From Agelaius tricolor (taxonomy: Eukaryota > Chordata > Aves > Passeriformes > Icteridae): 64,000 nt of DNA. Location: contig JALJCS010000001.1 in the NCBI GenBank assembly GCA_023055355.1, positions 94,287,381 to 94,351,380 of the forward strand. Reading direction: 5' to 3'. The position numbers and the translations under genes are program-made. The notes under the pieces are model-generated. The model saw only the letters and a program-made list of their open reading frames with translations. It was not told the DNA's origin and ran no database searches. Of this stretch, positions 1-64,000 are shown piece by piece (position 1 is the stretch's first letter; every line of letters begins with the position of its first letter).

Positions 1-1279
1 TGTTCTTAAAAAACATTAGAACTCTGTTTAGTATTTGGAAATCTAGGACTTTGAGTCCATAAATAAATCTTCAAATTCTCTAGTGCCTGTGATTTCTGAT
101 ATTTGCTGGAGAATGCAAAACACTTAACTGCTTTAGACATTAAAAGTTTTAGTGAAGTATATACCATTAGGAACAGATACATATCTAAAGGGCTTTTCTG
201 TTACTAATTTTGTTCTTTAACATCTTTGTCCTACATGGTTTTTTTTCTGATTAATTAAGCAGCTCAGAGTTTTTCAAAGTGTATGTAGCTCAGAGTTTTT
301 CAAAGTGTATGTTTTTAATTGGCTTAGTTAAATTAGTGGATATTCTTGGATATTCTTATTTAATAATGGGCTATAGCTTGACTCTATTAATATACTAATT
401 TAAGTGAACTAGCAATTCATGTAAAGCCCAGGCTTTATGGTTGTAACTGTAAGGTAGAAGGCCTAGACAATGGAAAGCAAAGCCCATAGTTGTAATGAGA
501 ATGAAATATCTCTATGCCTCTGAGAATATACATCTTAGTTTGTTACATCACCCAAGTATCTTAAAGAGCTGAGATGGGCGGTGGATGTTGCAGTTAGTTT
601 ATCTTTTTTTACCTTCTCTCACACACAGCTGTTCTAGTGGTAACAGCAGTAGCCTTTATTAGGGATTCTGATTCCATGTGGAGTTGCTGAGTGTTTACAG
701 TTACAAGTGGTAAAAGTGTTACAAACCACTTTTCTTTCCAGTGGTTTGTATTGCTACATAATAGAACACCTTTGAGCTTTCCTTTGTAAGGATCTTTAGG
801 TGTTAATCAAGAACTGAGGATCAGGTGTTTTGCTGATTTCATTATGCAGGTTTACACAATAACAGTGTTGGTCCTTCCATATGTGCATTTCAAATGTCAT
901 ACATTGTGAGTGCTAAATTAAATTATTAAATTGCACTTTTGTACAATAAATTTACCGTAATGCTCCTTAAAAAACTGCGAGCCTCAAACCTTTTATATAG
1001 TACAGGATTAGATTTTTCTGATGCTGGCCAATGCATGGTAAAGGATTATGATTTTTAATTTTAAAACATTCACACTGTTAAGTGATCTGTATTTTACAAC
1101 TTTTTGAGCAGATGGTTAGCTTGACTTATTACTTCAATTCTCTTAGTATTCATATAGCACTAAACACATTCTCAATTTATTTGGAGATGGCTTCATAAAT
1201 ATTTTGCTTTTCCTAAGGAAATTACAGTTGTTTCCACAGGTGATAGAAAATAAATGTTAGCTTCTGTTTCTTTTTACAG
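1..1279. other. PHIP intron, partial, with a 26-bp tandem duplication
   Basis: This is AT-rich intron sequence upstream of the first exon in the window. It contains a perfect 26-bp tandem duplication at 261-286 and 287-312. I see no exon in it. Confidence 0.6.
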
Positions 1280-9738
<8,459 letters not shown>

Positions 9739-12700
9739 TTTTTACCAAGGGTTATACTTCAGAATGCTATGAAGCAGGTACAGTTAAGGAACAGCAGAAC
9801 AGACTTCTGCTTCCCTGCTGCTATTATGGGTTAGAAGATTATGTTCTGATTTGAGGAGAAAAATTTAGCAAAATGATAAACTGAAAGAACATTCTTTGAA
9901 AGAAATATATATTTTAAACTTTTGCTATTTATTACCCTCCAAATAGGTTATACATTTCAACAGTCATTTTGTTCACAGTTGAGAATAATTGAAGCAATTT
10001 CTGACTGACGTACAGAGTTCAGAGCTACTCTGCTCAAGTAGTATGTAATATCTCTACACAATTGGAAAAAGGTAATAGAACTTTTAATTGCCACAAATTG
10101 AAAACAGAAATCTATTTTTGACCAAGCAAGGTACACTTGGATTGTAAAGTCAAGTCGCCTAGGAAGGCAGACTTTGGCAAAAAGTGGCAGTAAATTCACT
10201 TGCATTTCTATAAAATAATAAAATACCAAACTTTGCTAATCTGAAAAAGTTTAATTTCAGTTGTGATGGAATATTCAGCTGCAAAAGAAGCCTAGCACAG
10301 GCCATTGTTTATCCAAGTTCTGCCAAACATAGCAAAAATGTAATCACAAATATATATATCCACATTGGAAAAAGTTTGACTAATGTCTAATTTTTCAGAC
10401 CTTGATTCTTGTATCAATCACTAAATCTCTGTTTATTGTGCCAAAGACTGAGAATCAGTGCAGTGGAAAACCTTTTTTTCTTTTTGAGTGTCAGTACAGC
10501 ATACCATTTGCAGTGATAAAAGCTGTGTCTTGTTTTAAATAGTAAGTTGTTAACATTGTTCTGAAATGTATCCTTTTTGGTACTTCTGGTAGAAAATAAT
10601 GCACTGGTGGGGTCCTTTGACAGAGATGTTTTAGTCTAAATGTATAATTGGTTAAAGGATTCAAGGAAATTACAGGACAGGTATGGAATTATGATGTTTA
10701 CTTTCTGATCCAGATTGATTGTTGTTTCTACAACTTTAGACATGCTTAAGAGGCTGAAATGACCTACAAAGAATAGTGTATGTGTATATATTAATATATA
10801 CATAAACACATATGTCTAAAATATTACCCAGGTATAAATTTTTTTCAGGATTTTTTAGATAGCACTAGAATTGAAAATTTTAAATGTCATACTTTATAGT
10901 TTAATTTTAAGGGGAAGATTGGTTATTTTCAATTATTAGGGTTAAAAGGCCAAATCACTTTTTATGCAATCATGTTTTATACAGTGGTCTCATTGCACAT
11001 TGTGTTTTTCTGCACTTTTTATGGTATATCACGCTGACATATGTCAATATACACCCTAAAGAAAAATTCCATTTAATGATTGTGCCTTGTATTCTATTAT
11101 TTCTTGCATCCTTACTAAAATTAAGTTGTCTATTGTAAATGATAACTATATGACTTAGGGGAATGTATTGTTATATGTACTGCTCTGGAAAAGAAAAGCA
11201 GTTATTTATTTGTTTATGGTACATTTAGTTATTTTATACCTTTACAAACAAACCTTAATACCATTTTCTATCACTTAAAAAAGTATTGTCCAGTTTCAAG
11301 GAAAAAAATACATGAGAAGTGGTATTTACTGAGATCTGGTATGGTACAAAAATGTAACCAAAATTTTCTGGTTATACTTTTTTTGTTTTTACACATCCTC
11401 TGCACTGTCTGGAAGGGAAGACATGCAGAATTAAGATATTAAATTTGCACAGATTCTGTATATGTGTTTGAGACCTGATTCTTCACTCTTTATTTTCTTA
11501 CAAAAAAAAAAAGCCTAAAAGTTTGAAGAAAGAATATTGGTATTTTCCACCAACAGTAATATAAATAGGCTACTGTGGATAGCAGATGAGTATCCACCAT
11601 ACCTAGTTTTAGGTAGTTCATTTTGCTACAAAAAATGGCTGAGATATTTTCCAGATCCTCTTTGAATTGTTATGGATTTGAATTTGGGGGCCAGGGAATA
11701 GTTTGTATTTGATTTGTTGGTGTATTTATTTGTTCTAACAAGTATTTCTTTATCATCTGATTAAAATGGAGTCACTAAACATGTGGTAAGATAACAAGCT
11801 ACGTTTGTACAGTTGCAATACAGCTTCACAATTCAAAACTGATTGATCCTACTTGTTAATTTTGTCTAATCTCACTGATGAAGGCAATCATTTGAAAATG
11901 TGTAATTTCCTGATGTTATCTGCATTGTAATATATAAAATAGATTATATCTAAAATTCATTTTCTGTATTTACTCTGTTTGTAATAATGTTTTATATGGC
12001 ATGTTTATGTATATATTTATATATCAAAAATACCATGTGTGTAAGTTTTGGAGACTGAAATAATCTGTGTTCCCTTAACAGCAGGGAGAGGAGTGTACAT
12101 CTTAATTTTACAAAGGTAGAAGGCCTTACCTGCAGAACATGGGTACTGCTTCCCACCCAGTAATATCGGTGACTTTAGCCAGTAACTATTTGATTCTTAT
12201 TAGACACATTAATGTTTTTCCTTTAAAAATAAACTGTGGATAATTTGGGTCAATTTTTTATAGAAGCAACGCTAAACATGTATTAGAAATTAATACCAGA
12301 TTTATTTAAAATTTATATTTTTTATAATTTAATTTCACTAGGTTGCAAACTTTATTTATGAGACTTTAGTCACCATCAGACTGTATTTTGGTTGGGGAAA
12401 AATTTATTATTTGAGGTGGTTGTAAGATACTGTATCAATACAGAAAAAGAGCTTTTGATTACAGAGTCTTAGATTTTAAATGTGAGCAATAAACTATTGG
12501 TCAGTGTTCTGAAATAATTTAAGATCTATAGTTATGCATGTTTTATAATGCCATCTCAAGTACCTAACAACTGGTTCAGAAAATGGAGTATCAAAACCTC
12601 ATGTGATTGTTTTACATTTGCATTGTAAATAACATAGCTTCACGGCCACATACATGCAAATGATCTGGCAGCAATTAATTCAGTTTTATTCATTAAATTC

Positions 12701-15290
12701 GTTTATATTTGACATGGATATGAGGATACTGTTCTGGTACTTCTGTGCTATACTGGGAAACGTTAAAATTGGTATTTGCTCCTGAGTGGTATCTGGATAA
12801 CAGTGTGTTAACTGCCAGTGAGGAAATACTTCTGCTTCTGTCCTAAGTGTGCTCTAAATGTTTAACAGGAATCATTGTGCCTGTGCCTACATACTTAACA
12901 ACTCTTTACCCCACTCTGTTTCTGTTGTGAGTGTGTTCTCTGGGAACTGAACTGAAATCTTACCACTGTAGTGTTCATTACTATTGTCAATATTGAACTA
13001 GAGCTCTTTGTCACTCGGCAGTGACCAGTGATACAACTTACAGAGAAATGTCTTCCTCCAGTGATTTGACTGCTGTGATAAAGATTTACAGATGTTTATT
13101 TGTACAGTGTCCGGTTTGTACCTGTGATCAGTTTGTTGGTAGACTTGTAAGGTTGAGTTGGTTGAGTTAAATATTACTATGGCTTAATATTTGTAAAGCT
13201 ATTAATTGATGAAGGACCCTGATGCAGCACGTATAGATATTAATATCTATTCAAAAATAAATTGTAGTGTAGAGACAGTTTATTCACTATACTGCTGTAC
13301 AAATATTTTTAAGTACCAATTCTGTGCCAGAGGCTTTTGTCTTACCAAAAAAGGACTACATGCAACACAAAAAATAGTCTGTCCATTCAGTAATTTCAAG
13401 CTTGTTAGGATTTTTGCACCGCATTTTTAAATATTTTGCTCACATTTGTTGGATTGAGGACTACAAGTAAATGCTTTAGTGTGTAGTTTGAATTTAGGCA
13501 CATGTTAAATAGTTGATTGGTTCTTCAAAAGCAATAGGCTTAACTGGATGGGACCCCTTTCACCCTGTATTTATATGGTAGATTGGAGGTGAGAGGTTTT
13601 TAAGCTCCCTTTCATCAGCATTCACATTTTATTTGTAGCATGTGAATCTTGCTGAGGTAATTTTAACATCACTGGTCAATTAAAATATACCCATACCACA
13701 ATATTTACACTGTGTCCCGAGTCCTTACCTTATTCTAAAATAGTGTATTTTTGTTGACAGTAGATTGTCAAAGGTTTTTCTTTTTGCTTTTTTTTAACAG
13801 TGTTATAAAATCTTTAATTATAACTCTGCTACAGTGCTGTGATAGAAAAGGTAGAGGGTTTTGAAAACTCACCTAGAAACAGCAAAAGCTCATTTTCTGT
13901 TTATGACCAAAATGAAGACAAATGAACTGTGTAAAATGAGTATATATTTTCTTTTATCCCTGAAGTTCTTGTAACAGTTTGGTTTCCAAGGGGACCTAGA
14001 TATTCAACTGATAAAAGGGCTGTTAGTTTTCTGCTGTAAATTACTGTATATACTTGTTTGTTCATATGCAGAGGAAAGTGGATTACATTTCATAAATCTG
14101 GTCAAGGCTTGACAATGTGTTTCAAGTAACAAATCTGGCATTGACAGCTTACGTAGCTTCTTGTTTTTGAATTGTGAATACAGCTTGCTGACTTTCTATG
14201 ATGTCTGGGGGAAACCAGCAGGTAGCTTTTAGACCAGAGCTAACCTCCAGGTGCTCTTGTGTTTCTGCTGGATTTAATGCGGGAATTCGCCATGTCACTT
14301 TTACAGTGTGTTGGAGAAGGAAACATGCCAGGAAGCCAGATTAAAAGACATCTTAAATTGCAGAAAAAGGTGATTAGCTGCTTCCCCCTCACCACCTCCC
14401 CCCCCTTTTCCCAAGATTCTAACAGCCTCAAGGCACTCTAGAAAGAAACCTTATATGCTGCAATAAAATAAGGGTGAATAAATTTAGCTTTTAGGAGATA
14501 TGTAGTGAGACAAGTAGTCATTTGGGTCCTTTTTAATGCAGATAAATACATCAGGAAATTCACTTCAATTAATACAAACAATACATTTTAGGGAGGGAAA
14601 GTAGTACTATACTATGAATTTCTACACTGAAAGAACAAAGAATGAGGTCACACAAATTAGGAGTAGAAGGAAATAGAAGTACCCATCATGTACTGCGTGA
14701 TGTACACGTACTGTTTTGTGCTTACAACTGTGCAGGTTGCTTTGCTAATGCATTGAGACCATACAGAAGTTACATTTTTGGACCATACTAAAACTGCAGA
14801 AGTGTGGTGGACAACTGGATAATGATCATGTGTGAATTAAATTCTGTCATAATGTTTCAATATGTATAGAATGGAGCTCAACTTCAAGTAAATTACCTAG
14901 AAAGGTTAATTTTAAAACTGACAGATTTTCAGATTAAAAATTACACTTATTTTGTACAGAATTATGTAAAACACAAATCTGTTGTATGTAATGAGTAACA
15001 GTTTTGAAAACTATAATTCTTTAGCTTTATCAAGGCTTTTTTCCTTCCAGAAATCTAGATTATCATGTTATATATAACCTGAAGTATCTCACCAGGATAA
15101 CAGTGCCCTTTCTTTTTGTACATATGGATTGGAAATTTCTTTACTGTTATGTGGACACTTTCTATGTTAGTTTTGATGCATAATACTTTGAATCCTTTTA
15201 TACAAACTAGAATGTATGTGTAAGAATTACTGTCACTGCAATGTAGTAACTACAAACTTATTTTTAAATAAATAGAAAACATGTTTTTCT
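9739..15290 (+). other. PHIP: PHIP 3'UTR (predicted)
   Basis: This AT-rich stretch of about 5.5 kb follows the PHIP stop with no coding potential and no evident repeats. Candidate poly(A) signals include AATAAA at about 12227 and 12488, and AATAAA at 15267-15272, which I take as the distal end. Human PHIP mRNA also has a multi-kilobase 3'UTR. Four matches to the Pumilio element TGTANATA lie at 10783, 12008, 12624 and 14045. The end point is inferred and cannot be fixed without transcript data. Confidence 0.6.
15267..15272 (+). terminator. Candidate distal PHIP poly(A) signal
   Basis: An AATAAA sits in an AT-rich context at the end of the uniform 3'UTR-like sequence. Beyond it the composition becomes mixed. 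Confidence 0.45.
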
Positions 15291-16564
15291 AAGCTGTCCA
15301 ACAGTGTTTGCTTCTATCTGGTAATTTACTGTGCTGTGGGATGATTGGTTGTGTGTTTTTCAGAACTCCTTAAATTCAGCTCCTCTTGATTCCCTGTGGA
15401 ATATGGAATAGCTGTATCTGGTAGGATGGTATAGTGAGTTGGTAAGTGGGAACAGACAGAACTGGAACTGGAGCACTCTCTGACTCTGAAGAGAGATCAG
15501 AATTTGCTGTTTGGTAAGGGTTTTCACTAGACCCTGCAGTTCAAGAGGCAATATAAAGGCAGTAGCATCTGTCACTGGAGACACCTCGTTGAGTCCTCTT
15601 AGCTCACTTCCATGTGTGCACCAGGGCACTGCCTCTAACCCTCCAGGAAGCCTTCCCTGTTCAGGTGACAACTGTTTGTACCAGAGCTATGTCCCATCCA
15701 TGGAAATCCCTGCTCCCAACAGCTCTAGAAGACACTAGAAACACTTAAGCAGAGAGGATCCCCTGCCTCCCTCCTGCAGATTACTGGTCTGCAGCCTAGC
15801 TGCCCTGAGTGGGCAATGCAAGGAAAAGTCAACATAGGATGTGTTTTCACTAAACTGCAGGGTTAGTTTGTTTATATCTACATTTTTCTGTTCAATAGAT
15901 GAAAGAAAAAAGAATTGTGGATTCTGTTTAATTTCATGTTATTTGCTTTATCAGATGATCTTTTCCTTACGTTCCTTACCTGAAAACCCAAGGAAGTGAT
16001 GGAAGAGAGCCTCACTCAGATGCAGGTATGTGTGCCTCTGGGGGACAGGAATGTGGAATGAATTGAGTTCCCTGTGACTTTCCAGACTCCATGTGAAGTC
16101 TGGCAAAAGCAAGACTTGTTTTAACAACTGAGGAAAAATCTCTGTCCCGAGCATGTGAGTTTTGCTCATTGGCGCATTCTACTTGGAAAAAATAATTTAA
16201 GAATACTGAAAATATGACACACTTTGGTGCTGCTGTTATGTCCTGGAGCTGGTAGTTCTGTGGAATGTACATTTCCAGTATTACAGCACAACAGTAACAG
16301 TGGTGTGCTCATCCAAGCATCAGCCACTCCAGATCTAGGGTTTTAGTTTGGTTACTGAGAATAGTCTTACTAACATTTCCTTTGTTTTGAAAATATCTAA
16401 AAATATTTTTCTGTGTAACTGTACAGAATCCTTAAAATACAATTGTATCCCTGTTGCCATTTCTGTGACAGGTATATTTTGGAAACCTACTGTAGTTCTT
16501 TCATTTTGTGTAGAAATCAAGACTTTGCTTAGTATTAACAGATGTTGTGAGATGTTGGTACCTG

Positions 16565-17356
16565 ACAATGTTGTTGGGGCATGTGCTGATTTTAACACCA
16601 GCGGGAAATTAACCTCCAAACAAGCCACACCCCAGCCCCTGCCCCTTCCAGTAAGGGAGGGACTATGGGGAGAGATAACAACTTACTGAAACAGGAAATG
16701 ATGGAATAAGACACTCACAGTACAATACAAAAAGAGAAGATGTTTTATACCCACAGAAAGGTATTCACCACCAGGAATAACAAGAACAAAGGTGGTGGTG
16801 AACATTCCCTGTGGTTGTGTCCATGTGGTTTTTCCAGACCAAGGCAATAGGATGATCATTCCTGCATGCTGCCCACATGATAGTCAGGAAAAAAAGGCAG
16901 TGTGGTGGGGTTGCTCCCATGGCTAACATTTCCCAGCCCAAAATAATGGAAAACAGTGATAGACAACCCTCCCTGGAAGCTGAGTCATCTGAGTAGGGGT
17001 TGCTCTGCCAGGCTCAGTTCTGTGCATTTGCTGTTGCTTCCAATGCTCCTGTACACCAGGGCAGGAGAGGAGGGTCCCATTGGGATGCTGGCTTCATGCT
17101 GTCCCTGATCACTGTCCCTGCAGGGCCCTGCAGGGGAGCCATGCCACAGCCATGTCCCAGAAAAGCATCCCAGGATGGAGTCCCCAGGTCCTTTGCTGTC
17201 ACCCTCCTGCTAAAGCAGGAGAGGCAAAAGTGGCCAACTTCCAGTAAGGGTGCCTGGCTTTTCCTGCTGAGCCCAGGTCCCGGCGAGTGCCGTGTGTGAT
17301 ACAGAAAAACAACTTGGCCACACCCACACTGCTAACTCCACCCCTCTAACCAGGAC
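16565..17356. repeat. GC-richer block of possible LTR or other inserted origin
   Basis: About 790 bp stands out from the AT-rich surroundings by C/G-rich, CpG-poor sequence with sharp edges. It starts near TGTTGTTGGGGC and ends near CCAGGACA, which would fit TG...CA ends. No target duplication or known family is evident. Confidence 0.3.
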
Positions 17357-18008
17357 AGACCATTAATGCTCATTAAATGAAGGAAATTGTGTGGCCGTTC
17401 AAGTTCACCATTTTGCTTTCAAAGTGAAAAGTTTTTGTGCCAAAGCTGGTGTTCACTGCTCTAGCCATCAATATGAGCTTTGCAAAAAATGTTTGTCACT
17501 TTTTCCAAAGATAAATGAGCAAAGTGTAATGCATTTAAAAATTAATCAATGTTGCTAGTTGAAGCAAATGTGAAAATAAAGCAAGTGCCAGCAAGCAATG
17601 GACAATGTGACTGGAATTTAAATAGCATAAAGTTGAATTACTGTACAACAAATTATGATGCAAAATATAATTTTTGTGGCTTTTACTACTGTTAACAGTG
17701 AACTCAAAGCCCAAAACGTCTGATTGTTTTTCTAGCTCAGAGAAACATTGTGCTAAGAAATCTTTGCAAGAGGCTTAATTTACTTTATGAAAGGGCTGTA
17801 GTGAGAATTTATGAATCTTCTCTTATACTTTGAAATCTGTGTGAGTGCTGAAGGGATGACAGGGTAGAGAATTTGGGAATTATGTTCCTACTCTGGTAAC
17901 AGCCATTCAAACTTCCTTCATGCTTCCTTTTCTTGTCTCTGAAATGGAAAGATTTTACCTAAACTTGGTCTGTTGGCCTCTCATTTTACTTTAGCTAGAT
18001 ACATAAAT

Positions 18009-18110
18009 AACAAAAAAACCCCACAAACAAACAAACAAAAAACCCCAAAACAAACAAACAAAAAAAACCCAACCCCCCCCCAAAAAACCCAAAAAAAAAA
18101 AAACCCAAGA
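18009..18110. repeat. A/C-rich low-complexity repeat (CAAA-like)
   Basis: About 100 bp consists only of A runs broken by C runs, including short tandem CAAA copies, a run of nine C and a run of 13 A. Its length probably varies between individuals. Confidence 0.85.
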
Positions 18111-19235
18111 AGGAGGAAGCAAGAGGCAGGTAACCAACTCATTCAGCATCAAATTTCTGCAGTACCTCAGCTGTTAATTTGTGTTTTGTCTCAGATCTTG
18201 GAATCTGACTTTGAACAAGGATATTCAAAACAATAAAGACAGAACTTAAAATACAAACCTGGTTAGAATCTGATTAAAATATTAGAAAGAATTACTGTAT
18301 TTGTATTCTGTAGCAGAGAAATCTAGTAGGGTTATTCTTCTGTAATTTGAGCACCTTATTCAAAACTTGAATTCTCTTAACTCTTAAAGAAGATGGAGTA
18401 AACTTCCATGAACTGCTAAGAATTGGAATACAGCTGTCAAAAACTTTAAAAAAAGAGCTACTTAGAAGTCCTTAATTAATGATTGCCTCTTAATACACTG
18501 CCCATTTTTACCCAGCTGAAATCTCAACATGAGGAGCTGGGTAAATGTGCAGTCTGTACTGTTGTTGTCCTTCATTGACAGCAATTAGTCTGCATGCACA
18601 AGTACATGGGGAAAGATTAAATATCTGGAACTCAAAACATTTATGCTGTTTGATGCTTGTAAAATGTTTGAGGCTGTAAAATGTGTGCCAATGTTAAACT
18701 CTTCTGATCAATAAAGTTTACAAGGGAAATCAGTGGTTGTTTAGGAAAAATTACTAAAAAATTCACACAAGCATTGTCTTAAGAAAGGGCAGATCATCTG
18801 AAATTGTGTTATGGTCAAGATTGTTTCTTTTTTCTTGCATGCTAATTTACGAAGTTGTAATTTTCCTCTGGCTTTGGCCTCTTTGCCCACCTCTGCGTCA
18901 TGACAGAACACACAGGGCTGGTTTCTTTCTGGCTCTTGCACTGAAGATCTCTGCTCAAGCACATGGGCAGAAAGCTGTTTTGTGAAAGAAGCATCTTGCA
19001 ATTTGATCTACTTTGTGTTAAGAAGATGTCTTAATGTTTGGGTAGTAATAAGTTGCTTGAGTCACACTAAGACCTTCAGCTGCCCTGAGGTAGGATCAGG
19101 TGTTTGCATGGCTCCTGAGGTTTTGCTCAAGGGAGCTGGTAGGTCCCAGAATTTACTGCAGCCTGGGACTGATGATGCAAACACAGCCACAATGTCCCAA
19201 ATGAGTCTGTTCTCCTCGGGGTGGGCTCTGTGAGG

Positions 19236-19358
19236 CAAATAGGGTGCTCTGAACAACGTGATCTAGCTGAAGATGTCTCTGCTTATTGCAGGAGGGGTGG
19301 ATTAGGTGCCCTTGAAAAGGTCCCTTCCAACTCAAACCATCTATGATTCTATGATTAA
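19236..19358 (+). mobile_element. CR1 LINE 3' end fragment, plus orientation
   Basis: The stretch from about 19290 has the conserved CR1 3' tail: GGTCCCTTCCAACTCAAACC, then CTATGATTCTATGATT, the octamer repeat that ends avian CR1 elements. It is truncated at its 5' end. The upper boundary is approximate. Confidence 0.85.
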
Positions 19359-20488
19359 AAAACTATTTTTCTTAGGTAGAATTTGTATTTCTAGTGTAGG
19401 CTAGTATTCATGTGAGTTTTCAATTGGGAATTCCTGCCATGTTGCACAGGTTTAAATCCATCAACAAAATTTCATCCTAGGCCTGGGCCCTTAGCTCCCA
19501 CATGTTCACAAGGTATGGCTTGGTAACATTTTTGGTTTTTTTCAGAGTCTTGCCCTTTGGAGAGCTGTGCTCAGTGAGAAGTGATGGCTAGAGCATTTCC
19601 TTTCTCTTGGTAAGGCTCAACGTTTGCCACTGATGAATTTCTCTTCTTGTCTATAATGTTCCCATTGCTCTGATCTCTCTGGAACAGTTGCAGTTTGAGT
19701 CTGCCTCCTCTGTTTTGGTGCCATCAGCTCCAAACTGATTTGGAGCTCCCACTCTGATTTGGGTGCCATCAGTGAATCTGGTTGCAGTTGAATTTACAGC
19801 ACAGCAATCCGTGACACAGATGGGGCTCCTGGCCGGGTCTGACCCCCCTGCAGCAGCCCAGCAGAGGCAGCCCCGGAGTTTCTGTTGCTGACACGTGTGC
19901 TACGGAAACCACCGAGGACGCTCCTGCTTCAGCTGTGCCGGCATCCAGCCGTGACAATGCTGGGCCAGGGGCCGCACCAGGAGCTCTCTGAAGTACCAAC
20001 AGCGTAGAGAGAGGCACGGCATGAGGATGGGTTACAGGGTTACAACATATTTTGCATAAACATCACATGAGAGAACTACCACCGGACTTCTGTTCATACC
20101 GGTTCAAGCCACTTGTTCATCCACATTCACAGAAAAAAATACCTAGGTAAGGAAGTTGAAAATGTTACTTTCTTTAAGTTAGTCCGAATAAATAACTTAG
20201 AACTTTTCATTTCTTTATTTTAATCTCTTTAAAACTGTTGGGGTGTAAAGTCCACGGGGGTGTTTGTTGCGTTTTGAGATTAAGAAATCCTTCTGCCCTG
20301 AAAGCTTTTTGTGCGAGGGAAAGCCGAGAGCAGGGGGCAACCTCCCAACCCGGCTGAGAGCCCGGCCCCGGTTTGGGCTCGGCGCTCGCCTCTCCGGGCT
20401 CCTTTAGGGCGTTGTTGCTCGGCCCCACCTGCTTGGGGCTCGCGGCCGGGCCGGGCCGAGCCGTGCCGGGTGAGGGGCCGGGAGCGGC

Positions 20489-20982
20489 GCTCACCGGGAG
20501 CCGGGACAGGAGCAGGGGGGGCTCACCTCGGGAGCCGGGACAGGAGCAGGGGAACTCACCGGGAGCCGGGACAGGAGCAGGGGGGCTCACCAGGAGCCGG
20601 GGGGCTCACCAGGAGCCGGGACAGGAGCATGAGGGCTCACCGGGAGCCGGGACAGGAGCATAAGGGCTCACCGGGAGCCGGGACAGGAGCAGGGGGGGCT
20701 CACCGGGAGCCGGGACAGGAGCAGGGGGGCTCACCGGGAGTCGGGGCAGGAGCAGGGGGGGCTCACCAGGAGCCGGGACAGGAGCAGGGGGGCTCACCCC
20801 GGGAGCCGGGACAGGAGCATGAGGGCTCACCGGGAGCCGGGACAGGAGCAGGGGGGGCTCACCGGGAGCCGGGACAGGAGCAGGGGGGGGCTCACCGGGA
20901 GCCGGGACAGGAGCAGGGGGGCTCACCGGGAGCCGGGACAGGAGCAGGGGGGCTCACCGGGAGCCGGGACAGGAGCAGGGGG
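20489..20982. repeat. GC-rich minisatellite, about 31-bp unit, about 15 copies
   Basis: Tandem units of 30-34 bp read GCTCACCGGGAGCCGGGACA followed by GGAGCAGGGGG. There are about 15 full copies and one short one, differing mainly in the length of the G run and in a few single-base variants (such as CAT or CATAA in place of CAG). Lengths are not multiples of three, so no constant reading frame passes through. The array lies in a CpG island about 110-600 bp upstream of the predicted first coding exon. On the minus strand each unit carries CCG|GTGAGC, a strong splice-donor consensus. Confidence 0.95.
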
Positions 20983-21090
20983 GCTGCGGCTCCCTCCGGG
21001 CGCTGCCGTCTCGGGGCTGCTGCGGCTCGGTCCCCGCTCGGGGGCTGCAGGCACAGCGCGCTTCTTGCGGGCGTTCGGGTGCTTCCAAAT

Positions 21091-21230
21091 ATGCACAAAA
21101 ATGTTTTGATTCGGGCTAACTCGCTGTGTGCCACCGCATCCTTTCTGTCTGGGGAATGCGGCTGCTCAAAATGCCGATTTCAGAGACAGGAGGAAGATGC
21201 GCGGCGGCAGAAGTTGTACTGCCCTACTGT
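21091..21230 (+). CDS. YccV-domain gene, candidate exon 1
   Basis: An ATG at 21091 opens MHKNVLIRANSLCATASF and the frame runs to a consensus GTAAGT donor at 21231. Its phase fits exon 2. The Cys-rich sequence matches nothing I know, so it may be 5'UTR. Confidence 0.45.
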
Positions 21231-24200
21231 GTAAGTGCAGGGGGCAGTGCGGCGGCGACCCCCGGCTCCTGTCCAGTCCCCCAGGGTGCTCATGGCTATT
21301 TGGCTGAACTGTGACTCTTCCTCCCCCCACAACACGCAAGGCTAAACAAATACTCTACAGCTACTGATAACGTCTAAAAGGTGATTAGGAAATGTTTTTC
21401 TCTTTACTGGTGGCTCCAAAGCAGATGATGCAGAAGTTAAAAATACAGTTTGTAGTAAGGCTTCATCACACACTAAGACGTTTCCATATTCCTTACAATA
21501 TTCTTTGAACCTCCTCTTTGTGATCTTGACTGCTTTTGTTGGGCAGTTTTCATGAATCTACCTTCCCATGTGCATATGTGCTGTGTATATTACAGTAACC
21601 CAAATTATTTTGCATATTATATAAATTAGGACAGCAGGATCTAGAAGCAACTCGGACACAACTGTAGTGAATTGCTTTTGCTTGTGGGCTGAGTATTCCA
21701 CTCCAGGAGATAGCAGGAGCTGCACCAGCTGCTCCTGGAGAACAGAGAGCGGGTGAATGCTGCAGTAAACCGGGTACTCTGACAACACCTGCATGAAAGA
21801 CACAAGTCTCAAATTCCAGCATGTCTTAGTTCTGATTTGAAAAAGCCTCACAGATGTAAAGACAGTCCTCAAGTGAAGGTGAATATCTTGATGGTCTAGG
21901 GAAGGAGGGAAGAGCCATGAATATGCACTGGTATGTTTCAGGTGCTTATGAGAATGAGAGGTGATGTCAAATCCTTTTCTAATCCAGTGGTGGAACTGTG
22001 GCACATTATCAACCTGGTACAGTGCTCTAAGTGCCTTCAGCCTGAAAGAAAAACCCCTTAGTTCTGTCAGATGTGCAATTATCACTGAATGCAAACAGAT
22101 TATTTTTGAGGCCATCAATCTGGTATGCCAGACATGTTTAATGCACTCCATCAGATGACAAAGCAGCACAAATAATTTGGTTCACGGACAGCAGCTTTTT
22201 ACTGCAAATTGGACAACCATACAAATTCCCAGTTCCTCTTTTCTTTTTTCCCTCCCTCTGTTTACAGACAAAAGAGATGCCTGTATAAATCTTAAAAGCA
22301 TGTTTTTGCTGTCTTGTGTACTTTAGTCTTCTATTAGCTTCTGTAAGTACCATGAAATTTAATGGAGTTAAAGTGGCCTAAATTAAGTGTGCTCCAGCTG
22401 TAGCCAAAATGCCTGAGTACAGATTGCACATAATGTTGTGAACCAGCAAAGCAACCTGAAGGAAACTTTTAAGTTCAACACATCTAGCAAAGCTCACAGC
22501 TACTTATTTTATCTCTTTTTAAAATTTTTCTCTTCCTCTTTTCAGAGTAGGGAGCAGTGAAGTATCTTTGACAAAACTTCCTGTTGGAATGCCTCACATC
22601 AATGCAGCTGCAGCTCTGCAGATTTCCATGCTGCTCTTTGCTCTTCCTGCACAGTATTTCATATCTCAGTGGTATGGAACGGACTCTGCCGAGCGCACCC
22701 AAATAACAGAAAGGTTGTAAGACTCCCCTTCCCTACTGCAGTTATTTGTAAGAGAATTCTCTTCCTCATCCCCAATGACACTTTGTCCTGGAAAGCTGAA
22801 GTGTGGGTGGATTGGCTATTCCTATACAAAACCAACATTTAAATCACACCTCAGGCATTTTTGTGGCTTAATATGACTGTATTTAGTTTCAAAATTCAAA
22901 TAGCAATTGTTGATTTCTTCACATAAAAATCTTATTAATCTGCATGGGTGCCTTAACCTCATTCTTTTTTGGGACATTCCAATATATGTTACTCAGGGTT
23001 ATGTCCCTTTCAAAAGATGAAAATTAAGTGATTAAGTAACATTAGTTCTGATTTTCCATCACCTTTTGACATTTACCGTTATAAAATATTTTTTTGCACA
23101 GTATGACTCAGTACAGACTCTTAACCAACAAAATTCACTCACAGTAAATTACTTAAGGCAGGGACAATGATAAGAGCTAAGTAAGGAGTGCCATTTTATC
23201 TATGAATTAAGAAGCAGTGTATTGACAGAATCCCACACACATATCTCCAAAGAAAAAGTGGAGATTATTACATCAGATCCAAATTTTTGACAGTGGTGTC
23301 CATTGGCAAGCACAGGCATCTTGAAATGAACCATGCAAAGAGAGACTCAGTTGTACATGTGGCCTGTGCAGTGTGCTGGCTGTGTGGTTTATCTGTGGAA
23401 TTCCAGTGCATGAAGCAGGAAGAGCAAAAGATTGGTCTGATGAAAAGAGAACTAAGCTTGGCTTATGCATAAAGATCCAGAGTGAAATAATTTTCAGGCC
23501 TCATGGAATGAGTCAACCACTTATTATTTAGATTTATGCAAAAACCTGTAGGCTTTTTTAATAGTATTTTGATTATGTACACCATTTAAAAAATATCTCA
23601 TGGTCTCTATTCTCGAATAACAGTCGAAGCTGCAGAATCTGAATGTAATTTAACAATTCCTATGTTCCAAGTACAGGAAGAAAGCAATCTTGTAATGAAA
23701 AATGGTATTTTCCAAAATTTACATATGGTTTACTGGTACAAGTGATGACTGAAAGAATATTAATTTTCAGTGTTGATATTAATCTTGAGGAGAAATTGTT
23801 CATGGTCACTGACCTTTTCTTTCTCTTTGCTACAGAAGTGAAACTTCAAAGCTTAAATATTAAAAATCTATATAAGAATACTAGAGAAGGTTTTAAAAAC
23901 AATCTGATGACCATTTTTACTCCTAAAGGATAATTGCCTCTTGGAGCATCTCAACAAGATCTTACTTGAGTCTGGATGCATGGGCAGATGGTTTAAAGCT
24001 GTGGCTCTCAAAGACAAGGTAGGGTGTTACCGTCTGCACCTAGGAGATTTCAGCCATGGTCTGCTCTGAGCAGGAAATGTGCTGTGGGGGAAGTAAGTGA
24101 CAAAGAGGAAATATCTCTCATTTGCTTCTTCAGACTGATCTGGAACTTTCTGAACAAACATCAAAACTGAACTCCATGTGAAACTAAATGTAACTCATGC

Positions 24201-27200
24201 CAGTAATCCTGTACGTGTTATCCTTAAAATTTATCTGACTCTGAAGGCAGAACAATTAGCCACATCAGATGCTTTAGCATTGGATGGATATCTCATGCTC
24301 TATATTGTAGTTCAAGTTCAAAATCTGAATTAGGAATCACAGACAGAAAATCTGTGGGCTAAGAAGTAGCAAAATTTTGATTATTGGTCATATAACAATG
24401 ATTGGTCTAGAAAAAGTAAAATTCTATCCATTCATACATACAAACCATTTTAATTTAAGAAGACTTCATGGACTTCTTTCGGTTTGTTGATGGACTTATT
24501 TGTGAGATTTAATTCATGTACAGTAGAAATACTCCAAAGGTTTTACTTTGTATGGACCTTTAAAGGTCCTTTATTCTAGATCCATGTACAATAATCAATG
24601 GTGTCAAGTCCTCTGAACTGTGGAGGATCCCGACTTAGTTTTGCTCCCAGCAAAACCTAGGGAATGGTCTATGAATGGAATCAGAAACTGTGCTCTTCTA
24701 AGGTTCACCATAAATTGCTTCTCAACTTTGTGGAAAGCTCCATGCATATCTTAAGATAAAGCCTGCAAAGATCAAATGATCCATTGATTATCTGTATATA
24801 GTTGGATTAAGTTGGATTATTTGTATATAGTTTGTATATAGTATAGTGTCTGTGTCTTCTGAATATTTTATAAAGAACTGGTTATCCTAAAAATAATGTC
24901 ATTTGAGACCTTCTATATTAGCTGCTGTTTTAACTTTGCCCATTCCTTTTTCTGTTAAGAGGAACTTGTCGTCCTTAAGTCTTTCTACACATTTGAGCTA
25001 AACCAAAACTTTTGTAAAAAACATTGTTTGCACAGGAACCTGCTCTCATTTTCCTGCAGGCAGAGTGAAGGGAGTAGTGAAGTGATGGTGCTGAAAGGCA
25101 CCATCAAAGAGGAAGGAGACTAGGACAACCTGTAGTTCTTTGGCACTAATGGTTTGCTGGCTAGTATGGATGCAGGATGTTACCCAAACTCCTCTGTTTG
25201 TAGACTGCTGCTGTTACACTGCCAGCACAAGGAAATGTTCCATATTCTCATAGTTTTTTTTACACTTTTTCACTACAGCAATGAAAAATGTTAGCCATTT
25301 CCCCTTTCTAAACATGTCTGTCTCCTACTGCCCACCTTTTACATTCAGATGAAATTCAGTCTAGTGCAGAAGGAAAAGCTACACCTACTGCAGCCTTAGG
25401 CAGGGACTCATCACCAGACACCTTGTCCGTACCAGTAAAAACCAATTTTAAAAGACTTTACAAAAGAAGTCTTTTGAAGAATCACACTGTAAGAAGAGTG
25501 CAGAGCAGTGTTTGTTCACATCTATAAAATTAGTGGATTTCCTCTGATATAAAAATTCTAATGCAACTGTAGAGTAAGATATTCAAAGAAATTAGATCAT
25601 ACTTTTTTTTTTTTCTGTTGGAACAAATTTCTTTTTCTTGTGTATTCCTTAGAAGTGTTTTTATGTAAAACTCATGCAGGCTTCAAATTGTAGGGAAGTT
25701 TGTATCAAAGGCTTTGCAGTATCCCACTTAGGATAATTAACCTTCTGATTATTATTAAAACTCAGCTTCTAAAGAACTTGTTTGTATGTTGAGTTATTAA
25801 TTTTACATTTTAGGAATTGGTACTATGGAGAGAACAAAACTAAAAGCGGTGCCAATGAAGCAAAACTCCATTCTTATCTTGCAGGTATTGAAGTTTCTGC
25901 AATCCTTTCATATTTTACTTATGATGCTGTCTATAAGGCTTCTATAGTGGATTTCTTTACTTAGTTTGTAAATGGCAGACTTTTTTCCTTTTTTCATCTT
26001 TCTAAACATGATTGATAATATTCAGTAAACAAAACAGTAAACATAAAACCCAAGGCCTCTTCCCTGTGTTGTGTAATAGTATCAATATGATGTAACTATA
26101 TGTAGGTATTTTACTGAACACATCAGTGTATGTATTTTGTATTGACCTATGAAACAGTGGTGCAGCTTTCACTTGATTCAAATGAACTGATTTAGATCAA
26201 TTTCATAGAAGGAAAAAGAAATAGTTGACCACTTTATTCCTGGAAAAAAGTCCCTAATCAGACTGAATAGAAGAATTCTGTGACCTAAACTGGCAAAAAA
26301 TGTTACAATAAGTTACCACATGTAAGCACGGTAAAATATTGTATGTAAGGCTTAAGTAATTGTCAATGCATACACGTGTTAATGCTTTCTAAAACTCTGT
26401 TAAGATCCCTATGTAATATCAAATGCATACAAATAGAAAAGTTTCTTAGTGGATGTTCCTTCATAAAATATAGTAATTAATATTCTGGGGGGGGAAAAAA
26501 GCACTCGTTCTTCTTTAATTCCCCTATAAATCTAATTATCAGTTCTCTTCAGGTAGAAGTCAGAATAATTTCTGTTAAAATTTTTAATATAACTGATCAA
26601 ACTTTTATCCTTGCTAAGTCTCTTTCTTTGTTAAATTAGAATCAGCTTATGTTCACAGTCCAAAGCCTGAATATATTAAGTTCTGTGTGGGCCAGGTAAT
26701 AATTCACAGAAGATTTGGCTACTCAGGAGTCATTGTCGGATGGGATGTAAAAGCTAACGCTCCAGAAGAACAACTACGACCCAGATATCCTCCAGTGAAA
26801 CAGGTCTGAATGTACTAAACTCTTGCTTTATTAATATATACACAGAATAAACTCAGGTTAAAATACCCTCAGAAACACTGTTACAGACCAACTTCCTGCC
26901 ATCCTAGTGGGAAATGCTCCAGAGTTCTGCATCACCTGTGCAGCTGAGTGGTACCTTTGCTGCTTCTGCACTGTGGTTCCAGTATAGCTTGGCTTTTACA
27001 CCACTAGTGGCTAAGCTTCACTGGTCAGGGCTGTAGTGGACATATCTCAAATTAAAACTACTCACTTTTTATACACAGTGTTGTATTTGAACTACCAGCA
27101 TCAACCTATGATGTCTGAATGGATTTCTCCTGCCATGTCACTAAAATTGAGAAGCTGTTAAGTCCTTTATCTGGTTATCCATAATTGGTGGCATTTTCAC

Positions 27201-30200
27201 TGCACTTAAGAAATGCAAGTAATCCTCTGTGTTTAATCAGTTTCAGTGAAAAAGCAATGTTTTTGAGGATCTGGTTACTTGGAGTGTAAATCTATTTAAA
27301 AACAAATTTTGTTAGAATTCTTAAAGCCTTTGAATTTCTCTTGCTTAAGTCCTTGTATTTGAAAATCAAATGCTAAATCTTTGCTGACAGTGCTAATCTG
27401 GTAATGCAGTGCTGCACACTCTATATGCCACTGACATGCTGCTTAAGTGGCAGGAAGACACTAATTATTAAGTCAGAGAACTGAAAATGAAGAAAACATG
27501 AAAATCTTTGCCTATAGCAGAACATTCATGTTCAGCTGGGAACTGACATTCAGTCCCATTTTGTGCTTTTGCTTCCTTCCCTGATGTAGTTTTATCCAAC
27601 TGTCCCTCATCTTTGGCCTCCAAAACACCTGCATCCTTGCTTTCTTTTCTCCTCTCTGTAGTGTTATCACCAGCTGAACCCCCAAGAATTTTTTAGCAGG
27701 CATTGATTCTTTTTATGTCCCTTACATTGTTCTGCTGTCCCAGCCTTGTGTTCATCTTTATTGTTTTTATTTCAAGAGCGATGACAAGGGGTTTAAGCAT
27801 CTTTTGCTGGTTTTGAGGTTTAATTGCCTTTGCCTCTCATGTCATAAGCACTTTGCAAAATGCCTTCTGACATTTAAGCTGCAGCTTACTGAGCTTGGTC
27901 CTTGTAAATCCCTCAAAACATCAGCCAGGTTTTCCTTGCCTTCCTCTGACTTCCAGATCTTTATGAAATCACTGAGCAGAGGCCACTGCCTGTTCATTGA
28001 TCAATACTGATTGCTTCATAAACTCCATCTGTATTCATCCATCACTTTTATGTGTTTAGATTGTGGGTTACTTAGGGCAGGAATGTTTATGGATAGCAGC
28101 AAACAGCACGGCCCATATTCCCTGGCCCAGGATTTGTTTTCACAGGCACTTCTTTGTTGGAAGATTCAGGTATATATACATATAGAAGTTGCCTTAGCTC
28201 TTTCCAGGGACCATGGTTGTTGGAGGTGGCACTATGTTCTAAACTTGTCTCTTCCTCTCTTGGAGTTTAGTTGTCACTTGTGAAGGAAAAAGGGTGGTAG
28301 CAGATCGCCATTGGGCCTATGTACAAAAAAGCAAGGATATTGTAAATCTGGTCTGTGCAAAAAAAAGGTTAATTAAACTTAAAAAATGTTTCAGATATCC
28401 CAAGAACTTCGTGTGTTGCAGTTCTGATTGCTTTATATTTAATTCTGACACTGGTAAAATCATAAAAATGAACTGGCTGTATATACACACACACATATAT
28501 ACACACATGTATCTCAAGGGGATTTAGGTTCTGTAAGCCCACTGAAAGTTAACTGATTATAATATGTAATCTTTAGTCATCATCTCTCTTTGAGGCTATT
28601 TATTTTCTTTCTATTTTTACAGGATCTAAAAGATACTCCTCACTATCGAATTCTAATTAACAAAGCAAATGGATTTGGCAAATCTACCGCTTATGTTTCT
28701 GAGGAAGAGATAACAGTTATTATGGGATTAGAGGTAGTATTTATTCAGTTGCAACTTGATTGTTACCCTGTATGTTTAAAAGTTGGCTGACCTTTGGCTT
28801 AATAGATACCAGCTAGGATGCAAAATTAGTGAAAACTAATAGAGAAAGCAGATAAATTACTGCTGTACTTTCAAGCATGGGTTTTTGAAGCCGAAAAATG
28901 ACCAAACTCAGGTAGTACCCACTTTAAAGTATCCAAGTGCTGAGGTTTGTAAGTGTTTTAACAACTTGATTTCCATTATATTTGGCTGTTGTGATTTCTG
29001 GGCATCTAGTAAAGTATGTTAGTTTCTCAATTCTACTCTGAAAAATCTCCATTTCAAACAGCTGCTGCCCAGACTGAAGAATGTCTCCTTTCTTAACTAC
29101 AAAATTCTTCGGGAGCCAAAAATTCTGTTTTGTGTATCAGGGTTGAAGTAGCTTTTGATTCCTGGCTTATGCAAGGCACACCTGAGTTTTAGACTAGTCT
29201 GAGACTCTGAGCCAGAAAACAGCCTTCAGGCATGCATGCCACATACAGGTGGCTTTTTGCAAGGGAAGCCTTATCTGTTGTGGATGCCTTCTCTTTGGAC
29301 AGTGGCAGGGTCTGTATTTTAAAAAACAGCAAGTAGATGAACCATTCACCTAACAGGAGACACTTGGTCTAGTCAAACAGAGCAGATTAAAATTGGCACA
29401 TTCCTCTGCCTTTTGGGAAAACCCTCCAAAGGAATTGTGTAAGTCAGACTAGCCTGAAGACTCTCCATGCTCTCTCTCAAAACTGTGCTGCTGCACATAA
29501 AGGACTCCTCTCAAGCACAGTGTGACAATCACCTCTTTTACTTGGGAGAAGCCTTAGTTCAGTCCATTCTGGTTTAGCCATCAATTGTAATATAGAATAT
29601 GCCAACATGCACGAATTTAGGAGCAGAAACTATGCTGTTCCAGATGAGTATCATAAATATTTAAAACTGGATTCTGCCCACACTGTCTAAAAAATGCACC
29701 TTCCACTATGCCAGTTAGCTGGCTACCTTCAGTTTCCTTTGTATTCCATCAGGAGAAACAGATACTTCATCTTAAATATTTACCTTGTGGAATTAGCTTT
29801 TAAGGTATCAAATTGCTTTATTCGCCCACGTGACAGGTTAATTCTCCATGAAGATTATTGGAGAAACTATTGGTAACAAGCTCACAAAACCAGGTATTTC
29901 AAAGTTGTCTAGCTGAAATTATTAATAGATGGTGAGTCATGTCTCAAGTTCAAAAGGTCTGTGGATTGCCCTCACCCAGCCTTTTGTACAGCCTAATAGG
30001 CACAGTAATTTCTTGAAGAGTTGAAAGATCAGAAAATGCTTAGACTTGTCATGACCCTTTCCCAGCTGACAGTTCTGAGCCACTCACTGCAGGCTTCCTG
30101 CATCAAGACAAGGCTTGGATTGTCCTGGGTGGTTTTGCATCTTCATATTGGACCTAAGGTCATCACCTGGGTCTGTCTTCACCATCTCCCCCACCGCTTC

Positions 30201-30700
30201 TTTACTGTTCTTGCTGCCTCATTGGATTAGATAACTGATCCAGCTAAAAGAAATACCAAATACCTCTAACAAGTGTTAGAGGTTCACAAGTTAGAGCAAC
30301 ACAAGTGGGAACTACTTCAGTAAGAAACAGTGCTGATTTTAAAAACTGATGCTGGTGTAAATCTAGCTTGTAACATCTCATGAGATCTGTTCAACATTTG
30401 TGAAGTACTTGGAGAGAGTTGCTATTCTGATGACAGTAATTCAGTTATGGTACACAGAAAATGCCATTGAAAGTACCTCTATGTACATTAAAAACTCATC
30501 AGGAGTTTTCAAACAATGTAGTAACTTCAATACTTAATTTAAGTATCAGTTTATATTTATTTCCAATTCTAATGCTTCTTTAACTTGAAATATTTTTTTC
30601 TCAGGTGTATCACCCTGATATGGAAACCTACTTCAGTGGATATGATGGATCAAAGTACATTATGCAGCCATGGTTGAAAAAACTCTACCCTCATGACTGA
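21091..30700 (+). CDS. YccV/HspQ-like (hemimethylated DNA-binding) domain protein
   Basis: Six predicted exons (21091-21230, 22546-22716, 25814-25884, 26640-26803, 28623-28733, 30605-30700) join in frame to 250 codons. If translation begins instead at the exon-2 ATG (22589, MPHINAAAALQ), the product is 189 residues, with a hydrophobic segment (LQISMLLFALPAQYFI) just after the start that fits a signal anchor. The C-terminal half is a YccV/HspQ-like domain: KFCVGQVIIHRRFGYSGVIV then GWD, HYRILINKANG, AYVSEEEI and YFSGYDGSKYIMQPW. The same domain forms the C-terminus of FBXO21, but no F-box is seen. In bacteria, HspQ regulates proteolysis; the vertebrate role is unknown. The gene sits between PHIP and IRAK1BP1. 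Exons 3-6 are very secure, exon 1 is not. I give no symbol because I do not securely recognise one. Confidence 0.85.
21301..22545. other. Intron 1 of the YccV-domain gene
   Basis: This lies between the candidate exon 1 donor and the exon 2 acceptor. An open frame of 203 codons on the minus strand (21558-22169) has no recognisable domain. I see no repeat. Confidence 0.4.
22546..22716 (+). CDS. YccV-domain gene exon 2 with membrane segment and likely start
   Basis: The exon follows a pyrimidine tract ending TTTTCAG and stops at GTAAGA. It encodes the ATG at 22589 (G at -3), then AALQISMLLFALPAQYFISQ, a single hydrophobic segment, then WYGTDSAERTQITERL. Confidence 0.75.
22717..25813. other. Intron 2 of the YccV-domain gene
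   Basis: AT-rich sequence between a GTAAGA donor and a TTTTAG acceptor. I find no exon or recognised repeat in it. Confidence 0.6.
25814..25884 (+). CDS. YccV-domain gene exon 3
   Basis: The exon lies between TTTTAG and GTATTG and encodes NWYYGENKTKSGANEAKLHS then YLA. It bridges the membrane segment and the YccV-like domain. Phases on both sides fit. Confidence 0.8.
26640..26803 (+). CDS. YccV-domain gene exon 4, first half of the domain
   Basis: The exon encodes SAYVHSPKPEYIKFCVGQVI, then IHRRFGYSGVIVGWD and ends RPRYPPVKQ. The G-Q-x-x-x-H-x-x-F-G-Y-x-G-V-I pattern is the hallmark start of the HspQ/YccV fold. Confidence 0.92.
28479..28510. repeat. TA/CA microsatellite
   Basis: About 30 bp alternate TA and CA dinucleotides inside intron 4 of the YccV-domain gene. 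Confidence 0.6.
28623..28733 (+). CDS. YccV-domain gene exon 5, second half of the domain
   Basis: The exon encodes DLKDTPHYRILINKANGFGK then STAYVSEEEITVIMGLE. The H-Y-x-(I/V)-L pattern, N-G and Y-V-(S/A)-E-E match the second half of YccV/HspQ. It is 111 bp, phase 0. Confidence 0.92.
28734..30604. other. Intron 5 of the YccV-domain gene
   Basis: Non-coding sequence without recognised elements. The intron before it (26804-28622) likewise shows only a short TA/CA microsatellite at about 28479-28510. Confidence 0.55.
30605..30700 (+). CDS. YccV-domain gene terminal exon
   Basis: The exon encodes VYHPDMETYFSGYDGSKYIM then QPWLKKLYPHD and TGA. The HPD, YFS and Y-P near the end parallel the end of FBXO21. 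A poly(A) signal follows at 30806. Confidence 0.92.
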   Translation: MYHPDMETYFSGYDGSKYIMQPWLKKLYPHD

Positions 30701-30805
30701 GTACTTCAGTGTCTGTACATGCAACGTACATCCAGATAACAGATGTCCTTTTCAAAACTGAGCAAACAGACACCAGGATAAAATGTGTATTTCTTCCTAT
30801 GATGA

Positions 30806-30811
30806 AATAAA
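30806..30811 (+). terminator. Poly(A) signal of the YccV-domain gene
   Basis: AATAAA lies 106 bp after the stop codon. The implied 3'UTR is about 130 bp. Confidence 0.7.
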
Positions 30812-31140
30812 ACATTCCTAAGCAGGTTTTATGTTGGACACACACTTTTGTCAGAAGCGAACACAATGCCTGTTCAGTTTGTCACGACTCAGCAATGGGG
30901 ATTAATTTCCTTCCAGTTTTGGGAGGAAAGGTAAACACAGTTTCAGATATGGCACAGTTTCAGCCAGGTGTGCCAAACGTTTGGCACATCAAATATCTTG
31001 CTGTTATACTGGGGCCAGGAAAAAAAATAAGCAGCTGTGAACTGTAGTTTCAGAATTAACTGTAACCTTAATTTTAGGGGACAGACTTACCACAAGAATG
31101 AAGTAAAAAACCATAAAAAATCACAAGAAAGCATAAAAAT

Positions 31141-31146
31141 TTTATT
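31141..31146 (-). terminator. Poly(A) signal of IRAK1BP1
   Basis: AATAAA on the minus strand lies 25 bp after the stop codon, giving a very short 3'UTR. It faces the YccV-gene poly(A) signal 330 bp away. Confidence 0.65.
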
Positions 31147-31170
31147 AAGATGTGTAGGATTTGAAGGTTT

Positions 31171-31441
31171 CTAGGGCAATTTGCTTCTCCTGTTTTCTTT
31201 TCCCTTTATCTCAAACACAGCAAACACTCTACAAGATGCATAAGCAGTAGCATTCTGGATTCTTTCTTGCAGAGTCTGTGAATCAGCAGAGAGTGACAGG
31301 TGACTGTCTATGTGGCCTCCCCATTCTTTTGTTTCCTCTTCTTTTATCAATAAAGGCTTTCCCAGTGCCTGGCCAAACAGCTGACAGACTTCCTGGGCCT
31401 TCCGGCGCGTGTTCCCCACGGCAGTGACACACACTTGGCGG
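31171..31441 (-). CDS. IRAK1BP1: IRAK1BP1 exon 4, C-terminal coding
   Basis: After a CTCTCAG acceptor the exon encodes RQVCVTAVGNTRRKAQEVCQ through RVFAVFEIKGKENRRSKLP and a TAG stop at 31173-31171. The basic C-terminus resembles the nuclear-localisation region of the mammalian protein. Confidence 0.95.
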
Positions 31442-34400
31442 CTGAGAGGTGGAAGCAGCAGCACAATAACAAGCAGGTTCAACTGATGTACCAGTGCTCC
31501 TGCCAAGCTTTTTGTTTTTAGCGTCGCAGGTTTCGTAACTGCAGAGATGCTAAGGCACATCACCTTCCCCCAGCTTCTGAGCCACAGCTTGGGTATTGAG
31601 GGGACAATGTGTGGAGGAAATGTCAGCATCCTCACTAATTCTGATGAGATCAAGCATTTGTAACACCTGCATGCTGCAGGCATCCACGCTGAGTCAAGCA
31701 AGAGTTCAACCCTTGCTCCAGGCATTTCAGTGGCTCAGCTGCAAGGTATATTAGCACCTGCTTAAAGTCACTGGCCATATTTCCTCATCTCCTGTAGATA
31801 CCTCTGACATTCACTTTTGGCATCTCTGGAATCTTTAACAGCAGCTAATTAAGCTTGCTGCTTGGACCAGGCAGTTCTTTTCTTACAAAAGGCAAAACCC
31901 CAACCAAGACTAAACTTCCTTCTGTCCCTCCCACTTAGTGAGAGAAGCCTGGACTGTGAATAGTCAATGCTTAAAACAGATCAAAATTGTGAGCTTCAGG
32001 GCAGCATATTTTGATGCTGAGAAGTGCCACACATGTTCTTTCCAGATCATGTCAGCTAACAGTAATGGGAATTGGCAAAGGTACTTAAAATTATCAACAC
32101 CTGGTAACACACTTGTACCCTCATGAATAAATACAAATGAAATGTACACATGATGATGTAATCAGAGACAAATTCTGTTGACCTAAGATTCACAACAGAT
32201 TATACTCCAGTGGAAATCAGTGGGAAAATAACTTTTATTACATTCTGCTTTTGCGCAGGGACAAGAACAAATTCTATCTTCCAGGCTGAACAACATTAAC
32301 TTATAAGTTATATCAAATACTGAAATCTCTAACATAAATATTAATAGGTGTGAAGGAAACTACTTGCTCCCACTGCAAACAGCATAAATTATGTATTCAT
32401 ATTAACTGAGGCTGTAAGACTTTTGGCATGTGAGAGAACTTACCGAAGTGTGTCTATGGCTTCTGGTGTATGGTAGAAATGAGGTGGACTGATGGTAACA
32501 GAGGTTCCTAACTTTTCAATGAGTAGATTGCAAACATTCTGCATTTTTCCAAAATCATTGAATATGATACAGACCTGGGAGTGAGCGAACAGACATCACA
32601 TGAGTAATATTTTCATTTTCCACTATGACTCAACACTTTTATTTAAATCAGTGTAAGGCCAGACATCTACGAGGTAACTAAACACACTAGTGCTATATAC
32701 AACTCCAACATTTATGAAGTTATAAGACTTCTATATAGCCCTAGAGACTAGCATTATGTTTGCAACAGAAAGAAGTTCTTAAATAGCTTAAAACTGAGGA
32801 TTAAGAAATCCCTTCCAGAGGAAATGCAGAATTCTTGGTACGCAGACAATCTGAAGAATGCATGTGCTCTGGTGCACATGACTAGATGCATCCTGGTTCG
32901 TCCCTTCTTAGATTGCTAGATGTTAATTATGCAGAAGCTCATACAAAATGATGTGGAAAACATTGTGCACAAAGGAAAAATATTTTAATTCCAAGCATTA
33001 GATTAAAGAAACCTCAGCTATGAGATTAAGCTAAGCCGAGCCAAGTTCAGCTTGCAGTGGGCTCCAAATCCTGTGTTGTCTGAACAGACTCACTGCAGTG
33101 CTGAGAGGGGAACTGGGCACTTCAGACTTCGATTAAAAACAATTTAAACACCCAACAGTCTCTGGCTGTAAGAAGCATTAAATGAAGATGCACTAGGAAT
33201 TGAGGTCCTTCCCAAATGCTATGAAGCAGCAATCACTATCAGCCGGGGATCCAGAGCCCAACAGTTTTCCTGGTGGAAAGTCCAGCCAGGGAGCAACTGG
33301 CCAGGCAGAAGCCAGCTCTTCTCTGTGGCAAAGCACAGCTGCCAGGGCTGAAGCAATGACACTGAGCTGATACAGCATTCAGGAACCAGAAATCCTGGAT
33401 CCCTAACTTTTTAAAAAAAAAATCCTAAAACCTCATCTTCACTTCCAGTACAGTGCTCCCACCATGAGTCAGGTTCACCTTCTCTCGTATCCTCAACTCC
33501 CTTCTTTTTGCATAGTAATACAGCTTCCACAGGAGTGGAAGAAAAAACCTGCAGCAAGGAAAATTCTACTGCCAACACGTGGGATGTACAGTTTCCCCCA
33601 TGGCTGCTGCAATCCATGCATCACTCTACCCCAGTGAAGGGATATGACACAGAAATCCCAGTTGCAGCACATCAGCAGCACTGCAGCAGCTTCCTGTGTG
33701 CATACCACAGATTTAACCTTGTGCACTATGAGATAATTCAAAGTGCTGAGTCTCTCAGTGAGGGAGGAGGGAGCTACTTCATATGCAGAAAAAGGTAAAA
33801 AGTAATTAATGCTCCCATATTGTTACCCTTGACAGCCTTTTGGTGTAGTACCTGAACCTTATCCTGGCTTGGATCCTTGCACTGGTTCAGTGGCTCTGAA
33901 AGGTGCAGTGTCAATTGAACAGAGACTGAAGATGAGGCTACACCTACAATTTTTTCTTCAGTGGGAGTTCTTTCCATACATATAAAAAGCACACATCCCC
34001 CTGTGATGTTTTGCCAGGAAACTGTCATAGCTGTATTTTGTAGAAAGTCTCACTATGAGGACTGTCATAGTGTTTTCCAGATTGCCATCAGCATTTACAA
34101 GATTTGCTCCTTCTAGGGATGAAACAAAAAAAAAAATGATGAAACAGAACTACGGGTCTTAAGCAGGAGATAAATTGCTCAGACTGGGGCACTTCTGGGC
34201 ACTTAGGAACTTTACTGTTAAAAAAATGCACTTGATCAGGTACCCTCAGAAGCAGAAAACAACTGAGCAATAGCTGATTTTGCTGTTTCCCCCTCCTAAA
34301 AAAAAAATCAAAATTTTCATTTAGAGCTACATCCAATACATTCCACTTACAATTACAGAGAATACTTCAACATTAAAATGCAAATGAATGTTTTAACTTT

Positions 34401-37400
34401 GTCAGTTATTAAGGTTAAAAAGTGTGAAAAAGTAGCATGAAGCTATGCAAAACTATTAGAGACATTCCCAGGTTTGGAAAAGGCTGCAAATGGCAAGAAG
34501 TTATGGTTTATAAGGAGGCAAGCAAATCAAGAAATGCACAAAACCAACATCATCTTCCTCCCATGAGCATGGCATGAAATAAATGAACTATTATGATAAA
34601 GATATTATAAAGCTTTGTGATCTTATACACAACTTCATTCTTCTGCATATTTTCCTTTGTTATAGCATGAATTAAAATTATCTCCTTACAGTTGAAAGAA
34701 TATCTTGAGTTCTTCATTATACTTTTAAATAGCTACACGCCTGGGAATTTTTCAGTCATCTAAAAACTCTTTACAGGAGACAAATGATGAAGAGTTTACA
34801 GAATCAAGTAAAACAGGATGTCCAAGACTTTACATATAACACAAATATAATGGCAAACTCTAACAGAGAAGTGAGTGGAAGTGAGTTTTAAATTCATTCA
34901 TATTGCTAAAGTAGGCAAACAGGCTTGTCAATGGACCCTCACTGGTTTATGAAGCTGCACTAATGAAACAAGGATATTCATAAAGGAAGAAGCGAGACTG
35001 ATCTCTGCATTAAGAGTGGCCACACTGCTACCTCAGCATGCAGGGCAGCCAAAACAGCAGCACTGGGCATGGATTCTTCCAGTTCCAACCCCCGGGGTCC
35101 CAGGCAACCACACAACTTTGCAACAGCAATTACAGCTGGTCCAAGCTGCTTACAAATCAACACTAAATCTAAGCAATTAGCCTCTCACATATAATCCTTG
35201 CTGTATAAAGACTAATAGCAGAAGACAGATAATTGGTTAAGTTACCACTTTAAGACTGAAGTTGTAAGCCTAAGCTTGTCTGTAGCCTAAACAATAATTC
35301 AAATAATAATTAATAATGGGGAGTTTATTAATTTTTAAGTACAGGTCATCTAAAAAACATGGTGATTTAAGCTCTCAAGGTAGTATGTGTCTCCACAACG
35401 AAGCTGAAGTCATTCAGAACATGAATGCACACCATTTAAGTATATTAAGGCTCATTTTAAAATCCAACTTTTGTTCTCCAAATTCTCAATCATTTCTGTA
35501 TTTATTGGTGTTATTTAGATAAGAATATGCCTTAAAGCAAGCAAACTAAGGAGGCTGAACTTGTTTAAGAGGACTCTAAACCACAGCTCTATAAACCAGC
35601 TATCATTTTATTGCAGGCCTCCAGGTTTACTTTGTAAGGATCTCTAAACTTGCTGGGTAGTAATTAAAGTTTTATGGTCTAAAAAATACATTAGCTGAAC
35701 ACACATAATTTCCCTCAGTGAATGTTTCAAGCACAGCATTTATTTCCTACTATGGCATGAATGTGCAAATATGTACTTCCCTTAGCAGATACTGAAGTAA
35801 ATGGGATTGTTCCCACAATATCTGCATTTCACAGAGCACTTTTTACCTACAAAATTCTGAGCCAATTACCCAGGAAACAATTACCTTTACTTTACTTAGA
35901 GCAAGCTGATGGCAGAGTTGTACAGAACAGACCAAAATCCAGGTGCTCTGCAACTGTGGCCTAAGCAGATCTTGCATTTGCTCCCAGTTCAAGGAGCTAA
36001 AATAATGAAAGAAAAAAAAGAAAGCTGAGCTGGGGAAAAAAAAGGTTATTAACTGGGGCAGCTCTCTGAACTCACCAATTCCTTGAAAGAAGCGGAGGGC
36101 AGGAAGGGCTATAGGTGAAGGAAAGTTCAGAATTGTTGGTTTGCTCACACTGCCCCAGAACCAAATATGACAGTCTGTAGCATCAGTTAACATTTAAAAA
36201 GCACACATTCATCTGAGAAGAAAACAAGTTCAGCACACAACAGAAGACTGCAGCTGCACTCTGCTATAAACTGCAGTCCTTAAATAGTTTTTTTGGACTA
36301 TGCTGCCGTTATGTTCCTTGGTCTGAGTAAAGATAGTCTGCAAATTTTTATAGGTCCTTGACACACTTACTTTTTAATTTTATTTTTATTTTTGGTTAGG
36401 TTGAATACATACCTCTGCTTCCATTTGGTAAGTATTTTCTACTCTACTAAAATCTTCTGTTACAGTCATATTTTCTTCCTAAAACAAAGTAGAGGAATAT
36501 AACCTTAAAAGACAGAAATTAAGCATCTGCTGTATTTACATGGTGTCCTATAAAAGCTGAACTGTTTTGGTATATTACTCATGACTTTGAAACAAAAATT
36601 TTGAATTTTCCATGCAAATATCTTCAGTTAAAAACTAGCTGGATGTTAAAGATTTCTTGAATTATTCTAAGTCAACTATACAGTAGCTCTATAATGTGAT
36701 TTTGCTGCTATTCCCTTGAAGAGAACAATTAGGTCATAAAAGTAGCTGCTAGGTAGAAGCTGTGTGTACTAGTGTGTAACTGTAAATTCACCTGGTACAA
36801 GAAATCTAGAAGCTTCAATTGCTTTTAGAAAGTTAGTATGTGAGAAGTGCTTTTCAGGCCCCTATTTTAAGATATTTTAGCAGCAGCAGCAGCAGCAGCA
36901 GCTTGTAGCAAGGTCATATGAACAAAGATTGAACAGCTATTATTCTGGCATAATGGTAACCCTTAAAAAAGGCTGTTCCACCAGTGATGCCTCGGCATCA
37001 ACAGCAGCTACATTGGTCAACATAATGGCTGCACAGAGTACTAGCAAATCCTGTAGGACACATAAATAAGGTACTGAACTCAGGAAGATACAGAATAACT
37101 GCAGTTACATGTGAATATTTGACCAGCTTGCTACTGGTCTAACAGCCACATATCTTTCACCCACTTTGCTCTGCAGTAAACAGTTTGAACAAACAATTTA
37201 TTGTGAAATTACTCTACCATAGCAAAAAAAGCACAAGCACAGCTTACAGTTTAATTGCAGCTTTGCATGTAACACCTATGAAGTGTAGTAAAACAAATAC
37301 CCAGCCTTCCAGTTACTCAAGAAGTTTTATTTACTAGATTTATTTGCATAGGAAATATTTTCTTCAATGTTGACATTCACGATGCTTTGTGTCAGAGTAT

Positions 37401-40400
37401 TTCCTACAGATGCTCAAGTCTTCAAGCTTACCATGTAGCATGCATGCATGCATAAGTTTATGCAAATGATATTAACTACGAGAAGCATTTTCCTTTAAAA
37501 ATATTATATGGTTTTATTACCATTGAATAAAAGTCTACAAAAAACTGAAATTTCAAAATTTGTATCATGATTGATTGGTAGTGCTCAAATTTAAGCACAA
37601 CAGTCCTATTTTTAGATATTTTCAGAAAGTCTCTTCTAGTAAGGGCAAGGATTAGCAAGGGCCAGTAGTCCATAAAAGCTGTATTTTTTCTTTTATGTAG
37701 CTAGCTGGGGCTTGCTAGAGTGATCAAGACAGTCTAGCACCAACAGCTCATTTAATTTACAGGATGGGGTAAATCTTACTATTTATGTTAGAATTCAATT
37801 ACAATTGCCAAGAAACATTTTTCCCCAGAGGTTTCACATATCTTATAGAAATTACCACACAGAAAAAACAAACTACTACAACTCGTATCTTACAGAAATA
37901 GCTGTGCTGTAACACAACTATTAACTGTAAACATAGAAAAAATGCATTTGTTTTCCCCTGTTCCCTCTCCTTAATCCTTTTTAAAAACAGGTTCTCTTTC
38001 CTGCTGAGCAGATCCAAGCCTTGGAATTTGGCTGTGCCCTCCCAAGGTTCCTGTGTATTTAAGGACACTGCCATCCCGTGGTATCAAGTGCTATGGCAAG
38101 ATCAATATTATGGAGTGAAAGATCATTTTGCACTACGTATTACAAAATTTCCTTCACAGCTAATTTTAATCCCACCAAATGTGACAGTAGCTGTATATGC
38201 TACTGAAGATAAATGGATGAAATAATTGCTGAAGTCATAACAAGGTGGCCTTCTGTGATACATTTTCTGTTAGATACTTCGCTTCTGTTTGTGACTGTGT
38301 TCACACAAAGATATGGAAAAGACAGGTAGGAGACAACAGTATTTTAAACTGGAATCAAGACTGAGACTACTTCAAAAGCAAAAATTTTTATTCCCTACTG
38401 TTTATGTCTACTGAATAGTAGACTGAATATTTTGGCTGAGGAAATACCCATTTGATTGCAATAGCCCCAGAAGAAATACTTTTCACTGTGACTTAGGGAA
38501 AGCTGCACTTCAGGTATTCTGGACATCTGGAATAACTTTCTATATTTTCTAAATCTGTGGGCCAAGAATCACAAAAAAGAATTAAACCAATATAAACAAT
38601 CAGGTTGTGATTTCTGCTTATAAAGCCATTTTTTTTATGTGGCATCACATCACTGCTTCAGGCACTCTAAAATAAACAAAAATGAAAAAGATAGTCGATA
38701 TCCCATTGAGCATATCAAGTCTAGAAATTGCTTTGCTTTATATTTTCACTCTTTTCAACTGAACACAACTTTTTATAGTCCTTCCTCCAATCTGCTACTT
38801 CTGAACAATGTCTTAGTCACAGGACCATTGTGTCCACCCTCATGACACTGGCTGGCTATAGGAATGACTGCTCTTTTCCCCAGAAGAGAACAGGAAAAAA
38901 AATGAATGGGTAAGTTAGCAAAAGCATACTTCAAGGAGACAAGTATGCAACAATACACTAAGAGAACAGCCCATCTGCACATAAAATTATGTTCTGCTCC
39001 AGGCTAACAACTTAACGAAACTATGACACCTTTTTATGACACACAAGCCAAGCTTCTGTTTGCTTTCCCTGAGCAAGGGAAAGCATTTATAGTTTGGAAT
39101 GTATGCTAATGCATGTTGGGTAATGTATGCAGATATGTGTAACTGTAAATAAATATCTGGTGACACTTGAAAGTGTTTCTTAAAATCTACTTGTACATTT
39201 GAACTGATATATCCAGTATAACTTTCCATTATCAAAAAGAAAGATATCTGAACAATCAAAAGAGTTAGCTTCTTCCATGTGATCACAGCATTGTTGCTCT
39301 TGGCACGATGGAAATGGTTAATGAGAGCCTTGATGTACGCTCCTGTCTCCTGACACTCATCCACAGTGTCTCCAGAGAGTTAAGGATGGTGAGCACCTTC
39401 TGGGATTGGGTAGCTGTGCTCCAGCCTCTCATCCCCACACTTTGTCTGGTCTATTTGGCATGAGATGACAGAATGACAACCAAAACCCTATGGTGAAAAA
39501 GTTTCTGCTGCTTAAAGAAGAAATAATGGAGGTATATGTAACAGTTATTACAAGAAAGACAAAAAGCAGATTCGTACTCAGCAAATGCAGGGTACTCTGG
39601 AGATATTTTTTTAAATATGTAGTAATATAAAAAAGGAGATGCCTTACACAGGTTTTTACCTTCAGTCGGGGATATATTATCATTGGAAGATTTTGCAACT
39701 AAGTCAGCAAACTTTAAAACCTTTTTTAACTGACTGTATGGATGTGCATCCATAACTGTGACTCCTGAATAAGTTTTGAAATATGAAGAATATTGCACAT
39801 AAATCCAAGGGAGGTATACCAGTTCAGACAATCTCTAACCCAGAGCTTACCAGATATGTTTTGCTAGATGGTTTGTTTTGTTCTACAACACTCTGACAGG
39901 TACAACAAATATTATCACTGTTATTTTAAACATGGTGCCAATGCCAACAGTTAGATATAGCCATTAAAGAAAACAAGTGTCATCTCCACACCACTCCCCA
40001 AATAAATCATAGCTGGCAAATATAAAATCTGTTTGCTTCTAGAGAAAGAGAAGAAAATGTTACTTTTGAGCAGCTGGGCTGATTAAGGGAGATTGCTTTG
40101 AAGGCTGCAGGGAAAGTAAAATCAATGGGGAAACCACATTCTGTGCTCTGAAGTGCTGCATATACTTACAGCACTCTATAAATAAATGCCACTATGTGCA
40201 TCTATTTCTGATTAAAATCCTGTGTAAATGTATATGGAAATCAGGTGCTGCCCCCAGGCCTCCTGAGAAGCTGCTAATGCAAGCTCCTGCTGCTGCAAAG
40301 GTTATGCACTTCCCATCTCACAGACTTCCTACTATAGCAACAATAAGGGTTAAGAAAATTGTTCTGTGGATTAATTAAAATAAATATATAGCATAGTTAG

Positions 40401-43276
40401 ATGATTTCTAAAGAGGCCTTAGATAAGCTCGCAACAACTAGAACCATATGGAGACTGTGAAGAGACATTAATTTTACAGTTGTCTAGAATGGTATTAGCT
40501 GCAAGTGAAGTTAGCAAACGCAGTTAAGAACAAATTGCCAGCAGTGAGAGTTGTTAGTGGAAAAGCTGCAAGGCAAATAAAAGCTCCAGCAGCAGAGTGA
40601 TTTAAAACTGGATGAAACAAAGCACTAAAAATTATACCGTGGGGAACTACTCTGAAAAAAAATAACTTCATGTTGTTTTTCTCAGAGTTCCCTAGAGCTA
40701 ACACTTTGCTAACACTGAGAAACCCACAACTCAAGCAGCATTTCACAGTCTCTCAACTAAGTGGAAAGAACATTTCCATTCTCCAACACACAGCATCTTC
40801 AAAAGAGAAAAAGATTACTGTGAAATTATTGTAACTATAATAAGACACCGAATACTCTCACATTGTAAAAACAGCCCACTCTCTACCCTGCTTGTCTGCT
40901 CACATTACTTTTCTGAACCTGACTGTTACAAAACCAAATAAAGTCATTTGTTTGTCCAAGTCATACTTCAGTTTGCAATCCTTTTTTCTATCCTGGAGTG
41001 GTGCACACAGCCCCTCTAAAGCACACTCACCTCTTTAACACCCTGCCTACTCTTGTTGTGTGCCAGTCACTCATGCTGGATGCTCCCTGCTGTCCCAATT
41101 CAATCAGTATCAAGTCAAAACTGGAAGTCAGTTGTTCAGATTCACGGTAGGGTAAATATCTGCAACTATCTTTTCCAATATAGCCATGCTCTGAAGAACT
41201 ATTTAATAACAGTCAGGATAAAAATGTCCCATAATCTGATAGCTCACCATGGTGGTGGGTACAAAGATTAACATTTTCTCTACTAATAGGAATGAATGCA
41301 TGCTGAATTGCTTTGTCTTCTCCCAGTCCTCTTAAAATCCACCACTTTAAACTCCTGTTAACTCACTTAAAACACACTGAAGGCATTTAACCTGTAATCC
41401 CTTACAAAAATACACCAGTTTTGGCTGAACGATTCATCCTGATGTCAATGGAACCCATGACAAATGCTGCCTGTGACAAACATGCACCCAGCCATGATCA
41501 ATACTTAGCCTAAAGCAGCCTCCATGTCTCTTTGTCACCTAGTCCCAGAGCTGCAATATGAGCTTTTTCAGGGGCTAAGTGGTCTTCTTTACTGCCTTCT
41601 TTATTCCTGAACAATTTGTAAAGATGCTACAGCGACAGCATAACAGTTCAAAATAAGCCCCATGGAATCCTATTTTGTTTGGGAAATGAAAAGCTGGTGC
41701 CAGTACTTATCTTCAAATGCATGCAGCATCTGAAATGTGGACATGCAATTTCACTGTGGCACATCACTGTTTAGGCTGAGTAACTGACTCTCCTACTTTG
41801 CATTTACTAACTCTGACTTGCACTGTACCATCATGCAGTATCAGGAAACTCTTCTGCAATTCCTTTTTACTCCATTGAATAATCTGGTGTTCATAGCAAA
41901 CCTGATCATTTCCCTTTCCCCCCAGCTTAGCTGTGAATACACTCAAAAGGCACAAACCTCCTAGGGAACTTCAATAAGAAGTAACTTTTGAAAACAACTG
42001 CATATTCCATAAAAGATAAGGGGTTTTTTTTTTCCTGTTTTTAAGAGCCCTATGTGTGGAACACTGTCCAAAACTCTTCTGTGAAATCCAAAAACATCAT
42101 CAGCACAATTGTTAGGACAACATCACTCTTATGGAGCATTTACTGTTTGGACAGAGCTTTAAAGGTAAGTCTATGCTTTTTTCATTGTTGCAAAATTGCT
42201 TTCAGAGGCCAAAATACTCATTGTGGTAAAAAACTTTCTGGGTCCACAAGGGGCTTCTGTCACTTCAGCTATCTTGATCATATCCCAAGTTTTTCAAAAC
42301 CTCTCTACTTAAGTAGAACAAGAAAGAGAGAGAGGAAAGAGCTCTGTATGTACTTGCTGCTAAGCTCTGGTCATCACAGTTACTCTGACACACACAGGTA
42401 CAGTTTATGCAGCTGTGTACAACTTTATCAGTTTCATTCGCCTGCATGGACGAATGCTGTATTACACCAAGAAATCACAGAATTAGGTTGGAAAAGGCCT
42501 CTGGTGTCATAGCGTGCACCATTAGACTGAACACCACCATGTCAACTAGACCATGGCACTGAGACCCACGTCCAGCCTTTCCTAAAATGCCTCCAGGGAC
42601 GGCGATTCCACCACCGTGGGACTCGAAGCAAGACGGCTTTCACACGCTTAACAAGCAACCTGTTGGAAAGCCCGGGTAGGGACATTCCACCTTTTCCGCT
42701 GGGGCTGGCATGGCTGCAGCCCTCCAAAGACAGGCAGGCTTTCCCAGCGGTTCCCGAGGCTCCGAGAGCTCCAAACCCGTCACTCCCCTGCTCCCCGCCG
42801 GCACCAAGGCCCTCCGCGGCCGCTTCTCCTCAGGGCCGCTCCGGCGGGACGGCACCGCACCCCGCCGGCTGCGAGCGGGACCGGGAACGGGACCGGGAAC
42901 GGGACCGGGAGCCGCCCCGGGAACCGGGAACTGCCCCGCCTGCTGCCCTCCCCGCCTTCCCCCTGGGGACGCCCCGGCGCCTCAGCGGGTCCCGGGCGGC
43001 GGAGCTCACCGGGATGCCGTGCAGGCGGGCGGTGTGCGCGATGTACTGCAGCCGGCGGGACACGCTGCTCCGCGCCGCCACGGCCGCCTCCTTGCGGCTG
43101 CCGAGCCGCAGCGACACCCGCGCCCGGTCCGGGCGGGCGCTCAGCTCCGCGCTGCCGTTCACATGCACCTCCCGCCCGGGCAGTGCCGCAGCCTCCACGC
43201 GTCCCTCCGGGGCCGGGGACGGGGCCAGGTCGAGCTCGGCGAAGACACGAGAGGGGGGCGGCGCGGGCGGCGCCAT
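31171..43276 (-). CDS. IRAK1BP1: IRAK1BP1 (SIMPL-domain protein), complete, four exons
   Basis: IRAK1BP1 (SIMPL) binds IRAK1 and takes part in TNF/IL-1 signalling to NF-kB p65; it is built around a SIMPL (DUF541) domain. Minus-strand exons are 43276-43010, 36478-36413, 32574-32444 and 31441-31171, totalling 735 bp (244 residues; the human protein is about 260). The start MAPPAPPPSRVFAELDL lies in a CpG island with G at -3 and +4. Diagnostic stretches are EVHVNGSAELSARPDRARV, MTVTEDFSRVENTYQMEAE, SVTISPPHFYHTPEA, RRKAQEVCQLFGQALGKPLL and IKEEETKEWGG; the end is VFAVFEIKGKENRRSKLP. Splice phases fit throughout. An in-frame GTG upstream at 43327 is not needed as a start. The gene is tail-to-tail with the YccV-domain gene and linked to PHIP as in mammals. 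Confidence 0.95.
32444..32574 (-). CDS. IRAK1BP1: IRAK1BP1 exon 3
   Basis: The exon encodes VCIIFNDFGKMQNVCNLLIE then KLGTSVTISPPHFYHTPEAI and DTL, ending in phase 2 at GTAAGT. The central part of the SIMPL domain lies here. Confidence 0.93.
32575..36412. other. IRAK1BP1 intron 2
   Basis: Intron sequence with no gene or recognised repeat. Several short open frames (for example 33508-33798) have no homology I can see. Intron 3 (31442-32443) is also empty. Confidence 0.55.
36413..36478 (-). CDS. IRAK1BP1: IRAK1BP1 exon 2
   Basis: This 66-bp exon encodes EENMTVTEDFSRVENTYQME then AE. The acceptor is GTTTTAG and the donor GTATGT. It is phase 0 at both ends. Confidence 0.93.
36479..42470. other. 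IRAK1BP1 intron 1 (main part)
   Basis: AT-rich intron sequence holding the (CAG)7 tract and short low-complexity stretches. No further exon or transposon is recognised. Confidence 0.6.
36881..36901. repeat. (CAG)7 trinucleotide repeat in IRAK1BP1 intron 1
   Basis: Seven perfect CAG units on the plus strand (CTG on the gene's sense strand) lie 403 bp upstream of exon 2 in sense orientation. It is non-coding. Confidence 0.95.
42471..42662 (-). mobile_element. CR1 LINE 3' fragment in IRAK1BP1 intron 1
   Basis: The fragment begins AATCACAGAATTAGGTTGGA, the reverse complement of a CR1 3' end, and continues into CCTTTCCTAAAATGCCTCCA. The element lies on the minus strand and ends where the CpG island flank starts. 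Confidence 0.85.
42877..42912. repeat. 12-bp tandem repeat, three copies
   Basis: GGGACCGGGAAC occurs three times in tandem (the last with one change), in intron 1 of IRAK1BP1 about 100 bp after the exon 1 donor. Confidence 0.9.
43010..43276 (-). CDS. IRAK1BP1: IRAK1BP1 exon 1
   Basis: Very GC-rich exon of 89 codons from ATG at 43276 to the donor CCG|GTGAGC. It encodes a Pro/Ala-rich start and the first strand of the SIMPL domain, then SRKEAAVAARSSVSRRLQYI. Long open frames on the opposite strand are composition effects. Confidence 0.93.
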
Positions 43277-43426
43277 GGCCGTGGCTATGGCGGCCCTCAC
43301 GGCACCATGGCAACCCTGGGGCGCCACGTCACAGCGCCCGCCCGCTCCCGACCGCCGCCGCGCGGGCCCGGAGCCCCCGCTCCCGCCGGGACCGGCGTCC
43401 TCACGGCGGCGTTAAGGGAGGAAAAG

Positions 43427-43680
43427 ACGTCTGGGATCATCGAGTGCAACCTATGGCCGACACCACCATGCCAGTTAAACCGTGGCACTGAATAGCACGT
43501 CCAGTCTTTCCTAAAACACCTCCCGGGTGACTTCCCCCATCTCCCCGGACACTCCCTTCTGATTTATAATCACCCTTTCTGTGAAGAAGTTCCTCCTAAT
43601 GTCCAACCTAAACCTCCCTGGTGCAGTTTAAGACTCTATCCTCCTGTCCTGTCACTGGTTGTCTGGGAAGTCCCTCCGCC
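43427..43680 (-). mobile_element. CR1 LINE fragment upstream of IRAK1BP1
   Basis: The sequence reads GGGATCATCGAGTGCAACCT and later GTGAAGAAGTTCCTCCTAAT and GTCCTGTCACTGGTTG, all typical of reverse-complemented CR1 3' sequence. It overlaps the same CR1 region as the copy at 42471-42662, so the two are separate copies. It begins about 150 bp upstream of the IRAK1BP1 start codon. Confidence 0.85.
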
Positions 43681-43939
43681 GCTCGCCGAGGGGACGCTGC
43701 CATGGCAGTGTCCCAGGGTGGTTCCCGGCCATGAAGGTGACTGAGCACACGACAGGAGGACAAGGTTCGCGCCCTGGCCCAAAGTGGGTCAGCCACAGCA
43801 GGTTGCCCGTGTCCTGTTGAATTTTTAATATTTCAAAACATGGAGACTCCAGGACCTGAGCAACCCAAGTCAGTGTTTGACCGTACTCGGAGTAAAAAAT
43901 ACAGGGTTTTTATGTTCACCTGGAATGTTGTGTGTTTTA

Positions 43940-44440
43940 ATCTCTGTACACTGTGTCGTGTCACAGGGCAACACTGAAGGCAGACTGGCTTCCATGTCTT
44001 CCATCCATCAGGCATCTAAATATAGACTGATAAGATCTCTCTGATCTTTTTCTAGGCTGTAGTTCCAGCTCTGTGAGCCCTTCCTCATAAGAGATGCTCC
44101 TTCATCATGTTCACAGCCTTTTGTTGCACTTCCTTCAGTATGTCCATATCTTCCTGGTGTTGGGGAATCCAGGAAAAACTCCAGGTGTGCCCCTCACCAG
44201 GGCTGAGCAAAGGGGAAGGATCCCCTCCCTTGACCTGCTGGAAATGCTGCCCCTAATCCAGCCCAGGATGCAGCTGGCCTGCTTTGCCATGGGGTCCGTG
44301 ATCCACCTGTTCTCCTTTTATGCTTTCCAGCCAGTGAAGCCCTGGTGCACAGCACTGTTCCACCCCAGATGCAGGTTTTGGTGTTTTCCCTTGCTGAACT
44401 TCATGACATGTTTCTTGGCCCAGGTCTTTAGCTGGTCAGA
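43940..44440 (-). mobile_element. CR1 LINE fragment, more 5' part
   Basis: Phrases such as CCTTCCTCATAAGAGATGCT, TCACCAGGGCTGAGCAAAGG and CCCTTGACCTGCTGG are reverse-complemented CR1 ORF2 sequence, lying 5' of the region in the preceding fragment. It may belong to the same element, with about 260 bp of unclear sequence between them. Confidence 0.8.
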
Positions 44441-47400
44441 GTGACTGTGAAATGAGTAGCTCAGTGATGAGCTCTGTATGTCTGGTCTCGTTTGTATGAG
44501 GATTTTTGGGAAGGACTCTGGATATGTCATTGCTGCTTACATTTGTGGTACATCGTGTTTTGATTACCTGAAATCTGTAATCTAGCACAGAGGCTGGAAT
44601 GGTACTGCATGTTTACAGAAGGTCTTGCAGCCTTCAGAATTCACATTGCAAGTGTTGGAAAGTCTGTGTTACTGTGGTAAGTCTGTGTCTGATAAATATT
44701 GCTATATTCTCCTCCTAGATAAAAACATGGCATGTGAAGACATTAAGATCTGATTTTAACACTCAGATGAAGATTTCTTGAAGGTGTCAGGAAGCGGAAT
44801 ATTGAGGGAGTTGAAGCCCTGTCTTTTGTCCCCTTCATTAGTCTGCTTGGTGTGTGTGTGCATTTCATGTCTTGTCATTAGACAGCTTCTGTACAAATTT
44901 CCTTTCTTGTCATTAATATCATATCTGCCTTAAGAGGTGTCAGTGACTTCTATCTGCTTCATGACTTTTGGAGTCTTCTGCCTTTGAATCTGGTTTTCTC
45001 TCCATATTTGCTGAACACTTAAAGCTTCAAATGAAACAGATTGAACCTCTTAGGTATTCATTACATCTGGAGATGACACTCCATGTTTCTCAGCAGGAAC
45101 AACCAGAAGTAGAGACTCCTAAAATTTTGAGTGCAACTGACTTTGATCAAAGTTATATGACAAGATAAGGAAGCAGCTTGTAACAGAATCCAAAAATATC
45201 AGTGCCTAGTCACTTAAAATAAATCAATTTGAGAGCTTGTATGAATAAATTGGCACTGCTGACTTTAAGAAACAAAATACAAAAAAGAAAATGAGTACAG
45301 AGGAAATTATAAATGTATATTCCTCAGAAATAAATTCTTTCATTAAACAGAGAGTTAAATGCTTTTGAAAGTAGTCTGTCACATCTGTACTTACTTTTTT
45401 GTTGTTTTGTTTTTGTTTAGCCAAGATGTTTGTAATGGAATTACTTAAATATGTAATAGTATCAATCAACATACTCTAAGTATTGAATGGTGCTTATCAA
45501 GAAATAATTAATAAAGCTTTTAAAAAACTCTTGGATAGTGTAATGAAGCCAAATTGTGTACTCTCCATTTTTTTTCATGTTCAAGATAATTCTGATTTAA
45601 CTATTGAGTAAAAGTGATTTGCCTTTTTATGAGACAGTCTATATCAAACAAAACATGTTGCAGAATTTATACTCAATATATAGATATGCAATGAAATCTC
45701 ATAGGTGCTGCATACTTCAAAATTCAGTGCTGTGTGATCTTTAAATTTTGGGAAACACAGTGTTTCTTGTAGAAATATTACATAAAGGTATCAATTTAAG
45801 AGCTTAATTGGCTGAATCCTAGAAGATCTTTCTAAGGCCAGATATAAAATTACCTGAAATGCAAACTAATCTATGGAAAAAGACCTTTATGTGAAACAAG
45901 GTCAAATGTGACTGAGTGGTTAGTATGCACTATAAGAACATCATGCACCAGGGATCTTTTAATTACTATAGCCACATTTTTGCTTTGCACTCTTTAAAGA
46001 TACATTGCAGAGCTCAAGTTTAATTGCATTGAGAGTCTGTCACTCAGAATTTTAATATAGAGCCAAATCTACAGATAATAAGCTTTTCCTGACTTACATT
46101 TTGAGTAGGAGGCATCTTTGAAAGTGATGGATTAACCTGTTGTTTTAGCGTTGGAAAATCTATTTAAATTGTGAATATCATTCTACTAACTTATCATTGA
46201 ATTAAGAAATTGAAAACTTAACTACAGACTGTGAAGGAATAGAGATGTGCTAAATGGTGTGTGGGATTTGGTTTTTTCCTTGGGAAACAGATGGTTTTAT
46301 GTTTGGATCTATTTCTGTATGGTAGCAGTGAAGTGCAACATTGCTTATGACTTTTAGCAATGGATCTGTATTGGTTTGGTGAGGTAAGACTTTGAAGGTT
46401 TGGAATGTGTGTGATGAGGAAATCTCTGTTACAGGTGCTGCCAAATGCTGTTTTTGTGAAAGGACAGTTTGCAGTAGAGATGTGGACTGATGTCTTTCTG
46501 TTGTTGTGTGTCTCAGCTCCTGACTTAGTGTGCTGCAAAACATTTAATGAGCAAAGGCCCAGTGCCATACTTATGTATACTTGGTTGTTCCTTGCAATGT
46601 TTTTATGAAAAATCACTCTGTCATTCACTTCTTATCTGCCACTCACTTCTTACATAGCACTGACAATTGCTCTGTAGGACAAATAAATATCCCCTGTAAG
46701 CCTGGTTCGTTACCTTTCCAGAACTGTATAAAACTCAAAATTGAGAAGGTTAGATCCAAACAAATGGAAAATAATCCTTCAAAATTTAAAATTATTTTTA
46801 AGAATAGAAATCTAAATTACTGAATTCTTAACAACAAACAAGAATTCTAAATTACTGAATTCTAAACAACAAACACCAAGGAGCTTTAAACTTTTACTTG
46901 AGTATCTTTTAAGAAGAAACGTGGAAGAAAAAGAGACCAACACTAGTAGTTCTGTCCCTGTTGGTGTTTTATTTTCAAGATCAACATTTACTGGATAACA
47001 TGAAGGCAATGTAGAACTTAGTTGATTTCTGTAAAATCTCCTATATTAAGGAAATGTGTGTACTCAGAGGGGATTTTTTTTCCCCTCGTGGACTAATGAG
47101 AAAAACAGACTTGCCAAGGCTTGAGAGGAACATAGTCGGGCTCACAGGAGTTGAGGCTGGTGAGAAAGTTTTCCCTTTACAACATGCAGAGGTCTACAGA
47201 GAAAGGGAATTGCCTCCAGCCCTCTCACTTTGGCCGTGCCTCCAGAATTTCCAAGGGCTGCTAATGATTTCTGTAACTCAGGATGTCAGACAGTGAGTCT
47301 CTGCTCTGGGTGTTACTTGCTGGAAGACACTCCAGAATTTGCAGCCAGAGTAGAGGAAGTAGCTGAAAAATTTTCCAGTATTGCTGAAAAATATGAATGG

Positions 47401-50400
47401 ATTCATCACATTTTTATTTTACTTTAAAGAGTAGTAGTGATTTGACAAGATAATTTGTTTTGGACGTAACTCCACACAAAGCTACTGTCTCAGGCTGAGT
47501 GCAGATGTAATCTGACTTTTTGTAGTTTTCAATTGGTCCTGTTATTGCAAGTGGAGATTTCTTTACTCTGCTTCTCACAGTGAACTTTAACATATAATGT
47601 GAGCAATTATCTTGTTCTATGATTGTGGTTAGCTGTTGGTTTTGATTTAATCTACTGATTGAAAGCCCACAGTACAAAAAAGAAGTAATTAGATAATTCT
47701 TGTCCATTAATGTAAAACTGTTAAGAACTTAATACAGTTGCTAGTGAAATCTGTTAAGAGACTGCTTGTCTTCAGTCATGACTGAATGAAGCCTTAAATC
47801 ATGGAACATACTGATATTAATAATGCTGTCAGAGAGAAAGTTAGGTTTAAGACTAGTAGAACTAAGATTTAAATCTGTTCTCTCTGGTAGACATCACTGA
47901 AATGTCTCATATTCTGTGCTCAGCAGCAGCTAAAATTGTAAAAAGTCACAGTCTCTGTTCAAGGGTATGAACAATACAGAAAGGCTAAGTGACTCCTTGA
48001 AGTGGTCTTCAGCATTGCATTTGCAAGAAATTATTCTCTGTAAGCAATAAATCTTTGCCAAAAAATGTATGTGTAATATTTTAAAAATAAAATATAAATG
48101 AAGTCATAACTTGAAGATAGTCCTACAGAATGTAATAATTACAATGTAATTTTAAGATACTGGCTTATAAAGTCTTCATTAAAATTTCCATGCCTAATAA
48201 TTTTAATACAATTTATTTAAAATACCTGAGCTTTTGTAAGTTCTAAAGGAAACAACACATATTTTCTCTGATCTCTAATTTTATATTTTCTTAGAAGCTC
48301 ACAATAACTGGGAATGAGCAGACATGTATGCTTCTTATATAAAAGTGCTGCTAAACATCTAGGTTTTAATTTTTCACAAATACTTTTCAGGAAGGCAATA
48401 AATCTTGATAATTTCACCACCAAGAACCTGACAGTTACTGCAATTATATGTTCAGCAGGAACACTTTAGAGAAGCTTTGTGGAGGCAGTCATACAATTGA
48501 GGAGAATTATGCAATGTTGGATTTTAAAAGCAAAACTAATTCTTGTGTCCTGCTCTCTGTAAAAGGCCATGCAGCTTTTGAAAGTTTAGAAGTGAGTTTA
48601 CCAAACCTTTTGAAGACTCTGCTGTCTTGATGGAAAGATTGCATATTATGGAGTGCCTCTTGATGTTCTTGGGCAGATTTTTTAATTATTCTGATTGATA
48701 AAAAAGGATGAAATTATATGCCACCTGTAAAAACAGAAAATGCAGACTAGAAGAGGCTGGAAATTAACAAATCTATTCTTTTCCAAGCAGTCCTTGGCAG
48801 ACTTTAGGCTACTCACTTCTAAAAATAACCTCTGATATTACAGATTTTTTGCATATCCTTATCTGTCCTCACCATCTCATGTTTGCATATGTCTTTTTGG
48901 TTCAAGGAATGCACTGATTCAGCACTTAATTATAATCAGCATCAAGAAAGAGACACTGTAGTCCATAGTCCCCCTCTATCTACAAGCAGAGATCCTTAAT
49001 ATCCAGCAAAATTCCTTCTGCACCATTTCTGTGACTTCCCTTTCTCACAACTTGTTGCAGAGACCATGATCCCAGCTTCAAATGCAGAGGAAAGGAGTTT
49101 TTATCCCAAATGGATTTCTTTCTGGGACTCAATTCCTAGACCCTGTTCTTTGTTGATAGGTATAGTCTAATTTGCCAACAAGCCTTAAACTCTGAAGGGT
49201 CTGGTTTTTCCCCAGGTCATCTTTTATCAATCCTATTCATGGAATTTGTCTGCTCATTCACAAGTCTTTTAATGTAATGCAGATGACAAAATAGAAAATA
49301 GGTAACTTTAAAAAAAAAGCTTAAATTTGTTTATTCAAGCTTGAATTAGGACATATTTTCTTAAAAAGATTTAAAAATCATTCTTTCTTTCCTTATATAT
49401 TTTTTATTTATTCAACTTTACTGAACCTATCCCACTGTCACATCACCATGTCACAGACAAAAAACAGCTTCTTTTTCTGCAGGGAAAGTTACAGTTTCAT
49501 GTCTTGAAGCTCAAGATTAATTGAATATGAGATGCAACAAATGTTGGCTTTCAGTAAATTACCCAGGCACTTTTTATTAGATTTGATGCCAGAATTTGAA
49601 TCTCCTGAATTGAGGAAATGTATATTTTGACTGCACACAGGCGGAAAAGTTCTTTTCTGTAGTCTTTCTTTTTCAAGCTATCAATTTAGATGAAATCTTG
49701 ATATTGCACAGTTGGTGGAGGAATTGGTAAAGAGCTGATCACTTTAAATCTAGGCCAGTCATTGGGTGATCTTCACCTTTCTGAAAGAAAATAAAATAAG
49801 TACATGGCATCACATGTTTTAAATGTTTCCAAAAAATGTAACTTTGGTTTTGTTATGGATCTTTGTAATGACTTAAATATTACTGTTAATTATGTCTATT
49901 GATCTGAAATAATTAATAAACAAAAAACCTGCAAAGTTGCATGTGACAGATACTTCTTTCAAATACACACATCCAAAGATCAAGCTGTAGATGATGAAAG
50001 AAAGAGATGTGAGAATAGCTTGGGAGGTGTGACAATTTAGAAATTAGCTGAAATTTGGTGTGCAGGAGTTTAGATGCAAAGTGGAAGCAGAGGTCGGAGG
50101 CTCAGACCAGGGCAGCTGACAGCAAAAGGTTGCATTTGCTTTTATGTACTCAGGGAGATGAAAGTTAGAAAGAGAACAGTGACAGCCTTAAAAGAGTAAA
50201 TGGAATGGTGTTAGAAATGTCTTCCTAACTTTCGTGCCAATACTTTTTTCCTTCACACATTAGAAGTTACTGGAAAAAGCCTCAAAAGTTCTTACTCTGT
50301 TTTTGGCAAGCTTTCATTAATTACCCCTCAGATTTTCCATGATGAGAGTTCTTATTCTCTATTTTGAAGACCCTGTACTTTGTCTATGTCCTCTGGGTTT

Positions 50401-51018
50401 TGCTTCCCCCAGTTTCCCTGCTCACTCTACTCAATCCAACTGATGTGTTTTTCATCTTCATCTCTACCTTTTACAGATTTTACCCACCTTTCTGGAGTTC
50501 CCTCAAGGGCTCAATTCACTGTGTTAGCACCCTCTTCTTTATGTCTTTCCTCAGAAAATGTTTCCCTGGAAACTCTAACCCTGTTCCCTCAGAAAAGTTA
50601 ATCCATGCCATTTTTCTCTGTATTTACTCTTCCTCTTTTTGTATTAATAAGATCTTTATTTAACTAGGTTTAGATCTGTGGAGAAAAAATAAAAGCTCCA
50701 ATATTTTGAATGACCTTGAGTATGTGTGACTGTAACATCCCTATTCTACAAGAGGGACTCTATTTTGGACCTGAAATGATGAATTAGAACTTCAAAAAGA
50801 CACACCATAGAGAGGTATATAAATACTAAGGAAAACAGATAATTGCAAGATCAGCCATATGGTTCTGTATATACAAATCTGGCATGTTATGAGAATTTTT
50901 AAAGTTAGATTTTTCACTCTTTCTCCTTTCAAGTAAGTAGAATGCTGTAACCTATAATTTCATATTTCACCACACTGTAGTGAGTCCCAAAACAGAGGGT
51001 CATAATAGGGCCCCTCTA
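44441..51018. other. Gene-poor region upstream of IRAK1BP1
   Basis: AT-rich sequence with no supported gene. It contains an imperfect 35-bp-period duplication at 46811-46875. Open frames reach at most 136 codons (46218-46628, minus) without recognisable families. Confidence 0.5.
46811..46875. repeat. Two-copy direct repeat, period 35 bp
   Basis: TCTAAATTACTGAATTCTTA and its near-copy at 46846 are each followed by ACAACAAACA-like sequence. Confidence 0.85.
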
Positions 51019-51597
51019 GAATCATAGAATGGCCTGGGTTTGAAGGGATCTTAGAGACTGTGTAGTCCAACCCCCTGCCATGGGTAGGGACACCTTTCAC
51101 TAGGCCAGCTTGCTCAGGGCCCCATCCAACCTGGCCTTGAGCACTTCCAGAGATGGAATATTCTCAACTTCTCTGTTCCAGTGCCTCACCATCCTCACAG
51201 TAAAAAATATCTTTGTAATATCCAATCCAAACCTCAGCTTAAAGGCATTATCGCTTGTCCTTATCTTTACAGACCCTTGTAAAAAGTTCCTCTTCAGCTT
51301 TCCAATAGGCCCCCTTTTTAGATACTGGAATGCTGCTGTAAGGTCTTCCTGGAGCCTTGTCTTTTCCAGGCTGAGCAATGCCAATTTCTCAGCCTGTTTT
51401 CATGGGAGATGTGTTCTGTCCCTCTGATTATCCCTATGGTCCTTGTCTGGACTTTCTCCAACAGGTCAGTGTCCTTCCTATGCTCTATGCTAGGGATAGC
51501 AGAGCTGGATGTGTAATCCAGAATGGAAAATGTCACATCAGTTTGTCCTTTTTTTGGGTTATAGTTGTCTCTCAGGAAACTGAGCACAGAAGAAGGT
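51019..51597 (-). mobile_element. CR1 LINE, 3' part with decayed ORF2 end
   Basis: The plus strand begins ATCATAGAATGGCCTGGGTT, the reverse complement of a CR1 3' terminus. On the minus strand two overlapping frames (51587-51318 and 51384-51100) carry the reverse-transcriptase C-terminal signature: DLLEKVQTRTIGIIRG, then LRLGLDITKIFFTVR-like and RHWNREVENIPSLEVLKARL. A frameshift separates them, so the copy is dead and 5'-truncated. CR1 is the dominant bird LINE; it primes on its own 3' end and leaves no poly(A) tail. Confidence 0.93.
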
Positions 51598-54500
51598 AAT
51601 TTTACTTTTAAATAGGATCCTACTACATTAAATAACTCTCCTGTGGATATATTACTGAGATACGGTAATTGCTACATTTTTAGGGAAAGCCAAATATTGA
51701 GATATTTTGCAGCTCCCATTTGACTGTATTGTCCTTGGAAGTGATCACTGAAGTGTGTTAAAAAGGAGTAGCACGTACTGAAAAATAAATACAAATGTTG
51801 TCTTGCAAAACTGTGCTATGGGATTGCAATAAGTAGGAACAGTTGAAGTCAATGCTACAAAAATGGAGTTCATGTGTCATAAAATATGATTGCTCATTAT
51901 AAACCATTATTTTTCCTTGTGCTTTACTAATTTTGGTGTTCTGTCATTTAGTGCTGTTTAAATCAGCAACTTTAGTAAATTATTTTTGTGCAAATGATGT
52001 ATACCATGAATCTGGTTTCACCATTTATAAGGAAGGCATCTTTTTTTTTTTTAACAGAAGGAAAAAGGAAAAGTACAACTCTTCATTTATTTTGTAATCC
52101 CTGAGCAGTACTGGGAACCGTGGAGTCAATCAGTGCAAATAAGCCATATATCTGAAAAGCAATGAGCTACTGAAGAGATAGTTTTGAAGGAGAGAGCTTT
52201 TTATTAACCTTTCTAACACCATCCTGAAAGGTGCTAGGGATTCTCAGTTCTCATCAACTTCAAAGACAGTTTAGTGTTCAATATTTTCTTGCAGAACTGG
52301 GGGTGCAGAGATGAGGGCCAGATGATAATGTGCTGATAAGACCACAAACACTTGTGAAAGGCAATGCTTTATGTAAAAAAGCATTTTTTTTACAATTTTT
52401 AGTATGCCATGGATTGTGCAGTGACAAAAAATGGCATAAGATGGCAGTAAGAGATTGCAAAATAGAGTGGTTTGGTGTGACATATTCCAGTGAATCAACC
52501 TACTGCCTTGCAATAAGGATGATTGCATAAACAGGTGATAAATGGGGATTTCTGGGCTTCTTCAGAAATGTTTTCTAACTTTCTTTTTGCATTTTTCTTC
52601 TCCTCAGAGGAAGATCTCCAGTTTATTTGGCATTTATACTCTTTTATCTGAGTGTGGGAAAATGGAATAGTTTCCCACACTGCATTGCTATCTGTGCGGA
52701 AGCGCTTGAAATTCACTGCTCATACTTTTTAAATCTGTGCTGTATGAAAATCACTCCAAATTTAGCATTACATTAAATATGATCTCATGTGCTGATAGAA
52801 ACAGAGGAGGGGCAAAACAACCACGTCATGAGGCAGCTTTGCAGCCTTGCTAGTGAAGCAATATGGACAAGGGGCTGTTCAGTTTATCCCCTGCTAAACT
52901 CCAGTGAGGAGGACAGGCTGCTGTGGGCCCAGACTGGTGTTGGCAGCTGTAGTCAAAACCCCAGGAGGGTGGAGCTGGTGAGCCCTGCGGGAAGTTTTTT
53001 AGGTGCTCTCATGACACCAAGGCTCTAGGGTCTTCCCATCACTTTCCAGTCCAGGGCTGTGACCTGGAGACACAAAACTGCCTTCTCTTGGCTAGAGAAA
53101 TGACTTTTGCATACATAAATAATTACTGCCTGTGATACCAGTACGAAGACCAGACAGCTTTATTTCTGGAGATTGATGCCTCTAAGATTTGTCCAATTTA
53201 AGAACTGCTAAGATAGAAAACATATGGATTATTTACAAAATATGGGTGTGTAATTTCTCAGTGCTAATGATTTCATTAGGTCTGTGTTTAAATTTTCAGT
53301 AACGGCTTTGCATTAGTATATAAAGCTATGTTCTGCACCCCCAGTGTATACTTAAAGTATCTCTCAAACAAAAATATTCACATTTTCTGAATCTTTTCCA
53401 GTGGTAATGCAGGTAGGATTTTTAGCTAGTGCTTTTTGTCCTTAGATCTAAAAGTGAATTATAAATGTACATACGTCTGACCAGAAAGAGCTTTATGTGA
53501 TCAAAGAAAGTAAAATTAACAACAAGCAACAATAAGCAAAAAATGTCTACTACAGTAAGTGGCAAGGTATTGCCTAAGCTCTGATTTAGTGGAGAAAGGT
53601 AGATGTGGAAGAGAGCTTTATGTTTGTCTAAGTTCATTATGACTTTCCCTCAACAAAATTATTCTTTTTCAGCATTTGTTTTAATGTAGTTGCTGGGGAG
53701 GTATGTGGTTATACATGACTTTTATCTGATGGCTAAGCCAGAGGTCAAAGCACAAAACTGACATTTAGAAAGATGATGTGGATTTGTTGTGCTCCTGAAG
53801 GCCTTGGTCTTTAAGCCAGGAGATGGATTACAGGTATGAATATTTTCATCTTTCACTGTAGTTCACATGTACCTGATTGTTTCCAAGGAAGATTTCAACA
53901 TTTTAGGAGATAAAAAGCAAAACTCAATTGATTTTCTTCAGCATTCTTTTTTAATAATGATGTTCCTGGGAAGGTCAAGTGGACATTCCATCATATATCT
54001 TTCCAGGACAGTGTTTGATCACATGCGGCATAGGAGCTTCTCTGCACTGTAGGACTGGGTGCACCATTTAAGACCTATGTGTTCATTTAAAGAAAACTAG
54101 TAGGAAAAATGAAGTACAACTTGAGGTTTAAATCATCCATTTACTCCAAATTTGTGAGAAAGACAACTTTAGAAGTAGTATAGTTCTTTCCTTTTGTTAA
54201 TATTTTTGTTTGGCATTAAAATCCTCCTTCATTATAATGAAATTATTTTACTTCATCTTTACCCCATTAATTCTAGTGAGAAAATGATAGAGATCCCTCA
54301 GTTTTGATTCAATTGTATAAAGAACATCAAAGTTTGGGGTACTGAAATTCACATTTCTGTGTTTAACTCACATGGATTCATAGGAGCCATTTGCATAGGT
54401 AAACACACCTGAACTAAAAGTGTGAATTATTTTCCTCCAATCTGCTTAGAAATTATTTTAAATTGTGAATAGGTTTTCTTCACAAAATTGCTGTTATTGT

Positions 54501-57500
54501 TAATATGGTAGATTTTTGAAAATTCAAGTGCAATGCTGCTTTCTATTCTTATTCTTACCCTTTTGAATCCACAGAATTGGAAGCTCTCAGGTAGAGTTCC
54601 ATGGCATTTTAGTATTTAATTGTTTACCCGTTGTTACCCATTTACGAAGATGTTTTCATATTTCAGGTTTGTATTCTGATAAAAACTGTCTTCCAGTGAG
54701 AATTCTGTTATTATATGAAAATCAGAAAGTTATCTGTATGACAACTTTTTATCATATGTGAAAAGAAAATGGATGCTCTTAAGTCACGATCTTTCTTTCT
54801 TTGGTTTTTTTTTTTTTTGCCATAATCAGGACAGTGCCATGATTGACAACTTCTGTCTGCTAATGATGTGTTTTCAATATCATTTTAGCCTCTGGCTTCT
54901 CTTCCCCATAATTTTGAATGATACAAGGTATTTTGAAGCCCAACACAGACTATTTCTGATTTCAGTAAAAAATACTTGCCATTGCTCTTGCAATGGAAAA
55001 TTTGAGTTACCATACACTCTCACTGGATGCAGCCTCACAATGACTGCTTTCCTGTGTGCTGCTCTATGATACTGGAAATAGTTGATTGTGTTGAACTGGT
55101 CCTCTTGTCAGGAGAGGGCAAAAATCACTAAATTAGTAATGTGATTTCACCTCAATGAACATGTTTTAACAACGACATTTTTATGTATTACTCAAATCTA
55201 TTAACTTCTGATGAATTCCAGAACACAAGGAATTCTAGAACTGAGGTTGAAAGTCCATTTTTCATCAGACTATTGCAGAAAAACTCTTGCAATATAGGTT
55301 TCTGAGAGAGTCTTGCACATTTCTTTGGCCTTTCTACTGGCCAGAAGTGAATGACAACCATATGGAGCAATTTTGATGCTGTTTATCAGGTTATGCATGA
55401 CAGCACAAGGTATGAAGTCAAAAACTGCTAGACCTTCCGGACTGAAATGGGATAAGCAATACATTAGCCCTGTCTTAAAGATTCAAGGGAGAACTTTTCC
55501 TGCAATGACTGGACTAAACCGTTTTGCTGCTCTGTCATAATCTTGATGAGTGCCTTTGCCCTCCTATTGATTTTCCCTTAAGGTCTGATCCAAAGATCGT
55601 TCACAGCAAAGAGGATCTTCCAGTGGGCTCTGGCTCTTGTCACTGAGTGAGGTCAGGTCAGGCATCACAAAACTTGGCAAGAAAGGGAACCAGGTCACAA
55701 AGACCACAAAGGCAAAGAAAATCCACAAGTGACATTTCAGAGTGGAGTGAAAAATGACATTAAGTCAGAATTCATCTTGACAAAGTCAGACATCGAAAAG
55801 TTACCTGTCATATTTTCTTCATAGCCATAGGATAAGAAAGAAATGAGCAAGTGATTCATTGAACCTGTCTTAGATATCTTGGTTGAGATGAACTGCCTTC
55901 TGGGGGTGCCTCTTTCTCTCCTTCAACTATAAAGGAGCCCAGGGGGCTAGCTGACATTTAGGGAGCTGACTTTTCGGTGATAAAGTTAGAAAATTCCTGT
56001 CAAAGGAATCTGTGGAAGTATCTCTCTTTTGCTCTCTGTCCTTTACTTCCTCCTACCCATTCAGATAGTATTACAGGTAGGTCTGCTGGCTTGAAAAGGC
56101 ACCCTCCTGAAACCTTTGGTAGGTCTGGAGACTATGCTTTCCTCTAGAAGAATCTCAGCTAGGAAACAGACATCACATCCTTTGACCTGGAGTAAGTTTT
56201 TCTTTGAAAATCAGGATTTTTCCAGTTCAAGACTAATAATTACAATTGAATACACTTAGATTACTTAAAGTGAGAATAGAGCTCGAGATTCAACTGCACC
56301 TCTGTTTTCTTCCTAAATAGTATAAATATCCCCTATTATTCCTTCCATCCCTTCTAACAATAGATTAGCATGAATTTAAATCAGGTTTTCCTATATCCCA
56401 GATGCTGCTTTAAGTACTGCACTAGAGGTAACACATTCTTGTTGAAATCAAAGACTTAATATGTTGACTTGGTATTTAATGTGTGTCTACAAATCTGGCC
56501 CAACATTTATTCAGGAGAATACATGCAGAAATAATTTTGTTTCTTTCCTCATATTGTTATATAAAACAGAGTATAGCTGTGTCCTTCACAGAGAAGAAAA
56601 GCACTTCAAAACAAAATGTACTTTCTGTTTAATTCTATAGAGGAGGAAAACTGACACCTAATTTCTTCAGACCATTTGTTTACTGGGTTGGGCTGAGTTC
56701 ACTTTTTTGACATTTTCAAAGGAGATGTTTTAGAAGTAGCTTGGTTCTTAAAGGTATTTGGGTTCAAAAAATATGAGTTGCTCTACAGTGGGGCTTTTCA
56801 CCTCATACTGCCTTTTTAAGGACCAAAATCTTTGGTAATTGATAGTCAATAACATTTAAGCTTCTAAATTTATTAAAAAATGTATTTAGGCTATTAAGGG
56901 AGTTAAATTTTAGATGATTTGGAAAATCTAGATTTGTATATTGAATCACTTTATGATTTTGTACTCAGTTTTGAAAGTTACTTGATTATAAATGCTATTT
57001 TTTTAAGTAGACCATAATTCTTCATTCAAGTGTTACATTTTGGTTTATTGCAAACAAATATCTTCAGGAAATTATTTGTGCAAATGGAGGCATCTCTTAT
57101 AAGACATTCATGAGCTGTTTTGGAAATGATCATCACTTGAGATACAGACTTTGGTTTTTTACTTTTTTCCCATTTCTTTTTAATCACCGAGAGAGAACAA
57201 AGTGTTTGTTACAGCAAGGCAAGAAAAGAGAAGAAATAACTTCAAATAAAATGGATCTGCTCATGAACTGTGAACACTGTGGTGGGACCATAGGTAGTTT
57301 GAATTGACAATTTCTAAAATATATATGGATCCAGATTCTCCAGAATCAGATATGTAACTTAAAGTCATTCTTTTTGTAGCAAGTGGGGTTGGATCCTACC
57401 AATGCTATCTATTAAGCAAATGTCAGCTCTGGAACAAATAGAAATATTACTATTTTTTTTAGTTACATGTTCATTGTTTGCTTCTGCACCTATGGATACA

Positions 57501-60500
57501 TCAAAAAATAGGGTAAGACATTTAGTATGACTGAGAAGACATGCTTCCTCCTGAAGTTAATATGAGGTGTCTTCAAAATGTGAAAGCAAAAGATATAAAA
57601 TTAAAAAACAGTTTGCTCTATATTTTAAAATATTTTAGAATATTGTTATAATTAATTAAAGTTCTTATAAGTAAAAACATTTGCCAAACATAAAATTAAG
57701 CTAGTTTATTCTTAGGGCAATTCTTTTTTGGGTTAGCCAGAATATTAAGCTCTTCTGGGAACACTTTAGTGTTAAAATAAATGTAGGTAAGTTTTTCCTT
57801 ATGTGTTTCATTGTCCTAAGAAATGCCTAGATCAGAAATATTTTGATTTATGCTCATCAAAAGAGTCTTTTAATATCCTTTCTGAATCCCTGCATTAATT
57901 CCTCCAAAGCTTCAGGATTAGCTTGACTAATAAACTCAGTTCTGAATAAACTTAACATTGTTCTTCATTGCTTATAAACCTATCTGTTGACAACAATGAA
58001 TCAGCCAAAAGCAAGAAAGCCAGAGGAAAATTAAAATCCTTTCTCATATTTTATCAAGAAGAAACAATATTTTGCTTTCTCTCTGAAGTTGGTTTTGAGG
58101 CTAAGTCTTGAAAAAGTGCTAACAATTCTCCCTGGCAAGCACACTCTTCCCTGTAATCCACACAGTTTCTGAAACTGAGAAATACAGAGCAAAGAAGAGC
58201 ATAATTAACAAATTGCATACACATTTTCTCCCTTGGGTTTGAACTGGAAGCTAGAAATATCTTTATGTAAAACAGTTATAGCCATTCCTGTGTTGATTTG
58301 CCATACTTTACCTCTGCTAAAGCTGCAGCGTGTACTTCATGCTGTGTTCAATGACAAAACTTAAAGAGTCTGCAGACTGTGGTTGTCTCTCTCTTGATGG
58401 ATTTGGACCACAAATACAAACATCTGATTCAAACATAAGCCTGGCACATATCTCCTGCACAGAGAAAAATGTGGTTGAATAGTTTGTTAATAATGTGAAC
58501 ACACAAAGTAAAACTGATTCCAGATGGCTTTGTAAACTCCAGTAACTCAGTGAACGTTAGATAAATTTTTCTGTTCATTAGTCTCAGTAGATGAACTAAG
58601 CTATCAAACAGGAAAACAAAAAGAAACCCCATATTATACATATAATTTTGATCTGTTCAGAATTTTAGGCTCTCATGCTGAGCCCTTATTTTAATGCAAG
58701 TGCAATGTTCTGGTGTGGGGATAGAAGACTGACTCTGCTAGCTTGGTTTTGGATTTCATACTGATAGAAACAACCCTGGTTCATAGGAGATAACAATTGG
58801 GAGTAAAAGACTCAAAACAAGGTATCTGAATATTAAAGTTGTAAACTCCATGAACCACAACTTTTTTTGATGATTACAAAAGCTGGGAGTGAGTATGGTG
58901 GATATAATTTGCATGAGCAAACATTGTCACCCAAATATTGAATGGGGCTTCATTTACTTTTGTGTCCTTAGTCACATGCTTGATATAATTCCAGCAGTAG
59001 CTTCCCAGCTGGAAGGTTTTGGCATAAATGACTGCTTCACTTCCTGAAGGTGAAAGGAGCTGTGTTCCCTTCTACATTTCCTTCTAGGAGCACATTCAGG
59101 CCTTTGAAATGCAATTTTCATCTTTTGAATGTATAATAGGAAAAGTGTCCCTTGGCGATGTATATTTTACCTTTAGACTGTGGGTTGAGGAGTGCTCCTC
59201 TGTGGGCCTTTCCTGATGCTGACGTAGCTGCTGAATTTCAGCCATTCCTTTGCCGTGTCCTGGGTTAGTAAAAGTAATGTTGTATCAAGTTTGCAGGAGC
59301 AAGAGAAAGTTCAAGCAATGAGAGCTTGGTAAGGGACTGTTATTTACATCAAGCTGGCTGATTCTGTCCTTGCTTATCCAAGGCATACCTTCAGGAAGAT
59401 TTCCCCCAGTGTGTACATTTTTTTAGGATCTCTTATTTTCTGCTGTTGCGTAAGAGAGTTTGTGGTGGGCTGACAGCTTGGTCTGGGATGACATTGTTTT
59501 CTCTTTCCTTATGACTGTACTTCCCACAACATTTAGGGTCTGTGCCCAGGGCACAAAGCCATCTTGTGCCCGATAGCCCAGGTGAAGGGCTGTAGTTTCC
59601 TGGGCAGAATATCTGGGATGATGTGGGAGCCATTCTTGCTGAGGCGCAGAATATCTAGGCTATGGTAAAGCTAATATGATCTCACTGTTCCCAGTGACCA
59701 AGCTAGGTTGATAATTTGGGTAACATACCCATCTTAATTTGTATGCTTATTCTTTTGCATTTTAGAATGGCTGAAGGAAATTCCTGCTTAAAAATCCGAG
59801 CATCAGTAAGTTGTCCACACAATAATGCATTTAAATAAATACTCTGTCTTAAGTATGAAAGTCAATCCATTGAAAGCCTGGTTGCTATGGCTTCTCTCAT
59901 GGATTTTGCACTTACTGTCTGTAAAACACAGTACCTATCTGTGATCTCCACACAAGGTGTCTCCAGACACCCAGGGAAGTGATATTCAGCAGTTCATGAA
60001 CAGGCTGGGCACCCAAATCCTGTATCATGTTTTACAATGGACCCAGTGTTATGTACCTGTTCTGGAAATATAATTTTTAAGCTCATGCTATGTACTTAAT
60101 TTTGTTCTGAATTTGACAGGGACCCTTGGGTATGTAAGATAGGTATTAGCAGTAGACAGCCCACAGGGATACATTGAAACAACCTGTGGAAACTGAATTG
60201 TCTACCTCTCCACCCTCTTGATGCTGGGGTAGGAGTGGGATTTGCATCCTAGAACAATTTCATGAGCTCAGGTGATGAGCTGTTGGATAAGAAACATAGG
60301 TGCTTATTGGGGAGGAATAGAGGTGCTTTTCCTTCTTGTCAAAATTCACCTCTCAGCCAGGCAAAATGGAAAGCACCCTTCTGCTGAGCCAGTTACCACT
60401 CTAAGCAAATGCTCTCTGCAGTTGTCCCATTGCAGACAGACCACTGGATATCCAGGAGTGTAAGCTTCCAGGGACACAGGGTAAAAGGGACCTGACACAG

Positions 60501-60641
60501 TTGGGTAATGGTAAGAGCCACACTTTGGCAGAAAGGTAACATTTTTATCACTACTCATGCATTTTATCTGTGTTCTAGTTATATGTGTGTAAATATTGTT
60601 GGAATAGAAGTTATTACTTAGGACTCTTGGACTCTTGACTC
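51598..60641. other. Gene-poor region
   Basis: AT-rich sequence with no supported gene, RNA gene or large repeat. Open frames are short and without recognisable domains. Confidence 0.5.
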
Positions 60642-61104
60642 TGTTCTGGTTTAACCCCAGGCATCAACCACACAAGTGCTCTCTTACTCCCCCATGCAGT
60701 CTTGGTGTGGTGGGGAGGAGAATGAAAAAAACAGGTAAAACCCATGGGTTGAGATAAGAACAGTTTAAGACTTCAAATACAGTAAAATATAATAATACTC
60801 CTAATAATAAACATGATAATAATAGCAATAATAAGAACAAAATTTTATTGAAAAGGAGAAAGAGATATAAATAAAACCCAAGAGAAATAAGTTATGCCCA
60901 ACACAATTGCTCTCCACCCACTGACTGCTGTCCACTCTATTCTCAAGACTTCCCCCTCCTGGCCAATTCTCCCCAGTTTAGATACTGGGCATGACATTTT
61001 ATGGTATGGAATGTCCCTGTGGACAGTTCAGGTCAGCTGTCCTGGCCTTGCTGCCTCCTGGCTTCTTGTGCCCCTCCTCACTGACAGAGCATGGGAAAAG
61101 AAAC

Positions 61105-61210
61105 AATCACAGAACAGTTTGGGGTGAAAGGGACCTTAAGGATCATCTTGTTCCAGGGGCACCTTCCACTAGATCAGGTTGCTCAAAGCCTCATTCAATC
61201 TGGCCTTGAT
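61105..61210 (-). mobile_element. CR1 LINE 3' end, fused to a poly(A) tail
   Basis: The sequence from AATCACAGAACAGTTTGGGG through AGATCAGGTTGCTCAAAGCC to CTGGCCTTGA is reverse-complemented CR1 3' sequence. It stops mid-element and passes within five bases into T10 at 61215-61224. It marks one edge of the insertion in the LTR. Confidence 0.88.
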
Positions 61211-61214
61211 AAGA

Positions 61215-62196
61215 TTTTTTTTTTAAACCTGAGAGTTTATTACTGCAGAAGACTTAAAGATGAAACAAAAACGAACTGAGAAAAACTACCACAAAAAATG
61301 TGCAGTTGAGCAATCAGAGAAAATAGAGTATTTCAAAATAAACTTAGAAAGTCCTAAACATTTAAAAGTTCTACTTGTGGTGGCTTAAGAGGAATTTTTT
61401 CTCATTACAATATTATTTGTTTCAAATTGTTTCAATTCTTCGGCTGCTCTTTGGTATAAATAACTTTTTTCATGTATTCTGCTTTGTAAGTGCAGAAGCT
61501 GCTGATGTGATGTTATGTCCACTGGCAGTCTATCCAAATAAAATTCTGCTGGACTGTGAGGCAGAAGTTGCTCCTGCTGCATTAAATGTTCCAAAGATTG
61601 TAAGCACAGTGGTGCTTGAAGAGTTCACAGCAGAAAAATTCCTAGGCAAGGACGTAGCCTCAAAAGCAGGAGGATTGCAAGCAGCAGAAATGCTCTCAAA
61701 ACCATCAGAATTTCCAGATGATGATGCACTGGCAAGACTGGAAATCATTGTAAAGAAGAAACTGGTAGCACTGTTACTACTGCTGTCCATGGGAAAGCTT
61801 GGCAGCCCAAAGCTTGCTGTTTGCAGTCCTCCAGATCCAAAGGAAGGCAAGTGTTGAGTGATTGTGTTCTTTACAATCAGATGGCACAGCTGCTTTTGTC
61901 AATGCATTTAAAGCTTTCCACTGAGGCAGCTGATTTTTCCATTGTCCGTTCTGCTGGACAGAATTTATATAGAGTTCTGAATGTTTGCTCTGCAGTCATA
62001 ATGCTCCAGATGGAACTATTCTGGCAAGAAATCTGAGAAGCCTGAGACATTCAGCTTTTCTTTCATTGTAAGATGAAACTATCCATTGTCCTGAAGATTC
62101 CCAAATTTCCATGTCTTTCATTACATAGTCAAAAAGTCTCTTCATCCTTATAGCCATCAGTAATATTTTGACTGTTTGTAAATGCAGAAAATGTAT
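61215..62196 (-). pseudogene. NUP42: NUP42 (NUPL2) processed pseudogene
   Basis: NUP42 is a nuclear-pore FG protein that binds GLE1 in mRNA export. This minus-strand copy has no introns and is truncated at its 5' end, starting about residue 120 of some 420 in the human protein. From 62196 downwards the frames give NTFSAFTNSQNITDGYKDEE, then MKDMEIWESSGQW, LYINSVQQNGQW, a Phe-Gly and Ser-rich stretch (SGGLQTASFGLPSFP), RAAEELKQFE and finally PLKPPQVELLNV with its stop near 61343. Several stops (for example after PSGAL) and frame changes break it. A 3'UTR of about 120 bp, AATAAA at 61241-61236 and a 10-base tail at 61224-61215 follow. I matched it by recalled human sequence. The plus-strand open frame here (61375-61857) is a shadow. 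Confidence 0.88.
61236..61241 (-). terminator. Copied poly(A) signal of the NUP42 retrocopy
   Basis: AATAAA on the minus strand lies 11 bases before the poly(A) tract, the normal spacing for mRNA cleavage, showing that the source was a polyadenylated transcript. Confidence 0.85.
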
Positions 62197-62347
62197 TCTG
62201 CAAAAAGTCCTTGACCTAGGGTAAGAACTACTTAGCAACAACCAAAACATCTGTGTGTTATCAATATTATTCTCATACTAAATCCCATACCACAGCACTG
62301 AATAAGCTACCAAGAAAATGAACCCTATCAAAGCCAAAAGCAGGACA

Positions 62348-64000
62348 CTCTCAGAGGAGTGTTACTTTACCCAAGTTCCCTGGGATTTATGTCACAGTGT
62401 CATCAATCCTGACATAAAAATAGTAACTGAAGAGCAATGATTCAATTTGGGATAAGAGTCAACTCTTTTAATGTAAATTGTTTTGGAGTTAATTGTTGAG
62501 TTAGAAAGTGATTTAGAGCTCTTAATTGTTGAATAGAGAGACAAATGACTCAGCCCATCCTGAAATGGGAGATGCTGATGAATCACTGAGCAGAAGGATA
62601 CCTACATCTATACCTAAAAATGCTCCTTTGAGTATGGAGTAAACAGGGAAGACTTGGTTACCAAAATTGTTGAGCTTGAGGACAGATGAAGTAATGGGAG
62701 ACAAATTGCATCCTAGGTTTGCTATAAATCAGAGTTTGGGTTCCCTGTGAATCATACCAGGAGTGCCTTAATGGGATTGATTTTAAAGAGCAGATGGGAT
62801 GTCAAAGGAGGAGTCCAGTTCTGTGAGCAAAACTGTCCAGTCTTCCTCCTGCATATGTGAAGATTAAATGATTGCCCACGTATGGAGGAGTTGCACACCA
62901 CTATAGCCTAAACAACATGGGAAGCAATTCTGGTGTATACAAAAAAGTTGCAACTGAAAGCCCAGGCAGCTTTCAGAGGTCTGGAGAGCCTTTTGAAATG
63001 TTAGCCCTTCATGTAAATTCAGTATATATATTTGAGGTGAAGAAAGCCATTATGGTTATGTTTTATTCATATTTATCTTCTGCAGAAAAGTAGCAGTTTT
63101 AGGAAATGAGACATGCTGTGACCCCAGGGGAAAATCCTCCTGTAGATATGTCTTGTACAGGCAAGGACAGAGCAAGTCATCTGGTGGACACACTGCATAT
63201 ATGCCTTGCTTGGTGGAAAATTGCAAGTTTAATTGGGTTTTCCTCCTGCTGTTTTTTAATAGTACTGAGCCTGTCACTATGCAGGGAACATTGTATATGA
63301 AAAATGTCAAAAAAAAAATTAAGGTAAGTGGCATCCTAATGTACTGTTTAGTGCTTAGGGCATAAATGGCAAATCTCAAAAGACTATGACAACAATAGAA
63401 ATAATGTGTAAAAAAACAAAGCAAAAATTACCATACCATATAGCTTAGTTGTATGCAAACCAGGCAGCATTAAATGTCAGTATCCTAATATTTTTTAAGA
63501 AAGAAAACATAGAGCTAACAAACAATGTTAAACTTTCTGGTCCCAGTGGTGACAGAAATCCTTACAGTTCCCATGTGGCACCAGCAAAAATGTAGATTTC
63601 TGTATATTCTACATGTAGTGTGTCAGTGCCAACCTCAGGCGTTCTCCAGGAGACACAACACAGTGAAGTGAGCATTGGTCTGGGTCCACCAGCAGATTTG
63701 GGTGCTGGAAAACCATGTGTCTCTGTGTATAGTCCAGCTTTAAGGTTCCTACTGCCATACAGGAATCGACAGCCTGTCCTTTCTGCCCCTTCAAGGACTC
63801 ATGTCTCATAAGGAATTCACAGTCAGCGCTTGGAGGGGAAAGTTGTTCTCACATCACTTTGAGGGGCTATGTGGAATAAGCTTCCATCTCACATCCTGTC
63901 ACGATCCACTAGTACAAGCGGGGGTCATGATGGTTCCTTTACTGATCTCAGAGGCAAAAACAACACAGAAAGAGATTTCAGTATTAATCAAAACAAAATG
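62348..64000. other. Intergenic sequence to the window end
   Basis: No gene is supported. The last 100-400 bp (about 63.6-64.0 kb) differ in composition and may be the edge of another LTR that continues outside the window, but I cannot confirm this. Confidence 0.4.

Follow-up and report, generated by a model that had tools for sequence, protein, structure and literature searches.

A NUP42 retrocopy joined to a CR1 3' end within one LTR of Agelaius tricolor: a probable chimeric insertion by the CR1 machinery

The window analysed here is a stretch of 64,000 nucleotides from Agelaius tricolor, and related copies were searched for in a genome of 1,157,526,801 bases (G000 in the coordinates below). 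The minus strand of the window carries, in order, LTR sequence, a copy of NUP42, an AATAAA signal, a run of ten A, the bases TCTTA, the 3' end of an element which we take to be CR1, and again LTR sequence. This is the order that had been proposed by a sequence-only reading of the same DNA, and it was recovered here. The NUP42 part had been placed from 62196 onwards, whereas its homology begins at 62209; the extent of about 105 bp given for the CR1 part held, 61209-61105 being among the CR1 matches listed. The features are as follows.

62204..62369, minus strand: 5' part of the LTR, flanking the insertion on the left (alignment to LTR copies of the same genome, 29/29 loci)
62201..62209, minus strand: 5' junction zone of similarity between LTR and NUP42 mRNA (GACTTTTTG in the window; parent exon and LTR copies compared)
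61225..62209, minus strand: processed copy of NUP42 mRNA, 5'-truncated (parent alignment, protein search, reading frames)
61236..61241, minus strand: AATAAA, polyadenylation signal in the NUP42 copy (conserved in the 3' UTR of the parent)
61215..61224, minus strand: A10, remnant of the poly(A) tail (no A-run there in the parent)
61210..61214, minus strand: TCTTA, five bases between poly(A) and CR1, perhaps non-templated, or LTR-derived under the main rival explanation
61105..61209, minus strand: CR1 3' end, truncated on its 5' side, with part of the palindromic region deleted and its end close to the octamer tail (CR1 copies aligned)
60642..61103, minus strand: 3' part of the same LTR, right flank (LTR copies aligned)

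With regard to the NUP42 part, reading through its broken frames gave 122 protein matches at E<=0.001, mostly from birds, and all of the 120 listed except P0001 are named NUP42, NUPL2 or nucleoporin-like 2. The protein search thus clearly points to NUP42 as the source of the copy. Short pieces of the broken frame gave no match in PDB and Pfam. The parent gene and the window are on different contigs: the gene is found on G000:C6 (about 30.317-30.324 Mb; 30317236-30324024), and a partial tandem copy of its 3' half is found just upstream, at 30.311-30.314 Mb (G000:C6:30311124-30313697). The parent was spliced in silico at GT/AG borders read from its sequence, and 1122 bases were taken. The copy (window 62209-61222) covers positions 6-1118 of the spliced parent with 76.8% identity over 932 aligned bases (K2P 0.28), and five parent introns are cleanly missing, with exon junctions at 62132, 62042, 61969, 61885 and 61799. 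The second to seventh exon found and the 3' UTR are present, with one internal deletion of about 140 bases, and the coding frame is broken by frameshifts and stops, the homology being spread over three frames. The copy terminates after AATAAA at the poly(A) site of the parent, which has no A-run there; this cleavage site was placed from AATAAA rather than from a transcript. Given that the introns are missing, that the copy ends at the parent cleavage site and that the A-run is present only in the copy, it derives from a mature, polyadenylated, 5'-truncated NUP42 mRNA. An ordinary processed pseudogene is spliced, 5'-truncated and ends in a poly(A) tail. The precise absence of introns, the poly(A) at the inferred cleavage site and the broken frame place the copy among processed pseudogenes, with which it shares splicing, 5' truncation and poly(A); it differs from an ordinary one in the CR1 3' end past the poly(A) tail and in the want of a clear target-site duplication.

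The element at 61105-61209 is homologous to the CR1 copies of the genome through their conserved 3' end towards the octamer tail. For most CR1 elements 5' truncation is described, along with conservation of the 3' hairpin and the octamer (PMC4316615). The best 40 of 2057 candidates scored in the genome search gave 41 rows, of which one is the locus itself, three are exons of the parent NUP42 and 37 are CR1. Among these 37, the match covers exactly 61209-61105 in 13 and starts at 61209 in 21, and the starts span query positions 1046-1067. The combination of NUP42 and CR1 occurs a single time among the same best 40 of 2057 candidates. The CR1 part differs from the majority of 27 CR1 copies at 10 of 105 bases, corresponding to a K2P of 0.104 that is biased low because the 27 copies were picked for their likeness to it. 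Upstream of TCAAGG, a CR1 probe scored at least 18 in 18 of the 27 copies, 11-14 in six and 5-10 in three (10, 7 and 5), whereas the window scored 3 with the same probe (a raw score, with no null distribution). This low score indicates that the CR1 part begins beyond the poly(A) tail, from which five bases separate it. The direct link that had been claimed is confirmed: A10, or T10 on the plus strand, lies five bases from the CR1 homology, and the intervening TCTTA is accounted for by neither CR1 nor poly(A). No A-run is found on the far side of the CR1 part. Differing small deletions in the palindromic CCCTGCCCATGGCAGGGG region were seen by eye in window 61105-61209 and in the best-matching CR1 tails L006, L008, L010, L023, L027 and L029, which is partly a selection effect, as the query itself carries such a deletion. 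A second CR1 3' end lies at window 51000-51300 on the minus strand, with longer CR1 sequence upstream of TCAAGG, and terminates in ATTCTATGATTCTA.

The outer sequence is a repeated LTR, which gave 42 rows in the genome search. Both flanks were aligned to all 29 other LTR loci that were extracted, of which 12 lie in one orientation and 17 in the opposite one. In every one of the 29 the flanks adjoin each other, their matches being -24 to +25 bases apart. The claim of LTR on both outer sides is therefore borne out, and the insertion breaks one LTR at one place, the break containing both parts. The left flank reaches furthest, to 62369, with copy L045, and its last bases overlap the NUP42 part by microhomology. 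The 5' side of NUP42 abuts LTR and not CR1. A CR1 copy continuing on the far side of the retrocopy had been named as a sign that NUP42 entered an older CR1; that far side is LTR.

At the 5' junction the parent exon reads GACTTTTCA and the LTR copies L037, L053 and L055 read GACTTTTC(A/G); in a longer reading, the parent exon has GCAGACTTTTCACAG and L055 has GTCAAGGACTTTTCA. For 12 of the 29 LTR copies the break was compared in 18 registers each, and in the best register 3 to 10 bases are shared. When these sequences are joined at random, 0.7% of single joins reach 5 shared bases and 0.016% reach 8, a comparison which leans towards the observed value, since the best register was taken there and single joins in the random set. 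This microhomology fits the closure of a first strand onto its target, yet it would fit any target-primed insertion and so makes no choice between one event and two. The T-rich target permits a duplication of 0 to about 5 bases (by eye), and none is clear. CR1 is described as lacking target-site duplications and a known target preference (PMC2169234), and target-site duplications at CR1 are mentioned in other papers (PMC5729268, PMC8665684).

The age of the insertion can be approached through proteins that include its 5' junction. Near its start, P0001 reads LLLSSSYPRSRTFCR, which corresponds to the LTR and junction of the window in another frame. For the jay Cyanocitta cristata there is P0015, a NUP42-like protein of low quality, with the stretch VKDFLQNRF, in which VK is LTR-coded in the window. 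As both stretches span LTR and NUP42, the LTR-NUP42 junction is common to the window and the sources of these proteins. Such proteins reach the LTR-NUP42 side alone, and no genome other than this one is known to show the poly(A)-CR1 junction. A maximum-likelihood tree was built from 34 proteins, comprising the four copies together with 8 of the 9 suboscine, 9 of the 13 oscine and 13 of the 73 non-passerine rows. In this tree P0001, P0015 and P0088 (Parus major) grouped with the window in one clade (100/100), outside the passerine parents (100/99), and a constraint placing the copies with the oscines was rejected (p-AU 0.00016, with the bootstrap not fully settled). Sites were counted over 73 non-passerine, 9 suboscine and 13 oscine rows; 22 non-bird rows were excluded, and six further rows were dropped as isoforms or mispredictions, two of them (P0086, P0091) without sequence inspection. 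At 19 sites derived in the passerine parents, the retrocopies are ancestral at 12, derived at 3, one of which hangs on a single non-passerine letter, and have another state at 4. Both oscine-only sites show the ancestral state in the retrocopies.

Given its position outside crown passerines, the retrocopy is old. On this sequence comparison, its most likely origin is the passerine stem, before the split of oscines and suboscines, and it may also date from earlier. New Zealand wren, parrot and suboscine copies were not seen among the protein matches listed. The branch of the NUP42 copy in the window measures 0.079, 0.132 or 0.155, depending on the conserved sites used. These figures appear compatible with the 0.104 of the CR1 part, with standard errors of about 0.03 and a conversion factor for protein changes that is our own. 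A spike of CR1 expansion is reported between the split of the New Zealand wren and the divergence of oscines (PMC8665684). Public contigs were searched for DNA of other birds: neither an LTR nor a CR1 pattern gave a match in viral contigs, nor did a CR1 pattern in genome contigs.

Junctions of the same kind were sought throughout the genome with a pattern of A10 some 41-101 bases before the conserved CR1 tail motif, with T10 in place of A10 as the control. As these patterns require exact anchors, they detect some but not all of the CR1 copies. The A10 pattern gave 8 rows at 7 distinct places, the own locus included, and the T10 control 16 rows at 9 distinct places; no genome-wide excess of poly(A) before short CR1 tails was thus found with these patterns. 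CR1 starts no more than five bases from the run, as judged by eye, at 2 of the 7 A places (the own locus and L073) and at 1 of the 9 T places; at G000:C1:30488441, T10 lies directly before CR1 (by eye). A narrower pattern gave three places including the own locus, and the other two, L064 and L066, lack an AATAAA shortly before the A-run (by eye). L068, L069, L070, L072 and L074 were rejected as chimeras, having no AATAAA in their last 45 bases; the A24 run of L072 is seemingly an expansion inside CR1 (by eye). L073/L075 (G000:C36:5902448-5902544) shows AATAAA, A15, two bases and a CR1 start within two bases of the CR1 position of the window. It was dropped as a second chimera: a search with its 1491 upstream bases gave no further match, although the lack of a match does not prove rarity, and the place is therefore not recognisable as an mRNA copy. 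A junction of AATAAA, A-run and CR1 can therefore arise without a detectable chimera.

Taken together, these features are best explained by a single insertion by the CR1 machinery with template switching to NUP42 mRNA, most likely on the passerine stem, to which we assign a probability of about 0.6. That both parts lie in one LTR break which is contiguous in 29 of 29 other copies, that just five bases separate poly(A) and CR1 with no A-run past CR1, and that the left flank is LTR rather than CR1 all favour one event, and compatible ages and the published biology of CR1 make it the simplest reading. We infer from this that NUP42 and CR1 arrived jointly. Counted against it are the junction of L073 without a detectable parent, the lack of an A10 excess over T10, and the leftover TCTTA. 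Template switching, as proposed in the sequence-only reading, agrees with the sequence features in so far as these fit one CR1-driven chimeric insertion; taking the junction alone as its proof was too strong, since the same genome has an AATAAA-A15-CR1 junction without a detectable parent mRNA and A10 is no commoner than T10.

The CR1 reverse transcriptase, for which recognition of the CR1 3' hairpin and octamer has been suggested (PMC4316615, PMC5729268), would have nicked an LTR and started first-strand synthesis at the 3' end of CR1 RNA. After copying about 105 bases it would have left the CR1 template, added about five bases and moved on to a spliced NUP42 mRNA at its poly(A) tail, with synthesis halting inside the second exon. 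The end of the cDNA may then have paired with the LTR target via a short homology (GACTTTT...), which would have sealed the 5' side with no clear loss of target sequence.

Two successive events form an explanation that we consider unlikely but which deserves serious weight. NUP42 mRNA would have entered the LTR by a poly(A)-using enzyme, and a 5'-truncated CR1 would later have inserted at the 3' edge of the poly(A), TCTTA being leftover LTR bases. TCTTA agrees at 3 of 5 positions with the LTR bases TTTCA at the break (by eye), and CR1 ends beside homopolymers with no detectable mRNA do exist, next to A15 in L073 and next to T10 (by eye) at G000:C1:30488441. The chance that a CR1 starts on the same strand no more than 6 bases from a given point is about 5e-4, or about 4% over 78 retrocopies, by our own rough arithmetic with chicken figures, for which more than 200,000 CR1 copies (PMC2169234) and a count of 78 retrocopies (PMC3136929) are reported. 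Nevertheless, such a sequence of events calls for a base-precise coincidence and for an enzyme working from poly(A), in a lineage with few copies of this kind. In addition, the far side of the CR1 lacks an A-run, and the ages of the two parts are compatible.

One insertion could also have started from a chimeric RNA formed before reverse transcription, the 3' end of NUP42 mRNA having been ligated to a fragment of CR1 RNA. Its final structure would be identical to that left by template switching, so the two are not separable at this locus. The five extra junction bases are not expected from simple ligation, and we know of no CR1 fragment with this 5' end. We regard this route as improbable, and the join was presumably made during reverse transcription, even though RNA ligation has been offered as an alternative for U6/L1 chimeras (PMC13174262). 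An older CR1, with NUP42 arriving exactly at its 5' edge, would give the same order of parts; it is very improbable, as the NUP42 5' end abuts LTR, so that the second hit would have met the LTR/CR1 boundary to the base, and a poly(A)-using enzyme is again required. Capture by an LTR retrotransposon, in which NUP42 mRNA was copied by template switching inside the element and arrived with it, would account for LTR sequence on both sides but is disfavoured to the point of being scarcely credible, as the copy is not an interior between two LTRs but interrupts a single one whose halves are contiguous in 29 of 29 copies, and comes with both poly(A) and a CR1 end.

If it is a single CR1-driven insertion, the locus belongs with LINE 3' chimeric retrogenes, as a foreign RNA copy is joined in sense to a LINE 3' end. 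The 3' chimeras of LINE-1 with U6 and other RNAs, including mRNAs, likewise have the foreign RNA copy in sense directly 5' of the LINE 3' part, and are explained by template switching or RNA ligation (PMC13174262). They are described there as often flanked by target-site duplications, whereas none is clear here. A further difference is that the LINE here is CR1, whose own 3' end is not poly(A), and that the poly(A) stands within the insertion, where the two parts meet. In Magnaporthe grisea, WEIRD-MGL and related chimeric retrogenes also fuse a cellular transcript to a LINE 3' part, which is ascribed to template switching in LINE reverse transcription (PMC2104539). In that fungus 33 bipartite elements are reported, some with recurrent switch sites (PMC2104539); here there is one copy and no genome-wide excess. 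A parallel with the same enzyme and bird order is PittSINE, for which a template switch from TguSINE1 to tRNA by the CR1 reverse transcriptase has been proposed in passerines, giving a 5' foreign RNA with a CR1-derived tail (PMC5729268). Its partner is a tRNA and it became a SINE family, in contrast to the spliced poly(A) mRNA and single copy found here; the locus thus has neither the multi-copy family nor the tRNA-derived head of a CR1-mobilised SINE.

No CR1-mRNA chimera was found in the openly licensed literature. LINE 3' chimeras are already known from L1 and a fungal LINE; the pairing of CR1 with an mRNA would be new if the insertion was one event, and the locus would be an ordinary nested set of common repeats if there were two. 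In chicken, few retrocopies are reported and CR1 is held responsible (PMC3136929), as it reportedly is by Suh (2015), to judge from the title. A CR1 tail past the poly(A), if it stems from one event, would show how this rule can bend. The locus is a good single case and does not prove a general route. It is doubtful that jumps of the CR1 reverse transcriptase from its own RNA to the poly(A) tails of ordinary mRNAs, instead of direct poly(A) priming, made part of the few bird retrogenes; if this were so, hidden CR1 3' tails past the poly(A) would be expected on them. Poly(A) followed by a CR1 3' end is a simple signature for which the 3' ends of bird retrocopies in existing catalogues can be screened, and the junction serves as an old insertion marker for perching birds.

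Elsewhere in the window, exon-like open frames are found at 1897-9735 on the plus strand, which we take to belong to a PHIP-like bromodomain/WD-repeat gene, and at 42833-43411 on the minus strand, presumably exon 1 of an IRAK1BP1-like gene. At 20302-21231, imperfect repeats code for GSPGAGTGAGGAH-like units in several frames; this region is probably a tandem repeat.
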